A stretch of 63,223 nucleotides of DNA from contig QXYC01000013.1 in assembly GCA_009887095.1 (NCBI GenBank), forward strand, positions 1-63,223, read 5' to 3'. The translations under genes and the position numbers were made by a program. The stretch is from Candidatus Poseidoniales archaeon (GTDB lineage: Archaea; Thermoplasmatota; Poseidoniia; Poseidoniales; Poseidoniaceae). This document shows positions 1-63,223 of this stretch, piece by piece. Numbering within the stretch: the first letter of the stretch is position 1; the number at the start of each line of letters is the position of its first letter. The notes beneath the pieces were generated by a model. That model did not search any database. It was not told the origin of the DNA and worked only from the letters and a program-made list of their open reading frames with translations.

Positions 1-658
1 CGTTGCCGGTGCCAGTTCCATTACCAGTTCCATTCCCACCAGTACCGTTGCCGGTTGAGTTGGAGCCTTGGTTCGACCACCATGTGGCCAAATCAGGTTC
101 GAATTCGACGTCAAGAAGCAGCGTGTCTTCTACTGAGCCAGCGTTGGTAACATCGACGCTGAAGGAGGATTGTGCACCAGCCTCCATTGAAACCAGCGAT
201 GATCCCATCGTGTCGAAACTGATGAGCGGGGCGTACGATGGTGCGACGCTCACATACACGGTGATGATGGAGGTGATGTTTTGAGATGGCTCAGTCACAT
301 GAATGTTGAACGAACCGCTGTCTGCAGGTACGGCGCCAACGGAGAGTTGAACCACAATCGTTGTGTTCTTGCTCCATGTAGGGAAAATATTCTCGACAAC
401 AGGTTCGGTTGCAGTGATTGACCAAAGCGATGAAAGGACACCAGTGTTGGTGGAAACATTGTAGGATCGGATTGAGGATCCATTGTTTTCGATTGTAAGG
501 GTAACATTGCTTGATTGCCCAGGTTCCAGCACCACATGATGCGCATCGACATCCAGCAAAATTGCACTGTGCGCTGATGCAGGCACAGCCAACGGTGAAA
601 GGCTTGCAAACAGCAATACAAGAACAAAGGCCACAGCACGAGCGGGACGAGATGACAT
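1..658 (-). CDS. Secreted repeat protein with Gly/Asn/Thr linker, C-terminus cut off by the window edge
   Basis: The reading frame opens at ATG 658 and is still open at base 1, so only the first ~219 residues are visible. Residues ~8-29 form a signal peptide (FVLVLLFASLSPLAVPASA, then AHS). Two successive ~85-residue segments follow, each beginning with a similar phrase (LEPGQSSNVTLTIENNGS and MEAGAQSSFSVDVTNAGS). This pattern is typical of CARDB/NEW3-like beta-sandwich repeats in archaeal surface proteins. The visible end is a low-complexity stretch of GTGNGTGGNG type, probably a flexible, possibly glycosylated linker to a further domain or anchor. Likely exported to the cell surface; no enzymatic motif is visible. 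metK lies upstream on the same strand, 91 bases away. Confidence 0.75.
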   Translation of the reverse strand, partial: MSSRPARAVAFVLVLLFASLSPLAVPASAHSAILLDVDAHHVVLEPGQSSNVTLTIENNGSSIRSYNVSTNTGVLSSLWSITATEPVVENIFPTWSKNTTIVVQLSVGAVPADSGSFNIHVTEPSQNITSIITVYVSVAPSYAPLISFDTMGSSLVSMEAGAQSSFSVDVTNAGSVEDTLLLDVEFEPDLATWWSNQGSNSTGNGTGGNGTGNGTGTGN

Positions 659-699
659 AAGACCAAGTTAGGCCACACTTCACTACCACTTGAGTGAAT

Positions 700-714
700 C
701 GGCCCTACGGGCCG
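700..714. repeat. Perfect inverted repeat with TAC/GTA triloop
   Basis: CGGCCC and GGGCCG flank a three-base loop between metK and the secreted-protein gene, 42 bases upstream of the latter's ATG. No T-run follows on either strand, so it is not an obvious terminator. The core CCCTACGGG recurs in the hairpin at 36177-36193, also just upstream of a minus-strand start codon. Whether it works as DNA operator or RNA hairpin cannot be told. Confidence 0.45.
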
Positions 715-749
715 TGTGAAAGGGGGATTTAACTGGCCGATATTCCTGC

Positions 750-1985
750 TCACTTGAGGAGGGCAAGGCGAGCATCATCAAGTGCTTCCCAAGGGAAGGA
801 ACCGTCTGCCCCCGGGGCTCGGCCAAAGTGGCCGCCAGCTGCAGTCGTCGAGTAAATCGGCTTGAGTAAATCGAGGTCGTTCGCAATCGCACCCGGGCGG
901 AAATCAAAGGCGTTTTTGACACGCTTCGAGATCGCTCGAGCGGTCAGTTCAGAGGTGCCAAAAGTTTCGACACGAACGCTCACAGGTTCAGCAACACCAA
1001 TCACGTAAGCGAGTTGGATTTCGCAACGGTCTGCCAGGCCTGCCGCAACCACGTGCTTGGCAGCCCATCGGGCAGCGTAGGCTGCTGAACGATCCACCTT
1101 CGAGGGATCCTTTCCAGAGAAGGCTCCACCGCCGTGTCGTCCCATTCCACCATAGGTGTCCACGATAATTTTCCGGCCGGTGAGACCAGCATCGGCGTAG
1201 GGGCCTCCTGGGTCTGCAAATCGCCCGGTTCCGTTGACCACAAGAATGCAGTCATCATCAAGCAGCTCGGAAGGGATGGCATAATCGACCACATGTCGGC
1301 GAACTTCGCTTTGAACATGGGCGAGTTCTGCCTCGATGGAACCTCCAAATTGGTCCTTGAGGGCTTTGTCGTGTTGAATGGCAATGATGACGGTGTGAAC
1401 TCGAGACACGTTTCCTTGTTCGTCATATTCGACGGTCACTTGTGATTTTCCATCCGGCCGTGCCCAGGGGAGAATTCCTTGCTCTCGGACGGCCGTGAGC
1501 CGGCGTGTGAGCCGTTGTGACAGCGCTGCTGCAAGGGGGAAGAACCGCCCATTGAGGTCTTCGTATGCCTCTGTTTCAGTGCATGCGTATCCAAACATGA
1601 GTCCTTGATCGCCTGCCCCTTGAGAGAGGCCGTCTTTGTTGACGCCTTGAGCAATGTTGGATGATTGAGTTGTGATGTGCACCTGAACTTCCGTCCATTC
1701 GGGTGATGCAGCGTCCATGCCGATGGCGTGATCGTTGTACCCTACATCGACCGCAGCCTTTCGAGCGATGGATTCGTAATCAGGTGCTTCACCGTTGAGG
1801 GATACTTCACCCGCAAGGACGATGAGGCCGATGTTTTCCTTTCCCTTCACGCATGTTTCAACAGCCACACGAGCGTTTGAATCGACGGCAAGGCATGCAT
1901 CGACAATTGCATCGGAAATTGTGTCACAGAGTTTGTCTGGGTGGCCTCGGGTCACGGATTCGGATGAGAACAGGTCGTCAGTCAT
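750..1985 (-). CDS. metK: S-adenosylmethionine synthetase, bacterial MetK type
   Basis: Makes S-adenosylmethionine from ATP and methionine. The 411-residue protein carries the bacterial/eukaryotic MetK signatures in order: SVTRGHPDKLCDTISDAIVD near the N-terminus (substrate binding), GAGDQGLMFGYAC around residue 125, and GGGAFSGKDPSKVDRSAAYA around residue 285 (phosphate-binding loop). Length is close to the usual 380-410. Most archaea instead use an unrelated-looking archaeal MAT, so this is a bacterial-type enzyme in an otherwise archaeal setting, most simply explained by old transfer. It is divergent from aspS. A TATA-like box 21-28 bases upstream of the ATG suggests a leaderless or nearly leaderless transcript. 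Confidence 0.95.
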   Translation of the reverse strand: MTDDLFSSESVTRGHPDKLCDTISDAIVDACLAVDSNARVAVETCVKGKENIGLIVLAGEVSLNGEAPDYESIARKAAVDVGYNDHAIGMDAASPEWTEVQVHITTQSSNIAQGVNKDGLSQGAGDQGLMFGYACTETEAYEDLNGRFFPLAAALSQRLTRRLTAVREQGILPWARPDGKSQVTVEYDEQGNVSRVHTVIIAIQHDKALKDQFGGSIEAELAHVQSEVRRHVVDYAIPSELLDDDCILVVNGTGRFADPGGPYADAGLTGRKIIVDTYGGMGRHGGGAFSGKDPSKVDRSAAYAARWAAKHVVAAGLADRCEIQLAYVIGVAEPVSVRVETFGTSELTARAISKRVKNAFDFRPGAIANDLDLLKPIYSTTAAGGHFGRAPGADGSFPWEALDDARLALLK

Positions 1986-2005
1986 GGGTGGGCGCCTCGA
2001 CCGCG

Positions 2006-2013
2006 GATATATG
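2006..2013 (-). promoter_or_regulatory. TATA box for metK
   Basis: CATATATC on the minus strand lies 21-28 bases before the metK ATG. Archaeal transcription starts about 25 bases downstream of the box centre, which would put the start at or next to the A of the ATG, hence a leaderless mRNA. No Shine-Dalgarno sequence precedes this ATG, which fits. Confidence 0.5.
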
Positions 2014-2040
2014 AAGGCAACGCTTAATCACTACCAATGA

Positions 2041-2057
2041 TATTCCTATTGGGAATA
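2041..2057. promoter_or_regulatory. Inverted repeat between divergent metK and aspS, possible operator
   Basis: TATTCC and GGAATA are perfect 6-base arms around a 5-base spacer, ~28 bases upstream of the metK TATA box. The position in a divergent intergenic region suits a repressor or activator site, but the arms are short and AT-rich, so chance is possible. No cognate regulator is identifiable in the window. Confidence 0.3.
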
Positions 2058-2144
2058 ATTGTTGCGTTTATACCCCATCGAGGTCTGAGACTTGCTGAAA
2101 GTTCGAACGAATGGTTGATGTTCTCGACCTGCTGCCATCGTATC

Positions 2145-3551
2145 ATGACCACATGGGTACCGACCTCCTATCGAACGCACACTTTGGGCCAAATTCAAGC
2201 GCTTGGAGCGGATTTGGTTGATCAAGAAGTTACGGTCGCCGGTTTCATGGAAGCCAACCGTGGAAAGGGCGCCATTTGTTTTGTTGACCTCCGTGATGGT
2301 ACTGGTATAACCCAAATATTCCTCAAGAAAGACAACATCGGTGAAGCTTCACTTGACATGGTGCAGCGCATGACCCGTGAATCCACCCTTCAATTCACAG
2401 GCACCGTCTCGCAAAAGCGACCTCCCAAGGCCAAAGAGGGCGAACCCACGCCGCCACCAGCGTACGAAGTGGTTGCCACATCCGTCGTTGTTATTGCTCG
2501 AGCAGAAGCACCGCTTCCCCTAGGCGTCACCGATACGGTCCACGTCGCTCTGGACACTCGGCTCGACAACCGATTTTTGGACCTTCGCCGTGCCCAAGTG
2601 AATGCGATGTTCAAACTCCGGGGCAAAGTGTTGCAGTACGGTCGAGAGGCCCTCATCTCAGAAGGTTTCTTTGAAACTCACACTCCCAAGATCGTTGCAA
2701 CGGCCACAGAAGGTGGAACTGACTTGTTCCCGATGATGTATTTCGACACGCCTGCCTTCCTGAACCAGTCCCCCCAACTGTTCAAGCAATTATGCATGTC
2801 TGGTGGCCTTGAACGAGTGTTCGAAGTTGGACCTGCTTTCAGAGCAGAAAAGCACGACACATATCGACACCTCAACGAATTCATCTCGTTCGATATTGAA
2901 TGCTCCTGGGCGAACGACGAAGACGTCATGGGTGTGTTGGAGCGAATGATTCATCACATTTGGGTCTCGGTTTCGACCGATCCTGAATCCATTGCTCACA
3001 TTGACACCATCAATGAATACAGAGCCACTCAGGATGAAGAGCCAATCGAAGTGATTGTACCTGAATTGCCATTCCCTCGCTTGTCTTATTGCGATGCGAT
3101 TGCAACCATTAAAGCCAAAGGTGGCTCGATTGAATGGGGCGACGACATTGATGCTGAGAACTCCGATTTGCTAGCAGAAGATTTGCCACAATTTTACTTC
3201 CTGCCTCGGTGGCCAATGGACCTCAAACCGTTCTACATCCACCATGTAGAGGGCGAGGATGGAAGCACTGGAAAACAACTTAGCCGTGGTTTTGATCTTA
3301 ACTTTGGTCGCGACGAACTCACTTCGGGTGGTCAGCGAGAGCACCGAATGGATGTCTTGATTGAAAACCTCAAGGACATGAATTTGGATCCAGAAGAATT
3401 TGAATTCTATGTTGCTGGATTCCGTCATGGCGTCCCGCCTCACGCTGGATGGGGTCTTGGTGTTGAACGAATTCTGATGAAGTTGACCGGTGCGAAGAAC
3501 GTCCGAGAAACAGTGTTGTTCCCGCGAGACCGACGCCGAGTCAGCCCCTGA
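2145..3551 (+). CDS. aspS: Aspartyl-tRNA synthetase, archaeal/eukaryal type
   Basis: Charges tRNA with aspartate. The 468-residue protein has an N-terminal OB-fold anticodon-binding domain (residues ~10-125) followed by a class IIb catalytic core. Visible signatures are FLNQSPQLFKQ, FRAEKHDTYRHLNEFISFD (motif 2 region) and the C-terminal motif 3 GWGLGVERILMKLTG ending in FPRDRRRVSP, which separates it from AsnRS. The bacterial GAD insertion is absent, so it is archaeal type. Start at ATG 2145 fits the family's N-terminus; an in-frame extension to 2037 encodes unrelated sequence. The OB-fold residue that distinguishes discriminating (Trp) from non-discriminating (His) archaeal enzymes appears to be Met here (GFMEANR), so tRNA-Asn specificity is uncertain. 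Confidence 0.94.
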   Translation: MTTWVPTSYRTHTLGQIQALGADLVDQEVTVAGFMEANRGKGAICFVDLRDGTGITQIFLKKDNIGEASLDMVQRMTRESTLQFTGTVSQKRPPKAKEGEPTPPPAYEVVATSVVVIARAEAPLPLGVTDTVHVALDTRLDNRFLDLRRAQVNAMFKLRGKVLQYGREALISEGFFETHTPKIVATATEGGTDLFPMMYFDTPAFLNQSPQLFKQLCMSGGLERVFEVGPAFRAEKHDTYRHLNEFISFDIECSWANDEDVMGVLERMIHHIWVSVSTDPESIAHIDTINEYRATQDEEPIEVIVPELPFPRLSYCDAIATIKAKGGSIEWGDDIDAENSDLLAEDLPQFYFLPRWPMDLKPFYIHHVEGEDGSTGKQLSRGFDLNFGRDELTSGGQREHRMDVLIENLKDMNLDPEEFEFYVAGFRHGVPPHAGWGLGVERILMKLTGAKNVRETVLFPRDRRRVSP

Positions 3552-3596
3552 TGTAGATACAGAAGCGTTCATCAACCGCCGAACTGAGCCGGTGAC

Positions 3597-4262
3597 ATGC
3601 ACGAACTGATTTACTTCGCATCACCTGGTTATGCAGAACCAACTCGATTATGTTTGGAGATTTCGAAAGTTCCTTGGAAAAACACAGTGGTGGATTGGGA
3701 CGGCTTTCAAACACTGAAAGACAGCGGTGATTTGCCGTGGGGATACCTACCAATTCTCAAGACGCCTCAGGGTACCATCGCTGAATCAAATGCATTGATG
3801 CGATACGCAGCAGCACTTGCTGGAATCGAACCCGAAGATCTCTTTGTTCGAGGGAAAGTGGATGAAATTCTCGATCTGATTCAAGGATGGCGCGCCGACT
3901 TCACACCGACATTCTACATCGATGATCTTGATGAGAAAATTGCAGCAAGGAAAGCGTTGTTTGCCAGTGGGGCCAAAATCGACCTTGGTCTCAAAGATCT
4001 CGAATCGCTGATTGAAGCATCCTCAACTGGTTGGATTGCGGATACAGAGGACATGACCCTCGCAGATGTCAAAGCGTTCCTCAATACATTCATGATGTTC
4101 TCAGGACAATTTGATGGCATTGAAGAGTCCATGCTCAAGCCATATCCTGCGTTGCTCAAGTATCATGATTTTGTTGCTAATGACGCCCGTGTCAAAGCCT
4201 ACTACGACGGAGCGGATGAGACACGGTGGGTGTTCAAGCCAGACGCATTTTCGGGCGTCTAA
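3597..4262 (+). CDS. Glutathione S-transferase family protein
   Basis: A 221-residue protein with the two-domain GST layout. The N-terminal thioredoxin-like half begins MHELIYFASPGYAEPTRLCL and contains the cis-proline/SNAL element (YLPILKTPQGTIAESNALMR, residues ~50-69); an all-helical C-terminal half follows from ~85. Overall it resembles sigma/alpha-type GSTs. Tyr6 is a candidate catalytic tyrosine. GSTs are rare in archaea, and glutathione itself is generally missing from euryarchaea, so the thiol substrate is unknown. It sits tail-to-tail, 2 bases apart, with a glutathione-peroxidase-family gene, suggesting a shared peroxide or thiol defence role. A GGTGA sequence sits just before the ATG. 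Confidence 0.85.
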   Translation: MHELIYFASPGYAEPTRLCLEISKVPWKNTVVDWDGFQTLKDSGDLPWGYLPILKTPQGTIAESNALMRYAAALAGIEPEDLFVRGKVDEILDLIQGWRADFTPTFYIDDLDEKIAARKALFASGAKIDLGLKDLESLIEASSTGWIADTEDMTLADVKAFLNTFMMFSGQFDGIEESMLKPYPALLKYHDFVANDARVKAYYDGADETRWVFKPDAFSGV

Positions 4263-4264
4263 AC

Positions 4265-4720
4265 TCAAAGAAGGTCTTCGGGTTCGTCTCGTGAGGTGTA
4301 ACGAGCGATGCTACCATCGCTTGAAAGGACGAACTTGGAAAAATTCCAGCGGATGTCGCCCGTGTACCCCTCAGCATCGCTTGATGCAGAAAGCGTTTGG
4401 AAAAGTGGGGCTGCTGCTTCACCTTTGACATTGACTTTGGCCATCAGAGGGAATGTTACCTGAAATGTCGAGGCAGTGAATTCACAGATTTCCTCATGTG
4501 TACCCGGTTCTTGAGCTCCGTATTGGTTGCATGGGAAGCCAACAACCGTGACACCGTCTTGCTGCGAAAGCGTCTGGAGGCCGGCGTATTGGCGCGTGAA
4601 ACCACATGCGCTTGCAACGTTCACTACAATCCAAGTGTTTGTGTTCGCTCCACCGAGGTTTCGCAAGGTGGTCATCGTCCCGTTCATGTCTTCAAATTCA
4701 ATGTCCAATGGGTGGGTCAT
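4265..4720 (-). CDS. Glutathione peroxidase family thiol peroxidase
   Basis: Reduces hydrogen peroxide or lipid hydroperoxides with thiols; cysteine versions usually use thioredoxin. The 151-residue product shows the family in order: NVASACGFT (peroxidatic Cys at about residue 35), GFPCNQYGAQEPG (Gln and a second Cys) and IRWNFSKF (Trp/Asn of the catalytic tetrad). Cys replaces selenocysteine. Start chosen at ATG 4720 because the product MTHPLDIEFEDMNG matches the family's N-terminus; an in-frame ATG at 4804 would add an unrelated tail and overlap the divergent hydrolase start. Probably cytosolic. Confidence 0.9.
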   Translation of the reverse strand: MTHPLDIEFEDMNGTMTTLRNLGGANTNTWIVVNVASACGFTRQYAGLQTLSQQDGVTVVGFPCNQYGAQEPGTHEEICEFTASTFQVTFPLMAKVNVKGEAAAPLFQTLSASSDAEGYTGDIRWNFSKFVLSSDGSIARYTSRDEPEDLL

Positions 4721-4802
4721 AAACAGGCCTGCGGCTCTCCCGTCTTCAACTCTTGTAGGGTTCAAGGCAAGGGTGATAGGGAAGAGGTGTCCAAAGGCAC
4801 TC

Positions 4803-5549
4803 ATGGGCGTTGACCGGATGCAATGGGGCGCTGAGTCTTGGCAATTTGCTGATTTGCATATGCCAGATGATCCCTCTCCGTTTGAGAATGCGGCTGGTGT
4901 TCCTTGTATCATGCTCATTCATGGTGGTTTTTGGAAATCCGCATGGACAAGTGAATTGATGCGTCCAATTGGGGATGACTTGGCCGAGGCAGGCATTGCA
5001 GCGTGGAACATTGAGTTCAAGGGATGGAGTGATGGTGACGAAGGGGTTTGGATGGACACGCTTTCCGATGTCATGCGTGCATGGGGGCAACTTGCGTTGC
5101 TTCCCGGCGTTGACATCACCCGTTCGATGATCATGGGTCACTCTGCTGGCGGCCATTTGGCGCTGTTGCTGGCAGCGAAAGCAGAACGAAGGCCATGGCT
5201 TACCATCGCTCAAGCACCCATCACCGATTTGATCGGGGCAGACAGCGCCAAACTCTCCGATGAGGGAGATGCTGTGCGCCGTTGGATCGGTTCTGCACCA
5301 AATGAATCACCCGATGTCTGGCGACAACTCAATCCAGTGGACCACCCAGCCGATGCATCGATTCTGCTTGTCCACGGAGAAACCGATGTCGATGTGCCAA
5401 AGGGCCAATCTGAAACATACGCTCGTGTCATGAAGGCCAAAGGTGTTGAAGTGCAAAAGTTGTGGTTGCCAGGCGACCATTACTCCGTCATCGATGTGGC
5501 GAGTGATGACTGGCTTGTCCAACTCAACGCCATTATTGATTGGCTTTAA
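4803..5549 (+). CDS. Alpha/beta hydrolase, kynurenine-formamidase/BD-FAE-like
   Basis: A 248-residue serine hydrolase. It has an oxyanion-hole HGGFW motif (residues ~40-44, LIHGGFWKS), the nucleophile elbow GHSAGGH around residue 115, a late Asp in HGETDVDVP and the catalytic His in GDHYSVID. HGGFW plus GHSAGGH is the pattern of BD-FAE esterases and bacterial kynurenine-formamidase-like hydrolases. The substrate is not provable from sequence. If it is a formamidase, it would connect with the aminophenol/aminomuconate block 6-12 kb downstream. Start is ATG 4803, with ATG 4818 possible. Divergent from the glutathione peroxidase gene; the SDR gene follows on the same strand after 38 bases. Confidence 0.8.
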   Translation: MGVDRMQWGAESWQFADLHMPDDPSPFENAAGVPCIMLIHGGFWKSAWTSELMRPIGDDLAEAGIAAWNIEFKGWSDGDEGVWMDTLSDVMRAWGQLALLPGVDITRSMIMGHSAGGHLALLLAAKAERRPWLTIAQAPITDLIGADSAKLSDEGDAVRRWIGSAPNESPDVWRQLNPVDHPADASILLVHGETDVDVPKGQSETYARVMKAKGVEVQKLWLPGDHYSVIDVASDDWLVQLNAIIDWL

Positions 5550-5587
5550 GCCACCATCCGAAGACCTATGAGAAGGCACCCGTTGCG

Positions 5588-6409
5588 ATGGACATGGACC
5601 TCCTTGGTGCTGACTTCCCATACGCTTCAAACGCCCTAAAAGGAAAGCATGCGCTTGTGTGTGGCGCTAGCAAAGGAATCGGGCGAGCCACAGCAATGAT
5701 GATGGCCAAAGCAGGTGCGAATGTGACCGTCTGCGCCCGAAACTCGGCATCCCTTTCAGATCTTTGTGACGAATTGTCCGGGCTTGGCGAAGGCGAACAT
5801 GCAAGCCTTGTCTTGGACCTTGAGGACCAGGCCGCCATCCAGTCCTCAATCCCCGTTCTTCTTTCTCAGCGTGGTGCTGTTCACATTCTCGTCAACAACG
5901 CTGCTGGCCCACCCGGTGGACCCTTGCTTGGAAACACTTTGAACGACTTCGATGCACCGTTCAGACGCCATCTTCACGCAGCTCACACCCTCACACAGTT
6001 GATTGTTCCAGGCATGGAAGACGCAGGCTACGGTCGAATCATCCAAATCATTTCCACCTCGGTCAAAGAACCAATCCCAAACATTGGCCTCTCCAATACA
6101 CTTCGCGGCGCCATGGCTTCGTGGGCAAAGTCCCTCTCTCGCGAATTGGCGCCGTGCATCACGATCAACAACGTCCTGCCCGGTTTTACCGACACAGACA
6201 GATTGGGTTCCCTCGCCGCCTCGATACAAGAGCGAACTGGGAAATCACTCGATGAAGTTCAATCTGGTTGGTTGAATCAAGTGCCAATCGAACGTTTGAT
6301 CAATCCGTTGGAAACTGCATCTGCTCTCACTTTCTTGGCGCTCCCCGCATCTGGTGGGATCCGTGGCGTGAGTCTTGCCGTCGATGGTGGACGCTTGCGC
6401 AGTATTTGA
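5588..6409 (+). CDS. Short-chain dehydrogenase/reductase-like protein lacking the canonical Tyr-Lys
   Basis: A 273-residue Rossmann-fold SDR. The dinucleotide-binding loop is CGASKGIGRA (residues ~24-33) and NNAAGPPGG corresponds to the NNAG motif. The catalytic Ser seems kept (IISTSVKEPIPNIGLSN), but where YxxxK is expected the sequence reads LSNTLR, so Tyr and Lys are replaced. A known SDR subgroup has this same S..SN..R pattern, so it is a conserved variant and not a damaged gene. The C-terminus ends in the usual GVSLAVDGG. Start at ATG 5588 follows SDR practice; an in-frame TTG at 5540 would overlap the preceding hydrolase. It ends one base before the convergent secreted-hydrolase gene. 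Confidence 0.85.
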   Translation: MDMDLLGADFPYASNALKGKHALVCGASKGIGRATAMMMAKAGANVTVCARNSASLSDLCDELSGLGEGEHASLVLDLEDQAAIQSSIPVLLSQRGAVHILVNNAAGPPGGPLLGNTLNDFDAPFRRHLHAAHTLTQLIVPGMEDAGYGRIIQIISTSVKEPIPNIGLSNTLRGAMASWAKSLSRELAPCITINNVLPGFTDTDRLGSLAASIQERTGKSLDEVQSGWLNQVPIERLINPLETASALTFLALPASGGIRGVSLAVDGGRLRSI

Positions 6410-7384
6410 TCATCGGAGGATATCAAACCAGACCGGGTAGTGGTCGGATACATTGCTGCTATCGAACACCATGTCAATCCCCCAGTTGGAGGTGAGCCTG
6501 CCACTCAGGTCCCCGTTGGTGAGAATTCTGTCGTACGCACACGCGCTCTGTGCCACTGTTGTGTCAGCGTCATTGCCAACCAACCATGTGTAGTTGCCAC
6601 CCGCGAGCGCTGAATTGGACAGGTCATACTCTGAAGCGTAACTGCAATCTGCGTTGAGATCACCCAAAATCACCAAATCGTCCTCATCCGGGGTGGCTTC
6701 CATGTATTCGCTTGCAACAATGCCAAGTGCGTTGATTTCCTCAACAGCAGCAGCAGGCTTGGTGTGGACTGTAATCAGGCTCAAGTCAAAGAGCGTTTGA
6801 TTCCCGTTGATGTCCAAGAGGCTAAACCTGCCTTGGAACGGCTCTCGCTGAAAATGATCATTTTCGCTGTCGTTGTACAGGCTTCCGTTCCCGATGGCTT
6901 CGAACACTGCGGTGTTGTAGTAGAACGCATACTGTTCTTGCGAGGATTGATCGTCTTCTTGTAAGCCCGAACGTGGACTCAACAACATCGCCCATTGAGT
7001 GTCACTTTGATTGTTGATTGCATCGAGGAAGTCATATGGAACGGTTTGGTCAATGTCTTTGATTTCCTGAACTGAGACAAGGTCGTACCTCAAAACGGTC
7101 TCAACAAGTACAGACACGACTTCTGGCTTCCCCATCTTCGTTTCGCCAAACACCTTGATGTTAAACGTCGCAATTCGGGCCACATCGGACCTGTTAAGTT
7201 CAGGGGCGCGTGCTTCGTCGCTTGATGTTTCATTGGGCGTGGAATCGTCTTCGACATCAACAGGTACGGCGACATACACGATTTGGGTTTCATCCTCAGC
7301 GAGCAACGTTTGGAGGGCAAGTGGCGCCAAGATGAGAATCGCTGCGATACTTAGGCCCTGCAAGTAGCCATCATACTTGCCCAT
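6410..7384 (-). CDS. Exported endonuclease/exonuclease/phosphatase (DNase-I fold) protein
   Basis: A 324-residue protein starting at ATG 7384 with an N-terminal hydrophobic segment (residues ~8-26) that looks like an uncleaved signal anchor. An acidic linker rich in Asp, Ser and Pro follows. The DNase-I-fold domain starts near residue 65: IATFNIKVFG, VSVQEI (catalytic Glu), SLITVHTKP, ILGDLNADC (Asp-Leu-Asn catalytic triplet) and the closing SDHYPVWF (catalytic His). It therefore probably hydrolyses extracellular DNA or another phosphodiester, perhaps for phosphate scavenging. Two Cys in the C-terminal half could form a disulfide. Divergent from the TPR gene at 7456. Substrate is unknown. Confidence 0.85.
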   Translation of the reverse strand: MGKYDGYLQGLSIAAILILAPLALQTLLAEDETQIVYVAVPVDVEDDSTPNETSSDEARAPELNRSDVARIATFNIKVFGETKMGKPEVVSVLVETVLRYDLVSVQEIKDIDQTVPYDFLDAINNQSDTQWAMLLSPRSGLQEDDQSSQEQYAFYYNTAVFEAIGNGSLYNDSENDHFQREPFQGRFSLLDINGNQTLFDLSLITVHTKPAAAVEEINALGIVASEYMEATPDEDDLVILGDLNADCSYASEYDLSNSALAGGNYTWLVGNDADTTVAQSACAYDRILTNGDLSGRLTSNWGIDMVFDSSNVSDHYPVWFDILR

Positions 7385-7455
7385 GGAGGGTGCTAATGCC
7401 ACTTGCGTATGAAGGTTCATTGAAAGAATGAGCCAAGAGATATGTTCTTGACGCG

Positions 7456-8319
7456 ATGGCACAGCGGGGAGGCATGGACGGCGAGGTTACACCCGAGCAG
7501 GCTCGACGAATCTTGGATATGTTAACCCAAGGTGGGGCAATGGAAGACATCAACACACCTCTTGCCCTTCGTTTGATTCCTCTCGCCTTAGAGTTAGAAG
7601 ATGAGGCCCTCGCAAATCGCCTGCTGGTTCACGCAAAAGAACATGCGGCGGATGAAATCGAATCAGGTTGGGCTACATTTGAAACGCTCAAGATGACCAA
7701 TGCATCCATTGATGAACTCTCAGAACTGACTGCAAAAGCTGAATTGATTGAACAGGGCGAACCTCTTTCGGCTGCGGTTGCCCATCACGTGGCTTTGCTC
7801 CACATGGCGAATGAGTCATACGAAGAAGCTCAAATGTTCGCAAGTCGGTCCTTGAGGTTACGCGAAAAGACCAGCGATACAAACGGCATTGTGTATGGAC
7901 TTGCGCTCTTGGAAGCATTGGCTAAAAAACAGCACCGCCATGAAAACGCACTTGTTCATGCATCACGACGAATCGAGTTGCTCATGAAACTCAAGGACGA
8001 GGAAGGGCAGATGGAAGCAATGGCGGACATGGGTCACAGCCAAGCAACCCTCGGACAGTTTGATGCAGCCAAAGATCTCTACACACAATCGCTTGAGCTG
8101 GCCGTTGCTCTCGAAGATTTATCTGGTCAACTTGTGGCTCGTTGGGGCCTTGCAGACATTGCAGAAATCGAAGAAGATTACGAAACAGCAATGCTCCAAC
8201 TTTCGGATTGCCTGCATGCTTTCATCAACGCTGGTCTGCCTACCCCAATCGCAGTGCGTCAGCGGATCGAAGCCCTTACATCGTTCAACAGTTCTTCCGG
8301 AGAACGAAGCAATTCCTGA
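7456..8319 (+). CDS. TPR-repeat protein
   Basis: A 287-residue all-helical soluble protein. From about residue 110 to 265 it shows tetratricopeptide-like pairs, e.g. VAHHVALLHMANESYEEAQ and DMGHSQATLGQFDAAKDLYT, with the W/L-G-Y-A-P spacing of TPR helices. The N-terminal third is helical and acidic with no recognised domain. TPRs act as protein-protein scaffolds; the partner is unknown. Start ATG 7456 is used; ATG 7474 is possible. A run of seven T follows the stop, so it may be transcribed alone and not with the downstream flavoenzyme. Confidence 0.75.
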   Translation: MAQRGGMDGEVTPEQARRILDMLTQGGAMEDINTPLALRLIPLALELEDEALANRLLVHAKEHAADEIESGWATFETLKMTNASIDELSELTAKAELIEQGEPLSAAVAHHVALLHMANESYEEAQMFASRSLRLREKTSDTNGIVYGLALLEALAKKQHRHENALVHASRRIELLMKLKDEEGQMEAMADMGHSQATLGQFDAAKDLYTQSLELAVALEDLSGQLVARWGLADIAEIEEDYETAMLQLSDCLHAFINAGLPTPIAVRQRIEALTSFNSSSGERSNS

Positions 8320-8320
8320 G

Positions 8321-8330
8321 TGTTTTTTTC
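8321..8330 (+). terminator. Poly-T terminator after the TPR gene
   Basis: Seven consecutive T (8323-8329) start four bases after the TGA stop of the TPR gene. Archaeal RNA polymerase terminates on short T-runs without needing a hairpin. The next gene starts at 8389, leaving room for its own promoter. Confidence 0.5.
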
Positions 8331-8388
8331 AACCAACTCAGCCACACTCGTTATGATGTGCCTCCCGCTGGGATGGACGGTGCCACCT

Positions 8389-9636
8389 ATGGACCACGAC
8401 ATCTTCTTCTCAATCAGTCAGACTCCTGACGCAGCAGGCCGTGTGCCGTCTGAAGATGAAATGTTTGCGAACTACTTCCAACAACTTGAGTGCGCAGACA
8501 AGCTCGGTTTTGGGGTTGGGTGGATTGCTCAGGCCCATCTTTCCACTGATACTCAAAAGAGCAATTCACACCCGGTTGTACCCCATTGGCAGGGTGAAGT
8601 TGGTCTTTGCACAGATTTCCCACAACTCGCTATGGAATCATTTCGCAGAACCAGTTCAATCGAAATTGGAAGTGCTGTCATGGCAATTCTTGCCGCAGGT
8701 GGACCAATTGCACAAGCAGAGAGGATCGCCAACACGCTTCATCTCCACGGAATGAACCGAGACGAGCACCGGAAACTGCACGTTGGGTTCTCAGCAGGTC
8801 GGTTCGAATTTATGGCCCGCCCCTATGGCATCGTTCCTCGGAACGCTGTTGAAGAAGCAGCATGGCCTGCTCTCCGTGGACAAATTTTCATGGAAGCGGG
8901 TGAGATTTTCCTTCGCCTGCTTCGTGGTGATGTCGTCAATTCTGAATCCACCTATTCAACGGTCTTGACAAGGTCGAACTTCCGTTCCGATGGAGATTGG
9001 CAACGTGTGCAAGAAGCGGCTCTTGAGTTTGAAGGTCTCGACGCTTTACCAGACGAAGTTCCGATCCCAAAGCGGTATGTTTTCGAAGACTTGAAAATCG
9101 TTCCTAACACGTTCCGGAGGGAATTGTTAGAGCTGGTTGCAGGCACGCACGACCCTCGGGCTCAAACATTCCTCAACTCGTTCCTGCCCGTCAAGGTTTT
9201 CAATTTGTCAATCACAAAACCGGAAGTCATCGAATCTACCCACGAACGCATGGCGGCTGTGTTTCACCAAGATGGCGGGGAATGGCAACGCAGGGACATG
9301 CCTCGCACTTCGTTTGTGTTCCTCAATGCCGAACCTGGTCTGACATCGGAAGAACAGAGTGAAGCAGCAAACCGCGAAGCAAAAGCCGCTCTGGGTGCGT
9401 ATTGGAATGCGCTCGAGGGTACGATTGACCCCTCCAAGGTATCGAATGCCGCCAACAATGCGCTTATTGGTAATGCACAAGAGGTTGCACAACAAATCAC
9501 GGAGCGCTTCCATCCTGATGACAGGATCATGGCTTGGTTTGATTTCTTTAACCACGACTCTGATCGTGTCTGCAGGGACATGACTGCTTACATGGAACAG
9601 GTTGTTCCGCTGGTCGAAGCCTCGATGGCCAACTAG
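8389..9636 (+). CDS. Luciferase-like (LLM) flavin-dependent oxidoreductase
   Basis: A 415-residue member of the bacterial-luciferase/F420-FMN TIM-barrel superfamily. Supporting features are the start DHDIFFSISQTPD, the early ADKLGFGVGWIAQAHLS strand-loop (typically LGFDxxWxxEHH), EIGSAVMAILAAGGPIAQAE (usual TAV...PxxxAE) and LHVGFSAGRFEF (usual vGrG). Such enzymes oxidise organic substrates with reduced FMN or F420. Here the position near ring-cleavage genes suggests a monooxygenase step, but the substrate cannot be read from sequence. Start ATG 8389 places the first beta strand correctly; an upstream GTG at 8320 would encode an unrelated leader. The asparaginase-like gene follows after 8 bases, with GGTGAT as its ribosome site. 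Confidence 0.82.
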   Translation: MDHDIFFSISQTPDAAGRVPSEDEMFANYFQQLECADKLGFGVGWIAQAHLSTDTQKSNSHPVVPHWQGEVGLCTDFPQLAMESFRRTSSIEIGSAVMAILAAGGPIAQAERIANTLHLHGMNRDEHRKLHVGFSAGRFEFMARPYGIVPRNAVEEAAWPALRGQIFMEAGEIFLRLLRGDVVNSESTYSTVLTRSNFRSDGDWQRVQEAALEFEGLDALPDEVPIPKRYVFEDLKIVPNTFRRELLELVAGTHDPRAQTFLNSFLPVKVFNLSITKPEVIESTHERMAAVFHQDGGEWQRRDMPRTSFVFLNAEPGLTSEEQSEAANREAKAALGAYWNALEGTIDPSKVSNAANNALIGNAQEVAQQITERFHPDDRIMAWFDFFNHDSDRVCRDMTAYMEQVVPLVEASMAN

Positions 9637-9644
9637 GTGATGCT

Positions 9645-10760
9645 ATGCCAATCGAACACGATACACCTTCCGCAGTGGAACCGGGCCGGCCGGGAAGCAC
9701 CCTCTACCCGAAGAGCCCGTTAGGTGAACAGGTGGACGGGATCCCTACGGGTCGAGAAGTTGCTTGGGAGCCACTGGTGGACTACCGAAGAAACGGCGTA
9801 TCAGAAACCACAATACACGGTGCTGTGGCTTGGGCTCATGGCGATGAAGTGATTCATTCCTTCGGCGGGAACGTGCTTTGCTACGGCCGCTCGATGATGA
9901 AACCGTTTATGTTGAAGGCTTTCACGAAGGAATTGGAAGACACAACATGGGAACAAAAAGCGATTGCTGTTGCCTCTCATAATGGCGACACAGAACACGT
10001 GGCAGCAGCTCAGTCACTCTTGGCAGAAGCGGAATGGCCGCTCATGCTGACGCCTCTCGATGTACCATTGATTCAATTTGGACGCCAAGTTCGACGTCCT
10101 CGACGATGGTTTCACACATGCTCAGGTGAACATGCGGCAATCCTTCACGGATGCAAGAAAAAAGGATGGAATCGAGCTGGCTACACATTGCCAACTCACG
10201 AAGTGTTTCACGCCTACATGAAAGAAATCCGTACCTATCTCGGTTCGGATTGGACACCGTTGCGCGTCGCAAAAGACGGTTGTGGGTTGCCAACAGTTTC
10301 CAACACCGTTGCAGAATTGGCTCAAATCTATGCAGGTTTGGTTCGAGATAAGGACAAGGATTGGATTTGGGAGGCCATGGTCCGTCACCCGGATCTTGTT
10401 GGCGGATTCAACCGCTTGGATTCAACGGTGCTGAAAGCCGGGGAAGGGAAAGTCATCGCAAAAGAAGGTGCAGATGGACTTCTTGGGCTTGCTATCGAAC
10501 ATCCAGACTATCCAAAGGGGCTCGGAATTGTCGTGAAAATTGCACACGGTTGGAATTCTCAAGCAACTTGGTATGTGGCAAGAGCATTGTTGGGTGTGCT
10601 TGGAATCAACCTGCGAAATCCGTATCCACTCCACCGTCAGAAGGCGTTCATTGTCCCGGGAATTGTCCCACCAAAGTACCTTGAGGTCTTGGAAACATTG
10701 CCGACATGGGATGAATGGGACCCCGATGAGGATCGTTGGCTCTACGATGTGGAGATGTGA
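9645..10760 (+). CDS. Asparaginase-II (Rhizobium etli type)-like amidohydrolase
   Basis: A 371-residue protein with the beta-lactamase-like fold motifs of the asparaginase_II family: GRSMMKPF (Ser-x-x-Lys pair, about residues 85-92), VASHNGDTEHVAA, TCSGEHAAIL, DGCGLPTVSN and AKEGADGLLG. In R. etli asparaginase a Cys/Lys/Cys zinc site is built from CSGKH and DGCG. Here both Cys are present but the CSGKH lysine is Glu, so metal binding or specificity may differ. It may deamidate asparagine or hydrolyse another amide. It overlaps no neighbour: the aldehyde dehydrogenase ATG comes 2 bases after its stop, so the two are surely cotranscribed. Confidence 0.8.
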   Translation: MPIEHDTPSAVEPGRPGSTLYPKSPLGEQVDGIPTGREVAWEPLVDYRRNGVSETTIHGAVAWAHGDEVIHSFGGNVLCYGRSMMKPFMLKAFTKELEDTTWEQKAIAVASHNGDTEHVAAAQSLLAEAEWPLMLTPLDVPLIQFGRQVRRPRRWFHTCSGEHAAILHGCKKKGWNRAGYTLPTHEVFHAYMKEIRTYLGSDWTPLRVAKDGCGLPTVSNTVAELAQIYAGLVRDKDKDWIWEAMVRHPDLVGGFNRLDSTVLKAGEGKVIAKEGADGLLGLAIEHPDYPKGLGIVVKIAHGWNSQATWYVARALLGVLGINLRNPYPLHRQKAFIVPGIVPPKYLEVLETLPTWDEWDPDEDRWLYDVEM

Positions 10761-10762
10761 TC

Positions 10763-12226
10763 ATGAAGACGCTCATGAATTACATCGATGGAACGTTCGT
10801 CCCTGCGCAGTCGGGGGACACCATCGAAGATATCAACCCTGCAACTGGGATGGTCATTGCACACATTCCTCGTTCGACGAAGGCCGACGTGGAACTCGCT
10901 GCTGCGTCTGCCAAATCAGCCCAAGCAGATTGGAACGCTCTCACCCTCGACCAGCGTGCCGATTGGTTGGACGCCATCGCCGATGCGTTGCAAGCAAAGC
11001 ACGAAGCCATTGCTCAGGCCGAATCCCTTGACACTGGAAAGCCGATTTCACTTGCGCGGAGGGTTGATGCCACGAGGTCAGTCGACAATTTTCGTTTCTT
11101 TGCAGATTTTGCCAGAAAGCAGCAGCCATTGACCTTCGAAATGAGCGATGCGATGAACTTTGTTGAGCGCAACGGTTTGGGTGTTGTCGGCCTGATTACA
11201 CCATGGAACTTACCATTGTACCTCATGTCTTGGAAGGTTGCCCCAGCCTTGCTAATGGGTAACTCGATTGTCGCCAAACCGAGCGAAATGACGCCGCTGA
11301 CAGCAAATATTCTCGCAGAAACATTGGATGAGTTGAACCTTCCCCGTGGTGTGTTCAATCTCGTCCACGGCCTCGGTCCAGAAGTCGGTCAAGGCATTCT
11401 AGAGCATCCGCTGATCAACGGCATCTCGTTCACAGGCGGTACTGCAACTGGACGGATTGTTGCAGCCACCGCTGCACCCATGTTCAAGAAACTCTCTTTG
11501 GAACTGGGTGGAAAAAATGCCACAATTGTCCTTGAGGATGCAGACCTTGACCAAGCAGTTCAAGGTGCAGTCAAAGCGGCGTTTACGAATTCTGGCCAAG
11601 TCTGCTTGTGTGGTTCAAGAATTATGGTTCATGCCTCGATTGCCGATGAATTCATCAAACGATTTGTTGGGGAAGTAGCCGCCATGCGAATTGGTGAGCC
11701 GAGCGATGAAGCCACACAAATTGGAACCGTCATCTCAATGGATCATCTTGAGAAGGTCGAATTTTACATCAACTTGGCCATCGAGGAAGGCGGGACCATT
11801 CTCACGGGTGGCACTCGCTCGATGATGGGCGGCGTTGGCCCAACCCCCGAGGGGGCCTATCTCGCTCCGACCGTCATCGGTGGATTGAGCCACTTGTCCC
11901 GCTGCGCTACCGAGGAGATTTTTGGTCCTGTCGTGACCGTTCACACCTTTGATCGCCTTGCTGAAGTGACCGAAATGGCGAACGCTACGGATTACGGATT
12001 GGCTGGTTCGATTTGGACTCAAGATGTCGAAGTTGGCAAGGCTTTGGCGAAAACAATTGAAACAGGTATTGTTTGGATCAACACATGGTTGCATCGCGAC
12101 CTTCGCACCCCATTTGGTGGAGTGAAGCATTCTGGCGTTGGACGCGAAGGTGGTCAGTGGTCCCTTGGCTTCTTCTCGGAAACCACGAACATCTGCGTCA
12201 TGAACCCTCGAGAACTCGGTGATTGA
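10763..12226 (+). CDS. Aldehyde dehydrogenase, 2-aminomuconate/2-hydroxymuconate semialdehyde dehydrogenase type
   Basis: NAD-dependent oxidation of an aldehyde to a carboxylate. The 487-residue protein has all ALDH landmarks: ITPWNLP (Asn149), the NAD-binding FTGGTATGR, ELGGKN (general base Glu248) and the nucleophile in GQVCLCG (Cys281). Two features point to the AMSDH/HMSDH/ALDH8 subgroup: the double-Cys GQVCLC and the C-terminal INTWLHRDLRTPFGG, whose Arg binds the second carboxylate in characterised aminomuconate semialdehyde dehydrogenases. This matches the AmnB/AmnA-AmnD genes 2.2 kb downstream, whose product would be its substrate. Start ATG 10763 lies 2 bases after the asparaginase-like stop. 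Confidence 0.87.
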   Translation: MKTLMNYIDGTFVPAQSGDTIEDINPATGMVIAHIPRSTKADVELAAASAKSAQADWNALTLDQRADWLDAIADALQAKHEAIAQAESLDTGKPISLARRVDATRSVDNFRFFADFARKQQPLTFEMSDAMNFVERNGLGVVGLITPWNLPLYLMSWKVAPALLMGNSIVAKPSEMTPLTANILAETLDELNLPRGVFNLVHGLGPEVGQGILEHPLINGISFTGGTATGRIVAATAAPMFKKLSLELGGKNATIVLEDADLDQAVQGAVKAAFTNSGQVCLCGSRIMVHASIADEFIKRFVGEVAAMRIGEPSDEATQIGTVISMDHLEKVEFYINLAIEEGGTILTGGTRSMMGGVGPTPEGAYLAPTVIGGLSHLSRCATEEIFGPVVTVHTFDRLAEVTEMANATDYGLAGSIWTQDVEVGKALAKTIETGIVWINTWLHRDLRTPFGGVKHSGVGREGGQWSLGFFSETTNICVMNPRELGD

Positions 12227-12264
12227 GAACACATCTTCAAAAGCAGGCCATCTGATTTGAAAGC

Positions 12265-12996
12265 ATGACAGAGCAAGATTCGCTTCCACTCTTTGTCCTG
12301 CCAATGGTGCTCATGCCCGGTGAGGTTCAGGAACTCCGTGTCTTCGAACCACGCTATCGGCAAATGCTGGATGATTGCCTGCTCGACAACAAAAATTTCG
12401 GGCTCGTGATGAACGACCCCTTCGAGCCAAGCAACCATTGGGATGGTCCAAGAACGCATGGTTGCGAAGCGGAAATACTTGAACACGATACCAAAGGGAG
12501 CAATCATTTCATCTCGATTGTGGGACGGCGCAGATTCACGGTCGAGAACATCATACCCCCCGCACTTCCTCCTTTTGATCACCCCGAAATGGCCTTGCTC
12601 ACGAACGAGGACGGTCTGTATCCAGATTTGCAAACATTGCTCGAACACATTCCTGACGAGGCTACGCATCACAAACTGTACATCTCGGGCAATGTACGCT
12701 TCCAAGAAGAAACCACGCCAACCACGCCCGCCCATCAACAAATGCTCAAAGACGTGCTGAATGGCGTTCTCAACCGAATCGGAGCCGTTCTTCGCATCGA
12801 TGAGCAAATCTTGGACACGTGGGTTGCGGAGCGCGTTGACCATGTGATTGATGAGGATCCAAATTCTGTATTTACTGTTGCAGCTCTTGTGCTCAATGGA
12901 CTCGAATCCAAACAACAAATCCTCGCTTGTGCTGATGCAGAAGAAGCACTCGCTGAATTGATGCATCAACTGTCTGCATCATACGAGGAAGAATAG
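12265..12996 (+). CDS. LON substrate-binding-domain protein
   Basis: A 243-residue protein whose N-terminal ~110 residues match the N-terminal domain of Lon: [20 protein letters not shown] followed by [13 protein letters not shown] and GLVMNDP, then [18 protein letters not shown]. The AAA+ and protease domains of Lon are absent, as in stand-alone bacterial LON-domain proteins. The C-terminal half is helical and acidic. These proteins are thought to bind unfolded or specific polypeptides, but no enzymatic role is established. It follows the aldehyde dehydrogenase by 38 bases on the same strand and may share its transcript. Confidence 0.85.
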
Positions 12997-13048
12997 CGTT
13001 CCATTCCACCTGCGAGGGTTTCAAAACACATGTGACGGTGGAAGGACC

Positions 13049-13870
13049 ATGTCCGTACATCGCAATGCGCGCAAGGTCACGACACATACGCTTCTGGAAA
13101 TGAAGCGTGCAGATGAAAAAATCACCATGCTTACAGCGTATGATTATTCATTGGCTAAGCTGGTTGACCAAGCAGGAGTTGATGTGATTCTCGTAGGTGA
13201 TTCCGCTTCCAATGTAATGGCAGGCCAAGTCACCACCGTGCCAATGACATTGGACCACATGATCTATCATGCTCAATGCGTTCAACGAGCCGTTGACCGT
13301 GCACTCATTGTGGTCGACATGCCGTTTGGAACCTACCAGGGAAATTCAGCCATCGCACTTGAATCTGCGATTCGAATCATGAAAGAAGCCGAAGGCCATG
13401 CTGTCAAACTCGAAGGCGGGTCAGAAATCATCCAATCCATTGAGCGAATTTTGACTGCTGGAATTCCTGTCATGGGGCATCTTGGATTGACTCCTCAGTC
13501 GATTTACAAGTTTGGCACCTACACCGTTCGAGCAAAAGAAGAGGAGGAGGCTGAGAAACTCATTGCAGACGCAAAGTTGCTTGAAGCCGCCGGATGCTTT
13601 GGAATTGTGTTGGAAAAAATCCCTCGTGAACTTGCGAAGCGGGTCAGCGAATCCATTTCAATTCCAACAATCGGTATCGGTGCAGGTCCAGATTGCGATG
13701 GACAGGTGCTTGTCCTTCACGATCTCCTTGGCATCACCATGGATTTTTCTCCGAGGTTTTTGCGGCGTTATCTCAACCTCGCCGAGGACATTAACGGAGC
13801 CATCACTTCCTACTGTGAGGATGTTCGCTCTGGTGATTTCCCGAATGATTCGGAAAGTTACACTTCATGA
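13049..13870 (+). CDS. panB: 3-methyl-2-oxobutanoate hydroxymethyltransferase
   Basis: Adds a hydroxymethyl group from 5,10-methylene-tetrahydrofolate to 2-oxoisovalerate to give ketopantoate, the first step of pantothenate and CoA synthesis. The 273-residue TIM-barrel protein shows the PanB signature: [28 protein letters not shown] (metal-binding Asp), [22 protein letters not shown] and [18 protein letters not shown]. Length is normal. It depends on folate, and folD is 11 kb downstream. Placement among catabolic genes is probably incidental. The last 6 bases overlap the convergent membrane-protein gene. Confidence 0.95.
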
Positions 13871-14353
13871 GATTGTGTTGTAAACCGCTACTGCACCAGC
13901 AAAGGCGCCCAGGTCAATGCCCATTGCATGCCAGAGTCCGTAACTAAAGGGCGGTAATTGCTTTCGACCCCACAACATAGAAACGCAGGCCCACGCCAAG
14001 AGGATTGCGTACATTCCACAGAACAGGGCACCCCAGCCTGAGAGCCACACAATGCACAATGGAAGGGCAAGGGCGGCAAATCCAAACGTGTATTCGAGGC
14101 ATCGTTCAAACGATGTGTGAACTAAGATTCGGTACATCAAAGGTGTGAGGGCAAGGATGACGAGCAATGCGAATTGCGGCGGATTTGGTGTAAACACAGA
14201 ATCGAAGGCGGGAACGCCATACACTTGCCATCCGCTCCCAACGGCTGCACCGATGAGCGCAGGTGCTAAGATGTGCTTCGTCCCCGTCATCAGGTCTTGT
14301 TTGAGGGACACGGGGTTGGGCGCTTCCAATGGGAGCGTCACGGATTCCTCCAT
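13865..14353 (-). CDS. Small multi-pass membrane protein of unknown function
   Basis: A 162-residue protein with about four hydrophobic segments (residues ~28-45, 63-80, 92-125 as a pair, and 140-158). A short hydrophilic N-terminus rich in Glu and Pro precedes them. No conserved motif is recognised. It overlaps the 3' end of panB by 6 bases tail-to-tail and its start faces the amnB-like gene 101 bases away. Reported as real because it is a long frame with clear membrane topology in the only strand where this stretch has a sensible protein. Confidence 0.6.
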
Positions 14354-14422
14354 GTGGTGGCCAACTCGCCGTCTTGTTTGAGTCTTGGGTCCAACGCGTT
14401 GTGTTTGGATTGAACGCCGATG

Positions 14423-14431
14423 CCGATATAG
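14423..14431 (+). promoter_or_regulatory. TATA box for the ring-cleavage dioxygenase operon
   Basis: CCGATATAG centred ~28 bases before the amnB-like ATG (14455) is in the right place for a promoter giving a leaderless transcript; no Shine-Dalgarno sequence is visible before that ATG. It implies that the two dioxygenase genes can be transcribed separately from panB and upstream genes. Confidence 0.42.
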
Positions 14432-14454
14432 CCGTTAAGCGCTTGGCTTGTAAC

Positions 14455-15357
14455 ATGACGCAAGGTGAAATCGTAGCAGGTTGTTTGGCTCCTCATCCAC
14501 CGCACCTCGTCTACGCCGAAAACCCTCCACAAAATGAACCGGTTGCTGAAGGCGGTTGGGAGCAGTTGCGATGGGGCTATGAACGCCTTCGTGACTCCTT
14601 GAAAGACGTCGATTACGATGCCATCGTTCTCCTGTCTCCGCACTGGCAGACCTATGTCGGCACTCACTTTTTGGGACTTCCAAATTTCAAGAGCCTCTCC
14701 GTCGACCCTGTGTTCCCGAACCTTTTCCGATATCACTACGATCTCAACATAGATGTTGACCTTACCAGAAAAATCCACGACAAGGCTGCTGAGGCGGGTT
14801 TGGCTGTGAAGATGATGGAGAATCCAGACTTCCGTGTCGACTATGGCACCATCACCACCGGTCACATGTTTAACCCGGGATGGGACAAGCCACTCGTCGT
14901 GGTCTCTAGCAATCGTTCGCGTGATTACTACTCGGTGGAAGTCATGCAAGAAATGATGATTGAACTGGGGCGAGTTACACGGGAAGCCATTCTCGAAAGC
15001 GGGAAAAAAGTAGTCGTTCTTGCGAGCAATTCACTCTCTCACCGGCACTTTACAACCGAGTCTGAAATCCCTGAAGACATGAGTAAAGAGCACATCACCA
15101 GCCACGCAATGCATCTTTGGGACATGCGAATGATCGACTATATCCGCAGCGGACAAGCGCAGCGAATCCTCGATGAAATGCCGGAATTTACTGAACAAGC
15201 CATCGCTGAGAGCGATGGTGGTGGTCTTTCATGGCTGTTGTCGACGCTGGACACGCCGACATACCCTGGGATTCTGCACGGCTATGGGACCATCATCGGG
15301 ACAGGTAACGCCATTGTTGAATGGCCAGAACGCAACCATAAGGAGGCATCACAATGA
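14455..15357 (+). CDS. 2-aminophenol 1,6-dioxygenase beta (catalytic) subunit-like, LigB-type extradiol dioxygenase
   Basis: Type II (LigB-family) extradiol ring-cleavage dioxygenase, 300 residues. The N-terminus (GEIVAGCLAPHPPHLVYAEN) and the stretch VDYGTITTGHM resemble Pseudomonas AmnB strongly. The Fe(II) ligands are all in place, offset by one from AmnB numbering: His14, His63 (LLSPHWQ) and Glu252 (AIAESDGG). The acid-base His is His196 (SNSLSHRHF). The expected reaction opens an aminophenol-type ring between the OH- and NH2-bearing carbons' neighbour, giving 2-aminomuconate semialdehyde. Whether the real substrate is 2-aminophenol, a carboxylated relative or a catechol is open. Start ATG 14455 matches AmnB. 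The stop overlaps the next gene's start (ATGA), showing translational coupling. Confidence 0.88.
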   Translation: MTQGEIVAGCLAPHPPHLVYAENPPQNEPVAEGGWEQLRWGYERLRDSLKDVDYDAIVLLSPHWQTYVGTHFLGLPNFKSLSVDPVFPNLFRYHYDLNIDVDLTRKIHDKAAEAGLAVKMMENPDFRVDYGTITTGHMFNPGWDKPLVVVSSNRSRDYYSVEVMQEMMIELGRVTREAILESGKKVVVLASNSLSHRHFTTESEIPEDMSKEHITSHAMHLWDMRMIDYIRSGQAQRILDEMPEFTEQAIAESDGGGLSWLLSTLDTPTYPGILHGYGTIIGTGNAIVEWPERNHKEASQ

Positions 15358-16784
15358 GTGAAGGCGGTATTGTTGGTTCGTTCATCGTTCCAGTCCATCC
15401 CCACACTGTCTTGGTGCCGGAGCAAAACGAAGGTTGGCAACGCTTGCGCAACGCTTTCGACGAAGCGGCTCAACGAATCAAAGATTCAAACGCAGACCTT
15501 CTCGTCATCTACTCCACCACATGGCCAAGCATCATTGGTCATCAAATTCAAGCCGATCCAAACCCAGAATGGGTGATGGTCGACCACGATTTCCACGATT
15601 TAGGCTCGATTCCGTATTCATTCAACATTGATTCGGAGTTCGCTCACGCATGGGACGAAGCAAACAAGAAGCGAGGCCTCAAGTCTCGCACGGTCAATTA
15701 CACTGGCTTCCCGATCGATGTCGGCTCAGTTGTGGCGCTCAAACTCCTGAACCCGGAGAATGCAATTCCAGCCGTCATCGTCTCCTCCAATGTGTATGCA
15801 AACCGGTCCGAAACAACGGTTCTCGCCAAATCTTGCCTTGATGTCATCAAAGCAACGGGCAGGAAAGCAGTGGCCGTTACAGCAATGTCTCTCTCAAACC
15901 GCATGTTTACGACGGCAATCGACCCCAAAGACGACAAAATCCATTCCCTCAAAGACGACGAATGGAATCGTAAGATCCTCGAATTCCTTGGTGAAGGTCG
16001 CCTTGAGGATGTAGGCCAACTCTCCCGTACGATTCACAAGCAAATCCGCGTCCAAAAGGTCGTTGCGTTCAAACCAATGTGGTGGCTTGCAGGCATGAAC
16101 GAGAACCGTAACAACCTAACCGGTGACGTGCTTGCTTACGAAGCAATTCACGGCGCTGGAGGCGCTGTCGTCCACCTTGATCCAACGCCATCAGGTGCCG
16201 GTGACAAAGAATACGACGAGGATGATGTAGAATTTTTCAGCGGTGAGCGAAATGTGCTCGATGCAGAAGGAGATGCGCCTTCATTTGATGCACAACTCTC
16301 CCAACCGCAACAAACCGCGACTTCTTCGGGCCCAGCATTATGGGAACCAACCACAGGTGAGTCATCGGTCAACAGCGATGCTGCACCCAAACCTGTTGGC
16401 ATGTACCCTCACGCACGACGAGTCGGCGACCTGCTCTACCTATCCGGCGTTGGACCTCGCCAACCCGGCACGAATGCAATTCCCGGTGGACCAATCTGTG
16501 ACGAACAAGGTGCACCGCTCAACTACGATATCAAAGCCCAAACAAAGGCCGTTGTCGACAACATCACGAGGATTCTCGAAGAAGCCGGTGGCTCAATCGA
16601 CGATGTGCTCGATGTGACCTCGTTTTTGGTTGACATGGATCGGGATTTTGCTGGTTACAATGAAGTGTGGGCAGATACGCTCGGCAAGGTTGGACCGACA
16701 CGGACCACACTTGCCATCCGTGCGCTTCCAACTCCAATCGCCGTTGAGATGAAAGTCATCGCCAGAGCACCCAAAGAGAACTGA
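15354..16784 (+). CDS. Fusion: aminophenol dioxygenase alpha subunit-like domain + RidA/2-aminomuconate deaminase domain
   Basis: A 476-residue two-domain protein. Residues ~1-278 are a second LigB-fold domain like AmnA, the non-catalytic alpha subunit. It keeps HPH at 15-17, but the second iron ligand position reads YSTTWP where the beta subunit has SPHW, so it should not bind iron. Residues ~279-345 form an acidic, Gln/Ser/Pro-rich linker. Residues ~348-476 are a complete RidA (YjgF) domain resembling AmnD 2-aminomuconate deaminase, with YPHARRVGDLLYLSGVG, the active-site Arg450 in GPTRTTLAI and Glu465 in AVEMKVIA. The fusion would place the deaminase beside the ring-cleavage site, though the aldehyde dehydrogenase must act in between. 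Starts within the upstream stop codon (ATGA). Confidence 0.87.
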   Translation: MSEGGIVGSFIVPVHPHTVLVPEQNEGWQRLRNAFDEAAQRIKDSNADLLVIYSTTWPSIIGHQIQADPNPEWVMVDHDFHDLGSIPYSFNIDSEFAHAWDEANKKRGLKSRTVNYTGFPIDVGSVVALKLLNPENAIPAVIVSSNVYANRSETTVLAKSCLDVIKATGRKAVAVTAMSLSNRMFTTAIDPKDDKIHSLKDDEWNRKILEFLGEGRLEDVGQLSRTIHKQIRVQKVVAFKPMWWLAGMNENRNNLTGDVLAYEAIHGAGGAVVHLDPTPSGAGDKEYDEDDVEFFSGERNVLDAEGDAPSFDAQLSQPQQTATSSGPALWEPTTGESSVNSDAAPKPVGMYPHARRVGDLLYLSGVGPRQPGTNAIPGGPICDEQGAPLNYDIKAQTKAVVDNITRILEEAGGSIDDVLDVTSFLVDMDRDFAGYNEVWADTLGKVGPTRTTLAIRALPTPIAVEMKVIARAPKEN

Positions 16785-16789
16785 TTACA

Positions 16790-18667
16790 TCAGCACAATT
16801 CGTGTGTGCAAACTGGTGGAGTGAAGTACCTTCGATCTTCCGGATTGAACGTGTCCAGCTGCAGTGTTGAGCCTTCTCCTTCCTGAACGAACACCACTGA
16901 TGAGGTGCTGGCTGGAAGGTAATCTTCGCCCGTGGAGAGCAGGCTCAAACGGAGCCGACTTCCCGCTTCAAGTTCAGCGTCCAATGGCATAAATTCCATT
17001 TTCGCATTGATTGTTTCAACGAGGGGAGTCCATGTTTGAATGTCGTCACCGCCAGCGTAGTAACGTAAGTCCATGATCGCATGCCCAATGTGAATGCATT
17101 CATCGTTCTCATTGCATTCCTCCAGCAGCGCATACAACTGGCCGCCAAGTGTGGCCGTTGTCACATCAACATGCAATCGAGGTGTACCTGCAATGTACAT
17201 CGCTTCCTCGAGCGGCTCAGACTCCCACACAGGTCCAGTGGTTGCGTCGGGAAGCACGGATGTTCCGCCGCCAACGTTGGACAGCATGCCGCCCAGATCC
17301 ATTGAGATCATTTCCACGTCAACAGGAGGGTACCGATCTTCAAGGCGCCATGATCCCTGATTGGATTGTATCTCGACATACAAGCCGGGCTGTTCCCCGA
17401 CACCGCGTAGGTAGAAATCAAACCATTCGAGTAAATCCTGCATCCAATCATAGCGGACCATTTCAGGGAATGCTTCGCCACCCCGACCACCTAAATCGGA
17501 GCGATCGTCCAATTGCACTGGCCGATCAGGGTAATCGTGGTCCCATTGACCGAAGAGCCCCTTTGCATCAATACCTGCATCCTTTAGGGCATTGATTGTT
17601 GGAACTGCCATATGTGGGTCGACGTTCCAGTCGTGCATGCCTTGAATGAGGTAGACACTTCCTTGGTAATTCTCAATCACTCTGTCGAGGAAGTATCGCT
17701 CAGCCCAATAATCACCTGCCACCTCTGATCCAAACATGTAAGCACTGACACCGGTTCCCGGTCCGATGATATAATCTGGACACAAGTTTTGGTAATCTTC
17801 TGCATCCCCGTCAATCCCGTATGACCCGTAGACACCGTTGTGCATGATTGGGGCACGAGCCTCAGCAGAGCCATTGCGCCACATCAATTCCTTGACACCA
17901 ATCAATCCAGAAATTGGAACGATGGTTTTCAGATAATCATGCTCTGCTCCAAACATTGCAGCCTGCCAAGGTGTGCTTCCATCGTAGGATTTCCCAATCA
18001 TGCCGACCGCCCCGTTTGACCATTCTTGTTCGCCAAACCAACGTACGGCGGCATCATTTCCGAGTTGCTCAGCGTTCCCCATGAGATCCATGCAATGGTT
18101 CGATCGACCCGTGCCTGAAACAGAAACTTGCGCAAATGCAAATCCATGCGGGAGAATTTGGTCGATGATCATCTGGCCCAACCAGGTGCCGGGCACTTCG
18201 ATGCTCGGTGTTTCTACGCTTGCTTCTTGGAAGTAAGGTCCAAACTCAGCAATAACGGGGACGGTGACGCCTTCCGGAACGTTCGGTCGCCAGACTGCAA
18301 GACTGATGACGGCATTGTCTGGGGCGGCCCCTCCTTCTTCGATTGGCAAACTGTATTCGACAAAATGATGTGTGGAATTCCACTCATTATCAGTCCCCAG
18401 CACTTCGTAAGGGCCAGTTTCTAACGCAATACCAAATTCTCCACTGGTTTGATACGGCAGTGTGTTGCGCTCCCATACAGGTACACGCATTCCGGATTCG
18501 CTCTCTTGTTCGGAGACGAGGTCCATGACTGCCTCGCCAAAAAGAGCAGACATGAAGAGAAAGACTAGGGCGACTGCGATGGTTGAACCCAAGACCAAGT
18601 TGAACTCCCTCGACATTCGGGTTTGTTGAGCACCGTCGATGCCAGAACCTTGCGTCCCCTTCGTCAC
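16790..18667 (-). CDS. Membrane-anchored CocE/NonD-type (S15) hydrolase
   Basis: A 625-residue serine hydrolase of the X-Pro dipeptidyl-peptidase/CocE family. One transmembrane anchor lies near the N-terminus (residues ~24-46, LVLGSTIAVALVFLFMSALF), so the enzyme domain is probably outside. The alpha/beta-hydrolase core shows the nucleophile in GKSYDGS, Asp in GMHDWNVD and His in GQWDHDYP. The C-terminal ~200 residues are a jelly-roll beta domain typical of CocE (MYIAGTPRLHVDV to the end). It may cleave peptides or acyl esters at the cell surface. Start is GTG 18667; ATG 18616, nearer the anchor, is equally plausible. Several Cys pairs suit an extracellular protein. Confidence 0.82.
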   Translation of the reverse strand: MTKGTQGSGIDGAQQTRMSREFNLVLGSTIAVALVFLFMSALFGEAVMDLVSEQESESGMRVPVWERNTLPYQTSGEFGIALETGPYEVLGTDNEWNSTHHFVEYSLPIEEGGAAPDNAVISLAVWRPNVPEGVTVPVIAEFGPYFQEASVETPSIEVPGTWLGQMIIDQILPHGFAFAQVSVSGTGRSNHCMDLMGNAEQLGNDAAVRWFGEQEWSNGAVGMIGKSYDGSTPWQAAMFGAEHDYLKTIVPISGLIGVKELMWRNGSAEARAPIMHNGVYGSYGIDGDAEDYQNLCPDYIIGPGTGVSAYMFGSEVAGDYWAERYFLDRVIENYQGSVYLIQGMHDWNVDPHMAVPTINALKDAGIDAKGLFGQWDHDYPDRPVQLDDRSDLGGRGGEAFPEMVRYDWMQDLLEWFDFYLRGVGEQPGLYVEIQSNQGSWRLEDRYPPVDVEMISMDLGGMLSNVGGGTSVLPDATTGPVWESEPLEEAMYIAGTPRLHVDVTTATLGGQLYALLEECNENDECIHIGHAIMDLRYYAGGDDIQTWTPLVETINAKMEFMPLDAELEAGSRLRLSLLSTGEDYLPASTSSVVFVQEGEGSTLQLDTFNPEDRRYFTPPVCTHELC

Positions 18668-18733
18668 AGGAGGGCGTCGCTTGGGTCACTTTTGAGGTTG
18701 CCGAATAGAGAACTCAATTGCTTGGAGCAGTGC

Positions 18734-20110
18734 TTAATTGTCACCGGAGCGATGGTTGCGTGATTGGTTGCGGTTGCCAGACCGGTTGCCACCATTCCGA
18801 TTTGAGCGACCTTGGTTACGACCTTGGTTGCGGTTGTTTTGGCCCCCTCCGCTTCCTGAATTCTGTCGGTTGTTCCGCCCGCCACCTCGGTTTGAGCGGT
18901 TGCGGTTCCGTTGCTTCTTCGGGGCGTTTGGATCCTTGACCTTACCTGCCTTTTGTCCAGGTTTTGGAATGGCTCCTATGAAATGAAATTCATGGGATGA
19001 ATCCACGGGGATTTCCTTGCCAATCAATTGCTGAATGCCGACCAAATATCCAGATTCTGAATCATCACAGAATCCGTAGGCGATGCCCGTTCGACCTGCT
19101 CGAGCGGTCCGTCCAATTCGGTGAACATAACTCTCGGGTTCGTTTGGCAAATCGTAATTGAACACGTGGGTCACGCCATCGACGTCGATGCCCCTGCTTG
19201 CAATATCGGTAGCCACAAGAATAGGAATGCTTCCGTTCTTGAAGCCAGCCAGAGCCTTCGTGCGTGCACCCTGACTTTTGTTTCCGTGAATCGCAGCTGC
19301 AGCGATACCGCTTTGGTCGAGCTGCTTGACAAGTCGGTTTGCACCATGCTTTGTTCGTGTGAAAACGATGCCACATTCAACCCGTTCTTGCTTGATAATT
19401 TTCACGAGCAAGCGGCGTTTGTCTGCCTTTCGGAGGAACATAATTTTCTGGTCAATACGATCCACTGTGACTTCTTTTGGCGTAATGTCGACTTTCACTG
19501 CATTGTTCAAGAACGAACCAGCAAGGTCTGCAATTGACGACGGCATTGTTGCGCTGAAGAGGAGGTTTTGTCGCTTCTTTGGCAACAATTTCAACACCTT
19601 CTTGATGTCTCGAATAAAGCCCATGTCCAGCATGCGGTCAGCTTCATCAAGGACAAAGAATTCAACATTTGTGATGTCGATGTGACCTTGGTTGATCAAA
19701 TCGAGAAGACGACCAGGGGTGGCGACCAGCACGTCCAATCCTTTCTGCAGGGCTCGGACCTGAGGGTTTTGATTCACACCGCCAAAGATCACTTTGTGAC
19801 GAATGTCGAGGTGTTCGCTGTAAGCGGAAAACCGTTCATCAATTTGTGCGGCCAATTCCCTGGTTGGAGAAAGGACAAGCGCTCTAATGTGGCGTTTTCC
19901 TTGTGGCCGGTTGCGGCTCATAATTTGCAGCACTGGGAGTGCAAACGCAGCCGTTTTGCCAGTTCCAGTTTGAGCCACACCCAGCACATCGCGACCAGCC
20001 AACAAAGGCGGAATGGATTGCTCTTGGACGGGTGTTGGTGTGGTGTAACCTTCTGCCTCAACGGCTTGAAGAAGGGGCTTAGAAAGGCCTAATGTCTCGA
20101 AATTGGTCAT
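18734..20110 (-). CDS. DEAD-box RNA helicase with Arg/Gly/Asn-rich tail
   Basis: ATP-dependent RNA unwinding. The 458-residue protein starts at ATG 20110 (MTNFETLGLSKPLLQAV, the Q-motif region) and carries AQTGTGKTAAF (Walker A), PTRELAAQ, DEAD, SAT, and HRIGRTARAGRTG (motif VI). It is RhlE-like. The last ~65 residues are a low-complexity tail of RN, GGG and NR repeats that should bind RNA non-specifically and could promote condensate formation. An in-frame extension to 20326 would run into the pheS 3' end and is rejected. Possible roles are ribosome assembly or cold adaptation. It lies between pheS and the S15 hydrolase, all on the minus strand. Confidence 0.94.
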   Translation of the reverse strand: MTNFETLGLSKPLLQAVEAEGYTTPTPVQEQSIPPLLAGRDVLGVAQTGTGKTAAFALPVLQIMSRNRPQGKRHIRALVLSPTRELAAQIDERFSAYSEHLDIRHKVIFGGVNQNPQVRALQKGLDVLVATPGRLLDLINQGHIDITNVEFFVLDEADRMLDMGFIRDIKKVLKLLPKKRQNLLFSATMPSSIADLAGSFLNNAVKVDITPKEVTVDRIDQKIMFLRKADKRRLLVKIIKQERVECGIVFTRTKHGANRLVKQLDQSGIAAAAIHGNKSQGARTKALAGFKNGSIPILVATDIASRGIDVDGVTHVFNYDLPNEPESYVHRIGRTARAGRTGIAYGFCDDSESGYLVGIQQLIGKEIPVDSSHEFHFIGAIPKPGQKAGKVKDPNAPKKQRNRNRSNRGGGRNNRQNSGSGGGQNNRNQGRNQGRSNRNGGNRSGNRNQSRNHRSGDN

Positions 20111-20249
20111 GGAAATCCCTCGAACAGAGGGCAGCAACAAGATGCTGAAGCCAACCTGAACAGCCCGCGCTCTTCGCCTCTCCTCTAAAACAGGGTTGGT
20201 CGAAATCGCCAACCTCGGTGTATTGGAGGTCGCCGGCCTCTGTTCCGAA

Positions 20250-21734
20250 TCAAAGAATTGGTTGATTCCGGAGCCATTCGAGGTCTGAAATGTAGAGTTG
20301 GCGGATGTCGTCCAAGCCGAGAACAAGCATGGCCAATCGTTCCAAACCCATCCCCCAAGCGAGGACAGGTGTTGTGATGCCCAAAGGTTCGGTTACTTCT
20401 GGACGGAAAATTCCAGCGCCACCGAGTTCCAACCACTTGCCTCGCCACTTCACCTCGATCTCGAGGCTTGGCTCTGTGTAAGGGAAGTATGCGGGGCGAA
20501 CTCGAACTTCCGGGTAGCCCATCTTGGCGTAGAAGGTCTTCAAGGTCGCGACAAGCATCTGAAGATTCGCGCCTTCTTCCATAATGATGCCTTCGATTTG
20601 GTGGAATTCTGGAAGGTGAGTGCGGTCAATAGCTTCCTTTCGGAACACACGATCGACCGAGAACACTCGACAAGCTTCGTTTGGGTGCTTGGCAAGGTAC
20701 TGAATGGTGTTGACCGTGGTGTGAGTTCGGAGCAAACCCTTCTCCGAAGTAGCCTTGGAAAATGCACCGCCCCAGCCAACTGAGCCAGTTTGCCCGCCGT
20801 GTTCATGGATGTCGCTCCATGCTTTTACCAAGTCATCCGGAAGCGAAATGGCTGCTGGGTTGTCGAGGTAAAAGGTGTCCTGCATTTCACGGGCCGGATG
20901 GTCTTGTGGAATGAACAATGCATCCATGTTCCAGCCTGCGGTTTGCACATAGTCATCCACCAGTTCAGAAAAGCCCATCTCAAGGAAAATCGCTCGCACT
21001 CGCTCGATGAGCGCTTGCATTGGGTGGCTTCGCCCCGTGCGAGGGGTGCTTGATTCAAGGGTGACATCGAACGCACGGTATTCGGCATTCTTCCAATCTT
21101 CCGACTGCAACAATTCAGCGGTGATTTCTGCTACTGCCACTTTTTCTTCAAGGTGCTTCCCTTCGACGGACCGGCCTTGCTCGGTCATCGTCCATGTTCG
21201 AGTGGTGTGTTCGATCACTTCGATGAGTCCTCGTCTCGACTTGAACAATTCAAGCATGTCACTGTCCGATTCCTCAACCGAACATGGGAGACTTGCGATG
21301 AAGGCAGTGCGCTGAGCGATGGCTGCCGTGACTTGACTTGGGTGTTCGGCTTCGAATTTTCCTTGATTGAGTTGGACCCCCAATCGCTTGAGCAACCCGA
21401 CGCCGGGGCCAGCCTCATGCCGTTCAAATGAAGTTTGAAGTGCCGCCATCGAAGCGTCATCAGCTGATTCAATCCAAGCCCACAATCGGTGTTCGAGCAG
21501 TCCTTCTGCCGCAGCCTTGATTCCTTCAGGAGCGAGTTTGACGGTTTGACTGACGTGCTCGGTTGTGGTGACCAGCCCGTGGTTGGTGAGGCCGTGACCC
21601 GCACCAACCGCTACGGCTTGATCCTTCCAATCACAAGCGGCGAGGATGTCTTCCAATCCCCAAGTGTGGTTGCCTTTTGCCTGCATCACTTTGAGCATTC
21701 GACGCTCAGGGTTCAGCAAGATTGGTGCCTCCAT
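20250..21734 (-). CDS. pheS: Phenylalanyl-tRNA synthetase alpha subunit
   Basis: Catalytic subunit of the alpha2-beta2 PheRS. The 494-residue length and long N-terminal helical/winged-helix region (residues ~1-230) are those of archaeal/eukaryal alpha subunits. The class II core shows SHPMQALIERVRAIFLEMGF, DTFYLDNP, LLRTHTTVNTIQYL, FRKEAIDRTHLPEFHQIEG, YFPYTEPSLEIEV and the motif 3 region AWGMGLERLAMLVLGLDDIR. Start ATG 21734 is chosen because codons upstream to 21851 encode no family sequence. The beta subunit gene is not in the window. Confidence 0.95.
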   Translation of the reverse strand: MEAPILLNPERRMLKVMQAKGNHTWGLEDILAACDWKDQAVAVGAGHGLTNHGLVTTTEHVSQTVKLAPEGIKAAAEGLLEHRLWAWIESADDASMAALQTSFERHEAGPGVGLLKRLGVQLNQGKFEAEHPSQVTAAIAQRTAFIASLPCSVEESDSDMLELFKSRRGLIEVIEHTTRTWTMTEQGRSVEGKHLEEKVAVAEITAELLQSEDWKNAEYRAFDVTLESSTPRTGRSHPMQALIERVRAIFLEMGFSELVDDYVQTAGWNMDALFIPQDHPAREMQDTFYLDNPAAISLPDDLVKAWSDIHEHGGQTGSVGWGGAFSKATSEKGLLRTHTTVNTIQYLAKHPNEACRVFSVDRVFRKEAIDRTHLPEFHQIEGIIMEEGANLQMLVATLKTFYAKMGYPEVRVRPAYFPYTEPSLEIEVKWRGKWLELGGAGIFRPEVTEPLGITTPVLAWGMGLERLAMLVLGLDDIRQLYISDLEWLRNQPIL

Positions 21735-21817
21735 GTCTGCTCGGGTGCAACCAACGCCCTTCAAATCTGTGCCTCCCGACAAACAAAATTCATCGTTCGT
21801 CAAGGGGTTTGCATCAC

Positions 21818-22204
21818 TCACTCTTCTTCTTGCCAGAGTTGGGTGGAACACGCTGGGCAGGTGAAACCAATCGGCTTAGGGCCATCAACGAGCGTCACGG
21901 TTCCACAAGGTCCACAGAGAATGGACGAACGCTTTGGTTCATCGAGTGTGGTATCCACACGGTACATCACACGACCTGCATCGGGGAGTTTTTCTGCTGC
22001 GGGCGTCCAGTTTTCAATCTCTTCTGGCGACATCGTTCGTTCAGTGTTTACAGACATGCCGACAATGAACAGCACAAGCCCTCCAACACCAATGGTGGCG
22101 CCCATAGCATAAATGCCGCCAACGGTGAGAAATGCACCGAACACGAGGCAAATCAATCCGGCAATCAGCAGATTCTCTTTGCCATTTTTTACCAAGAAAT
22201 CCAC
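21818..22204 (-). CDS. Small membrane protein with C-terminal zinc ribbon
   Basis: A 128-residue protein with two transmembrane segments (residues ~12-32 and 36-52). A cytoplasmic tail follows, ending in a CxxC...CxxC zinc ribbon (ILCGPCGTV and FTCPACSTQ). Function unknown; such proteins may sense or scaffold at the membrane. The listed GTG start overlaps a strong ribosome site (GAGGTGGAT), so the in-frame TTG at 22195, three codons in, may be the true start. The upstream aminotransferase stop is part of the same sequence, so the two genes are coupled. Confidence 0.72.
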   Translation of the reverse strand: MDFLVKNGKENLLIAGLICLVFGAFLTVGGIYAMGATIGVGGLVLFIVGMSVNTERTMSPEEIENWTPAAEKLPDAGRVMYRVDTTLDEPKRSSILCGPCGTVTLVDGPKPIGFTCPACSTQLWQEEE

Positions 22205-22205
22205 C

Positions 22206-23561
22206 TCAGTTCAGCGCATGTGCGAGTGCTTCAGCAACACGCTTGACTTGTGCCAATGGTATCGCGCACAACCCAATTCGAACACCGCCAGTTAGAGGGA
22301 CGAGGTAGACATCTTGCTCCGCACAGGCCTCGGCGATTCGACCTGGGTCCTCGTGGTCAAGCCAAGCGAAGAATCCGTCATGGGTTGGATTGAGTGGTAC
22401 ATTCAATGCTTCACATGCAGCATTCAAAGCATTCCTCCGTTCCGTGAGGAGCGATTGCAAACGATCGCGTTCGTTGCTCCACGCTGCTCCGCCTTCATCC
22501 GAAGCATGCAGTTCGCTGACAGTGTATTGTGAAACACGCGGCGCAGCCGACCATGTTTGGCGACCCGTTACCCCCATCACTGTAGCGATGCGGTCAGTGA
22601 CCGCTTGGTCGGGGTGGATGCTGACAATGGCTCCAGTTCGTAGACCGTACATGGTGTGCGACTTGGAAAGTGAAAGGGCAAATGTGATCAGAAGGTTCTC
22701 TGGCCACGGCCATCCATTGGACATGGCATCATGAATGGTTTCTGCCCATCCATGTGGCTCTTCTGCGTAGAGGTGGTAGGCTGCATCAATCAACAATGTG
22801 TGACCAACATTTTCGTTGACTGAAGCGCTCTCCATGACTGCTTCTAACATGGCCATCCGTCCATCAGGGGTTAACGAAAGACCAGTCGGGTTGTGGGCAG
22901 GGTCGTTGAGCCACATCATCACTTTGTCCTGGTGCAGACACATCTCGGCGAGTTCACCTTTGAACCCCTCAATGTCGACGAAGGGGTATAGCGAGCCGGC
23001 TTTTGGCAGCAAAGGGTAGGTTCGGGCCTTCAAATCACATCCCGCCAAGAACCCCTTGTAAGGGCCCCAGTGACGGTCGCGAAGGAGTACATGGTCGCCG
23101 CGATTTGCAAAGTTTGTCGCCGCGAGGTAAAGAGCACCCGACCCACCAGCAGACGCAGTTGCAGTGATGGCAATTCCCATTGCTTCAAGTTCAGAACGTC
23201 GTTCTCCAAGGGCGAGTGTCTTGGCCAAATCGAGGAAGGCCGGAAGACCAGTCAGTGGTGCATAGGCTGCGATTTCCACAGGTGGTGCTTGTCGGATGGC
23301 TTCATCGACCACAGCATTGATCGCTAGGTTGCCATCATCCTCGAGCAAAGCCCCGATGGTACCGTTCACAGCATCCCTCCCTTCCGCTTTTGCGTTCTGA
23401 TATCGAGCCAACCATGCGAAAATGGTATCGCTACCCACTTTCGTCTGAGCGTAGGGGTTGAGCAAACCCGCACCTGCATCGTGGTCCATGGGCCAGCCAA
23501 TGAGAGGCTCTTCTTTGAGTTGCCCCTCAAATTTAGTAGCGGATTCATCCGTTTGATTCAT
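22206..23561 (-). CDS. PLP-dependent class I/II aminotransferase
   Basis: A 451-residue fold-type I aminotransferase resembling the aspartate/aromatic aminotransferase group. The PLP-lysine lies in SLSKSHTMYGLRTGA, whose following Arg binds cofactor phosphate. DPAHNPTGLSLT carries the NPTG motif with its cofactor Asn, and IDAAYHLY the Asp-Ala-x-Tyr element. GGVRIGLCAIP near the end holds the substrate-carboxylate Arg. The substrate could be aromatic or aspartate-like; it cannot be fixed here. It lies head-to-head with tRNA-Thr, whose 5' end starts 27 bases from its ATG. Confidence 0.85.
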   Translation of the reverse strand: MNQTDESATKFEGQLKEEPLIGWPMDHDAGAGLLNPYAQTKVGSDTIFAWLARYQNAKAEGRDAVNGTIGALLEDDGNLAINAVVDEAIRQAPPVEIAAYAPLTGLPAFLDLAKTLALGERRSELEAMGIAITATASAGGSGALYLAATNFANRGDHVLLRDRHWGPYKGFLAGCDLKARTYPLLPKAGSLYPFVDIEGFKGELAEMCLHQDKVMMWLNDPAHNPTGLSLTPDGRMAMLEAVMESASVNENVGHTLLIDAAYHLYAEEPHGWAETIHDAMSNGWPWPENLLITFALSLSKSHTMYGLRTGAIVSIHPDQAVTDRIATVMGVTGRQTWSAAPRVSQYTVSELHASDEGGAAWSNERDRLQSLLTERRNALNAACEALNVPLNPTHDGFFAWLDHEDPGRIAEACAEQDVYLVPLTGGVRIGLCAIPLAQVKRVAEALAHALN

Positions 23562-23588
23562 GAAGGGTTAGCCTTTGGGCGAACCGTC

Positions 23589-23661
23589 GCCTGTGTAGCA
23601 TAGCTGGTAGTGCATCGGATTTGTAATCCGAAGGCCGGGGGTTCGAGTCCCTCCGCAGGCT
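23589..23661 (+). tRNA. tRNA-Thr (anticodon TGT)
   Basis: A full cloverleaf can be folded: acceptor stem GCCTGTG with CGCAGGC (one G-T pair), anticodon arm TCGGA-TTTGTAA-TCCGA with anticodon TGT reading ACA, and T arm GGGGG-TTCGAGT-CCCTC. The discriminator base is T, as in archaeal tRNA-Thr. No 3' CCA is encoded, so it must be added by nucleotidyltransferase. No intron is present. Confidence 0.95.
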
Positions 23662-23705
23662 CCTATCATCGATAAGACCGTGAACCACCTCGTTTTGGTG
23701 TAACC

Positions 23706-24158
23706 ATGCGCCCTTTCCATCTGGCCTTTCCTGTTTTGGACCTCGAAACGACAGAACGGTTCTATGTCGATGTGCTTGGCTGTTCGATCGGCCGTCGGAC
23801 AGAACGGACAATCAATCTAAATTTTCACGGACACCAAATTGTGGCCCACTGTGTAGACTCGATGCCGGATGTATCAGATGGTGGTCGCATCGATGGGCGT
23901 CAAGTCCCCCCGTTTCACTTCGGGCTGGTTATGGAATGGACCCAATGGCATGCCTTCCGCGATCATCTCAAGGAATTGGATGTGGCGTTCCGATTGAAGC
24001 CACATGTTCGGTATCCAGGTTCGGTTGGGGAGCAAGCCACGATGTTTGTCAATGACCCCTCTGGGAATGCATTGGAATTCAAATCGTTTCAGGATGATGA
24101 CAGGCTGTTTGCTACGCTTTCTGGTAACGAACACGCTGCTGGCGGCGGACGCCTCTGA
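23706..24158 (+). CDS. VOC/glyoxalase-family protein
   Basis: A 150-residue single vicinal-oxygen-chelate module pair. Features are an N-terminal RPFHLAFPVLDLETTERFY (His as metal ligand, then the usual strand-helix), a central PPFHFGLVM (second His) and NDPSGNALEFKSF, where the Glu is the usual third ligand. Such proteins are small metal-dependent dioxygenases, lyases or resistance proteins. No substrate can be named; ring-cleavage accessory roles exist in this superfamily, but this gene is 7 kb from the amn-like genes. It starts 44 bases after tRNA-Thr. Confidence 0.85.
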   Translation: MRPFHLAFPVLDLETTERFYVDVLGCSIGRRTERTINLNFHGHQIVAHCVDSMPDVSDGGRIDGRQVPPFHFGLVMEWTQWHAFRDHLKELDVAFRLKPHVRYPGSVGEQATMFVNDPSGNALEFKSFQDDDRLFATLSGNEHAAGGGRL

Positions 24159-24195
24159 ACCGAACGCTCAAGGTTGAAGAGTGGCTGGCCAAAGC

Positions 24196-25074
24196 ATGGT
24201 CGCCCAACCCCTCGATGGAAAAGCCTGTGCTGCAAGCGTGGAAGAAGAACTCCACGAGCGAATCGCAGCGTGTATTTCCGCAGGTGTTCAACCTCACCTA
24301 GCGGTTGTGATTGTCGGTGATGACCCGGCCAGCCACGTGTATGTAAACTCCAAAGTAAAGGCGTGTGAACGACTTGGGATCAAAAGCACGCACATCGAAT
24401 TGCCATCCTCCGCATCTGAAGATGAAGTGCGGGTTGTGATTCAGCGTCTCAACGGGGATGCTGACCTCCATGGTATCCTCGTCCAGTCCCCTCTCCCATC
24501 TCACATGGACGAAGAGGCACTCACTGACTTGATCCATCCTCGAAAAGATGTCGACGGCTTCCACCCAGAAAACCTTGGCCGGCTGGTTCAAGGGCGCCTC
24601 GATGGAATGCTTCCATGCACGCCAAGTGGTGTTATGCGCATGCTGCAATGGGCAGGCATGGATTTGACTGGGAAAAGAGCGGTCGTGCTCGGGCGTTCAC
24701 GCATTGTGGGCAATCCACAAGCCCTTTTGCTCGGAGCAAAGGGGGCAGATGCAACCGTGACAGTTGTGCATTCACGCACGCAAAACGCACAAGTCATTTG
24801 TGCTCAAGCAGACGTTGTGGTGGCTGCCATTGGGCGGCCAGAAATGGTTCGAAGCGATTGGATCAAAGATGGTGCCGTCGTGATTGATGTTGGTATCAAT
24901 CGAGTGGATGATTCAACCCGAGATCGTGGATGGCGCCTTGCAGGGGATGTGCATCCGGAAGTCGCCGAAAAAGCATCTTGGTTATCGCCCGTACCGGGCG
25001 GCGTTGGACCAATGACCATCGCCATGTTGATGGAAAACACAGTCCGAGCCGCAGAAACATTTCAATCAGAATGA
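24196..25074 (+). CDS. folD: Methylenetetrahydrofolate dehydrogenase/cyclohydrolase
   Basis: Interconverts 5,10-methylene-, methenyl- and 10-formyl-tetrahydrofolate. The 292-residue protein has YVNSKVKACE (catalytic Lys), GILVQSPLPSHMD, DVDGFHPENLG, PCTPSGVMRML, the NADP-binding VVLGRSRIVGNP and the C-terminal PVPGGVGPMTIAML. Presence implies use of tetrahydrofolate, in line with panB and pdx-type metabolism here. Start ATG 24196 gives the family's usual N-terminus (MVAQPLDGKA); a GTG at 24181 is possible. It follows the VOC gene by 37 bases and precedes the Pro-rich membrane-protein gene by 9 bases. Confidence 0.95.
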   Translation: MVAQPLDGKACAASVEEELHERIAACISAGVQPHLAVVIVGDDPASHVYVNSKVKACERLGIKSTHIELPSSASEDEVRVVIQRLNGDADLHGILVQSPLPSHMDEEALTDLIHPRKDVDGFHPENLGRLVQGRLDGMLPCTPSGVMRMLQWAGMDLTGKRAVVLGRSRIVGNPQALLLGAKGADATVTVVHSRTQNAQVICAQADVVVAAIGRPEMVRSDWIKDGAVVIDVGINRVDDSTRDRGWRLAGDVHPEVAEKASWLSPVPGGVGPMTIAMLMENTVRAAETFQSE

Positions 25075-25083
25075 GGTGGTAAG

Positions 25084-25938
25084 ATGGAACAAAAAGCCCC
25101 ACGTCTCTCAACTGCGTCGTTGGTGGCGGGTTCGATTTTCGTTACCTTTGCAATCCTCAACTCCTCGGTAAACCTCGTGCTTGAAAGCGGTTTGAGCATC
25201 GAGGAGTACAGCGCCCTTGCAGCTGCAGGCCTCTGCTTCATCACCTCCTATCTCGCTTCGAGGGAGCGCCCGATCCCTGAATTGGTCAACCAACCATCGA
25301 TTCAAGAACAGTACGATGCAATGGAATCAACGCCGACCCCATACAGGGCGAGTGCCTCGATGCCAGCCCAACAATCCAATCACGACCTGTCGGCGTCTCC
25401 AAGATCTGATTTGACATCCATTCTCGCAATGGAGCCTACAGTCGTCGCAGCGATGGCTCAACCAGTTCTGCAACCACATGTCGCACCAGAACCAATTGAT
25501 GTATCGGCGGCTTTAGATTCCCTCTCAACTGGTGAATTTGGCGCTGTGGCTGCTGAAATGGCGTCTGAGAACCCCGCCCCGCACACGGCAACATCGCAAA
25601 ACCGACCCTTCACTCAATCAGTCGGCTCTTTGGCTTCTTCTCATGAGCGTCCGACCATTGCAAACGTCCCCCTTCCATCGGCTTCACCCTCTCCAGTGGA
25701 ATCACTCCTTGAAACAACCACGGCCACAGTTCCTTCGATGCCAGACCTCGCAGACTTGTTGGGTTCCACTCCTGAGCAGGTGGTCGAATCACCCGCTCTA
25801 GCGATGCCAGATGTACCACTTTCAGGCGACGCATCATCTCCACCAGCACCACAAATGGACATGTTACCATCCTTGCCAGAATTACCAGAAGTTGGTGCGT
25901 CAAAACCTGACTTACCTGATATTGGCGATCTGTTTTGA
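25084..25938 (+). CDS. Membrane protein with long Pro/Ser/Ala-rich tail
   Basis: A 284-residue protein. Two hydrophobic segments lie at the N-terminus (residues ~11-28 and ~42-57). Then come ~220 residues of low-complexity sequence rich in Pro, Ser, Ala and Met, with many short acidic-hydrophobic motifs of the form (M)PDLADLLG, LPELPEVG and LPDIGDLF. The spaced DL/LF motifs resemble short linear docking motifs for a partner protein. No enzymatic domain is seen. It starts 9 bases after folD with GAGGTGG as a good ribosome site. Confidence 0.7.
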   Translation: MEQKAPRLSTASLVAGSIFVTFAILNSSVNLVLESGLSIEEYSALAAAGLCFITSYLASRERPIPELVNQPSIQEQYDAMESTPTPYRASASMPAQQSNHDLSASPRSDLTSILAMEPTVVAAMAQPVLQPHVAPEPIDVSAALDSLSTGEFGAVAAEMASENPAPHTATSQNRPFTQSVGSLASSHERPTIANVPLPSASPSPVESLLETTTATVPSMPDLADLLGSTPEQVVESPALAMPDVPLSGDASSPPAPQMDMLPSLPELPEVGASKPDLPDIGDLF

Positions 25939-25967
25939 GACTGGGAAGGTCAATAGGGGTTGAATGG

Positions 25968-26858
25968 ATGGTAAACCACATGTGGTCCGATTTGTATGAC
26001 CTTCACAGCCATTCAACGAACAGTGATGGCGAACATTCTGTCGAAACGGTGGCACAATTGATGGCAGCGTCAGGTGTTATGCATTGGTCGTTAACCGACC
26101 ATGATACAATCGCGGGCTGGGATGCAGCAGCAGAAGCAGCCCTGAGAGAAGGCATTGGTTTCATTCCAGGAGTGGAAATCACTTGCGAGCCAGGTTTGCC
26201 AGTTGTTCCATCTGAAATGGAATTGCGGGACCGGGATCGTGCTCCTACATCATGGCACTTGTTGGCGTATTTCCCAATCGGCTCTGTGACCGATGACCAG
26301 CGAGCTTCGTTCAAAGCATGGCTTGAGCCTCTTGGCGAGAGTCGAGGACCACGCATGGAACGCATGGTGGCGCTTGCGAATGAGCACGGACTTGAGATTG
26401 ATATTGATGCAGTCATGGCAAGGGCCGATGGCTCTGTCGGACGTCCACATTTGGCTGCTGAGTTGATCGCACAAGGGTATGTAGAGACCAAGCAAGAGGC
26501 ATTCGACCTTTGGTTGGGCGATGGTCGCCCACTTGCCATTATTCGCAACAAACCCTCGATTCAAGATGCTGTCAAAGCTGTGCATGAATGCGGTGGAATT
26601 GCTTCACTTGCCCATCCAATGTATTACGGTGTCCCTGTGCAAACCCTCGTTGAATTCTGCAGCGATGCTGGCGTTGATGCAATCGAATGCTTCCACCGCA
26701 GCCATCCAGATCCATATCGCCATGAACTCCTCGTGGCAGTTCAAAAACACGGCCTTGCATCAACGTGCGGCTCAGATTTCCACGGACTTTCGAGCCTGCA
26801 AGTGCCAGGGAACATGCCACTTCCATTGGCGGCTTTACCTTCGGCGCTCAAAGCCTAA
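25968..26858 (+). CDS. PHP-domain metal-dependent phosphoesterase
   Basis: A 296-residue PHP protein of the YciV/RNase AM-like group (3',5'-nucleoside bisphosphate phosphatases and 5'-3' exoribonucleases). Metal-binding motifs are YDLHSHSTNSDG, LTDHDT, PGVEITC, SLAHPMYYG and GSDFHG, in the standard order. Possible substrates are phosphorylated nucleotides or small RNAs. Start ATG 25968 is preferred; the frame extends to a TTG inside the preceding stop, and ATG 25980 is also possible. The last 4 bases overlap the convergent tatC gene. Confidence 0.87.
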   Translation: MVNHMWSDLYDLHSHSTNSDGEHSVETVAQLMAASGVMHWSLTDHDTIAGWDAAAEAALREGIGFIPGVEITCEPGLPVVPSEMELRDRDRAPTSWHLLAYFPIGSVTDDQRASFKAWLEPLGESRGPRMERMVALANEHGLEIDIDAVMARADGSVGRPHLAAELIAQGYVETKQEAFDLWLGDGRPLAIIRNKPSIQDAVKAVHECGGIASLAHPMYYGVPVQTLVEFCSDAGVDAIECFHRSHPDPYRHELLVAVQKHGLASTCGSDFHGLSSLQVPGNMPLPLAALPSALKA

Positions 26859-27655
26859 GATGCGTTTGATCGGGTCATTGCATCGAACACCAATGCAAAT
26901 TCGAAGAGAATGATGACGGGCATTGCCACAAGGAAAAGCGACAGTGGATCAGGTGGCGACAAGAACGCACCAAGGACAAAAGCGGTGAACCAAATGTGGC
27001 GCCGATACCTGCGAACTTGCGTGCGTGTGACCACTTCCAATCGCAGCACGAGAAGCGTTACCACTGGGGCTTGAAATCCGATTGAAGATGCGACGGCAAG
27101 GTTGGCAACAAATCCAACGTAGGATGCCAACCGCCATTGCGTCGCCAAACCTGCATTTTGTGCGTCACTGGTCAGGTATTCAAGCAACATCGGTATCAGG
27201 AGGTTCCATGCATACCCAATGCCGCCAACTCCCAACAGAATGACGGCTAAGAAGGTACCAATCGCAGCTTTCGTTGGTTTTGGCGCATTCGCCTTGAGTT
27301 CATCCAAACGCATTTTGAGAGCCGGGTTTTTACCACCTCGCCAAGCACCCTCGACCATCAAAATCGCCAGCACGACGAATGCGGCACAATAGGCAGCCAG
27401 CCTTACTTGCAAGAGAATAAATTCCACGGGGGTGATGACGATGATGCTGACATCCGCGGGCAGGCGTTCTTCCGCAATTAACCATGATATGACGTTTGAG
27501 GTGACTGGGAAGCAGGCAACAAAAACCAGACCAAAAATGAAGGCAAGCAGTTTCATTCGCTTTCGAAGGTGGGATTTGATGTCCAGCAGCAATAATCCGC
27601 CGGGACTTTCTAGAAGTTCATTGACCGTCTTGGACAGTTCATCCGTTCCGGTCAT
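26855..27655 (-). CDS. tatC: Twin-arginine translocase subunit TatC
   Basis: Receptor subunit of the Tat pathway that exports folded proteins. The 266-residue membrane protein starts MTGTDELSKTVNELL, then carries the cytoplasmic signal IKSHLRKRMKLLAFIFG (TatC E-L-R/H-L-R-R region) and six hydrophobic segments. The late-loop signature is RRYRRHIWFTAFVLGAFLSP followed by PDPLSLFLVAMP, close to the family's RRYaivgafvlGAilTPPDP. Start ATG 27655 is chosen because upstream codons encode no family sequence. TatA/B is not in the window. The exported proteins here (secreted nuclease, S15 hydrolase) lack an obvious RR signal. Confidence 0.92.
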   Translation of the reverse strand: MTGTDELSKTVNELLESPGGLLLLDIKSHLRKRMKLLAFIFGLVFVACFPVTSNVISWLIAEERLPADVSIIVITPVEFILLQVRLAAYCAAFVVLAILMVEGAWRGGKNPALKMRLDELKANAPKPTKAAIGTFLAVILLGVGGIGYAWNLLIPMLLEYLTSDAQNAGLATQWRLASYVGFVANLAVASSIGFQAPVVTLLVLRLEVVTRTQVRRYRRHIWFTAFVLGAFLSPPDPLSLFLVAMPVIILFEFALVFDAMTRSNAS

Positions 27656-27701
27656 GACACGAGCAGGGACCGCGCCCTCATAACACACACCATGGGCGTG
27701 C

Positions 27702-29132
27702 TTATTCGCTTTCCCAGATGTGTGAGGGTGTTGAATCCATCCAGCGTCGACCATGTTTGTTGAGTCGCTTGAGGCGATGAATCACAAAACCTGTGATCCA
27801 TAGGGATGGCATGGACAAGAGCAGTGCCATCCACATGAGGTCTTGGTGGTAATCATTGAGCACACGAACCTGAACCACATCTTCTTCTGCAGTGCTTGGG
27901 TTATGCATCACAACGAGGCTGTACACTTTCGGAGCGTCTATTTCCAAAGCCAATGTTGAATTTGGTGCAACGGTGTAGTATTCACCCAGCGTTTTCATGA
28001 TCTCCCAATCGATGCTCCCTTCTTCCATCGCAGGTACTGCAGATTCAACAATTAACACAACCACTTCGAGGGTGATGTTTTGATGAAGGTTGGTGACCGT
28101 TGTGTCGACGGTATCTCCCGGCTCAAATTTCTGAATGATTTCGAAGGTAGAGTCTTCTGGGCCCAATTGGTAGGACACTCGGTCGCCAACTGTGCTGCTT
28201 TGCACATTGACGGCCATGATGATCAGGGTCACCATGGCCAGTGTTACAACGCCTTCAACAAGGATGTGGCGTCGGATTTTCTGAGTGGTGAATCCTTTGA
28301 AGAAACTTCCATGATCATTGCGAAGCCTTGGTTGAAGATGATGGATAAACAACGCTCCTACTCCTCCGACGATCATACCCAACGGGATGTCGATGAACCA
28401 ATGAATCCCGAGGTAGAGAATGGTGAACATGAACAACAATGTGTTCGCACAAACGAATATGTGGTATCTGTAATGCTTCCACTCTTTCATTGAACCTCCT
28501 TGCTCTCGGACATGCAACCAATTGAGCAAAATGATGCCAAATGGTATCGCAACATGCAGCGATGGCACGGCATTATCCAAAGGATCATGCGATGCATAGA
28601 AGACGCTGTACCATCCCTCGTGGTAGAGGAGTGCTTCCATTCCGGGAATCCATGAAGAGGTAACTTCGACATTGAAGAACAAGTAATACGGTACGGCAAT
28701 GGCGTAAATCAGCAAGTAATTGAGCGTGACTTTATCGGTCATGTCTCGATCTCCCGTGTAGGCGAAATAGACTGTCGTCACGTAAATGAGGAAGAGGTAA
28801 ATGAACAGGTAGTGGAAGTTCAAAAATGAAGTTAGCACTTCATTATGGAAGAAATTCTGTATGTGGAGTGTAAAGTCACCTTCGATGCTGTGGACCCATT
28901 CGGTCCAGTGACCAGTTTCCATTTTAATCGGCTCATTGAGGTTATCAGTCATCGCCTTCCATCGAATGATGATGATGTAGCCCATGGCGTGGAGATAGAA
29001 ACGCTGGTTGTGAATGACTTCAGCCCATTTGCCCACTGGTGTTCTCATTTCCTTATCGTGAAGGGTGAAGAACCAACATATGATTGGTGTGAGCACCAAG
29101 ATGAGCCCCATCATGATTCCATAGGGGTCCAT
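27702..29132 (-). CDS. PAP2-superfamily membrane phosphatase/inositolphosphotransferase-like protein
   Basis: A 476-residue polytopic protein. The PAP2-type active site is seen as NAVPSLHVA (around residue 195, equivalent to PSGH) and YLGIHWFIDIPLGM around residue 250, whose His and Asp complete the phosphatase site. This is the arrangement of Aur1/Ipt1-like phosphotransferases. At least six transmembrane segments form the N-terminal two thirds. The last third is an extracytoplasmic beta-rich domain (residues ~300-440) followed by one more transmembrane helix and a basic tail. Probable role in phospholipid headgroup or prenyl-phosphate metabolism. An ATAATA box ~32 bases before the ATG may be its promoter. 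Confidence 0.8.
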   Translation of the reverse strand: MDPYGIMMGLILVLTPIICWFFTLHDKEMRTPVGKWAEVIHNQRFYLHAMGYIIIIRWKAMTDNLNEPIKMETGHWTEWVHSIEGDFTLHIQNFFHNEVLTSFLNFHYLFIYLFLIYVTTVYFAYTGDRDMTDKVTLNYLLIYAIAVPYYLFFNVEVTSSWIPGMEALLYHEGWYSVFYASHDPLDNAVPSLHVAIPFGIILLNWLHVREQGGSMKEWKHYRYHIFVCANTLLFMFTILYLGIHWFIDIPLGMIVGGVGALFIHHLQPRLRNDHGSFFKGFTTQKIRRHILVEGVVTLAMVTLIIMAVNVQSSTVGDRVSYQLGPEDSTFEIIQKFEPGDTVDTTVTNLHQNITLEVVVLIVESAVPAMEEGSIDWEIMKTLGEYYTVAPNSTLALEIDAPKVYSLVVMHNPSTAEEDVVQVRVLNDYHQDLMWMALLLSMPSLWITGFVIHRLKRLNKHGRRWMDSTPSHIWESE

Positions 29133-29212
29133 GTTTGGGGGGCCTCGCTTCTCGTTTTAGGTATTATGACGGCGAGCGGGTGTTGACGATGTTTGGGTGG
29201 CCCTGAAAAAAC

Positions 29213-30433
29213 GTGCAAGAGGTCAAAGGTAATGGGTTCCATCTCCAACCAGTGAGGGACATGTGGAAGCAAGCGCCAGAGAACACCCTCGAGAGCCTTC
29301 GCCATGCCATTGGCTTCCACGATGGGATTGAGTTTGACCTCCGTTTGACCTCTGACGGCGAAATCATCATCCACCACGATGCTGATGTCTCCGTGCCAAC
29401 ATCGCTGCTCACCTCTTCCAAACCTTGGGTTGAGCATTACACCCTCGATGAATTGGAGTCGTTTGGGTTCTGCTCGTTTCGTTCCTTGCTCGAAGATGCC
29501 ACGGTACGGGAGCAGTGGAGGGACCATGGCAAAATGGGCTGCGTGGAACTGAAACGCCCGCATCCAAAATCCAAACCAGGTGGTGGATATTTCGGTCTCT
29601 CATCGCACAAGAAACACATCACAACCCTCATCAATACGGCAGATGCATTGTTGAATGAGTTCGAGATACCGAATCAAAACACAGTCTACTATGCCTTCCA
29701 CAAAGGAATGAAATCTTCCATCGAAGCCTCCTCAACACAGCGGCCATGGGCCGAACTTCTCCCCTACATTCCACCTTTTGGAACCCGCCAAACCAAACGG
29801 CTGCGAGCCCTCCCGCATTTCCTCACACATTCGTTTTCACGCCTCGTTAATCACCATCGCACCTCCGGCGCATCGATGATCCCCGCTGCAATCGAGTACT
29901 TCGTTCCACCAATTAACAAATTGCCGTTAGGCAAAAAAGTCGGATTGAGCGGAAAAGGCGCTCTTAACCTCCAAGCATCGCAGAGGGGATTTCCAGTCTA
30001 TGTGTGGCCTACCAAACCAGATGTCGAACACCGACTCCAAGCAGCTGGACTTACGGGTCTCACCGATCATGCAGATCCAAACCTCACATGGCTGCCATCG
30101 GGTCATGCACGATGGACTCGACCAGCAACGCTCCCACTTGATTCAGAGCAACAAGCAACGCTTGAGACTGCGACGAAAGAGCACCATCTTGACATCCTCA
30201 AAGAACTCAAGGCGAACGTGGTGCCGTGGATGGAATGTGATGCATCAAGTCGTGCATCGTTGATGGCCATGTGGTCGAAGCGATGGAAATGGCAATCTCT
30301 TCCGTCCTCAATTGGCCTTCCGGATGACCACACCGCAGAATCAAGTCCACCTTGGCAGGCTGTGCGGTTGATTGGCCACCGTGGTTCTGGCAAGACGCCG
30401 AGGCCGGTGTTGCAAGGTTCTCACTCGATATGA
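29213..30433 (+). CDS. Glycerophosphodiester phosphodiesterase-like protein, apparently circularly permuted
   Basis: Would hydrolyse glycerophosphodiesters to glycerol-3-phosphate. The first recognisable sequence is QAPENTLESLRHAI at residues ~20-33, then GIEFDLRLTSDGEIIIHHD, which match the second and third GDPD active-site blocks (Glu, Glu-Asp, His). The first block, HRG, that normally stands ~10 residues before PENT is absent at the N-terminus. A perfect copy, RLIGHRGSGKTP, sits at the extreme C-terminus (residues ~386-397). A stop codon at 29204 rules out a missing N-terminal extension in this frame. The barrel order is therefore consistent with circular permutation. Start is GTG 29213 or ATG 29261. 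The 3' end overlaps citrate synthase by 13 bases. Confidence 0.78.
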   Translation: MQEVKGNGFHLQPVRDMWKQAPENTLESLRHAIGFHDGIEFDLRLTSDGEIIIHHDADVSVPTSLLTSSKPWVEHYTLDELESFGFCSFRSLLEDATVREQWRDHGKMGCVELKRPHPKSKPGGGYFGLSSHKKHITTLINTADALLNEFEIPNQNTVYYAFHKGMKSSIEASSTQRPWAELLPYIPPFGTRQTKRLRALPHFLTHSFSRLVNHHRTSGASMIPAAIEYFVPPINKLPLGKKVGLSGKGALNLQASQRGFPVYVWPTKPDVEHRLQAAGLTGLTDHADPNLTWLPSGHARWTRPATLPLDSEQQATLETATKEHHLDILKELKANVVPWMECDASSRASLMAMWSKRWKWQSLPSSIGLPDDHTAESSPPWQAVRLIGHRGSGKTPRPVLQGSHSI

Positions 30434-31587
30434 CGCAAATGTTGCTCTTCAGCAATGTACTTCGGGCGATAAATCGGCGTCCCCTTGCCGTCACGCATGA
30501 CACTGCGTTCATCAACAATTTGTGCACCAATGCCAGCAACTCTTGCCCATCCAAAGAAGGTGGTGTAGTATGTTGGGTCGGTGAGACCAATGTGGTGCAG
30601 AAGTGCTCCACTGGCGATGTCGACGTTGGCGTTTGGGTTACTGATTTTGGGGTTCTCGCTAAGAACTCGAGGTGCAACTTCACGAAGTGCTGTGATGATC
30701 TTAAAATTCTCATCATCAGGGCAGATTTCTTGGCCTAAAGCGAATTGAACGGTGGCCCGTGGGTCCTCGGTTCGCAACACAGCGTGGCCGAAACCAAACA
30801 CAGGTCGCTTGGCTGCAAGTTCTGCACGGACAAACCGCTCCACTTCAGCCGGGTCGCTTGTTCCAACTCGGAGTACGAACTCCAAACACGATTGATTGGC
30901 TCGACCGTGCAACGGTCCTGAAAGAGCGTTCATGGCACCAGCCATGGATGAGTACACCGTGGCATGACCAGAGGCGATCGCTTTGCCTGAGAAGGTCGAA
31001 AGGTTGCCGCCACCGTGGTCCATGTGCAAGACGAGGTAGGTCGAAATGACTCGGGTCATTTTTTCCTTGTCCACACCTTTGAGGTCGAGGGCGTTGACAA
31101 ATCGGTCGACGAGGGAGGCTTGAGGGTCGTCCGCAGGGATTCCATCGGCCCGTCCATCACGAATTCGGAAAATGAGCCCCATCAGGCGTGGCATTCGTGC
31201 GATGAGGTTCATGGCGTCTTCTCGCCAGTCATTTGTTGTCTCAAGCATGCCAAGGGTGTGAATTCCAACGCTGAGCCAATCCATGGGGTGTCCATCACGG
31301 GGCAGGGTCTTCAGCACGGATTCAACATCACCCGGTATGGTGGCTCTGGCTGCGAGTTCTGATCGAATTTCCCTTGATTGTTCAGGGGTTGGAAGCTCCT
31401 TGTTGAAGAGCAGGTAAATGATGTCCTCAGGAGCGAATGTTGCGAGTTCTGCAATAGGATATCCGCAGTAATGAACCCCTTCGGTCGGTGTGACAAATGA
31501 AGTTCGGCAAGTACCCACTGGGACGCCACGGAGACCGGTGTTCAGGTGGTCCAATGTGACTTCAAGCAGGACCTCTTTATCACTCAT
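30421..31587 (-). CDS. gltA: Citrate synthase
   Basis: Condenses oxaloacetate and acetyl-CoA to citrate. The 388-residue protein shows MDHGGGNLSTFSGKAIASG, the histidine-bearing GPLHGRANQ, FGFGHAVLRTEDPRA and the catalytic Asp in NVDIASGALL. Type I short form, normal length. Start ATG 31587 (MSDKEVLLEVTLDHLNTG) is the family-like N-terminus; upstream codons to 31614 are unlikely. Possible 2-methylcitrate synthase activity cannot be excluded by sequence. The convergent GDPD gene overlaps its 3' end. Confidence 0.94.
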   Translation of the reverse strand: MSDKEVLLEVTLDHLNTGLRGVPVGTCRTSFVTPTEGVHYCGYPIAELATFAPEDIIYLLFNKELPTPEQSREIRSELAARATIPGDVESVLKTLPRDGHPMDWLSVGIHTLGMLETTNDWREDAMNLIARMPRLMGLIFRIRDGRADGIPADDPQASLVDRFVNALDLKGVDKEKMTRVISTYLVLHMDHGGGNLSTFSGKAIASGHATVYSSMAGAMNALSGPLHGRANQSCLEFVLRVGTSDPAEVERFVRAELAAKRPVFGFGHAVLRTEDPRATVQFALGQEICPDDENFKIITALREVAPRVLSENPKISNPNANVDIASGALLHHIGLTDPTYYTTFFGWARVAGIGAQIVDERSVMRDGKGTPIYRPKYIAEEQHLRHIE

Positions 31588-31700
31588 ACTTCGCTCACCG
31601 TTTCCACCCACCAAGGCTCATCGTATAAAGCCGGTTGCATTGTGTCGCAGTGCACCACCAGTAGGTGTTGCTGAGGATACTTACTCACGGTTCATGAGCG

Positions 31701-32171
31701 TTATTTTTGCCGATTCCATGGAGGCCATGAACGGAATCCTTTGGATGATTCCCGATCGGCAAAGACATGGATTCGAATGGTCTCTCCTTCGACAGTGATG
31801 GCGTCTTCAGCAGTGACGCCGGGACAGGTCGCCTTGACCTCGTTCCATGCCCGGTCTGTTGCAAGGTTTTCCGACCACCAAGGAAAAGCCGCGCACTGTT
31901 GCGGGCGAACCTGGTAAATGGAACATCTTTTTTCTCCATCGAGAAAGATGCACACATCATCGCTTTGTCGACTCTTAAGCACATACCGGCCGTCAAGTGT
32001 TTGCCGGCAGTCCCGCTCCAACCATTCCTCAACGGGCAGTTCATGGTGAGCTGCGATGCGTTCAGCGTCGCTAATTGAGAGGTAAACAATGCCCCCCGGT
32101 TCATCGCAACATCGGCCGCAATCTGGTTGACATGAAAATGGCACTCCAGCCATCCACCACGCGGCTTTCAT
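31701..32171 (-). CDS. YkgJ-family cysteine-cluster protein
   Basis: A 156-residue protein with the YkgJ (zinc/iron-chelating) pattern: FSCQPDCGRCCDEPGG near the N-terminus, then DDVCIFL, KRCSIYQVRPQQCAAFPWW and a later KATC. The spaced Cys residues probably bind an Fe-S cluster or zinc. Function in this family is not established; some members may assist protein modification. It starts inside the stop codon of the DnaA-like gene (ATGA, 32168-32171), so it is the third gene of that operon. Confidence 0.85.
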   Translation of the reverse strand: MKAAWWMAGVPFSCQPDCGRCCDEPGGIVYLSISDAERIAAHHELPVEEWLERDCRQTLDGRYVLKSRQSDDVCIFLDGEKRCSIYQVRPQQCAAFPWWSENLATDRAWNEVKATCPGVTAEDAITVEGETIRIHVFADRESSKGFRSWPPWNRQK

Positions 32172-34225
32172 TCTTCTTCACCCGATGGCGATGATGCAAC
32201 TGGTGTGAGTGTCGAAAGGGATATGGCTCGCATTGGCGTTGGTTCTTCGTCGAGTAAATCCAACATGTCAATGGTCGCTGCATCAACATCCCACTCGCCT
32301 TCTGGCACGAAACTGTCGAGTGCTTGGTCTGGCTTCATGTCGGGCTTTTTTCGTCGCCGTCCGACCTTTCGCCGCTTCTTCTCGATGTCTTCTTCAAACG
32401 GTGGAAGTGGTCCACGTTCAGGATCAATTTCAACGAGCTCTTCTTCTAAACGGCGCAACTCATCAGCAATTCGAATTAACTCCTCAATGGATGCATCGGG
32501 CGTCTGCTGCGCCAACGCCATCATTTTGTTTTCGAGGTTTTCAAGTCGCATGCCTCGTTCTGTGAACTCAGTTTCAAACGCTCCGATTTGCTGGTCAATG
32601 GATTCGTCAAGATCAGTGAGAATTTCGGCAGCCGTGCTGTAATCACGCTCTTCAATCCGTCCTGTTCGCGCAACCAAGTGTTCGTCACGCTCGTTGAGTG
32701 CAAGGACGGATGGCACCTTTAGATCGATGTCTTGAAGAGCCGTTTTCATGTATGACTCGTGGCGTGATTGAGCGTTTTGTGCCATTGTGGCCGTGTCAAA
32801 TTCTGGTGGTTCATAGGCGTCTGCACCAATGACTGGTAGTTCGGAGTGGAGTTCAATTCCTCCAATTTTTGTGTCGCTGTAGATCACATCGGTGGCTTCA
32901 GCAATGAGGCGTGTGGCGATGTCTGACACATGTTCCCGCTCGAGGGTTGGCATCATACGGCGTGATTGTGGTTGTTCTCCAGACAGAACCGCCGCCACAT
33001 CGTCTCCATCGAGCAACTCTTGGCCAGATTCGATGGCCAGAGCAACCAAATCGAGGTTTGCTATTGTCGCACGCCATGAAGGTTGAGTGTGCAGCACGAT
33101 GCTCGCTAATTGCCCATCGTCCAACATGAGGCCTCGCTTTAGGGCGAGGTGCCTTGCAAAGAGCACAAGACTGGTTGATGTCGGCGACTCTAGATTGACC
33201 TTTGCAGCATTTTTCACCAAGTCCCAGAGCCTTGAAGCAGGCCAACGGCTCGCTTCAATCGTGCTCGAAAGGACCACATGGACACCCATATTGAGTGCGT
33301 AGTCAACCATTGTTCCAACCATGCTTGCTGTATCAGGACGGTCTGCGATGAGGTGCGCATCATCAATGGCGAGGAATCTCGCATGTGCCAAGGCTTCCTG
33401 CCATCCGTGCGGTAACCGTTCAAGCGGGGTCAAATCTGCTGCTTTTAGCAAGTAGACCTCTCCTTCCTGCCTTCTCATGACGCCTTGTGCCATGGCATGA
33501 ATCAGGTGCGAGCGACCGCTTTCATTCGGACCAATCAACAAGAGCGGGTTGAGCGCAAGACCAGGTGAATCGACCACGGCCTCTGCCGCTTGCGTTGCCC
33601 GGAGGTTTTCTTCAGAGGTGAACCACTGTCTGAAACTCATTCTCGATTCAGGGCTGAGGCGTGGTGGCCAAGGGGCGTCCACAGGTGCAGCGGTGCTGTG
33701 GTGGAACGGCGATGATTCCTCCGGCTGTGCGAGGTGGTTTGGCAGTGCGTGGATACTCCGACCACGTTGGTGATCAAGGACGCTTTCCCAAACGGGGCGC
33801 CCGTCCTGTTCCAATCCAACAAAGAAGTCCTCTGATTGCTCATCTGCCAATTCTTGCTCAATCGATGCACCTGTACGTTCTCGCAAGTTACGCAATCGAC
33901 TGGATACGATGCTCGCCAATGAATCGTCACGAGCGGATAGGTTCAGCGTCGGTTGATGTGTTCTGCTTTCTTTCCCGAGAACTGCATCGGCCACTAAATG
34001 GTATGTCGGGCGTTCGACCGCACCGAACCGTTGCAGCAATGTTCCTTGTTTCGGTGCTGGCACAGAGTGCTTTCCAAGCAATTGATTCAAACGAGATTTT
34101 GGAGCGATGCCTTTGGTGCTCGAATCTTGCTCTTCCTTTGGCAGTACGGGTGCGCCGCCGCTCTCGGCAAGACGCTGTTTAGCTCTGGCAATTGCCAAAT
34201 CCAAATGTTCCCGTCTTGAACTCAC
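32168..34225 (-). CDS. AAA+ protein resembling DnaA domain III, degenerate nucleotide site
   Basis: A 685-residue protein. Residues ~191-410 read like bacterial DnaA domain III: MSFRQWFTSEENLRATQAAE (DnaA FdnFvvG..N..A..AA), NPLLLIGPNESGRSHLIHAM (NPLfiyG..GlGKTHLl.Ai), HARFLAIDDAHLI (Walker B) and PSWRATIANLDLVAL (sensor 2 Arg). The Walker A Lys is Arg (residue 238), the DnaA arginine-finger box is not visible and no domain IV helix-turn-helix follows. The N-terminal ~180 residues are basic and probably disordered; the C-terminal ~200 are acidic coiled coil with a KKRRKVGRRRKK patch. ATP binding is therefore doubtful. Start GTG 34225 overlaps the upstream stop (GTGA) and has AAAAGGAGGGG as ribosome site; ATG 34276 is less likely. 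Confidence 0.72.
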   Translation of the reverse strand: MSSRREHLDLAIARAKQRLAESGGAPVLPKEEQDSSTKGIAPKSRLNQLLGKHSVPAPKQGTLLQRFGAVERPTYHLVADAVLGKESRTHQPTLNLSARDDSLASIVSSRLRNLRERTGASIEQELADEQSEDFFVGLEQDGRPVWESVLDHQRGRSIHALPNHLAQPEESSPFHHSTAAPVDAPWPPRLSPESRMSFRQWFTSEENLRATQAAEAVVDSPGLALNPLLLIGPNESGRSHLIHAMAQGVMRRQEGEVYLLKAADLTPLERLPHGWQEALAHARFLAIDDAHLIADRPDTASMVGTMVDYALNMGVHVVLSSTIEASRWPASRLWDLVKNAAKVNLESPTSTSLVLFARHLALKRGLMLDDGQLASIVLHTQPSWRATIANLDLVALAIESGQELLDGDDVAAVLSGEQPQSRRMMPTLEREHVSDIATRLIAEATDVIYSDTKIGGIELHSELPVIGADAYEPPEFDTATMAQNAQSRHESYMKTALQDIDLKVPSVLALNERDEHLVARTGRIEERDYSTAAEILTDLDESIDQQIGAFETEFTERGMRLENLENKMMALAQQTPDASIEELIRIADELRRLEEELVEIDPERGPLPPFEEDIEKKRRKVGRRRKKPDMKPDQALDSFVPEGEWDVDAATIDMLDLLDEEPTPMRAISLSTLTPVASSPSGEEE

Positions 34226-36171
34226 TGTAGCCCCTCCTTTTCGTTGCGAAGTCGCTCGAGGTCTTCGCGTTCCCATACACTCATTTGGTCTTCAATGGTT
34301 GGGGGACTTTGGTCTTTGGACGCAATCTCTCTTGGGAGGTGTTTAGGTTGAGTTTCAGCATCAACGCCAGGTCTTGCTAGCAACGGTGAGAGGGCATGAG
34401 AGGCGTTGTGTGGGAGGCGATTGTTGACGGCTGCAATTGGTCGTGGTCCCTCGCCAAGGGGGGGCAATTCGTGATGGCTTTTGGCCGATTGCTGCTTGGC
34501 CGCTTGACTGAGTGGTCGCATGGATGGCGGTGAAGGTTTGAGCAGTTTCTCAACCGCCTTTTCTTGACGTTCCTGGATTGATTCTAATGAGGTGGGAATC
34601 GCAACGGGTTTTCGTCCCGAGGACAGTGCAGGGAAGTGTGATGGTCGCTCAGGTGCGCCGGCCGCTGCTGCAACTCGAGTTACATGATTCGGTAACCTCG
34701 GTTGCGCCGATGATTGTTTTTTACGCCGGCGAAGGCGTTGAGCAGGCCTCGGTCCTTTCTTTTTCACGACCTGTGGCGTCGCAGGAACTGATGTTGTGGG
34801 CTGATCATCTGCCACTTGAGCCACTTTCACTGGCAACGTGTCTTCTTCCACATGGGGGGCCAAAGGCTCGTTCGATGGGGCGACAGGCCTTTGCTCCACT
34901 GTTGGAGGTGCGATGTCTTGCTGTGGCGGAATCTCATCCTCTTCAAGAAGCGGTTGTTGTTCATCGACCCAAGACTCCATCTGGGAACTCAATGCCTGTG
35001 TGGCTTCAATTCGTTCGGCTTGTGTGGTTGGTTCCTGTCCGCCGACGAGGGAGGTGCCGGAGGGCGCAACTGCGTCGGGCGAATGCTCCACTGCTCGTTG
35101 GAGTTGTTGTTCAATCCATTGCCGTTCTTCTTCAGTTGGTGGTGCGCACAGCGGATGGTCAAGAATGAGGTCTGGTTCTGTAAGCCAATGCTCGACCTCA
35201 TGTGCGAAAATGGGGGTGAGGCATCGCGTGAGCCGATGCCGAGGTTCCAATTCAAATGTGTTCAAGTCAGTGGTGATCAGCACAACGTGGTCATCCATTC
35301 GAACACCGTCAACCACATCTCGAATGAAGTCAATGGTTCGGTCATCGCCGTTCATGCCAGCCAAGTATTCCACGCCCTCGATGAGAACCACGGCTCGCAT
35401 GTTTTCCCAAAGAAAAGCATCGATCGCCACCCTTACCGATTCGATGCTCGGATGGAGGGCGCGAGGGTGGGTGCCGTTGCTCAGCCAATGGCATGCGGCA
35501 GCGGGGAGGTTATGTTCCACACTGAGCGCATCCACGTCATGACGAGAAATCACAAGAATCGGGCGTCCATGATTGGCGAGGTGGCCGGCAAGCGTGAAAA
35601 ATGAGGTTGGGTCTTGCGCATCGAGCAACAACGCATCACCAGGGTGAATCATCCGTTCCATACCCTCGAACCGTTGCATGTAGGCCCTGCTCTTTTGTCG
35701 AATTGCCTCTGGTGCTTCCACGCTGACTTCGAGTTCAGGAAGACGTTCTTCACGACGCCAACTTCCTGGCTTGAGCTTAACGTCTGACCACCATCGTTCG
35801 TCGTTTGTTTCATTGCTCTCAGTTGCTTCGAGATTGAGGTATGCGTTTGGGTGAAGGTGGCAAATACGTTGTGCATCAGCCGGAGGGAGTTCATGGATTG
35901 CAACAAGGGCATCGAGGGGTGCTGCATCATCTTCAATTTCGAGCAACGCTTCGAGACCAAACACGATGGCTTCTGCCTCGTGAATCGCAAGAACAGGGTG
36001 GCCTTCGATGAAGAGGATGTGGCCAACACGCGGCATTTTTTCCTTTGGTTTTCGCTCTGTGCGGATGAACCCGGTCGTTGCCAACTTGGCAATATCGGCT
36101 GAGAGGAGTCGAAGCGCCTCACGATCGCCACGGCGGATTTCCGTGACATCGCCCTGCGGTAATTCGACCAT
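34222..36171 (-). CDS. DUF835 protein with N-terminal DUF2226-like domain and long basic tail
   Basis: A 649-residue protein that begins the DnaA-like operon. Residues ~1-115 (LPQGDVTEIRRGDREAL, HILFIEGHPVLAIHEAE) resemble archaeal DUF2226 domains. Residues ~176-320 match DUF835: HPGDALLLDAQDPTSFFTLA, PILVISRHDVDAL, AACHWLSNGTHPRALHPSIE and AVVLIEGVEYLAGMNGDDR. The remaining half is disordered, rich in Pro, Gln and Glu, with a Lys/Arg-rich patch (~490-510) that could bind nucleic acid. DUF835 is found mainly in archaea, often in signalling-type architectures; its biochemical role is unknown. Coupling to the AAA+ gene by a 4-base overlap suggests the two products form one complex. Confidence 0.78.
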   Translation of the reverse strand: MVELPQGDVTEIRRGDREALRLLSADIAKLATTGFIRTERKPKEKMPRVGHILFIEGHPVLAIHEAEAIVFGLEALLEIEDDAAPLDALVAIHELPPADAQRICHLHPNAYLNLEATESNETNDERWWSDVKLKPGSWRREERLPELEVSVEAPEAIRQKSRAYMQRFEGMERMIHPGDALLLDAQDPTSFFTLAGHLANHGRPILVISRHDVDALSVEHNLPAAACHWLSNGTHPRALHPSIESVRVAIDAFLWENMRAVVLIEGVEYLAGMNGDDRTIDFIRDVVDGVRMDDHVVLITTDLNTFELEPRHRLTRCLTPIFAHEVEHWLTEPDLILDHPLCAPPTEEERQWIEQQLQRAVEHSPDAVAPSGTSLVGGQEPTTQAERIEATQALSSQMESWVDEQQPLLEEDEIPPQQDIAPPTVEQRPVAPSNEPLAPHVEEDTLPVKVAQVADDQPTTSVPATPQVVKKKGPRPAQRLRRRKKQSSAQPRLPNHVTRVAAAAGAPERPSHFPALSSGRKPVAIPTSLESIQERQEKAVEKLLKPSPPSMRPLSQAAKQQSAKSHHELPPLGEGPRPIAAVNNRLPHNASHALSPLLARPGVDAETQPKHLPREIASKDQSPPTIEDQMSVWEREDLERLRNEKEGLQ

Positions 36172-36176
36172 CTCTC

Positions 36177-36193
36177 ACACCCCTACGGGGTGT
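36177..36193. repeat. Perfect inverted repeat at the ribosome site of the DUF835 gene
   Basis: ACACCCC and GGGGTGT are 7-base arms around a three-base loop. The repeat ends 6 bases before the ATG at 36171. On the mRNA strand the second arm contains the GGGGTGTGA that resembles the Shine-Dalgarno sequence, so a hairpin here would hide the ribosome site. Alternatively it is a DNA operator. The core is shared with 700-714. Confidence 0.45.
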
Positions 36194-36274
36194 AAGCCTG
36201 CTGAAGTGTTCTTGAAGGGTCCGCATGATTTTCTTCTGCGATAGCGGTTTGAAGCATGAACTCCTCGGGCCGAC

Positions 36275-36694
36275 ATGGGCGAGGCGAACGTCAACTCCGA
36301 CATCCCTTTCCTCACAGGAGACGAGTTAATCCTGTGGAATGCTGGCTTAGAGGATTTTGACCATGGCCGCTACTGGCATGCTCACGAAGATTGGGAAGAT
36401 TTGTGGAACGCACACAAACGACGTTCGGCCCCCACTACGGAAATCTTGTTTGTTCAAGGTATGATTCAAACCGCAGCACTGCTTCTCAATCATGAGAGGA
36501 AAAAAGAACGTGGCGTCAAAAACCTCACTGTCAAAGTGAACGCAAAATTGGCAGGTTGGGGCTGTGTTTGGGGCATTGATGTTTCCAAGCACCTTCAAGC
36601 CATGGATTCATTCGGGCTCGATGCGGGTCTTTGGTCGTTGGACGCGCAGGCATATACCCTCGAACGCTGCAGCGGCCGTGAAGTTCAAGATTGA
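36275..36694 (+). CDS. DUF309 protein
   Basis: A 139-residue helical protein with the DUF309 signature: DHGRYWHAHEDWEDLWNA (HxxxExxW, residues ~28-45) followed by ILFVQGMIQTAALLLNHER. The His/Glu motif suggests a metal or ligand site, but the family's function is unknown. Divergent from the DUF835 gene, 103 bases apart. The next gene, a membrane protein, begins 18 bases after its stop. Confidence 0.85.
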   Translation: MGEANVNSDIPFLTGDELILWNAGLEDFDHGRYWHAHEDWEDLWNAHKRRSAPTTEILFVQGMIQTAALLLNHERKKERGVKNLTVKVNAKLAGWGCVWGIDVSKHLQAMDSFGLDAGLWSLDAQAYTLERCSGREVQD

Positions 36695-36712
36695 CGGCGT
36701 GGAGGTTGAATC

Positions 36713-37363
36713 ATGCAGGAACAAACCACCACCCTCCCTGCTGGCATGCGACGGTTCAACGAATTGGATTTGGCGCAGCCATTCAAGACTCGCTTTTTCA
36801 TGGCTTCAGCCGGTGCAACAAGCGTCGTGCTCATTCTAGCTTTCTTTACCTGGAACGCCTCGGGTACATTGATTCCAGCATTGCTTATGTTGGCCATTCT
36901 CCCGTTCGGCATCAGTCAACTTCACTCTCGTTCCGCTATGCTCAATGTACCGCTTGCTGTTGACATGAATCACCCGTTTATGGATGAAGATCCAATCGGG
37001 TCGTCATCGGTGATGGTCCGTCTCTCTGATGGCCAATGGGTGGACATCGGTGAAGGTCGGGTTAGACTAGCAGAAGATGACCTGCTCGGTGGAACAAACC
37101 TCGTACGCGACAACGATGACTACACCCTCATCGGTCATTTCAGCGAGTTGCCAATGAGCCACCGGGGCATCAGGAAACAAATTGTTGTCGTGAATCAAGC
37201 GATTGCGTTGAGGGATGTCGTGAATGGGGCCGAAGATACGATTGAAGATGCGAGGTCCCGCGAAACAAAAGAAACGGGTCTTCTCGATCGCTCTTGGATG
37301 GAAGACCAGACAGAAATTGAGATTGAGCCAGATGGCTTGATGAGCAAATTACGGGGCGAATAA
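36713..37363 (+). CDS. Two-helix membrane protein with soluble C-terminal domain
   Basis: A 216-residue protein. Two adjacent transmembrane segments (residues ~28-46 and ~50-68) follow a short N-terminal tail. The remaining ~145 residues are hydrophilic and beta-rich in the middle (VMVRLSDGQWVDIGEGRVRL), with an acidic end. No known family recognised. It starts 18 bases after the DUF309 gene and is followed 60 bases later by another membrane protein on the same strand, so the three may be one unit. Confidence 0.65.
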   Translation: MQEQTTTLPAGMRRFNELDLAQPFKTRFFMASAGATSVVLILAFFTWNASGTLIPALLMLAILPFGISQLHSRSAMLNVPLAVDMNHPFMDEDPIGSSSVMVRLSDGQWVDIGEGRVRLAEDDLLGGTNLVRDNDDYTLIGHFSELPMSHRGIRKQIVVVNQAIALRDVVNGAEDTIEDARSRETKETGLLDRSWMEDQTEIEIEPDGLMSKLRGE

Positions 37364-37423
37364 AGGGTTTTCAAAGCAATATCGACCCCCCATCTTCAAA
37401 ACCGTTCGCTCGGACCAAGGACT

Positions 37424-38038
37424 GTGACGGCACCGGTGCGTTGGGGTCAGACGCTCGAGAATTTGGGCCCTGCAGAGCAAGAAACCTTGCTCGGGACCTC
37501 ACTTTCACGTCGGTTTACCAAGCTTCCACTTTGGTTGTCTCACCCCGCAAACATCGGTGCTTTCTACGGTTTTCTTGTCGCCTTGACGCTTCTTTTACCA
37601 TACAGGTTTGCGGGTGAGGATACCAACGGTTGGTTGGCAAACTGGGTCTTCCATATGTCGATCTTGATGGTTGCGTGCCTTGTCATGGGCTTTGCGTCAC
37701 TTCTTCTCATCCGGTGGTCGAAACGGTTTCCAATGTCACCCCCAAGAATTTTGCTCTATCCTATGCCGTTTTTGGGCATGGCATTGCTGACACTCGGGCG
37801 AACGGACATGGTGAATGTTCCAACGGTGTTGGTGTGGTTGCTGTTATTGTTGCCCGGGCCGATGTATGTTCACTTGTCATGGGCACCGCGCTGGCGGTTG
37901 CTATGCATGCTTGAAGACGGACGAGATCCGTTCATAGGGATGGAATCGAAGCAGACCGAGCCAAACGAGGACGCCGTCACACTTGCTGGTGATGACCATG
38001 ACCTCCTATCGGTCGTTGAAGAATACGCAGAAGAGTGA
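37424..38038 (+). CDS. Four-helix membrane protein of unknown function
   Basis: A 204-residue protein starting at GTG 37424 (product MTAPVRWGQTLENLGPAE). Four hydrophobic segments occupy residues ~45-62, 75-96, 107-122 and 132-148. An acidic cytoplasmic tail ends in DDHDLLSVVEEYAEE. No motif is recognised. GTG is the only sensible start, since the next in-frame ATG would remove the first transmembrane segment. Convergent with the thioesterase gene at 38072. Confidence 0.6.
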   Translation: MTAPVRWGQTLENLGPAEQETLLGTSLSRRFTKLPLWLSHPANIGAFYGFLVALTLLLPYRFAGEDTNGWLANWVFHMSILMVACLVMGFASLLLIRWSKRFPMSPPRILLYPMPFLGMALLTLGRTDMVNVPTVLVWLLLLLPGPMYVHLSWAPRWRLLCMLEDGRDPFIGMESKQTEPNEDAVTLAGDDHDLLSVVEEYAEE

Positions 38039-38071
38039 CTTGATGAATCGAGGTGTGCAACCTCTTGCCGC

Positions 38072-38494
38072 TTAATTCTGCAATCTGATGTAGTTAACTT
38101 GGCTCACTGCCACTAACTTGCCGTTGGTATCGTAGAGGTCTGCATGGGCAAGGCACATCGTTTTACCAATTCGAACCACATGCGCCTTGCACACCACATC
38201 GGTGTGGCAGGGCCGCAAAAAGCGGATGTTGAAATCGGTTGTTGCGACGTTCGCATCTGCGCCGATTTCGGTTAAAATCGACCAACATGTCACTGTATCT
38301 GCAATCGTTCCCAGCATACCGCCGTGGAATGTTTCGAAGATGCCATCCCATCGCTGGTGGCGTGGAACCGTTGCTTCACAGTGGCCCTTTTCCACTTTGA
38401 CAATTTTCATTTTGAGTGTGTCAACAATGGGGATCGAGTGGATGCGTTCGTTGAGCTCCTGCAGTTCCTGTTCGTTGAGCGTCTCACTTTCCAT
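38072..38494 (-). CDS. PaaI-type hotdog-fold thioesterase
   Basis: A 140-residue single hotdog domain that would hydrolyse an acyl-CoA or aryl-CoA. The family pattern is visible in RWDGIFETFHGGMLGTIADT (HGG motif with the catalytic Asp downstream) and TTDFNIRFLRPC (the outer strand before the substrate tunnel). Substrate unknown. It is downstream of kbl by 9 bases on the same strand, so likely in the same transcript, though a metabolic link with threonine or glycine metabolism is not obvious. Confidence 0.87.
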   Translation of the reverse strand: MESETLNEQELQELNERIHSIPIVDTLKMKIVKVEKGHCEATVPRHQRWDGIFETFHGGMLGTIADTVTCWSILTEIGADANVATTDFNIRFLRPCHTDVVCKAHVVRIGKTMCLAHADLYDTNGKLVAVSQVNYIRLQN

Positions 38495-38503
38495 TTGTTC
38501 ACC

Positions 38504-39685
38504 TCAGATGAGATCGAGTGTGGGACCGACTTTCTCAAAGAGACGCAGCACTTCATCAAGGTCGTCCCTTGAGAGCCCTGCGGACATTTGCGTACGAATT
38601 CGTGCCTTGTCTCTTGCAACCATTGGAAACACAATCGCTCCTGCCATCACGCCTTCTTCACCGAGGGCTCGTGTCATGGCCTTGGCCACGCTTGAGTCGC
38701 CGCACATCACTGGAATGATTGGTGTCACTGAGGCGCCGGTGTCAAAACCGAGGGACTGCAATTCCTTTCGGAAATAATTCGTATTTTCCCATAGTTTCGC
38801 ATGGTGTTCTGGTTCTTCCATGAGGACTTCCACAGCGGCTTTTTGTGCAGCAGCGACACCTGGCGGTTGCGATCCCGAGAGCAACCAAGATCGAGAGTGA
38901 TTGAGTGCGTGGTTTCGAGTCATTTCAGTGCCTGCAAGAATTCCACCCTGAACACCGAGGGCTTTGGAAAAGGATCCAGTCTCAAAGTCCACCTTTCCTT
39001 GAAGGTTGAATTGAGCAACAATTCCAGCGCCTTTCTCACCAAGCACCCCTTCGCCGTGGCAATCATCGACGTATACCATGGCTCCGTACTCTTCTGCCAG
39101 AGCCGTCACTTCGTCGAGCGGAGCAATGTCGCCATCCATTGAAAACACGCCATCTGTAATGATGAGTTTCCGTTGTGCACCTTCATGAGCCTTCAGAACT
39201 GCTTCCAGTTCGCCCATGTCGTTGTGGGCATAGACACCCCGACTTGCTTTTGTGAGGCGTACGCCATCGATAATCGAGCCGTGATTCAATTCATCACTGA
39301 TGATGACATCTTGTGGTCCAGTGACAAGGGTCGGGATCAGGCCCACATTCACGGTGTATCCGGCAGAATAAATCAACGAGGCTTCAACTCCTTTGAATTC
39401 AGCCACTTTTCTTTCGGCTTCGAGGTGGATGTCCATTGTGCCTGCAATGGCCCGCACGCTTCCGCTTCCAGCCCCGTATTTTTCGGTCGCATCGAGCATT
39501 GCTTGCTTGACTTTTGGGTGGGTGGTGAGGTTGAGGTAATTGTTTGCTGAAAGCATGATGGTTGGCTTTCCGTCCATGTGGCAGCGAGGTTGATTTGGAC
39601 TTTCGAGGGTTGGAGGCTCCCAGAGGAGGGATTTTTCCGAAAGGTCATCGTATCGCTCCTTCATCCATGACATGTCGCCGGGCAT
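38504..39685 (-). CDS. kbl: Glycine C-acetyltransferase / alpha-oxoamine synthase family
   Basis: PLP enzyme joining glycine and acetyl-CoA to 2-amino-3-ketobutyrate (or the reverse in threonine breakdown). The 393-residue protein has NNYLNLTTHPKVKQA, GSGSVRAIAGTMDIHLEAE, the cofactor Asp/His in VYVDDCHGEGVLG, and the PLP-lysine in TGSFSKALGVQGG. It fits Kbl better than BioF because of SFSKALGVQGG and IPVMCGDSS, but AONS activity cannot be excluded. Start ATG 39685 is preceded by GGAGACG; ATG 39742 or 39664 are alternatives. Threonine dehydrogenase is not nearby. Confidence 0.85.
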   Translation of the reverse strand: MPGDMSWMKERYDDLSEKSLLWEPPTLESPNQPRCHMDGKPTIMLSANNYLNLTTHPKVKQAMLDATEKYGAGSGSVRAIAGTMDIHLEAERKVAEFKGVEASLIYSAGYTVNVGLIPTLVTGPQDVIISDELNHGSIIDGVRLTKASRGVYAHNDMGELEAVLKAHEGAQRKLIITDGVFSMDGDIAPLDEVTALAEEYGAMVYVDDCHGEGVLGEKGAGIVAQFNLQGKVDFETGSFSKALGVQGGILAGTEMTRNHALNHSRSWLLSGSQPPGVAAAQKAAVEVLMEEPEHHAKLWENTNYFRKELQSLGFDTGASVTPIIPVMCGDSSVAKAMTRALGEEGVMAGAIVFPMVARDKARIRTQMSAGLSRDDLDEVLRLFEKVGPTLDLI

Positions 39686-39797
39686 AGCATCGTCTCCATT
39701 GTGCTGAAAGCGCCGTGCTTGATGTTCCTTTGGGTTGACCATGCTGACGCTTCCGTGCGACCATGCACCTCAAAAGGGAGGCGTTCGTCGCCGCACC

Positions 39798-40265
39798 ATG
39801 GAGTTGGCCGGAACGGTAAGCAGCGGGCTCGGACGAGCCCATGTCTTCATGGCCCAACCTCACTATCAAGAGCAGTTTCGGGCTTTGCTTGGAAAAACTG
39901 CTTGGCCAGGGACACTGAATGTGACGGTCGTAGGATCGGATTTGATCTCCTACATCGCTCTTCGAAAAAAATCGGGAATTGACACGCTCGACGCATCAGC
40001 CGAAGACCGCCTTGCTGCCAAGAGCATCGATGTGAATGGATTTGAAGCCAATCGCATTCGTGGTTTCCTGCGTGATGGCGTATCGTTTGGAGGAGCGACT
40101 GCATACATAGCAGAATTCAAAACGGATGATGGAAAGATCCCATGCGCCCTTCTCATTCCTGATTTGACCCGTCACATCGATGTCGTAGAAATCATCGCTG
40201 GTGCGTGCCTTCGTGAACGTTTCAACCTCGAAGACGGAGCCATCGTGAGCGTACAACTCGATTGA
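39798..40265 (+). CDS. ribK: CTP-dependent riboflavin kinase, archaeal
   Basis: Phosphorylates riboflavin to FMN using CTP, the archaeal replacement for RibF. The 155-residue protein carries the family pattern ELAGTVSSGLGRAHVFM, PHYQEQFRALLGKTAWPGTL followed by NVTVVG, SFGGATAYIAEF, CALLIPDLTRHIDVVEIIA and a C-terminal LRERFNLEDGA. This is one of the firmest archaeal markers in the window. ATG 39798 starts the domain exactly; an upstream frame to 39735 is rejected. Divergent from kbl. The 3' end is 3 bases from the convergent truA-like gene. Confidence 0.93.
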   Translation: MELAGTVSSGLGRAHVFMAQPHYQEQFRALLGKTAWPGTLNVTVVGSDLISYIALRKKSGIDTLDASAEDRLAAKSIDVNGFEANRIRGFLRDGVSFGGATAYIAEFKTDDGKIPCALLIPDLTRHIDVVEIIAGACLRERFNLEDGAIVSVQLD

Positions 40266-40268
40266 TGT

Positions 40269-41183
40269 TTAGCGGTGCTTAACGATGGGCAACTCGCCCA
40301 ACCGAGCCCACTCGTTATGAAGCAGGCTCTTCAGTTCGTGCCTCGCAGCCTCTCTCCATCGCTTCCGCATGGTCCGCTCGACGGCAAGTCCTGCCGGTGG
40401 GGCGGAGAAACATTGAATGTCGACAGCGGTGGAATCGAGTGGAAGGTGTTCCCAGTGAACGCCCCATAGCATCAACCAGTCGGGTGGTGCTACTCCAAAA
40501 TCTGCTTCTTTTTCGGGGTGGTCAATCGCTTCACGCACAGCCTCGGGGCTGATCTCACCAATGCACATGCGGTGCAACGCCATCGCCGTGCGACGAACTT
40601 GGTTCCACAGGAAGGCTTCTCCGATAATTTCGAATCCGACCACTCGCCCATCGACACGCCATGGTGTGCATGAGTGGATGGTTCGGATTGGGTTTTTTCC
40701 CTCTTCGAGGCGGGCAAAGTTCCTCGCATCATAGGTTCCGACAAACATGGCAAGCCATTCGCTGAACACTTCGCCAGGGTCTTGCCAAAATTCAATGCAT
40801 TCGAGGCGGTAACGGTACACTCGATACTCGGCCATTCTGGGATTCCATTCTTCATCCACTTCTTTGACATCGAGGAATGCGATGTCATTTGGAAGCCGAT
40901 CATCAAGGGCTCGAACCATTTTTCGAGGTGTCAATGCGGTCCAGAGTTCCTTTTCGATGCGCACAACGCCGCCGTTGACTCGCACGTGAACACCTGCATC
41001 GGTGCGACTGGAGAGCACGAGGTTATGACGCTCGTCATGAGGGTCAAGCCATTTTAGACTTCGAAAGACGCGTATAAGTTCACCCTGAACGGTTGAGACG
41101 TCAGGTTGAATTTGGCTGCCATGGTAGGCATCGCCCAAGTATCCAATGCGGAACGCCAAACGAACGGTAGAGCCGTCCGTCAT
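40269..41183 (-). CDS. truA: tRNA pseudouridine synthase A (TruA/Pus family)
   Basis: Forms pseudouridine in the tRNA anticodon stem-loop (positions 38-40). The 304-residue protein has the TruA fold motifs: FRIGYLGDAYHGSQIQPDV, VQGELIRVF, SSRTDAGVHVRVNGG with the catalytic Asp, RVYRYRLE and FLWNQVRRTAMAL. The C-terminus is somewhat longer than minimal TruA. No neighbours relate to tRNA, apart from being 7 kb from the TgtA-like gene. Downstream of a small TPR-like gene, 9 bases away, on the same strand. Confidence 0.9.
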   Translation of the reverse strand: MTDGSTVRLAFRIGYLGDAYHGSQIQPDVSTVQGELIRVFRSLKWLDPHDERHNLVLSSRTDAGVHVRVNGGVVRIEKELWTALTPRKMVRALDDRLPNDIAFLDVKEVDEEWNPRMAEYRVYRYRLECIEFWQDPGEVFSEWLAMFVGTYDARNFARLEEGKNPIRTIHSCTPWRVDGRVVGFEIIGEAFLWNQVRRTAMALHRMCIGEISPEAVREAIDHPEKEADFGVAPPDWLMLWGVHWEHLPLDSTAVDIQCFSAPPAGLAVERTMRKRWREAARHELKSLLHNEWARLGELPIVKHR

Positions 41184-41192
41184 ACGAACACC

Positions 41193-41720
41193 TCACTCAT
41201 CGGCCGAGAGCATCTCAATGGCTTCTTCTGGGGAGTAGCCCAAGCCACCAACAGCCCACTTCAAGGCTTGCTTAAGCCAAGGTTGAACCATTGGGTTCTT
41301 CTTTGAAGGGTCCATGACTTCGATGGCGTCAACGATGTTTCTGCTTGCATTGAAGAGCACTTCATCGGTTGGAATGTCATTGAGTTCAAGCTTCTTTGCG
41401 TAGCGTTGGAATTCCTTGACAGCGACGGGGATTCGTCGGCATTCGAGTGCGAATGTGGCAAAGTCAGCGATGTATTCCTCGTTTTCCTCATCAAGTTGCA
41501 TGGCTTTCTTGTAAGCCATCATGATTTTTCCACCAGGGATCACATCGTCTTGTGCTTCCATGTTCTTCATGTTTGCAAACTCAGCGTACATGTGGTGGAC
41601 TTGAGCGTTTTTCTTGTGTTGCCCCATCTTTGCGTCAAGGTCGGCAATTGCGCCGTCAAGGTCGCCGTTGCGTAGCATTTCAATCGGTGCTTGGAGGAGT
41701 TCGTCATTGCTCATGTTCAT
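41193..41720 (-). CDS. Small helical TPR-like protein
   Basis: A 175-residue acidic, all-helical protein. The start MNMSNDELLQAPIEML and repeated helix pairs such as AIADLDAKMGQHKKNAQVHH and AYKKAMQLDEENEEYIADFA have TPR-like size and spacing. The C-terminal 30 residues (WAVGGLGYSPEEAIEMLSAD) contain a conserved-looking Gly-Tyr-Ser-Pro turn. Function unknown; probably a cytosolic scaffold. truA follows after 9 bases, suggesting cotranscription. Confidence 0.68.
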   Translation of the reverse strand: MNMSNDELLQAPIEMLRNGDLDGAIADLDAKMGQHKKNAQVHHMYAEFANMKNMEAQDDVIPGGKIMMAYKKAMQLDEENEEYIADFATFALECRRIPVAVKEFQRYAKKLELNDIPTDEVLFNASRNIVDAIEVMDPSKKNPMVQPWLKQALKWAVGGLGYSPEEAIEMLSADE

Positions 41721-41779
41721 CGCCTAATGTGTGCCGGTATGTTCGGTCTTTTCAAACACTCGTTTGAGCGGTTGGAATT

Positions 41780-42814
41780 TCAATCCTCTGAAGCGGCTGC
41801 TACAATGGTGTCCTTCAAATCGCTCAGGAGGTGAGATTGACTGTTTTTCTTGTGCATTTCATTGAGGAGGCCCTTTGCCTTCTCCCATTTGCGAATGTTG
41901 TACATGCAGTGCTTGGGGTCAGGTCGAACGGTGCGGATGGTTCGCTGGTAAGTCATGATCCCCACGATGGTTCGAATCAGTCCTTTGCCAACCTTTTCAG
42001 CCGCATTGTCGTTTTCGCTCTCTTTGGTGCCGGGGATGGTGTGGTTTACGACAGGAACATTCGACTCTTCTACGATGCCTACACCCGAATCAGTGAGCAC
42101 GGTGACGGTTGCAAAACCAAGGAGCGTGCCCATTGGTGAGCGCTGGACAACAACTTCGGAAATGCGGTCAAAAAGAATGCGTCGATGGGAGCGAGAGAGC
42201 AAAAAGCTGTGCTCAAAGATGATCGCATCGCTGGTGATGGCGTAGTGGAAACTTCGTTGGAAGTAAAACACCAAGGCGGTGTAAATGGCCACGAAGACAC
42301 TACCAAACAAGAGCGGCTGGTAATCGGGGATGATTCCTCCGACGCCTTCATCCATGAACAAATTGGTGATGAACAGCAGGAGATCATCAACAAGGGCGAT
42401 CGATGGTGCAAGTGACACGATGAGCAAGCCTACGGTCACCCAGCGACCGGAGGTTGAAACATTCATCAGTCGGTTCATCCATGTGACGAAGAGCATGACC
42501 GCGGTTAAGCCAAACGAGCCGCTTGTGAACAAGGCGGTTGCCAAGAGGTCCACGAGAAAGTTTTCACTCTCCGTTCCCGGTTCGAGTTCAAACATGACGT
42601 GGATGGCCAAAACAAGAAGTCCGAGGGCGTAAAGATTGAGGAAAGCAAAGGTGCTTGGGCGCTTGGTAAGCAAGATTTCTTCTCCCGCAATAATTCGGAA
42701 TTTTTTACCTAATTTGGCTTGGTCAGCAGCGATTTTTGCTGCCTCATTGGCCTTTGTTTCAGCCAAAGCAGCCGCTTCGGTTTCGGTGTCAGCAGTGGTG
42801 GTTTCCTCGCTCAT
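41780..42814 (-). CDS. Membrane protein with bacterial-type PH domain
   Basis: A 344-residue protein. The N-terminal ~40 residues are an acidic Ala/Glu-rich helix, then come about four transmembrane segments (residues ~52-70, 83-105, 118-135 and 160-180). A bPH2-type domain follows: FHYAITSDAIIFEHSFLLSR then RRILFDRISEVVVQRS and GFATVTVLTDSG. The tail is basic and helical. bPH2/YdbS proteins are membrane proteins of unclear function, possibly stress-related. Start ATG 42814 (MSEETTTADTETEA) is favoured over the frame's extension to 42889. Confidence 0.75.
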   Translation of the reverse strand: MSEETTTADTETEAAALAETKANEAAKIAADQAKLGKKFRIIAGEEILLTKRPSTFAFLNLYALGLLVLAIHVMFELEPGTESENFLVDLLATALFTSGSFGLTAVMLFVTWMNRLMNVSTSGRWVTVGLLIVSLAPSIALVDDLLLFITNLFMDEGVGGIIPDYQPLLFGSVFVAIYTALVFYFQRSFHYAITSDAIIFEHSFLLSRSHRRILFDRISEVVVQRSPMGTLLGFATVTVLTDSGVGIVEESNVPVVNHTIPGTKESENDNAAEKVGKGLIRTIVGIMTYQRTIRTVRPDPKHCMYNIRKWEKAKGLLNEMHKKNSQSHLLSDLKDTIVAAASED

Positions 42815-42915
42815 AGCAATTGCTCCAATCGATTGGTGGCCGGGCAAACCAAATAAGACCTTGCCTCCATGCATCGGGTTGCTTATCAATAACTTATGTC
42901 ACAATCGGGTTTCAT

Positions 42916-44121
42916 TCAGTGGAGCAGGCCCCAAGAATGCTCTGCGTTTCCACGGGCCCACTCGTAATCAGTTTCTTTCCGAATTCCATGCTCATCGATG
43001 ATCCTAAGTTTCTCGAGTTGGAGGGGGTATTCGTTGTATGTGAGATGCGAAGTTAGCCCCCCTCTCGTTGGTTGATTGAACGTCCAGTGGGCCCTTTCGA
43101 TGGCTTGGACAGTTAGTTCGATGACCGTGCGCCCGTTCCACATTTTGATGTTGAATTTCGGGAGGGGGGCGCCGGGCGAATGGCCATGCTTGCCTTCGCT
43201 TCGGTCCGAACCTACCTTTTCGACTGTGACATGTGTGAATTTCTCACTGCGTCGGTGCTTTCCGTCATGGAACAGTCCTCCTTGAGATAATCCGATGTGG
43301 CCGAAATCTCTTCGTTTCCACGGCCGGTTGTCCCTCGCCGTGACCGTGAACGAAAGGTGCGGTAGGAACCAATCAATGTACGAGCCATCATCGAGGTGAA
43401 GGACGCCCCAGTACCATGGAACTGAAGGTGCTTGGACACTGACCTTTTGGAAGTAAGCCGTCCCGTTGACTGCTTCTCCATCGAATGTCCCTGAGGCTTT
43501 TGTGCCGTGCAATCGCAAAATATCGTAGCCCATGTTTGCAGCATATGTCGCAGTGGCTTCTCTTGCCGTTGACATAGCACTGTTCCATGGTGTGAGTTTC
43601 AATCGCATTTCCTTTGGCACCATTGGGTGAGCGGCTTCTTGATCGGTGGATAGATTGAGCCAAAATTCACTCAAATCACTTTTCAAACCCATGCTCATGT
43701 CTTCTTCCAATAACGGAACGACTGCACCGCCTCCTTTGCCCACTTCGCTCTGGTCAGTGGGCCATTTCGGATGTGTGTCTGGCATGGCTACGATTCTGCA
43801 AATCCGTTGAATGACTGGTTCATGCATCTGGGTGCCGTCAAACCACCAAGCGCAGACCATCCCATCAAGCGCCATGCCATCATGTTCGTCGAATCCCGGA
43901 CGGCCTTGAGGCGTCCAAGGTGTGCCATTGACCTCGACCAACGGATTGTCTTTCGTGGACCACAGAACCATCAATTGTCGCCCGCTTGGCTTTCCATCAG
44001 GATCATCAAGCATCACCAGCCACCACCACCAATCCCACGTAAGGTGGTGCAATGGTGGACGGTTTTGCAACCTCCACATGGTCGATAGGTCGCCTGCAAA
44101 GGCGGGCATATCTTCGCTCAT
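42916..44121 (-). CDS. Protein of unknown function, possibly lipocalin-like (CrtC/AttH type), last gene of ABC operon
   Basis: A 401-residue soluble protein rich in Trp and His. Two segments are suggestive of the AttH/CrtC-like lipocalin superfamily: LHHLTWDWWWWLVMLDDPDG near the N-terminus and the central YFQKVSVQAPSVPWYWGVLH followed by LDDGSYIDWFLPHLS. A later stretch, FGHIGLSQGGLFHDGKH, is also conserved-looking. No catalytic site can be named. Its ATG lies in the stop codon of the preceding ABC permease (ATGA), so it works with that exporter, perhaps binding or processing its lipid-like cargo. That link is inference. Confidence 0.6.
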   Translation of the reverse strand: MSEDMPAFAGDLSTMWRLQNRPPLHHLTWDWWWWLVMLDDPDGKPSGRQLMVLWSTKDNPLVEVNGTPWTPQGRPGFDEHDGMALDGMVCAWWFDGTQMHEPVIQRICRIVAMPDTHPKWPTDQSEVGKGGGAVVPLLEEDMSMGLKSDLSEFWLNLSTDQEAAHPMVPKEMRLKLTPWNSAMSTAREATATYAANMGYDILRLHGTKASGTFDGEAVNGTAYFQKVSVQAPSVPWYWGVLHLDDGSYIDWFLPHLSFTVTARDNRPWKRRDFGHIGLSQGGLFHDGKHRRSEKFTHVTVEKVGSDRSEGKHGHSPGAPLPKFNIKMWNGRTVIELTVQAIERAHWTFNQPTRGGLTSHLTYNEYPLQLEKLRIIDEHGIRKETDYEWARGNAEHSWGLLH

Positions 44122-45425
44122 TCGATTTCCTTCCCTTTGAAGATGGCACCGCCAACGAACCAAAGCACTGAGCCCTGAACAAGGAGTACCACTGTTGCGA
44201 ACACTGCTGAAACCAAGCCTGAACCACCGACACCGGGCTCTGAGTAAAAGAAGTTCAACGCATTGCTGGTCGACCAGATGAGGCCAAAGTCATCCATCGT
44301 TCGACCTTGTAAGATGAAGAGTTCCATGTTCGGCCACACAATGACCGCTGCAGCATCGACAATCATCAATGCCCAACCGATCACAGAGAATCGAAGAATG
44401 GCCGCCTCGGGGGCGCCCATCGATACAATGCACATTCCCAGTTCCCATGCAGCAAACGGAATCGCCAATACAATGCCAAACCTCCACATGGTTCCAAGGG
44501 CACAAAACAGCATGCCATAGACAAACGATGCCATCATTGTGGCAAAAATAATTGCAAGCCATACGCCTAAATCTTGGAACCGGAAAAAGCTGTCACTCGG
44601 CCCGATGAATCCTGATATCAGAGCGAACAAGAGCCCAATTGCAATGAAGTATGGCCAGACGATTCCAAGGTAGCCCAAAATTCGGTACAGGAAGACCTCA
44701 GTCCTGGCAATTGGCTTTGCAAGCATGAAATGCATTGTACCGTCGTTCATTTCCTCACGGATCAATCCCGTTGCGAGAAAGAGCGGTAAAAACATTCCAA
44801 GCAGCAGCACGAAGCCCATTTTTCCGATGCCAAGTACGAACGCCATGTGGGTTGCTTCAGCTGCGTAGGCTGCGTCATCGGGATCTTCGTCGACAAATCG
44901 ATCTGCGTCTACATTCCAATCGTCTTGGTATTGATTGTACCTGAGTTCAATGTCACAAACAATGCCGTTGCCGTTGGTGTCTTTCTGCGAATTTGTTCGA
45001 TCAGATTCCCTGCAATCGCCATCATCGTCGTATCCCGTGGATTGGGTCGTAGCGGCGCCGTTGATGCTGATGTCAAATCCGTCTTCATCGATGTAATTTG
45101 ATGCGGGTTCCGGCTCGATTGAGGGTGTTAAAAGACCTGGATTCGAAGCGGCCATGTATGGGTCTGTGCCGTACTTATTCTCTTGGCCAGTGGGGTATCC
45201 GTCCCCGTCAGGGTCTTCACTGTCGCCATCGTTATCGATGGACTCGAACCCAGTCGACATGACGTCGACGTAGATCAACATCACCAAAGAGATGGCAACC
45301 AAGCCCACACCGAGAACCACCCATGTGGATGCCTTGGTTCTGTATTGGCGCATTGTGAATTCGGTAATTGCTGCCGCCTTTCTGTCCAAAGCACGATAGA
45401 TGGTGTTTGGTTTTGCTTCCATCAT
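44118..45425 (-). CDS. ABC-2 type permease with extracellular Ca-binding (thrombospondin type 3-like) insertion
   Basis: A 435-residue permease. The first transmembrane segment (residues ~34-53) is followed by an extracytoplasmic insertion of ~140 residues, then five further transmembrane helices. The insertion (residues ~57-195) contains Asp-rich repeats, IDNDGDSEDPDGDGYPTGQ, YIDEDGFD and YDDDGDCRESDR, with the DxDxDG spacing of thrombospondin type-3 calcium repeats. Cys138 and Cys157 could form a disulfide. The core IREEMNDGTMHFMLAKPIAR is the usual ABC-2 coupling region. It overlaps both neighbours by ATGA junctions. Probably exports a lipid, peptide or polysaccharide; substrate unknown. 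Confidence 0.82.
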   Translation of the reverse strand: MMEAKPNTIYRALDRKAAAITEFTMRQYRTKASTWVVLGVGLVAISLVMLIYVDVMSTGFESIDNDGDSEDPDGDGYPTGQENKYGTDPYMAASNPGLLTPSIEPEPASNYIDEDGFDISINGAATTQSTGYDDDGDCRESDRTNSQKDTNGNGIVCDIELRYNQYQDDWNVDADRFVDEDPDDAAYAAEATHMAFVLGIGKMGFVLLLGMFLPLFLATGLIREEMNDGTMHFMLAKPIARTEVFLYRILGYLGIVWPYFIAIGLLFALISGFIGPSDSFFRFQDLGVWLAIIFATMMASFVYGMLFCALGTMWRFGIVLAIPFAAWELGMCIVSMGAPEAAILRFSVIGWALMIVDAAAVIVWPNMELFILQGRTMDDFGLIWSTSNALNFFYSEPGVGGSGLVSAVFATVVLLVQGSVLWFVGGAIFKGKEIE

Positions 45426-46411
45426 AATCCACCGCCTGATGTGAGGTAGCCAAGAATAGAGGCGAGGTCGTCATCGGGGTTATCGATGGTGTGGATTCGG
45501 TGCCCATTGTTGACAATCGCTGCTGGTAACTGTGCATGGATTGCCCCAAGGTTGTGGGTTTGAATCGAGAGATTTTTCTTGTCTGGGAAGGAGATGCCGT
45601 ACACTTCATCCATGTCGATGACATCCTTTGCCAGTGCCTTTGCATCGTCGGCTTCAATTGTGATTCTGTGTGGGATCTGGTCGAGTTTTTCTCGAATGGC
45701 GTGCAAGTTTCCAAGCGCAAGCAAGCGGCCATTGTGCAAAATGACAATTTGTTCAGTGATGCGCTCGATTTCCTGTAAGATGTGGCTGCTTACAATGACG
45801 GTTCTGCCCATTCGTCCCAATTCACGAATCACGTTCATGATGGTCGTGCGAGCGAGGGGGTCGCAGCCTTGCAATGGCTCGTCAAGAATGATCAGTTCGG
45901 GGTCATTGACAAGGGCGTGGGCGATTTTAGCTCGTTGCCTCATGCCCTTCGAATACTGACCGATTTTCTTGTGGGCAACATCGGCGAGTCCGACAAAGTT
46001 CAGCACACGGTCGGCTTCGAGCATCGCTTCTGCTCGTGTCAATCCATTGAGCCGTGCAAACGTGGATACAAATTGGTGGGCTGTCATCCAATCATACATT
46101 TTTTCATGCTCAGGTACGAAGCCGACTCGTGCATATGGCGCAGGGTTCTTCCAAGGGTCAGTGCCAAACAAGCGAACCTTTCCTTGACTCGGTTTGAGTT
46201 TGCCCATTAAGAGTTTGAACATCGTCGACTTCCCAGCACCGTTCATTCCAAGCACGCCAGTGACACCGCCGTTGAGCGCCATGGTAATGTTCGAAAGTGC
46301 GAAGATTCGACCGTATGATTTGGAGACCCCCTCCAAGAGAACGGCTGGAGCCGAAAGGTCTGGCTGCCAGGCTTTCGTTTCGCCCTTCCCCTCTTGGTCA
46401 AAATCTGGCAT
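45422..46411 (-). CDS. ABC transporter ATP-binding protein
   Basis: A 329-residue ATPase of the CcmA/drug-export type. Motifs: GMNGAGKSTMFKLL (Walker A), QYSKGMRQRAKIA (signature) and LIILDEPLQGCDP (Walker B), with the switch His in VIVSSHILQEIE. The signature Ser-Lys-Gly-Met is usual for this subfamily. The C-terminal ~90 residues form the extra regulatory domain common in such ATPases. Start ATG 46411 shares one base with the stop of the upstream permease. It likely drives the permease encoded immediately downstream. Confidence 0.93.
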   Translation of the reverse strand: MPDFDQEGKGETKAWQPDLSAPAVLLEGVSKSYGRIFALSNITMALNGGVTGVLGMNGAGKSTMFKLLMGKLKPSQGKVRLFGTDPWKNPAPYARVGFVPEHEKMYDWMTAHQFVSTFARLNGLTRAEAMLEADRVLNFVGLADVAHKKIGQYSKGMRQRAKIAHALVNDPELIILDEPLQGCDPLARTTIMNVIRELGRMGRTVIVSSHILQEIERITEQIVILHNGRLLALGNLHAIREKLDQIPHRITIEADDAKALAKDVIDMDEVYGISFPDKKNLSIQTHNLGAIHAQLPAAIVNNGHRIHTIDNPDDDLASILGYLTSGGGL

Positions 46412-47448
46412 CACTCTCGGGTCACCTCCATCGAAGAGACCCGTGCACTGAGCGTGTAAAGGGCGATGCCGTTCATTGCCACAAGTGAGGCGAGGGACCA
46501 CGTCCATGAATATTGGTCGTAGGTTGGTTGCGTACCGATGATGGTTTGGCCAACATGGGCCATGCAATCGTAGGGTGATAGAAGGTAGAGAATTTCTCGA
46601 TCAAACAATGTTGAGACCAAAATTGCCAACACCTTCGTTCCGAGCACGATTGACAACAAGCCAATTCCCGGGAAGAATTTTCCTTTTGAGACGCTTGAAA
46701 GAGCGAGCCCGATGCTTGTGTAGGTAAAGATGAGTACCATGCCGGAAAGGAAGGCTGCAAGGAACAATGGGAAGGTGTCCATAATCCACGCCCAGCCTCT
46801 TCCGAGTGCAATGATTTCTGCGAAGTAATACAACGCAAGGGTGAGAAGAACGACGAAGGATTGAATCAAAGCGACGGATACGAATTTCATGCCGACATAA
46901 TCGAAGCGTGTGATGGGTCGTGAGAAGTACAACGCAGAAGTTCCATGTTGTCGGTCTTCAGAGATGACGCTACCAACCAAAAGGGCTGCCACAATCGGGT
47001 AGTAGAGCACGTTTCGCGGGAAAAAGCCCAGGACATGGCCGTAGAGGTTGTCACGGCTAACACCCCACAATTGGTGAAGCCCTCCATCGCCAATCAGGCC
47101 CGAAAGAAGCGTGAGCGCAGCGTCGCTCAGTGAGGCGATGAACACGATGAGAATGAAGAGTCGTGTCGGCATGCCCCATGGACGATGCCCCTTCTTGAAA
47201 ATTCCAAGAAGATGGTGTCGAAGGATTGCCCAATTCCTCATCCAACGGGGGTTCAAGGTGCCTTTCCAAGGTTTGTAGACTTGCTCAAAGACATGTCCCG
47301 TTGTCACTGGTTCTGCGACTTGAGTTTTGGTTAAATCCTCATCACCTTCGCTCGACCCCCATGCGGCTTCCATCCGTCCTTGGCCTGTGACGGGGGCCTC
47401 GGCACCAAATTCGACGGCCCTGTCTTGTTGAATTTCTTCCTCACTCAA
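46411..47448 (-). CDS. ABC-2 type permease
   Basis: A 345-residue membrane protein. The N-terminal ~70 residues are cytoplasmic and acidic. They are followed by six transmembrane segments from residue ~95 on, with the coupling sequence SVISEDRQHGTSALYFSRPI (typical ABC-2 E.R..GT...l.s.Pi..) between helices two and three. Pairs with the ATPase at 47445-48455. ATGA overlap at its start shows translational coupling. Substrate unknown. Confidence 0.88.
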   Translation of the reverse strand: MSEEEIQQDRAVEFGAEAPVTGQGRMEAAWGSSEGDEDLTKTQVAEPVTTGHVFEQVYKPWKGTLNPRWMRNWAILRHHLLGIFKKGHRPWGMPTRLFILIVFIASLSDAALTLLSGLIGDGGLHQLWGVSRDNLYGHVLGFFPRNVLYYPIVAALLVGSVISEDRQHGTSALYFSRPITRFDYVGMKFVSVALIQSFVVLLTLALYYFAEIIALGRGWAWIMDTFPLFLAAFLSGMVLIFTYTSIGLALSSVSKGKFFPGIGLLSIVLGTKVLAILVSTLFDREILYLLSPYDCMAHVGQTIIGTQPTYDQYSWTWSLASLVAMNGIALYTLSARVSSMEVTRE

Positions 47449-48455
47449 GCGCCGCCACCTCCCATGTGGGCCGGAGCATCGACCTTGCGAGCAAGCGCCG
47501 GCGATGCGAGAAGGTCTTCGCTTGTTTTGACTTCATAGCCAAGGTTTTCCATGATCACTAAGAAGAGGTCTTCCAATGAGGCTTCATACTCATGCATACG
47601 GCGTACTTGCGCTCCTGTTTGCGCAGCGCAGGTTAGGATTCGCGTTGTTGTATCATCACCATCGTGCGCAACTCGCATCACACGCCCCTCTCTTCGAACC
47701 TTCAATCCGTCAGCTTCCATCGCTTGGGCAAGTTTAGTGGCTCCACCCCATACGTGGATTTCGATTTCCCTGTCGATGGCTTTCAGGTCTTCAATTGCGC
47801 CTTGGGCAGCAAGTTTTCCTTTGTGCAACAACACGATGTTATCGCACACTCGCTCAACATCATCCATGAGGTGAGATGCCATCAATACGGAGCGATTTCC
47901 CGCTCTGACCGTTGTTGTCAGCGTTTGAATCATGTATTCTCTTGCCTTTGCATCAAGTCCGTTTGAGGGCTCGTCAGCGATGATGAGTTCGGGGTCATGA
48001 ATCAGGGCGCATGCCAACTTTGTGGCTTGCTTCATTCCGGTTGAAAAACTCCCGATGTTCCGGTACCGCTGTTCTCCAATCCCAACGTATTGCAACGATT
48101 CGTGGGCTCGAGCAAGAGCCACTGTCGGGTTCATGCCAAGCAACTCCCCTGAGTAACGGACTTGGTGAATTGCATCCATGTCCGGGTTGAGTGCGTCATA
48201 CTCGGGCATGTACCCAATTCGGGCGCGAATCGCATCACCCTCGGTTCTGATGTCATGCCCAAGGACAGTACCCTCGCCTTCTGTGGCTTGAATCAAACCC
48301 AAAATTGTCTTCAGGAAGGTGGATTTACCAGCACCGTTTGGTCCGAGGAGGCCTGTAGCGCCCTTTTTGACGGCTAAGTTCAGTTTATCCAAAGCCACAT
48401 GAGGGCCGTAGGATTTTGTCAAATCTGTGGTTTTGATAATGAGTTCGTCAACCAC
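47445..48455 (-). CDS. ABC transporter ATP-binding protein
   Basis: First gene of the exporter operon. A 336-residue ATPase with GLLGPNGAGKSTFLKTIL (Walker A), SFSTGMKQATKLACAL (signature) and LIIADEPSNGLDA (Walker B); the switch His is in LMASHLMDDVE. The C-terminal ~110 residues form an additional domain ending in an Ala/Gly-rich tail. This operon thus encodes two different ATPase/permease pairs plus a possible lipocalin-like protein, so the pairs may form one heteromeric exporter or two related ones. Confidence 0.93.
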   Translation of the reverse strand: MVDELIIKTTDLTKSYGPHVALDKLNLAVKKGATGLLGPNGAGKSTFLKTILGLIQATEGEGTVLGHDIRTEGDAIRARIGYMPEYDALNPDMDAIHQVRYSGELLGMNPTVALARAHESLQYVGIGEQRYRNIGSFSTGMKQATKLACALIHDPELIIADEPSNGLDAKAREYMIQTLTTTVRAGNRSVLMASHLMDDVERVCDNIVLLHKGKLAAQGAIEDLKAIDREIEIHVWGGATKLAQAMEADGLKVRREGRVMRVAHDGDDTTTRILTCAAQTGAQVRRMHEYEASLEDLFLVIMENLGYEVKTSEDLLASPALARKVDAPAHMGGGGA

Positions 48456-48523
48456 ACACAGCCCTCCTTTGCTGTTTTGTGGTCAGCGAAGGAACTTGAA
48501 TCCTCCCCCGTCTTGTGGATTGT

Positions 48524-50800
48524 TTAGGGTGCTTCTTCGGAAATTCCACCGCGAGTTTTCACTGCAATTCCCTTCTTGAACCCGCAGAACTCATCGGCAG
48601 TTCCGTTCGCTAATCCGTGGCCGAGAAGTTCGCCCTTCTGGTTGACAATCAGGCATGTCTGTGAGGGTTGAATCCAAGGATCCACTGCCAACACAAAGCC
48701 GTGGAACACATTTCGCCCCTGCCGAACAAATGGTTCAGCATCATCATCGACAACAATCCAGGCAGGACCAGCGCCTTTTGGTCCGAGGTTGAAAGTCGGG
48801 TCAAGCGATGAGGGCGGTGTCATTTTCCGAAGTTTGTGAAGGGCTTTTGCGCCGTCATCAGTGATCGAAAGACCACCGTCACCTAGCCGAGGGCTTGCGA
48901 TGTGTGCTCCTTCCTTGGTTTTGGCGTTCTTGACCCGGCCTTGCCTGTTGACCACGAAGGTTGCATCCTCAAGCAATCTTCTTGCATCGGCAAAATCGAC
49001 GTTGAGAAGCACGGTTAATTTGTCGGAGACAAGTCGCCTGTACACAATTGATTTCGCAACATCTCTTCCGTCACGGTCAAGTGGGACAGCACTTGCGGAT
49101 GTGTCATCCACACCATCGACCACGCCTGCTTCGAGGAGGGCTTCCATGCAACGAGCCTGAATGCCATCTCCAAACATGTCCACGGTGACAATTTTACGAT
49201 CACCGAGGAAAAGACGATCCAGTTCACGACGAATCCATGGCAAGTTTGGTCGTCGGCGCCAGAGCCATTCAGGTCCATCGATGTGGGCAAACGGGTTGAG
49301 GTCCTCCAGTGAATAAGGTACGAGGCCAACTGGTGTGAGGATCAGCACTTCCAAACCGGGGCAATGATGGGTGAGGCGAGCCATTATGTCGCTCAAGCGC
49401 TCTCGCCATGGGCCAGAGCTTCCGTGCATGATCAACACAGAATCATCGCCTTTTCCTTCAATTCCACTTGGCTCCCAACGTTGGATGAATTGGCGCCGGG
49501 CAGCGACAATGTGAGGTCGAACAAATGTGTCTTCGCCCCCCCATGCTTCTCCACCTTTGCGTGGGGACTCTTGTGCATGGACAAGCCAGTCCCATCCCTC
49601 TTCCCAACTTCCTGCTTCTTCGCCGCGTTCACGACCTGCGTCTCGGTCGTTGAGGATGAGGTCATCGAGCATTTTCAGTTTCATCATTGCCTGTTGAGGC
49701 CGTGTTGATAGCCACAAAAACGCTTCTCGAAGTGCCGGATGTTGGTGGCTTCGTCGTTCAACCAGCCTCCAAATGGTTCCATCACGGATGGCTTGCTTGC
49801 ACCGAGAGAGTTCGCTCAAGGTCATTTCAAGATTGTAACGAGCCAACAGTTTGGTTCGCTCATCCTTCGGCATAGCCCGTGCTTCTGAGGGGCTGATATA
49901 GGCGACGCAGGGCATCAGAATTGGCCAGTCAACCATGGATTCAATTCGTTCTGTTCCCCATGGAGTCAACAAGCGTCCATCCCTTGCAAAGAGGGCGTAC
50001 GCTGCGGAATCAAACAGATCTGCACCCAATGCAATTGACATCGGGAACAACATTGGGTGGCCACATCCGAACATGTGGACTGGCCGCTGTGGTGGCAAGT
50101 ATGGTAGACTTGCCAGCATGATTTTTGCATAGTCTTTGTATCGATGTTGCTCCATTACGGGAACGATTCCACCGATTGGATGAATTGCGAAATCATACGC
50201 AGCCATGCCTTTGGCTGATTTTGTACGGAGGTCACGAAACAATCCGCCTTGAATCGGACCGTTGAGCATCGTTCTGCCCGAGGTGGCGACGCTGGGGCCT
50301 GCTCGAACGAGGGTCTCATCGACACAAGCCTCCACTTGGGCATGGGTCATGTCGGGTCTAGAAAACACATCCAGCATCGTAGCGATGTCGACGCCAATGC
50401 TGTTCTGGAACTCAACAATTTGTTCCACGCCAACTTCGACGTCTCCGTAAATGTAGGATTGGAATGTGCCAGAATCTGTCATGACAACACCGGGGAAATC
50501 CAAGAGTGCATGAACTCCATCAGCGGTCGCCTTTGCCTTCAGTTCGTCGTGTTTCCAAATGATGTAGGAATTCGTAATCAGTGCGCCGATACCGTACCTG
50601 TCCCACATTTCTCTGGGCTCGATGGTTCGAATGTTGGGGTTGATGACGGGTAAAAGGGCTGGTGTCTCGAGAACACCGTGTGCTGTGTGCAATCGTCCGA
50701 GCCTCGCTCGCCCGTCCCGCGCTGTGATCTCAAACAAACCATTGTCTTGCTTTCTGCACGGTTTTGGGTCGTCTCTACGGCCTTCGTTCCATGCGCCCAT
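48524..50800 (-). CDS. Archaeal tRNA-guanine transglycosylase (TgtA-like) with ArcS-like and PUA domains, zinc site degenerate
   Basis: A 758-residue protein for archaeosine formation at tRNA position 15, where TgtA swaps guanine for preQ0 and ArcS then modifies it. Residues ~20-370 are the TGT barrel, with catalytic Asp109 in VVMTDSGTFQ and further motifs YIYGDVEVGVEQIVEFQ, TMLDVFSRPD and PVHMFGCGHPMLFPM. The expected CxCxxC zinc motif instead reads LMPCVAYISPSEARAMP, with one Cys, and the fourth ligand (His of HNL) is Tyr (ARYNLEMT). Residues ~440-600 (VLIMHGSSGPWRERL, LTPVGLVPYSLEDLNPFAH) look like the ArcS-type central domain. A PUA domain lies at ~685-750. Either activity without zinc, or an ArcS-like role, is possible. 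Confidence 0.82.
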   Translation of the reverse strand: MGAWNEGRRDDPKPCRKQDNGLFEITARDGRARLGRLHTAHGVLETPALLPVINPNIRTIEPREMWDRYGIGALITNSYIIWKHDELKAKATADGVHALLDFPGVVMTDSGTFQSYIYGDVEVGVEQIVEFQNSIGVDIATMLDVFSRPDMTHAQVEACVDETLVRAGPSVATSGRTMLNGPIQGGLFRDLRTKSAKGMAAYDFAIHPIGGIVPVMEQHRYKDYAKIMLASLPYLPPQRPVHMFGCGHPMLFPMSIALGADLFDSAAYALFARDGRLLTPWGTERIESMVDWPILMPCVAYISPSEARAMPKDERTKLLARYNLEMTLSELSRCKQAIRDGTIWRLVERRSHQHPALREAFLWLSTRPQQAMMKLKMLDDLILNDRDAGRERGEEAGSWEEGWDWLVHAQESPRKGGEAWGGEDTFVRPHIVAARRQFIQRWEPSGIEGKGDDSVLIMHGSSGPWRERLSDIMARLTHHCPGLEVLILTPVGLVPYSLEDLNPFAHIDGPEWLWRRRPNLPWIRRELDRLFLGDRKIVTVDMFGDGIQARCMEALLEAGVVDGVDDTSASAVPLDRDGRDVAKSIVYRRLVSDKLTVLLNVDFADARRLLEDATFVVNRQGRVKNAKTKEGAHIASPRLGDGGLSITDDGAKALHKLRKMTPPSSLDPTFNLGPKGAGPAWIVVDDDAEPFVRQGRNVFHGFVLAVDPWIQPSQTCLIVNQKGELLGHGLANGTADEFCGFKKGIAVKTRGGISEEAP

Positions 50801-50865
50801 GAAGGTCTCCCGTTGCCCGACGGCCTTGAATCCATCCGTTCGGCTGGACCGCAGGTTTGGGCGCT

Positions 50866-51348
50866 TCAGACAAATTGTACCTTGCCGTGAACGAGAATAA
50901 ACTCTCGACCAAGTTCGTCAAATGTGTCCAAGAGTGCCTTGTCAAACTGGACCCGGACAATTTCTGAATCGTCTTCAAGGTCATTTTTCACTCCCTCCAG
51001 CGTTCCAGGGGCGGCACCGCAAGAAAGGCAAGCTCCCGTCAAATCAAGCACCAGGTCCAATGCTTCAGAACCGTCTTCAGCCCAGCCGAGCGCTGAGATG
51101 GCGATGCCTCCGCCGTGGCCGTCAAGTGCGGCCCTCACCTCTCCCAATCTCGAGAGCAACGCCGGAACCATATCTTCGGTGTTGATCAAGGTGAGAAGGG
51201 ATGTGGAGCGAAGCCTTTTCTCCTCTTCTGGGTCAACGGTTTCGGCGATTCGCTTTGCAGCCTCTGCAGACATTGCAGCTTTTGCCTCAGCAGCGTATGC
51301 CGCAACCAACTCATCTTCCACCATGGAATCTGGTTTGTGCACCACCAT
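50866..51348 (-). CDS. Nfu/NifU C-terminal-like Fe-S scaffold protein
   Basis: A 160-residue protein. The C-terminal ~90 residues match the NifU C-terminal domain: LGEVRAALDGHGGGIAISAL, then LDLTGACLSCGAAPGTLEGV with the CxxC that holds a labile Fe-S cluster. The N-terminal ~60 residues are an Ala/Glu-rich helix not found in minimal Nfu. It is divergent from the sufCBDSE operon, 114 bases away, which supports a role in cluster delivery and suggests shared control through the inverted repeat between them. Confidence 0.88.
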   Translation of the reverse strand: MVVHKPDSMVEDELVAAYAAEAKAAMSAEAAKRIAETVDPEEEKRLRSTSLLTLINTEDMVPALLSRLGEVRAALDGHGGGIAISALGWAEDGSEALDLVLDLTGACLSCGAAPGTLEGVKNDLEDDSEIVRVQFDKALLDTFDELGREFILVHGKVQFV

Positions 51349-51376
51349 TTCAAGGCTCGGATTAAAACCTGTGACG

Positions 51377-51425
51377 AATGGCTGTCAGTTGGGTGATTCA
51401 TGAACGCAAGTCGACTACAGCCATT
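51377..51425. promoter_or_regulatory. Long-spaced inverted repeat between nfu and sufC
   Basis: AATGGCTGT (51377-51385) and ACAGCCATT (51417-51425) are perfect 9-base arms 31 bases apart in the 114-base divergent region. The spacing is about three helix turns, so two dimers or one looped complex could bind. It is a candidate operator for joint control of nfu and the suf operon. A chance match of this length here is unlikely but not negligible. Confidence 0.38.
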
Positions 51426-51462
51426 GATAAGGGAGAGGCGTGAGCATGAAGTGGGTGTGGCG

Positions 51463-52206
51463 ATGAGTCAAGAGATGTTACGCGTTGAAAATCTCCATGT
51501 GAGCGTCGATAGTACACCTATCATCAAGGGACTCAACCTCACGATTCGCCGTGGCGAAATCCATGTCATCATGGGGCGGAACGGTGCAGGGAAGTCCACT
51601 CTGGCCAACGTCGTCATGGGTCATCCTGCCTACGAGATTACCTCCGGGGAAATCCATTTCCAGGGCCGTCCACTCGAAGAACTCGCTGTTTTCGAGCGAG
51701 CCCGTGCCGGCATGTTCCTTTCTTTCCAGTACCCGGCCGTCATTCCAGGTGTTCAAGTCGGTACCTTCCTCAAAAAATCGGTGGCCTCGGTACGAGATGA
51801 TCCTCCAAAAGGGCGTGCTTTTCGAAAGGAACTTAATGAAGCAATGAGCAAACTTGAGATGGACAAAAGCTTCCTTTCGAGGTATGTTAACGACGGCTTC
51901 AGTGGAGGCGAAAAGAAGCGACTGGAAATCCTTCAAATGCTTCTCCTCAAACCGAGCCTTGCCTTGCTCGACGAAACTGATTCAGGCTTGGATATTGATG
52001 CCCTCAGGATTGTATCCAAAGGCATCAACGAAGTTGCACCAGAAGCAGGATGCCTCATCATCACACACTATCAGCGATTGCTGGACCATGTGAAACCACA
52101 TTACGTTCATGCAATGATCGATGGTGCCATTGTCAAAACAGGCGGTCCCGAGTTGGCATTGGAACTGGAAGAACGCGGCTATGACTGGCTCGATGCCGCG
52201 GCTTGA
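51463..52206 (+). CDS. sufC: Fe-S cluster assembly ATPase SufC
   Basis: ATPase that powers the SufBCD scaffold. The 247-residue protein shows [19 protein letters not shown] (Walker A), [15 protein letters not shown] (SufC signature) and [16 protein letters not shown] (Walker B with SufC-specific ETDSGLD), and the switch His in [12 protein letters not shown]. Start ATG 51463 has GGTG nearby; frames upstream to 51400 are rejected. First gene of the sufCBDSE operon. Confidence 0.96.
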
Positions 52207-52215
52207 GGTGATATC

Positions 52216-53622
52216 ATGAGTGAAGAAGCATTTGAAGCAGTTGGCGATTACAAGTACGGGTTTCACGACCCAGAAAACCACACCATTCGATTTGACAAAG
52301 GGCTTTCCGAACAAGTCGTTCGAGATATTTCCGAACTCAAAAACGAACCCCAATGGATGACTGATATCCGAGTCAAGGCCTTCAAGCACTTCGAGGAAAG
52401 AGCCATGCCGGATTGGGGAAATTGCAACCTTCTGGAATCAATTAACTTCGAAAACGTCACCTATTTCCTACGCTCTTCAGACCAGACTGAAAAGAACTGG
52501 GACGATGTTCCCGATGACATCAAGAACACATTCGACCGGCTTGGTATCCCAGATGCGGAGCAAAAGTGGCTCGGTGGCGTGACCGCCCAATACGAATCAG
52601 AAGCGGTTTACCACTCCATACGCGAGGACCTCGAAGAGCAAGGTGTAATTTTCCTCGACATGGATACGGGTCTGAAAACACACCCAGAGCTCGTTAAGAA
52701 ATTCTTTGGGACAGTCGTCCCGCACAGCGATAACAAATTCTCAGCGCTCAACACCGCTGTTTGGTCTGGTGGCTCGTTCATCTATGTGCCAAAGGGCATC
52801 AGTGTTGAAATGCCGGTGCAAGCCTACTTCCGTATCAACGCAAAGAACATGGGTCAATTCGAACGCACCCTTATCATCGCTGATGAAGGCAGCACTATTC
52901 ACTATGTAGAGGGCTGCACAGCGCCAAGTTATTCGACAGACTCGCTGCATTCTGCTGTTGTGGAATTGGTTGCCATGGAAGGAGCAAAAATCCGGTACTC
53001 AACAGTTCAAAACTGGTCCAACAACGTCTACAACCTCGTGACAAAGCGGGCAGTTGCGCACAAAAACGCCACCGTAGAATGGGTCGATGGAAACATTGGT
53101 TCGAAATTGACAATGAAGTATCCATCCGTTCTGCTCAAGGGCGAAGGTGCTCACGCTGAAGTGATCTCCGTGGCTTACGCAGGTGAAGGGCAGCACCAAG
53201 ATGCTGGCGCGAAGGTCCATCACCTTGCCCCCAACACCACCTCGAACATCCTATCGAAATCCATCTCAAAGAACGGAGGCCGATCTTCCTACCGCGGCAT
53301 GCTCCAAGTCATGCCCAAAGCGAGCGATTGCCGATCAAAAGTGGTCTGTGATGCATTAATTCTTGATGAAAATTCACGCTCGGACACATACCCTACCATG
53401 GAAATCGGGAATTCATCCGCTGACCTTGAACACGAGGCAAGCGTCTCGAAGGTATCCAGTGACCAATTGTTCTATTTGATGAGCAGAGGGTTCACCGAGG
53501 AAGCAGCAATGGGCCTCATTGTCAACGGCTTTTTCGAACCATTCACCCGTGAATTGCCGATGGAATACGCTGTGGAACTCAACAAACTTCTCGAACTGGA
53601 AATGGAGGGTTCGATTGGATGA
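52216..53622 (+). CDS. sufB: Fe-S cluster assembly scaffold SufB
   Basis: Scaffold on which the nascent Fe-S cluster forms within SufBC2D. The 468-residue protein has the right-handed beta-helix core and conserved [41 protein letters not shown] and [14 protein letters not shown], where Cys corresponds to E. coli Cys405. The C-terminus ([20 protein letters not shown]) is shared with SufD. An ideal ribosome site, TGAGGTGAT, overlaps the sufC stop and stands just before the ATG. The sufD ATG lies in its stop (ATGA). Confidence 0.96.
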
Positions 53623-54653
53623 GCTACCTGCAAATGGCAGTCCCTTCACGTTCGGCTCATTTGTGGCGGTACACCCCTTGGAACCGAATTCATCCTACGA
53701 AACCAGACGAACTTCCCGATGTTGATTCGTTGAAGTTTGAGGTTGAAGGCTACGAGGTTTCACCGCTCGTAAAAACCAGCCACGGGTCCGAGATTGCTCG
53801 TGCATTTCTCTACGAGGTTGGTGGCGAGGCGCAAAAACTTACCATCAACGGGAAGGGCGAAGTGATTCACGTTCGGGCACGTGCCGGCGGCCACATCGCA
53901 GTTGGCCATCTTGACCTTGATGTCAAAGGTGAAGCAACGATCATTCTCCACCTCTCGGGCGATGCAGGATGGTGTGGTCTTCACCTTTCAGGTACGATTC
54001 ATCCCAATGCTCATCTCGGCTTTGGATTCATCAACGAACTAGACCAGTCAACCAAGTTGCTTCGATGCGACGATTGGTCGATTGAACGGGATGCATCGCT
54101 CGATAACGCCACCCTCTCTGTTGGCGGGTTTAACTGCAAATCCGACATGAGGGCGACATTGAACGGGACGAATGCCTCCATTCGACAATCCGTCACCGCA
54201 CACGGTCAAGGCGCTCGACACGACGATCACCACATCGAAATTCACCATCTTCATGGCCACACAAACTCTGACCTGGTCACAAACGCAGCATGCGCAGGAC
54301 GCAGCCATTTCGTTGCCACTGGACTGCTGACCATTGCGGAAGGTGCAGACGGTTCTGACGCCGGCCAAGTATTCCGAAACCTCCTCCTTTCCGAGAAAGC
54401 ACGCGCAGAAGCAATTCCTGAACTTGAAGTGCTTGCTGATGACGTGTCTGCTGCCCACGGCGCAGCCAGTGCGCCCATCGATGCGTCGCAACTGCATTAC
54501 CTCATGTCCCGGGGGTTGAGCCCAGAAGAAAGCGAATCAATGATTGTCAACGGTTTCCTCATCGATGCTTTTTCCAATCTGAAGAACGACGCCCTCATCG
54601 AACAGATGCGATCACGACTCACTGTTCATTTGGAATGCGAACTCAAAAGGTGA
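53619..54653 (+). CDS. sufD: Fe-S cluster assembly protein SufD
   Basis: Paralogue and partner of SufB in SufBC2D. The 344-residue protein has the shared C-terminal block [20 protein letters not shown] and the [14 protein letters not shown] segment, whose His matches the essential SufD histidine. The N-terminus ([19 protein letters not shown]) is SufD-like. It is shorter than E. coli SufD. Translation is coupled to sufB by an ATGA overlap; an AGGTGATGAC sequence at its own stop serves as the ribosome site for sufS. Confidence 0.93.
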
Positions 54654-54657
54654 TGAC

Positions 54658-55851
54658 ATGCCCCTTCGAGATGATTTTCCAATTTTACGGCGTTTGGTTC
54701 ATGGCCACCCGTTGGTTTACCTCGATAATGCAGCAACAACCCAAAAACCACAAGTCGTCATCGACGCTATGAACGACTATTACACCCAATCCAATGCAAA
54801 TGTCCACCGAGCAGTCCACACACTTGCTGGCGAAGCGACGGATGGGTACGAAGCATGCAGAACCCGTTTGAAATCATGGTTCAATGCTGAGCGGGCAATT
54901 CTAACGAGCGGCACGACGGAAGCCATCAATCTCGTGGCCCATGCCTGGGGTCGAGCCAACCTCGTCAAAGGTGATGCCATCGTGCTCACCGAAATGGAAC
55001 ACCACTCCGATATCGTTCCTTGGCAAATGCTGGCTGAAGAACGCGGTGTTGAAGTTCGCTATGTGCCCGTGCTCGAGGATTTCACATTGGACATGGATGT
55101 CTATGCGGCCTCGCTTGAAGGTGCTAAACTTGTCTGTGTGGTTCACACTTCCAATGTCTTGGGTGTGCGAAACCCCCTCGAGGATATCATTCGCCTCGGC
55201 CATGAGGCAGGCGCGAAGGTGCTGATTGACGCCGCACAAGGTGTTCCGCATGAGCGGATCGACTTCGATGCATTTGGCGCAGATTTCATGGCTTTCTCCG
55301 CCCACAAAATGTGCGGCCCCACCGGTATTGGAGCCCTTCTTGTACGGCCCGAGGTGTTTGAAGAAATGGAGCCCTTCATGGGCGGTGGCGACATGATTGA
55401 AACGGTAACCATCGAAGGTTCCACGTACCAAACGAATGAACACAAATTCGAAGCTGGCACCCCCCGAATCGCAGAAGCAATTGGATGGAACGCGGCTTTT
55501 GGCTGGATGGAACCCCTCGATCTCAAACACGAACACAAGCGTATGCTTGAGATCGCTCGATACACAGCAGCAGAGTTGCGTACGCTTGGTATGACTGTTT
55601 ACGGACGCCATGATGACGAAGACAGCGCCGTTGTCTCATTCCTCCACCCGACGCTCCACAGCGAAGATCTTGCCCATCTTCTCGATGCACGCGGGTATGC
55701 GGTTCGTACCGGCCACCATTGTGCACAACCTCTGTTGCACCGTTTGGGTATTTCCAGTACGGTGCGAGCCTCCTTCTACTTGTACAACACAATGGAGGAA
55801 GCTGAACAGTTCATTGCTCAAGTCAAGTCCATCTTGGAGAGGTTTGCATGA
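54658..55851 (+). CDS. sufS: Cysteine desulfurase SufS
   Basis: Removes sulfur from cysteine to give alanine and a persulfide for Fe-S assembly. The 397-residue, group II enzyme has VYLDNAATTQKP, the PLP-lysine in FSAHKMCGPTGIG and the persulfide Cys in VRTGHHCAQPLLH. The 11-residue-extension-free active loop is typical of SufS, which needs SufE, and sufE follows directly with an ATGA overlap. Many archaea lack SufS or SufE, so the gene set is bacterial-like. Confidence 0.96.
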   Translation: MPLRDDFPILRRLVHGHPLVYLDNAATTQKPQVVIDAMNDYYTQSNANVHRAVHTLAGEATDGYEACRTRLKSWFNAERAILTSGTTEAINLVAHAWGRANLVKGDAIVLTEMEHHSDIVPWQMLAEERGVEVRYVPVLEDFTLDMDVYAASLEGAKLVCVVHTSNVLGVRNPLEDIIRLGHEAGAKVLIDAAQGVPHERIDFDAFGADFMAFSAHKMCGPTGIGALLVRPEVFEEMEPFMGGGDMIETVTIEGSTYQTNEHKFEAGTPRIAEAIGWNAAFGWMEPLDLKHEHKRMLEIARYTAAELRTLGMTVYGRHDDEDSAVVSFLHPTLHSEDLAHLLDARGYAVRTGHHCAQPLLHRLGISSTVRASFYLYNTMEEAEQFIAQVKSILERFA

Positions 55852-56261
55852 CCTACCCTGCCCAATTGGTTGAACTCATCGAAGAATTTCAAGACGCTGA
55901 TGATCAAATGGAACGCCTTGAAATGGTGTTCGAAATGGCTGATGAAGTGGTGCTCATTCCTATCGATGACTGGTCAGATCAAACCCGTGTCGTAGGTTGT
56001 CAATCCGAAGCGCATGTACGGGTCAGCCTCGATGACGGGAAGGTGTTGATGGCTGGCGCTGCTGATGCTCAGTTGGTTCAAGGTCTCATGGGTATTCTCA
56101 CCATTGCTATCAACGGGAGCGCCCCAGCACAAGCATTGCTGCTTTCGCCAGAGTTTGCCCAAGAAATGGGCATCCTCAAATCGCTCTCCCCAAGTCGCTC
56201 AAATGGTTTTAGAAACATGTTTGACAAGGTTATGTTGGCGATAAGAGGGTTGGTGGAATAA
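55848..56261 (+). CDS. sufE: Sulfur acceptor protein SufE
   Basis: Accepts persulfide sulfur from SufS. A 137-residue protein with the SufE fold: N-terminal helix LVELIEEFQDADDQMERLE and the acceptor Cys in TRVVGCQSEAHVRV on the exposed loop, followed by GLMGILTIAINGSAPAQAL. Its stop codon is directly followed by the next gene's ATG (TAAATG). Function is highly likely from motif and context. Confidence 0.93.
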   Translation: MTYPAQLVELIEEFQDADDQMERLEMVFEMADEVVLIPIDDWSDQTRVVGCQSEAHVRVSLDDGKVLMAGAADAQLVQGLMGILTIAINGSAPAQALLLSPEFAQEMGILKSLSPSRSNGFRNMFDKVMLAIRGLVE

Positions 56262-56579
56262 ATGGTTGAAAAGCAAGATGTCATGCATCATTTGGATGAA
56301 GTTGAAGATCCTGAATTGGAACTTTCCATCGTCGAACTGGGTCTTGTCTACGACGTTCGGTTTGAGACAAAGGATGGTGTCATGCACGCCGAAATTGACC
56401 TCACACTCACTTCTCCTGGTTGCCCCGCTGCCCCTGAAATCATGGCGGCAACGCACAGAGCTGCTCTTCTGACTGATGGTCTTGATTCCGTGCACATCAA
56501 CCTTGTATGGTCCCCTCGTTGGGACCCCAAAATCCACGCAACTGAAGACGCACGGATGGATATGGGCATCTGGGACTGA
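56262..56579 (+). CDS. DUF59/MIP18 family Fe-S maturation protein (SufT-like)
   Basis: A 105-residue DUF59 domain: EVEDPELELSIVELGLVYDV followed by LTLTSPGCPAAPEI, whose Cys is the conserved MIP18/SufT residue. Such proteins help deliver clusters to targets. It closes the suf operon with no intergenic space after sufE. It ends one base before the convergent DRG GTPase gene. Alternative members are phenylacetyl-CoA oxygenase PaaD; context favours Fe-S work. Confidence 0.92.
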   Translation: MVEKQDVMHHLDEVEDPELELSIVELGLVYDVRFETKDGVMHAEIDLTLTSPGCPAAPEIMAATHRAALLTDGLDSVHINLVWSPRWDPKIHATEDARMDMGIWD

Positions 56580-57695
56580 TCATCGCTTGACGACAATCGT
56601 CAGCAAATCACCGTCTTTGAGAAGATGGTCTAAACCGACACGCTGCCAGTCGAACTTTGCGCTTGGGCCTTTGACCCTTGCATAGCGGAATTTCCGAACG
56701 AAATCCCGATGCAATTGGTTGCAGATGTGCTCCACGGTTGAATCATCTTTGACAATCAGTGGTTCCTCCATGTCTGCTTCTTGCCCTTGTGGTTTCAAGA
56801 ATACACGCATGAAACCGAGGTTGTCATAAATGAAATCTTTGAGGTCTTCCAAGCCAATTCCTTTGAAGGCTGAAATACGCATGACCGGCCAATCCTCTGG
56901 CAGGTTAGAACGAGCTTTGACCAATTCTTCCTCTGAGGCGATGTCGATTTTGTTGATGGCAATCACTGCCTTCTCGTAAATTCTGTTTTGTGCCAAACAG
57001 TCGACAATTTGTTCAGCCGTGGTGTTGTTTCGGAGCGTTACAATCGCTGAAGTGAATCCAAAAGAGCGGATGATGTCACCAATCTCTTCGTCGCTGAGGT
57101 GCGTTTGTTCCACCGTAGTCCTCACGTCAATGCCACCACGTTCTGTTCGCTTGATGAACACTGGCGGCCGCGTTTCGTTCAGCCTGAGACCGGCATTGTG
57201 GAGTTCCCGGTGAAGGACGTTGAAGTGCGCATCTTGGAATGGATCGACGATGTAGAGCACCATGTCTGCACTGCGAATGACGTTGAGAATCTCTCGGCCG
57301 CGGCCTTTTCCTTCCGCAGCACCCTTGATCAGACCCGGCAAATCCAGAATCTGTATCTTTGCACCTCGGTGCTCCATAACGCCAGGAATGCAAGTCAGTG
57401 TGGTGAATGCATAGCCTGCGGCTTCGGAGTGTGCGTCGGTAACCTTGGAAATGAGCGTGGATTTACCAACGGATGGGAAACCAACGAGTGCAACCGTTGC
57501 GTCACCCGATTTCTTGACTTCGAACCCCTTGCCGCCGCCGCTTGCCTTTGAGTGTGCATGTGCCTTTTCTTCTTTGATCTTCAACTGGGCGATTTTTGCC
57601 TTCAGTTTGCCAATGTGAGCGTTTGTTGCTTTGTTCTTCTGGGTCTTGTCAATCTCAGCGCGAATCAATTCGATTTGCTCCTTAATTGTGGCCAC
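56580..57695 (-). CDS. DRG-type Obg-family GTPase
   Basis: Archaeal developmentally-regulated GTP-binding protein homologue, thought to act on ribosomes in translation. The 371-residue protein has an N-terminal helical region, then G1 ALVGFPSVGKSTLISKVT, G3 DLPGLIKGAAEGKGRGREIL and G4 INKID. A C-terminal TGS domain spans ~290-371. The segment DAHFNVLHRELHNAGLRLNE lies in the S5D2L-like insertion typical of DRG. Start is GTG 57695, with GGAGGG nine bases ahead; an in-frame ATG at 57731 would miss this ribosome site. Confidence 0.93.
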   Translation of the reverse strand: MATIKEQIELIRAEIDKTQKNKATNAHIGKLKAKIAQLKIKEEKAHAHSKASGGGKGFEVKKSGDATVALVGFPSVGKSTLISKVTDAHSEAAGYAFTTLTCIPGVMEHRGAKIQILDLPGLIKGAAEGKGRGREILNVIRSADMVLYIVDPFQDAHFNVLHRELHNAGLRLNETRPPVFIKRTERGGIDVRTTVEQTHLSDEEIGDIIRSFGFTSAIVTLRNNTTAEQIVDCLAQNRIYEKAVIAINKIDIASEEELVKARSNLPEDWPVMRISAFKGIGLEDLKDFIYDNLGFMRVFLKPQGQEADMEEPLIVKDDSTVEHICNQLHRDFVRKFRYARVKGPSAKFDWQRVGLDHLLKDGDLLTIVVKR

Positions 57696-57842
57696 GACAA
57701 AACCCTCCAATCCGTACGGCGCGCCGCGCATTCTTCAATGCTGTTGCCTCAGCCTTCGTAAGGTGAAGGTTCATTTTCGAGATGGACGGGGTGCGGGCGC
57801 CGAGCCGATGCCATCAAACGGGTCGGGCACTACGCCTGCTCT

Positions 57843-58523
57843 ATGGGGCTCGAGCTGGTTATGCTTCTCGTCGATGAGCCTGCCTTGAATGGGTTGCTCG
57901 ATCGCACATGGGGCGAGTTGTATGCTGGCATGGAAAAGGGTGCATTCCGCTCGATGCGGCCCGAAGGCGATGCTCGGCTAAAACGCTCCTTCGATATTGA
58001 TGCTGAAGCGGACCTGCTCGATTGGATGGATTCGTGTACGGTTGATACCGATGTTCGCTTAACTGATGCCTTCTCCTCAATCAGAGATGGTGAAGAGGGC
58101 TTGCTTCATCTCATGAAGTATGCAAGCCCCGGCGCTTGGGAAGTTTGGGAAGGACGAGCGTTTCTCTATCTTGACGTGGCACTCAAATCGAACGTGCCTC
58201 ATGTTGACGACCTGTACAGCGAATCCACATGGCAACAGGCATGCGCCCGCCTCGATGGACTTTCTGAGGATGAGTTTGCTGATGCAGTATGCCTTGATTG
58301 GATGGGGCGAAGAAAAGAACTTGGTGAAACCCTCGACGAGAAAGAGGATCCAAAGATTGTACCAACGTACGAAGCCCACAATCGTGCAAGTCGCACAATG
58401 GTTCACGCTGTCAATCGTTGGCTCAATGAAGACTCCCTTGTTGGCATCGTTGGCCGCGAACATCTCCGTGCTGCTGAATGGGGCTATGGCTCGTGGAACC
58501 TCAAGGTCTTCCTTGAGCGTTGA
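57843..58523 (+). CDS. Protein of unknown function
   Basis: A 226-residue acidic, soluble, mostly helical protein, rich in Asp, Glu and Trp. No family is recognised. Long clean frame with normal codon pattern, and its stop is followed 38 bases later by grpE, whose longest frame overlaps it, so they probably share a transcript. Notable features are several WxxR/LDW elements (LLDWMDS, CLDWMGRRKEL) and the absence of any signal peptide. Start ATG 57843 assumed. Confidence 0.6.
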   Translation: MGLELVMLLVDEPALNGLLDRTWGELYAGMEKGAFRSMRPEGDARLKRSFDIDAEADLLDWMDSCTVDTDVRLTDAFSSIRDGEEGLLHLMKYASPGAWEVWEGRAFLYLDVALKSNVPHVDDLYSESTWQQACARLDGLSEDEFADAVCLDWMGRRKELGETLDEKEDPKIVPTYEAHNRASRTMVHAVNRWLNEDSLVGIVGREHLRAAEWGYGSWNLKVFLER

Positions 58524-58561
58524 ACGAGGGGTTCAAAGACCACTTCCTGCACCGCGGCATC

Positions 58562-59110
58562 ATGAGCGAAGACGATGTTGCTGACGACGAGGTCCCAGTC
58601 ATCGAAGAAGGAATGGAAACGATGGACATTGGCGAAGAGATCGAGGTCGAAGTTCAAGACCCGCTTGAAGCGGCGCTCGAACGTGCCGAAACGGCGGAGA
58701 AGGAAATCGCCTACAAAGATGCTGAGATTCAGAATGTCCGAAAACGCATGATGGCAGAGAAGGCGGAATTGATTCAATACAGCGGCATGGGTCTTGCCCG
58801 TCGAATGCTCACGGTTCTTGCAGATGTAGATCGAGCGCTTGCGAATGTCGATGAAGCCGATGAAGGACCCATGGCGCAGGGCCTTCGCTTGACTCGCAAC
58901 AAAATGTGGCATGAACTCCAAGCCGACGGTGTCACTGCAATTGATGCCAAGGGGCAGAAATTCGATCCTGCAAAGATGGAAGCAATCACGACCATTCCTG
59001 CCTCGGAGGCGTTTCCAGCTGGACATGTTGTCGATGTTCTCGAAGCTGGCTACATGTACAAACAACGCGTTTTGACAGCGACCCGAGTGGTTGTTGCATC
59101 TGAAGATTGA
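58562..59110 (+). CDS. grpE: Nucleotide exchange factor GrpE
   Basis: Releases ADP from DnaK. The 182-residue protein starts MSEDDVADDEVPVIEEG and has a long N-terminal coiled-coil helix (EAALERAETAEKEIAYKDAE), then QNVRKRMMAEKAELIQYSGM and the beta domain with KFDPAKMEAITTIP and GHVVDVLEAGYMYKQRVLTA, close to the family's G..V..vlq.GY..~~rvlRpA. DnaK/DnaJ are not in the window. Presence shows a bacterial-type Hsp70 system, common in mesophilic archaea. ATG 58562 is preferred over the extended frame from 58520. Confidence 0.93.
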   Translation: MSEDDVADDEVPVIEEGMETMDIGEEIEVEVQDPLEAALERAETAEKEIAYKDAEIQNVRKRMMAEKAELIQYSGMGLARRMLTVLADVDRALANVDEADEGPMAQGLRLTRNKMWHELQADGVTAIDAKGQKFDPAKMEAITTIPASEAFPAGHVVDVLEAGYMYKQRVLTATRVVVASED

Positions 59111-59149
59111 CGGCCAAACCTTCTTGTGATTCACCCGCGAGTGGACCAC

Positions 59150-59410
59150 ATGGTCAAGAAGTTCGCAGGCAAGGTTGCTGGGAAGGCAACCAGCGTGGCA
59201 GGGAAGGCTGCAAAAACCGCTACCAAAGAGGCGGCTGGAGCTATCAAACGAAACGTCGTTGATGAAGCAACCAGACCGATCAAAGAGGCTGCCAAGAAAA
59301 AAGCATCAGAACTTACTGAGGCTGTTCGTTCGAAAGCAGAAGCGAAAGTTCGTGAAGCAGTGAAAGAGCAAGTCAAAAAAGATGTCAAGAAAAAACTCTT
59401 CAAAAAGTAA
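59150..59410 (+). CDS. Lys/Ala-rich amphipathic small protein
   Basis: An 86-residue protein made almost wholly of Lys, Ala, Val, Thr and Glu in heptad-like or 11-mer repeats: KFAGKVAGKATSVAGKAAKT and AVRSKAEAKVREAVKEQVKK. It would form a long basic amphipathic helix, like apolipoprotein-type or histone-H1-like tails. It could bind membranes, DNA or RNA. No family can be named. Start ATG 59150; a GTG at 59126 is less likely. It follows grpE by 39 bases and ends next to the convergent nadM stop. Confidence 0.6.
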   Translation: MVKKFAGKVAGKATSVAGKAAKTATKEAAGAIKRNVVDEATRPIKEAAKKKASELTEAVRSKAEAKVREAVKEQVKKDVKKKLFKK

Positions 59411-59959
59411 TCAGCCTGCATAGACGCCTGTTTCAAACGTTGACAGTCGATACAGTGCGTCGTTTTCAATCAGCCATTCGACGACTGGTAAAGGTACACT
59501 CGAGGCCAATACCTCTCGGACTGCATCGTCGTCGTAGACAGTTGAGAGCATCTTTGCAGTTTGACGAACTCGCCACCCTTCGAACCGTTCTCTGTCTTCC
59601 AAGGGAAGGTCATGCACGGGGAACCCTGCATCGTTGTAGAGATTGGATGTCGGTTTGTCCGATGTGACGAGGGTCCCCTCGCCATGGATGGCACGGGCAT
59701 GTTCCACCCAATTTGGTGGGTCGTTGATGTCTTCAATCGTGCAAATTTCAATTTCGATGTTGTGATGTGCTGCCCATGCGTTGATCATCATCGAACGTTC
59801 TTCCGCCGACCATGGATTGTTCGGCTCCCATTCGCTCTGAGCAGACCCAATTGCGACCATGACTTTCATGTCGGGATGAACGGCTGCTGCCTTTATGACC
59901 AACGATGCATGGCCATTATGGAAGGGCTGAAATCGACCCAATACGATGGCACGGTTCAT
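59411..59959 (-). CDS. nadM: Nicotinamide-nucleotide adenylyltransferase, archaeal
   Basis: Makes NAD from NMN and ATP. The 182-residue archaeal-type enzyme starts MNRAIVLGRFQPFHNGHASL, carrying the GRFQPxHxGH nucleotidyltransferase motif. VAIGSAQSEWEPNNPWSAEE is the usual archaeal second block, and FEGWRVRQT contains the Arg of the ISGTxxR-like site. Normal length. Convergent with the Lys/Ala-rich gene; the class V aminotransferase lies 9 bases upstream on the same strand. Confidence 0.94.
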   Translation of the reverse strand: MNRAIVLGRFQPFHNGHASLVIKAAAVHPDMKVMVAIGSAQSEWEPNNPWSAEERSMMINAWAAHHNIEIEICTIEDINDPPNWVEHARAIHGEGTLVTSDKPTSNLYNDAGFPVHDLPLEDRERFEGWRVRQTAKMLSTVYDDDAVREVLASSVPLPVVEWLIENDALYRLSTFETGVYAG

Positions 59960-59968
59960 GATAGATCC

Positions 59969-61147
59969 TCAGAAATAAGAGTCAACATCGACTTCAGGCA
60001 GTTCATGTCCACATGCCCTGAAGCATTGGATCATCCGCTTGCATCCCTCGACCATCTCCTCAACGGGCGTCTCACCCATCGAGCCAACTCTGAACATTTT
60101 CCCCTTGAGGTGGTCTTGACCGCCAATGACTTGGGTGTTAAACTCGTCCTTCAGTTTCCCCCGCCAAGCATCATCGATCCCTTCTGGATACATGATGGCC
60201 GTCACGGAAGCGCTGCGACCCGACATGTCTGCAAGCAATTCAAAGCCAAGGTCAGAGAACAAATTTCGAACGCCGTTCGCCATGTGTGCACATCGGCTCC
60301 AACGTGCTTCATTGGTTTCTTGTCGTAGCACTTCCAAAGCAGCACCCCAGCCCATGGCGAGGTTGATTGCAGGCGTCCAAGGCGTTTGGTCGTCGTCTCC
60401 TTTCTTCAAAGCAGACATGAGGTCGAGGTAGTAAGTCGGGTTTGCATCGCCTTGTTCACGAATCGCCTTCACTCGTTCGATGTAATGCTCATTAATGGCA
60501 ATGGCCGCTATACCGGATGGCCCAGCAGTGCATTTCTGCGCTCCGGTCACAACCGCTTCTGCATGCCACTCTGCTGGGTTGACTGGCATGCCGCCTACGG
60601 AAGTAATGCCATCCAAGATGAAGGCGGTGTCGTGGCGAGCGCACATTTCAGCAATGGCTTCTGCATCTTGTGTGATGCCCGTGCTCGTTTCGTTATGACA
60701 AATCAAAACTGCCTCGTAGCATTTCCGCTCCAGTTGTCGCTCGAGTTCACCAAGGTCGAAGGCTCGCCCCCACTCTCCTTTCAAGTGCTTCACATTGCAG
60801 AAACGGTCACACATTTCAGCCACTCGCTCGCCGAATTTACCGTTGGTTGGGACGAGAACGAGATCATTGGTTCGAAATCGATTGGCGATGACCATTTCCA
60901 TGGCTGCTGTACCGCTTCCGGATACGACAACGACTTTGTAACCGTCCTCACCGGCCCAAGACTCGGTTTTGCGTTCAGGGTTTGATGGTGACAAATTGAA
61001 TGCTGAGCGGAGTCCTGAATTCAAGGTGGCCATGACCTGACGGAATTCAGTTCCACGTGCCGTCATGACAGGTGTGCCCATGGCATCGAGGCATGGCTGG
61101 CCCATTCGGACAGGGCCCGGGACAAGGAAGCAATCATCGTAGCCCAT
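59969..61147 (-). CDS. Class V aminotransferase (alanine-glyoxylate/serine-pyruvate type)
   Basis: A 392-residue fold-type I PLP enzyme. It begins with YDDCFLVPGPVRMGQPCLDA (the FTPGPTxVp-like start) and then MTARGTEFRQVM. PLP contacts are GSGTAAMEM, HNETSTGI, AFILDGITSVGGMP (Asp) and the Lys in VVTGAQKCTAGPSG. It could transaminate serine, alanine or glyoxylate, as in glycine or serine formation; substrate not fixed. ATG 61147 suits the family start. Cotranscribed with nadM (9-base gap). Confidence 0.88.
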   Translation of the reverse strand: MGYDDCFLVPGPVRMGQPCLDAMGTPVMTARGTEFRQVMATLNSGLRSAFNLSPSNPERKTESWAGEDGYKVVVVSGSGTAAMEMVIANRFRTNDLVLVPTNGKFGERVAEMCDRFCNVKHLKGEWGRAFDLGELERQLERKCYEAVLICHNETSTGITQDAEAIAEMCARHDTAFILDGITSVGGMPVNPAEWHAEAVVTGAQKCTAGPSGIAAIAINEHYIERVKAIREQGDANPTYYLDLMSALKKGDDDQTPWTPAINLAMGWGAALEVLRQETNEARWSRCAHMANGVRNLFSDLGFELLADMSGRSASVTAIMYPEGIDDAWRGKLKDEFNTQVIGGQDHLKGKMFRVGSMGETPVEEMVEGCKRMIQCFRACGHELPEVDVDSYF

Positions 61148-61257
61148 CGTATAACGCACTGCACGGAGGTTCTTCAAGACCACACATCACAGGACATTCT
61201 TCCGTCGCAATCCTGCCATTCCGTTGACCTCTTAGTGTGGCGTCTATTGGTCTGTGC

Positions 61258-61953
61258 ATGGTGCGCATTGGATTGGCGATGTTGCAAGGGGCGCGCCATG
61301 AACACATCGAGTCGCTGCACGGTGCAGCAGCAGAACTCGGCATCGCGATCGAAATTGTTGAACTGCGCCGGGGCGATCAGGTTGATGCTCACCTTGATGG
61401 GCTCATTTTGCCCGGTGGAGAGTCAACCGCCATGAGGAAAGCAAGTGAAGGCGCAGCACTTCTTCCTGCACTTTTCTCTTGGATGGATTCGAATGAACAT
61501 CGGCCGGTTTTAGGCACCTGCGCCGGAGCGATTCTATTGGCTTCGCCCGGAACGAATCGGGCTCCATTTATTGGTGCCTCAATCGCTCGAAATGCTTGGG
61601 GTCGTCAACGCCAATCCTTTGAGGCCACAATCGAAGTGCACATCACAACACCCCCTGGTGACGGAGTCGGCGAACACAGAAACGATGCCGATCGGTTCAA
61701 CCGCCGCCCGCTTCCAGTCGCTCCAAACGCTGCGGCACTGGAGGATGAAGGCTTTCCTGGCGTCTTCATACGAGCTCCAAGATTTGATACAGAAAGCCTC
61801 GATTGCCAAACCATCGCCTCCCTCGGCGAGGAGGCTGTTGGCGTTCTCGATGGGAATCGGATGGCGCTGACATTTCATCCCGAATTGACGTTGGATCGTC
61901 GCTTCCACCGCTGGCTGTTAACTGAAGCCGAACGATGCAAGGGCGAACGTTAA
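61258..61953 (+). CDS. pdxT: Pyridoxal 5'-phosphate synthase glutaminase subunit PdxT
   Basis: Provides ammonia from glutamine to PdxS for PLP synthesis. The 231-residue protein has RIGLAMLQGARHEHIES, LILPGGESTAM, GTCAGAILLA (Cys nucleophile), RNAWGRQRQSFEA, GVFIRAPRF and TFHPELT (His-Glu of the triad). About 30 extra residues sit between QSFEA and GVFIRAP compared with typical PdxT. PdxS is not in the window, although several PLP enzymes are. ATG 61258 gives the family start; a GTG at 61237 is possible. Divergent from the aminotransferase. Confidence 0.92.
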   Translation: MVRIGLAMLQGARHEHIESLHGAAAELGIAIEIVELRRGDQVDAHLDGLILPGGESTAMRKASEGAALLPALFSWMDSNEHRPVLGTCAGAILLASPGTNRAPFIGASIARNAWGRQRQSFEATIEVHITTPPGDGVGEHRNDADRFNRRPLPVAPNAAALEDEGFPGVFIRAPRFDTESLDCQTIASLGEEAVGVLDGNRMALTFHPELTLDRRFHRWLLTEAERCKGER

Positions 61954-61999
61954 CATCGACGCCTTCAAACCAAACAGGTTCCACGACGGGTTGAGTTCC

Positions 62000-63085
62000 A
62001 TGGCTACATCTTTGCAAATGGCCACCGAAATCCTTCCTGCTGAGGATGGTGAGGCAGAAGGTTGTGTGCAGTGCCAACTTGGCAGCAAACTCGTTCTTTT
62101 TGTGACTGGGAAGTGCCATTGGGGGTGTGATTATTGCCCTCTTTCAGACAACAGAAGGGAATCACCAGATATGTTTGCTAATGAGCGAAGGTGCACAACC
62201 TGGCAGGAAGTCATCGAGGAAGGCCATGCGATGCGTGCCACAGGAACAGGCATCACCGGTGGCGACCCGATGCTTGATTTGGAACGCTCTCTTGAAGCCG
62301 TCAAACAACTCAAGGCTGCCTTCGGGCCTGACCATCACATTCACCTTTACACTTCGATTCCCTTTGCAACAGATCGAGCCGCAGATTTTGGTGCAGCAGG
62401 GCTCGACGAAATTCGTTTCCATTTGCTCGATGGAACCGTCAACAAGTACACGGACGTCATGCAGGCATGTGTTGACGCCGGTATCGAAGTAGGCGTTGAA
62501 CTTCCGTGTGAGCCTGACAAAGAAGACCAGTTGTTTTCTCTATTGGATCAACTTCATGGCTCGCCTGTATCATTTCTCAACCTCAACGAACTTGAAATCA
62601 CTGTTGGAAATCAAGAAAATATGGACGTGCGGGGCTTCAATCTCAGCGGGGGGATCACCGCAGCCGCTGAAGGTTCAGCTGACCTCGCCATCCGGTTGAA
62701 AGAAGCCTCTGCAGAATTGGATTTCCATCTAAAATTCTGCTCCGCTCGCTACAAAGATGCTGGCCAATTGCGTGCTCGATTCCGACGAAGGGGCCAAGCA
62801 ACGCTTCGGCCTTACGAAGTGTTGAGCGAGGATGACACCATTCTTTTCGGTGCCATTCCTACCTCGCTAGAGGATGCAACCGGCGATGTCAATGAGCTCC
62901 AGCACGAACTTGGTGTGAGTGAGGGGTGGATACGATATGACGCCTCTAACCAACGAATTGAGTTGCCATTGTCCGTGGCTGAAGACCTCGCAGAAGTCTT
63001 GAGTGTGCCTGTTTTATTGGTCGAAGTTCACCCAACACATGAGCGCCTTGAAGTTGGCGTCGTTCACCTCAATGAGCACCGTTGA
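62000..63085 (+). CDS. Radical SAM protein, COG2108 family
   Basis: A 361-residue protein. KLVLFVTGKCHWGCDYCPLS carries the CxxxCxxC that binds the SAM-coordinating 4Fe-4S cluster. A GITGGDPMLDLERSLEAVK stretch is the glycine-rich SAM site, and HIHLYTSIP is strongly conserved in the archaeal COG2108 group. An earlier CVQCQLGSK could hold another metal site. The family is nearly restricted to archaea and has no defined function. Start ATG 62000; a TTG at 61991 is possible. It lies 62 bases upstream of tRNA-Val. Confidence 0.88.
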   Translation: MATSLQMATEILPAEDGEAEGCVQCQLGSKLVLFVTGKCHWGCDYCPLSDNRRESPDMFANERRCTTWQEVIEEGHAMRATGTGITGGDPMLDLERSLEAVKQLKAAFGPDHHIHLYTSIPFATDRAADFGAAGLDEIRFHLLDGTVNKYTDVMQACVDAGIEVGVELPCEPDKEDQLFSLLDQLHGSPVSFLNLNELEITVGNQENMDVRGFNLSGGITAAAEGSADLAIRLKEASAELDFHLKFCSARYKDAGQLRARFRRRGQATLRPYEVLSEDDTILFGAIPTSLEDATGDVNELQHELGVSEGWIRYDASNQRIELPLSVAEDLAEVLSVPVLLVEVHPTHERLEVGVVHLNEHR

Positions 63086-63112
63086 GTCGAACCAAACACC
63101 TCAACGGCGAGG

Positions 63113-63120
63113 CTTATATC
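63113..63120 (+). promoter_or_regulatory. TATA box for tRNA-Val
   Basis: CTTATATC lies 28-35 bases before the tRNA 5' end, matching the usual archaeal TATA position for a tRNA transcript that starts a few bases ahead of the mature end. It is just downstream of the radical SAM stop codon. Confidence 0.55.
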
Positions 63121-63147
63121 ATCGGTGCTTTAGGACAGACTACCTTA

Positions 63148-63223
63148 GGGCTCGTGGTCTAGGGGTTATGACGTCGCCTTCACATGGCGAAGATCGCCGG
63201 TTCAATTCCGGCCGAGCCCACCA
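63148..63223 (+). tRNA. tRNA-Val (anticodon CAC), CCA encoded
   Basis: Acceptor stem GGGCTCG with CGAGCCC is perfect. The anticodon arm is TCGCC-TTCACAT-GGCGA with anticodon CAC reading GTG; the T arm is GCCGG-TTCAATT-CCGGC. Discriminator A is followed by an encoded CCA that fills the last three bases of the window. No intron. The window edge coincides with the gene end. Confidence 0.94.

What the first reader, a model, noticed from the sequence alone, without database searches (positions are those of the whole stretch)
10763..16784. Aminophenol/aminomuconate ring-cleavage pathway in a marine archaeon
Three successive steps of the Pseudomonas aminophenol meta-cleavage route sit within 6 kb: an AmnC/ALDH8-like semialdehyde dehydrogenase, an AmnB-like dioxygenase with all three iron ligands, and an AmnA plus AmnD-like protein. 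Aerobic aromatic ring cleavage is hardly known in euryarchaea. It could also serve the 3-hydroxyanthranilate branch of tryptophan breakdown if a decarboxylase exists elsewhere.
Basis: partly seen in the sequence, partly recalled or inferred. Interest (0 to 1): 0.82.

Follow-up and report, generated by a model that had tools for sequence, protein, structure and literature searches.

The report
Kynureninase-free tryptophan breakdown in marine archaea
An abundant group of ocean archaea carries, as near-core genes, what looks like an undescribed oxygen-dependent way of dismantling the amino acid tryptophan through 2-aminophenol, in which a luciferase-like oxygenase and an asparaginase-like hydrolase seem to stand in for the usual enzyme kynureninase.

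Summary
In detail: AmnB, AmnA fused to an AmnD-type RidA domain, and an AMSDH-type dehydrogenase are present, and 2-aminophenol-pathway proteins are their best solved relatives. The window lies in a Poseidoniales (Marine Group II) MAG, and the set is near-core there: 34 of 34 genomes at least 90% complete have a LigB-type match.

In sister lineages (same class, probably Marine Group III) the set sits in one tight operon behind tryptophan 2,3-dioxygenase (TDO). In the order TDO is found in 93 of 96 genomes, kynureninase over cut-off in 1 of 60, strong 3-HAO in 2 of 60.

Best reading: tryptophan to kynurenine; the LLM inserts oxygen between ring and side-chain carbonyl (Baeyer-Villiger); the asparaginase homologue hydrolyses the beta-aspartyl ester to aspartate plus 2-aminophenol; AmnAB, AMSDH and deaminase follow. 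The TDO link and ring cleavage rest on strong genomics; the Baeyer-Villiger/ester step is inferred chemistry, untested. The fate of 2-oxo-3-hexenedioate and the roles of the SDR and deformylating enzymes are open.

The parts
4803..5549 (+). alpha/beta hydrolase; proposed deformylase (formylkynurenine formamidase role)
   Evidence: PF20434; AF2 model pLDDT 87 for the best model, the other four 47.7-73.5; Foldseek hits are generic esterases and acylaminoacyl peptidases, kynurenine formamidase 4e11 at rank 27. On 114 held stretches (some genomes are in more than one): this gene without the formyltransferase in 61, formyltransferase without it in 15, both in 0, neither in 38. Role inferred.
5588..6409 (+). 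SDR-family protein without the classical YxxxK (SN...R stands there, by eye); role unknown, perhaps the LLM's flavin reductase or a downstream reductase
   Evidence: adh_short; closest NCBIfam PRK08339, 160 bits, below its cut-off 339; S, N and R each kept in 82 of 83 distinct sequences; next to the LLM in L158-L162. Start codon chosen by eye.
7456..8319 (+). TPR protein, conserved neighbour; probably not enzymatic
   Evidence: Pfam TPR_12; on 78 of 80 genome contigs stretches and 0 of 14 LLM-centred stretches of other lineages
8389..9636 (+). luciferase-like (LLM) flavoprotein; proposed kynurenine Baeyer-Villiger monooxygenase
   Evidence: No NCBIfam hit at E 0.01, no Pfam hit at 0.001, no PDB sequence hit at 10; AF2 pLDDT 85, pTM 0.86; Foldseek: luciferase-fold proteins incl. 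1luc, RslO1, SsuD, RutA, type II BVMO 4uwm, and F420 enzymes of the same fold (50 of 81 hits at E 0.001 shown); in 95 of 96 order genomes
9645..10760 (+). class-3 (ReAV-type) asparaginase homologue; proposed beta-aspartyl ester hydrolase
   Evidence: PF06089, ReAV alignment; Ser-Lys tandems invariant in 96 of 96 distinct sequences, Zn ligand K138 replaced by E (92) or Q (4)
10763..12226 (+). 2-aminomuconate-6-semialdehyde dehydrogenase type ALDH (AmnC/ALDH8-like)
   Evidence: best PDB hits AMSDH; R105 and R445 align with AMSDH Arg120 and Arg464 (roles from passages of PMC4286809)
14455..15357 (+). AmnB, catalytic beta subunit of 2-aminophenol 1,6-dioxygenase type
15354..16784 (+). fusion of AmnA (alpha subunit) and RidA-family 2-aminomuconate deaminase (AmnD)
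   Evidence: Of 30 stretches examined: one frame in 14, separate in 14, RidA upstream in 1 (L192), not classed 1 (L189)

Best explanation
The window holds most of a tryptophan catabolic pathway that runs through 2-aminophenol without kynureninase. (1) TDO, elsewhere in this genome, makes N-formylkynurenine. (2) The alpha/beta hydrolase, or in other lineages a formyltransferase that could pass the formyl group to tetrahydrofolate, makes kynurenine. (3) The LLM protein uses reduced flavin and O2 to insert oxygen between the aminophenyl ring and the ketone, giving the 2-aminophenyl ester of beta-aspartate. (4) The asparaginase homologue attacks the beta-aspartyl carbonyl with its serine, releasing aspartate and 2-aminophenol. 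(5) AmnAB opens the ring to 2-aminomuconate semialdehyde. (6) The ALDH oxidises it to 2-aminomuconate. (7) The RidA domain releases ammonia, giving 2-oxo-3-hexenedioate. Shown here: gene identities, residues, linkage, distribution. Inferred: every reaction, most of all steps 2-4. Open: the SDR and everything after step 7.
For: Best solved relatives and key residues for AmnB, AmnA, AMSDH and deaminase. The own genome's TDO matches TDO structures (158 bits) and has the TDO motifs. In class-mates L160 and L161 one operon runs TDO-SDR-LLM-asparaginase homologue-ALDH-AmnB-AmnA-RidA-formyltransferase (L160 with one extra hydrolase gene); ORFs in L161 overlap by up to 11 nt or lie at most 12 nt apart. 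TDO-SDR-LLM adjacency in 4 of 4 class-mate stretches that reach that far (L158-L161). Outside the order, 211 phylum genomes: LLM and AmnB both in 6, LLM only in 1 (G326, contig ends nearby), AmnB only in 0; Fisher 6e-11, but only about three independent lineages, and the LLM of G260 is a 23-residue end fragment. In the order TDO 93 of 96, kynureninase over cut-off 1 of 60, strong 3-HAO 2 of 60. Of 8 phylum genomes with TDO but no LLM, 4 (G213, G221, G226, G234) have a class-V protein with the kynureninase C-terminal domain, in 3 of them on the TDO contig within 2.6 kb. No such gene on 7 TDO or LLM stretches of the 6 LLM carriers with TDO, nor on 12 Poseidoniales TDO stretches. The asparaginase homologue keeps its nucleophile and both Ser-Lys tandems but has altered the zinc ligand, as a changed substrate with a kept aspartyl-enzyme mechanism would give.
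Against: No biochemistry. The LLM fold also holds F420-dependent enzymes, several among the Foldseek hits. No flavin reductase was recognised in the cluster, and none was searched for genome-wide. In Poseidoniales TDO is not in the cluster but beside a CtaA and a UbiA-family gene. TDO and ALDH score below NCBIfam equivalog cut-offs. The alpha/beta hydrolase is not recognisably a formamidase. The swap is not clean: of the 8 LLM-less TDO genomes, G256 has only a borderline and G309 only a cut kynureninase-like gene, and G205 and G352 none. Uncharacterised class-V PLP proteins exist in some Poseidoniales and class-mates (kynureninase model 18-63 bits, cut-off 246), and in G005, G011 and G042 lie 13-17 kb from the LLM; the 5 scanned score best with cysteine-desulfurase models, and the 4 put to Pfam lack the kynureninase C-terminal domain, but a kynureninase role is not excluded. 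G013 has TDO, LLM, kynureninase and 3-HAO together. One class-mate, G195 (97% complete, another genus), has none of LLM, AmnB, TDO.
Confidence: 0.55

Rival explanations
1. The genes degrade tryptophan through 2-aminophenol, but the LLM and asparaginase homologue use other chemistry: for example the LLM hydroxylates kynurenine or an anthranilate-type compound and an unrecognised enzyme, such as a class-V PLP protein, does the C-C cleavage.
For: The TDO operon and AmnAB assignment do not depend on the Baeyer-Villiger step; LLM enzymes catalyse several oxidations; class-V PLP proteins of unknown role exist in some genomes; no substrate was tested.
Against: On the stretches compared, no further enzyme beyond the SDR and the deformylase candidates recurs with the set across lineages; a beta-aspartyl hydrolase directly behind a monooxygenase (78 of 79 stretches) fits an aspartyl ester well.
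Confidence: 0.25
2. Aminophenol from outside is the substrate, as in the bacterial amn and cnb clusters, and TDO is incidental.
For: Same AmnB-AmnA-ALDH-RidA set as in plasmid-borne bacterial clusters.
Against: Near-core in an entire order, in one operon with TDO in class-mates, an amino-acid permease gene on 18 of 20 AmnB-centred stretches.
Confidence: 0.08
3. The ring-cleavage enzyme acts on 3-hydroxyanthranilate (a LigB-type replacement of 3-HAO), with a decarboxylase elsewhere.
For: TDO near-universal, 3-HAO nearly absent.
Against: No kynureninase over cut-off in 59 of 60 genomes; no decarboxylase family among the conserved cluster genes; closest solved relatives are named for 2-aminophenols. 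ACMSD was not searched genome-wide.
Confidence: 0.08
4. The LLM protein is an F420- or flavin-dependent dehydrogenase or reductase, not an oxygenase.
For: Mer, F420 alcohol dehydrogenase and FGD are among the Foldseek hits. F420 biosynthesis was not searched.
Against: Of the ten best hits, nine are monooxygenases or luciferases; a reduction would not explain release of 2-aminophenol.
Confidence: 0.12

Closest known systems
2-aminophenol meta-cleavage pathway (amnRJBACDFEHG of Burkholderia xenovorans LB400, passages of PMC3790839; cnb genes of Comamonas testosteroni CNB-1)
   Same: AmnB, AmnA, AmnC-type ALDH and RidA-type deaminase; AmnB-AmnA gene order
   Different: AmnA and deaminase in one frame in 14 stretches; preceded by LLM and asparaginase homologue and, in class-mates, TDO; no 4-hydroxy-2-oxovalerate aldolase over cut-off in 60 genomes
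Kynurenine pathway (TDO, formamidase, KMO, kynureninase, 3-HAO, ACMSD, AMSDH)
   Same: Starts with TDO and ends with AMSDH and aminomuconate. An aerobic kynurenine pathway has been reported for Heimdallarchaeota (mentions seen in passages of PMC11707553 and PMC6737245)
   Different: Kynureninase and 3-HAO missing in nearly all order genomes searched; KMO and ACMSD not searched; side chain proposed to leave as aspartate instead of alanine
Type II Baeyer-Villiger monooxygenases / bacterial luciferase family (3,6-diketocamphane monooxygenase, LuxAB)
   Same: Predicted fold; luciferases and ketolactonases have been grouped as type II BVMOs (passage of PMC8706424)
   Different: 11-16% identity in the Foldseek alignments shown; not matched by Pfam, NCBIfam or PDB sequence search; substrate proposed, not known
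Class 3 L-asparaginase ReAV of Rhizobium etli (passages of PMC8602277 and PMC11024299)
   Same: PF06089; nucleophile Ser48 and both Ser-Lys tandems kept
   Different: Zn ligand Lys138 (97% conserved in the family by PMC11024299) is Glu or Gln; context of aromatic catabolism
ARO bacterial microcompartment locus of Actinobacteria (passages of PMC10470539)
   Same: 2-aminophenol dioxygenase and ALDH (7txy)
   Different: Shell proteins; the words tryptophan, kynurenine, monooxygenase and luciferase do not occur in that paper's main text

Membership tests
2-aminophenol 1,6-dioxygenase (AmnBA) | catalytic beta subunit with His, His, Glu iron ligands and catalytic His | tested here: met
   H15, H64, E253, H197 by alignment; ligand roles recalled. 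Of 94 distinct sequences PHPPHL in 84, SPHW in 82, LSH.HF in 92
2-aminophenol 1,6-dioxygenase (AmnBA) | adjacent alpha subunit with degenerate site | tested here: met
   AmnA directly downstream; STTW where the beta subunit has SPHW, matched by eye
2-aminophenol 1,6-dioxygenase (AmnBA) | cleaves 2-aminophenol | not testable with these tools
   no assay
2-aminomuconate semialdehyde dehydrogenase | two Arg that bind the substrate (Arg120, Arg464), catalytic Cys and Glu | tested here: met
   R105, R445, C281, E247
2-hydroxymuconic semialdehyde dehydrogenase TIGR03216 | score over the equivalog cut-off 693 | tested here: not met
   546 bits
2-aminomuconate deaminase (RidA family) | conserved cleft residues Ser35, Gly36, Arg117, Lys135 | tested here: met
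   aligned to 6izh; Glu88 and Gln103 of the paper's list not assessed; hexamer residue Arg56 not kept
Tryptophan 2,3-dioxygenase | HQ..ELWF, SG..S..(F/M)R..E and GSSG motifs | tested here: met
   all three in the own genome's TDO. Among 18 distinct sequences the HQ pattern is missing in 1 and the GSSG pattern in 7
Tryptophan 2,3-dioxygenase TIGR03036 | score over the equivalog cut-off 390.7 | tested here: not met
   class-mate TDO of L161: 158.8 bits
Canonical kynurenine pathway | kynureninase present | tested here: not met
   over cut-off in 1 of 60 order genomes; 10 more have weak hits
Canonical kynurenine pathway | 3-hydroxyanthranilate dioxygenase present | tested here: not met
   over cut-off in 3 of 60, 2 of them strong; weak hits in 12 more; no control genome rang
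Canonical kynurenine pathway | KMO and ACMSD present | not tested
Luciferase-like monooxygenase / type II BVMO | luciferase-type fold | tested here: met
Luciferase-like monooxygenase / type II BVMO | FMNH2 and O2 dependence, ketone to ester | not testable with these tools
   no assay
Class 3 L-asparaginase | Ser48-Lys51 and Ser80-Lys263 tandems | tested here: met
   96 of 96 distinct sequences
Class 3 L-asparaginase | zinc site Cys135, Lys138, Cys189 | tested here: not met
   K138 is E in 92 and Q in 4 of 96; both Cys kept in 92

The most novel reading that the evidence does not exclude
These archaea use an undescribed route for breaking tryptophan's side chain from its ring: a luciferase-family Baeyer-Villiger oxygenation of kynurenine followed by hydrolysis of a beta-aspartyl aryl ester by an asparaginase homologue, replacing the PLP enzyme kynureninase and yielding aspartate and 2-aminophenol.
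Probability: 0.5. Interest if true: 0.92.

Novelty: new variant of a known kind. Interest (0 to 1): 0.85.

Why it matters
Marine Group II archaea are called globally abundant (title of PMC6336850) and are mostly uncultured (recalled). A near-core tryptophan catabolic pathway would link them to dissolved protein and amino acids and give them carbon, ammonia and aspartate. If steps 3 and 4 are right, nature has a second solution to a step that biochemistry has treated as kynureninase's own, and two protein groups without an assigned role gain testable functions. The gene distribution also suggests oxygen-dependent ring cleavage as an inherited trait in several Thermoplasmatota lineages (inference).

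Tried and rejected
Rejected: an HpaD-like identity for the LigB protein (32 bits against 356; MEMO itself was not compared). Rejected: a local oddity of this MAG. Rejected for the order at large: the canonical kynurenine route. Considered and not kept: the asparaginase homologue as formamidase, since a hydrolase or a formyltransferase is present beside it on many stretches.

Led nowhere: the plasmid collection gave the LLM only in Streptomyces clavuligerus (3 records, 46% identity); in the one record opened, pCLA1, I saw none of the set among the neighbouring ORFs, judged by eye. The one genome-contig scan kept the best 80 of 403 confirmed relatives; 79 bear archaeal titles and one, L132, a Rhodobiaceae title, so bacteria outside plasmids were not surveyed. 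The alpha/beta hydrolase's Foldseek result is generic.

It also hit a class-V protein in the window (54655-55848), which is a SufS cysteine desulfurase over its cut-off. G213's gene scores slightly better with the SufS model than with kynureninase (111 against 99 bits) but has the kynureninase C-terminal domain.

Counting notes: 177 of 193 is at E 0.001 and includes genomes with only an AmnA-level hit (G120, G131, G151, G179); at E 1e-40 the order has 77 of 81 in the phylum sample. The tree used 16 of the 20 AmnB-centred stretches (L037, L038, L047, L048 not given), and AmnB rows of L040, L160 and L188 fell out because their aligned stretch held a stop sign. One search's ORF picker mis-called antisense ORFs in the GC-rich L162 and L163; one search replaced it there. 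In one search the starts of RidA and the formyltransferase, and the AmnB of L160, were not found properly, so L161 spacing is taken.

Full report
What is in the window. The window is contig C5 of a 68% complete MAG (G000). Named records of close relatives (97% and 95% identity for the LLM) are a Poseidoniaceae archaeon and the Poseidoniales MG-II chromosome; the taxonomy is Thermoplasmatota, Poseidoniia, Poseidoniales. The reported genes are real: ALDH 10763-12226, AmnB 14455-15357, AmnA-RidA 15354-16784. Sequence search of the PDB places them with AMSDH (467 bits), 2-aminophenol 1,6-dioxygenase beta (356) and alpha (138), and 2-aminomuconate deaminase (96-99). The ligand positions of the beta subunit (recalled) and its catalytic His are present. 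The two substrate-binding arginines of AMSDH (passages of PMC4286809) align with R105 and R445. Ser35, Gly36, Arg117 and Lys135 of the Pseudomonas AP-3 deaminase (passages of PMC6742747) are kept.

Directly upstream lie a 415-residue protein that no Pfam or NCBIfam model and no PDB sequence matched and a class-3 asparaginase homologue. The first is a luciferase-type protein by predicted fold (AF2 pLDDT 85, pTM 0.86; Foldseek E 3.5e-13 at best). Of 80 stretches fetched with this protein as query, 79 also hold the asparaginase homologue, 75 the ALDH, 61 the SDR and 58 AmnB; many stretches are cut. In 78 of 79 the asparaginase homologue directly follows the LLM.

Distribution. AmnB-type matches occur in 177 of 193 genomes of the order at E 0.001 and in 34 of 34 that are at least 90% complete. 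The LLM is in 95 of 96 and TDO in 93 of 96, 27 of 29 of the most complete. Outside the order, in 211 further genomes of the phylum sample, the LLM is in 7 and AmnB in 6, all 6 shared; one of the 7 LLM matches (G260) is only an end fragment, and the seventh genome, G326, has a contig that ends close behind the LLM. Three lineages are involved: class-mates (5 of 6 sampled; G195 has none of the set), G216 and G246. In the tree archaeal and bacterial AmnB, and archaeal and bacterial AmnA, fall apart, with G216 and G246 splitting first among the archaea. That is what old shared inheritance would give, but several of these forks are not starred.

The operon. In class-mate L161 the order is TDO, SDR, LLM, asparaginase homologue, ALDH, AmnB, AmnA, RidA, formyltransferase, with overlaps of up to 11 nt and gaps of at most 12 nt. 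L160 has the same with one extra hydrolase gene between ALDH and AmnB. L158 and L159 show the TDO end, L187 and L188 the other end. G216 has SDR-LLM-asparaginase homologue-ALDH-AmnB-AmnA-RidA, with TDO on another contig. G246 has TDO about 1.4 kb before LLM-asparaginase homologue-ALDH-AmnB-AmnA-RidA. In Poseidoniales family f1 the set without TDO is together in most of the 10 stretches seen; in family f2 it is mostly split in two places, with L046, L048 and L050 as exceptions. TDO there lies beside a CtaA-family and a UbiA-family gene.

Why a route around kynureninase. Kynureninase passes its cut-off in 1 of 60 order genomes and 3-HAO in 3 of 60, 2 of them strong. The single genome with kynureninase, G013, also has strong 3-HAO, TDO and the LLM. 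Of 8 phylum genomes with TDO but no LLM, four (G213, G221, G226, G234) have a class-V PLP protein with the kynureninase C-terminal domain over Pfam's cut-off; in three it lies within 2.6 kb of TDO, in G226 on another contig. G256 has a borderline one directly behind TDO, G309 a cut one, G205 and G352 none. The G234 protein's best solved relative is Pseudomonas kynureninase (142 bits, next 76). None of the 7 stretches around TDO or LLM of LLM carriers outside the order, and none of 12 Poseidoniales TDO stretches, has such a gene. Other class-V proteins occur in 10 of 60 order genomes and in G246, G260 and G270 at 18-63 bits with the kynureninase model; G013 has a weak second one. The five of these that I scanned score best with cysteine-desulfurase models, and the four of them put to Pfam lack the kynureninase domain (also 113). 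In G005, G011 and G042 they lie 13-17 kb from the LLM, so an unrecognised kynureninase is not excluded.

Proposed chemistry. Kynurenine is an aryl alkyl ketone with an electron-rich ring, so a Baeyer-Villiger oxygenation should move the ring to oxygen and give the 2-aminophenyl ester of beta-aspartate (general organic chemistry, applied by inference). ReAV is proposed to attack the beta-amide with Ser48 and form an acyl-enzyme (passages of PMC8602277). The archaeal homologues keep Arg47, Ser48, Lys51, Ser80, His139, Asp187 and Lys263 in 96 of 96 distinct sequences but replace the zinc ligand Lys138 with Glu or Gln; PMC11024299 gives Lys138 as 97% conserved (passages). A kept nucleophile with a changed site fits a beta-aspartyl hydrolase with another leaving group. 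The products would be aspartate and 2-aminophenol, the substrate of AmnAB. Luciferases and ketolactonases have been grouped as type II BVMOs (passage of PMC8706424).

Deformylation. Of 114 held stretches (some genomes twice), 61 have the alpha/beta hydrolase, 15 a formyltransferase-family protein, none both, 38 neither, many being cut. In f2 the formyltransferase lies directly before the SDR in 8 of 8 LLM-centred stretches, the place the hydrolase holds in much of f1; in class-mates it ends the operon. Its N.HP motif is in 16 of 16 sequences and its D.G motif in at least 14 of 16, the listing being cut (catalytic roles recalled). It could move the formyl group to tetrahydrofolate; a FolD-family gene is in the window. 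The hydrolase has a generic fold with kynurenine formamidase only at rank 27. Both roles are inferences from position.

Open points. The SDR lacks the classical YxxxK: S, N and R each stand in 82 of 83 sequences. It may be the LLM's flavin reductase; nothing shows this. After 2-oxo-3-hexenedioate the path is unknown: 4-hydroxy-2-oxovalerate aldolase reaches its cut-off in 0 of 60 genomes, with the caution that none of 14 control genomes does either.

Literature. I searched the held open-access library for Marine Group II or Poseidoniales with aminophenol, kynurenine, or aromatic plus amino acid degradation or tryptophan, and for kynurenine with Baeyer-Villiger or luciferase-like monooxygenase. 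No listed paper describes this route by title and start of abstract; one search listed 12 of 13 and 12 of 44. Passages of four listed papers were opened: one reports '2-aminophenol degradation' and tryptophan degradation among community-level pathways of a Gulf of Mexico water layer, the shown passage not assigning them to Marine Group II; the other three are about other things. In the main text of a Marine Group II genome survey (PMC6336850) the words tryptophan, aromatic, dioxygenase, asparaginase and kynurenin- do not occur. Subscription journals are mostly not held.

Noticed in passing
G013 (contigs C29 and C44; loci L069, L068): The only one of 60 Poseidoniales genomes with kynureninase over cut-off (426 bits); it also has a strong 3-HAO, besides LLM and TDO. 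Contamination or a true double pathway.
   Followed up: partly
window 5588-6409 and orthologues: SDR with SN...R in place of the catalytic YxxxK, conserved in 82 of 83 distinct sequences.
   Followed up: partly
L035:6674-8335 and the other AmnB-centred stretches: An amino-acid permease gene lies on 18 of 20 stretches near AmnA-RidA but not in the window, where a CocE-type hydrolase follows; the member scanned carries a C-terminal EF-hand pair.
   Followed up: partly
window 12265-12996 and 13049-13870: A LON-substrate-binding-domain protein and panB sit inside the cluster and recur on 40 and 63 of 80 related stretches, with no evident link.
   Followed up: no
L132: A contig filed under an uncultured Rhodobiaceae MAG carries an LLM 77% identical to the window's, probably a binning error.
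   Followed up: no
L155:15001-16245 (Streptomyces clavuligerus pCLA1): Bacterial LLM homologue, 46% identical, with none of the set seen beside it; function unknown.
   Followed up: partly
L070, L071, L072, L176, L177: Uncharacterised class-V PLP proteins, closest to cysteine-desulfurase models, in some Poseidoniales and class-mates; in G005, G011 and G042 13-17 kb from the LLM.
   Followed up: partly
window 24181-25074: FolD-family protein (PF00763, PF02882), pointing to a tetrahydrofolate pool that could accept a formyl group.
   Followed up: partly
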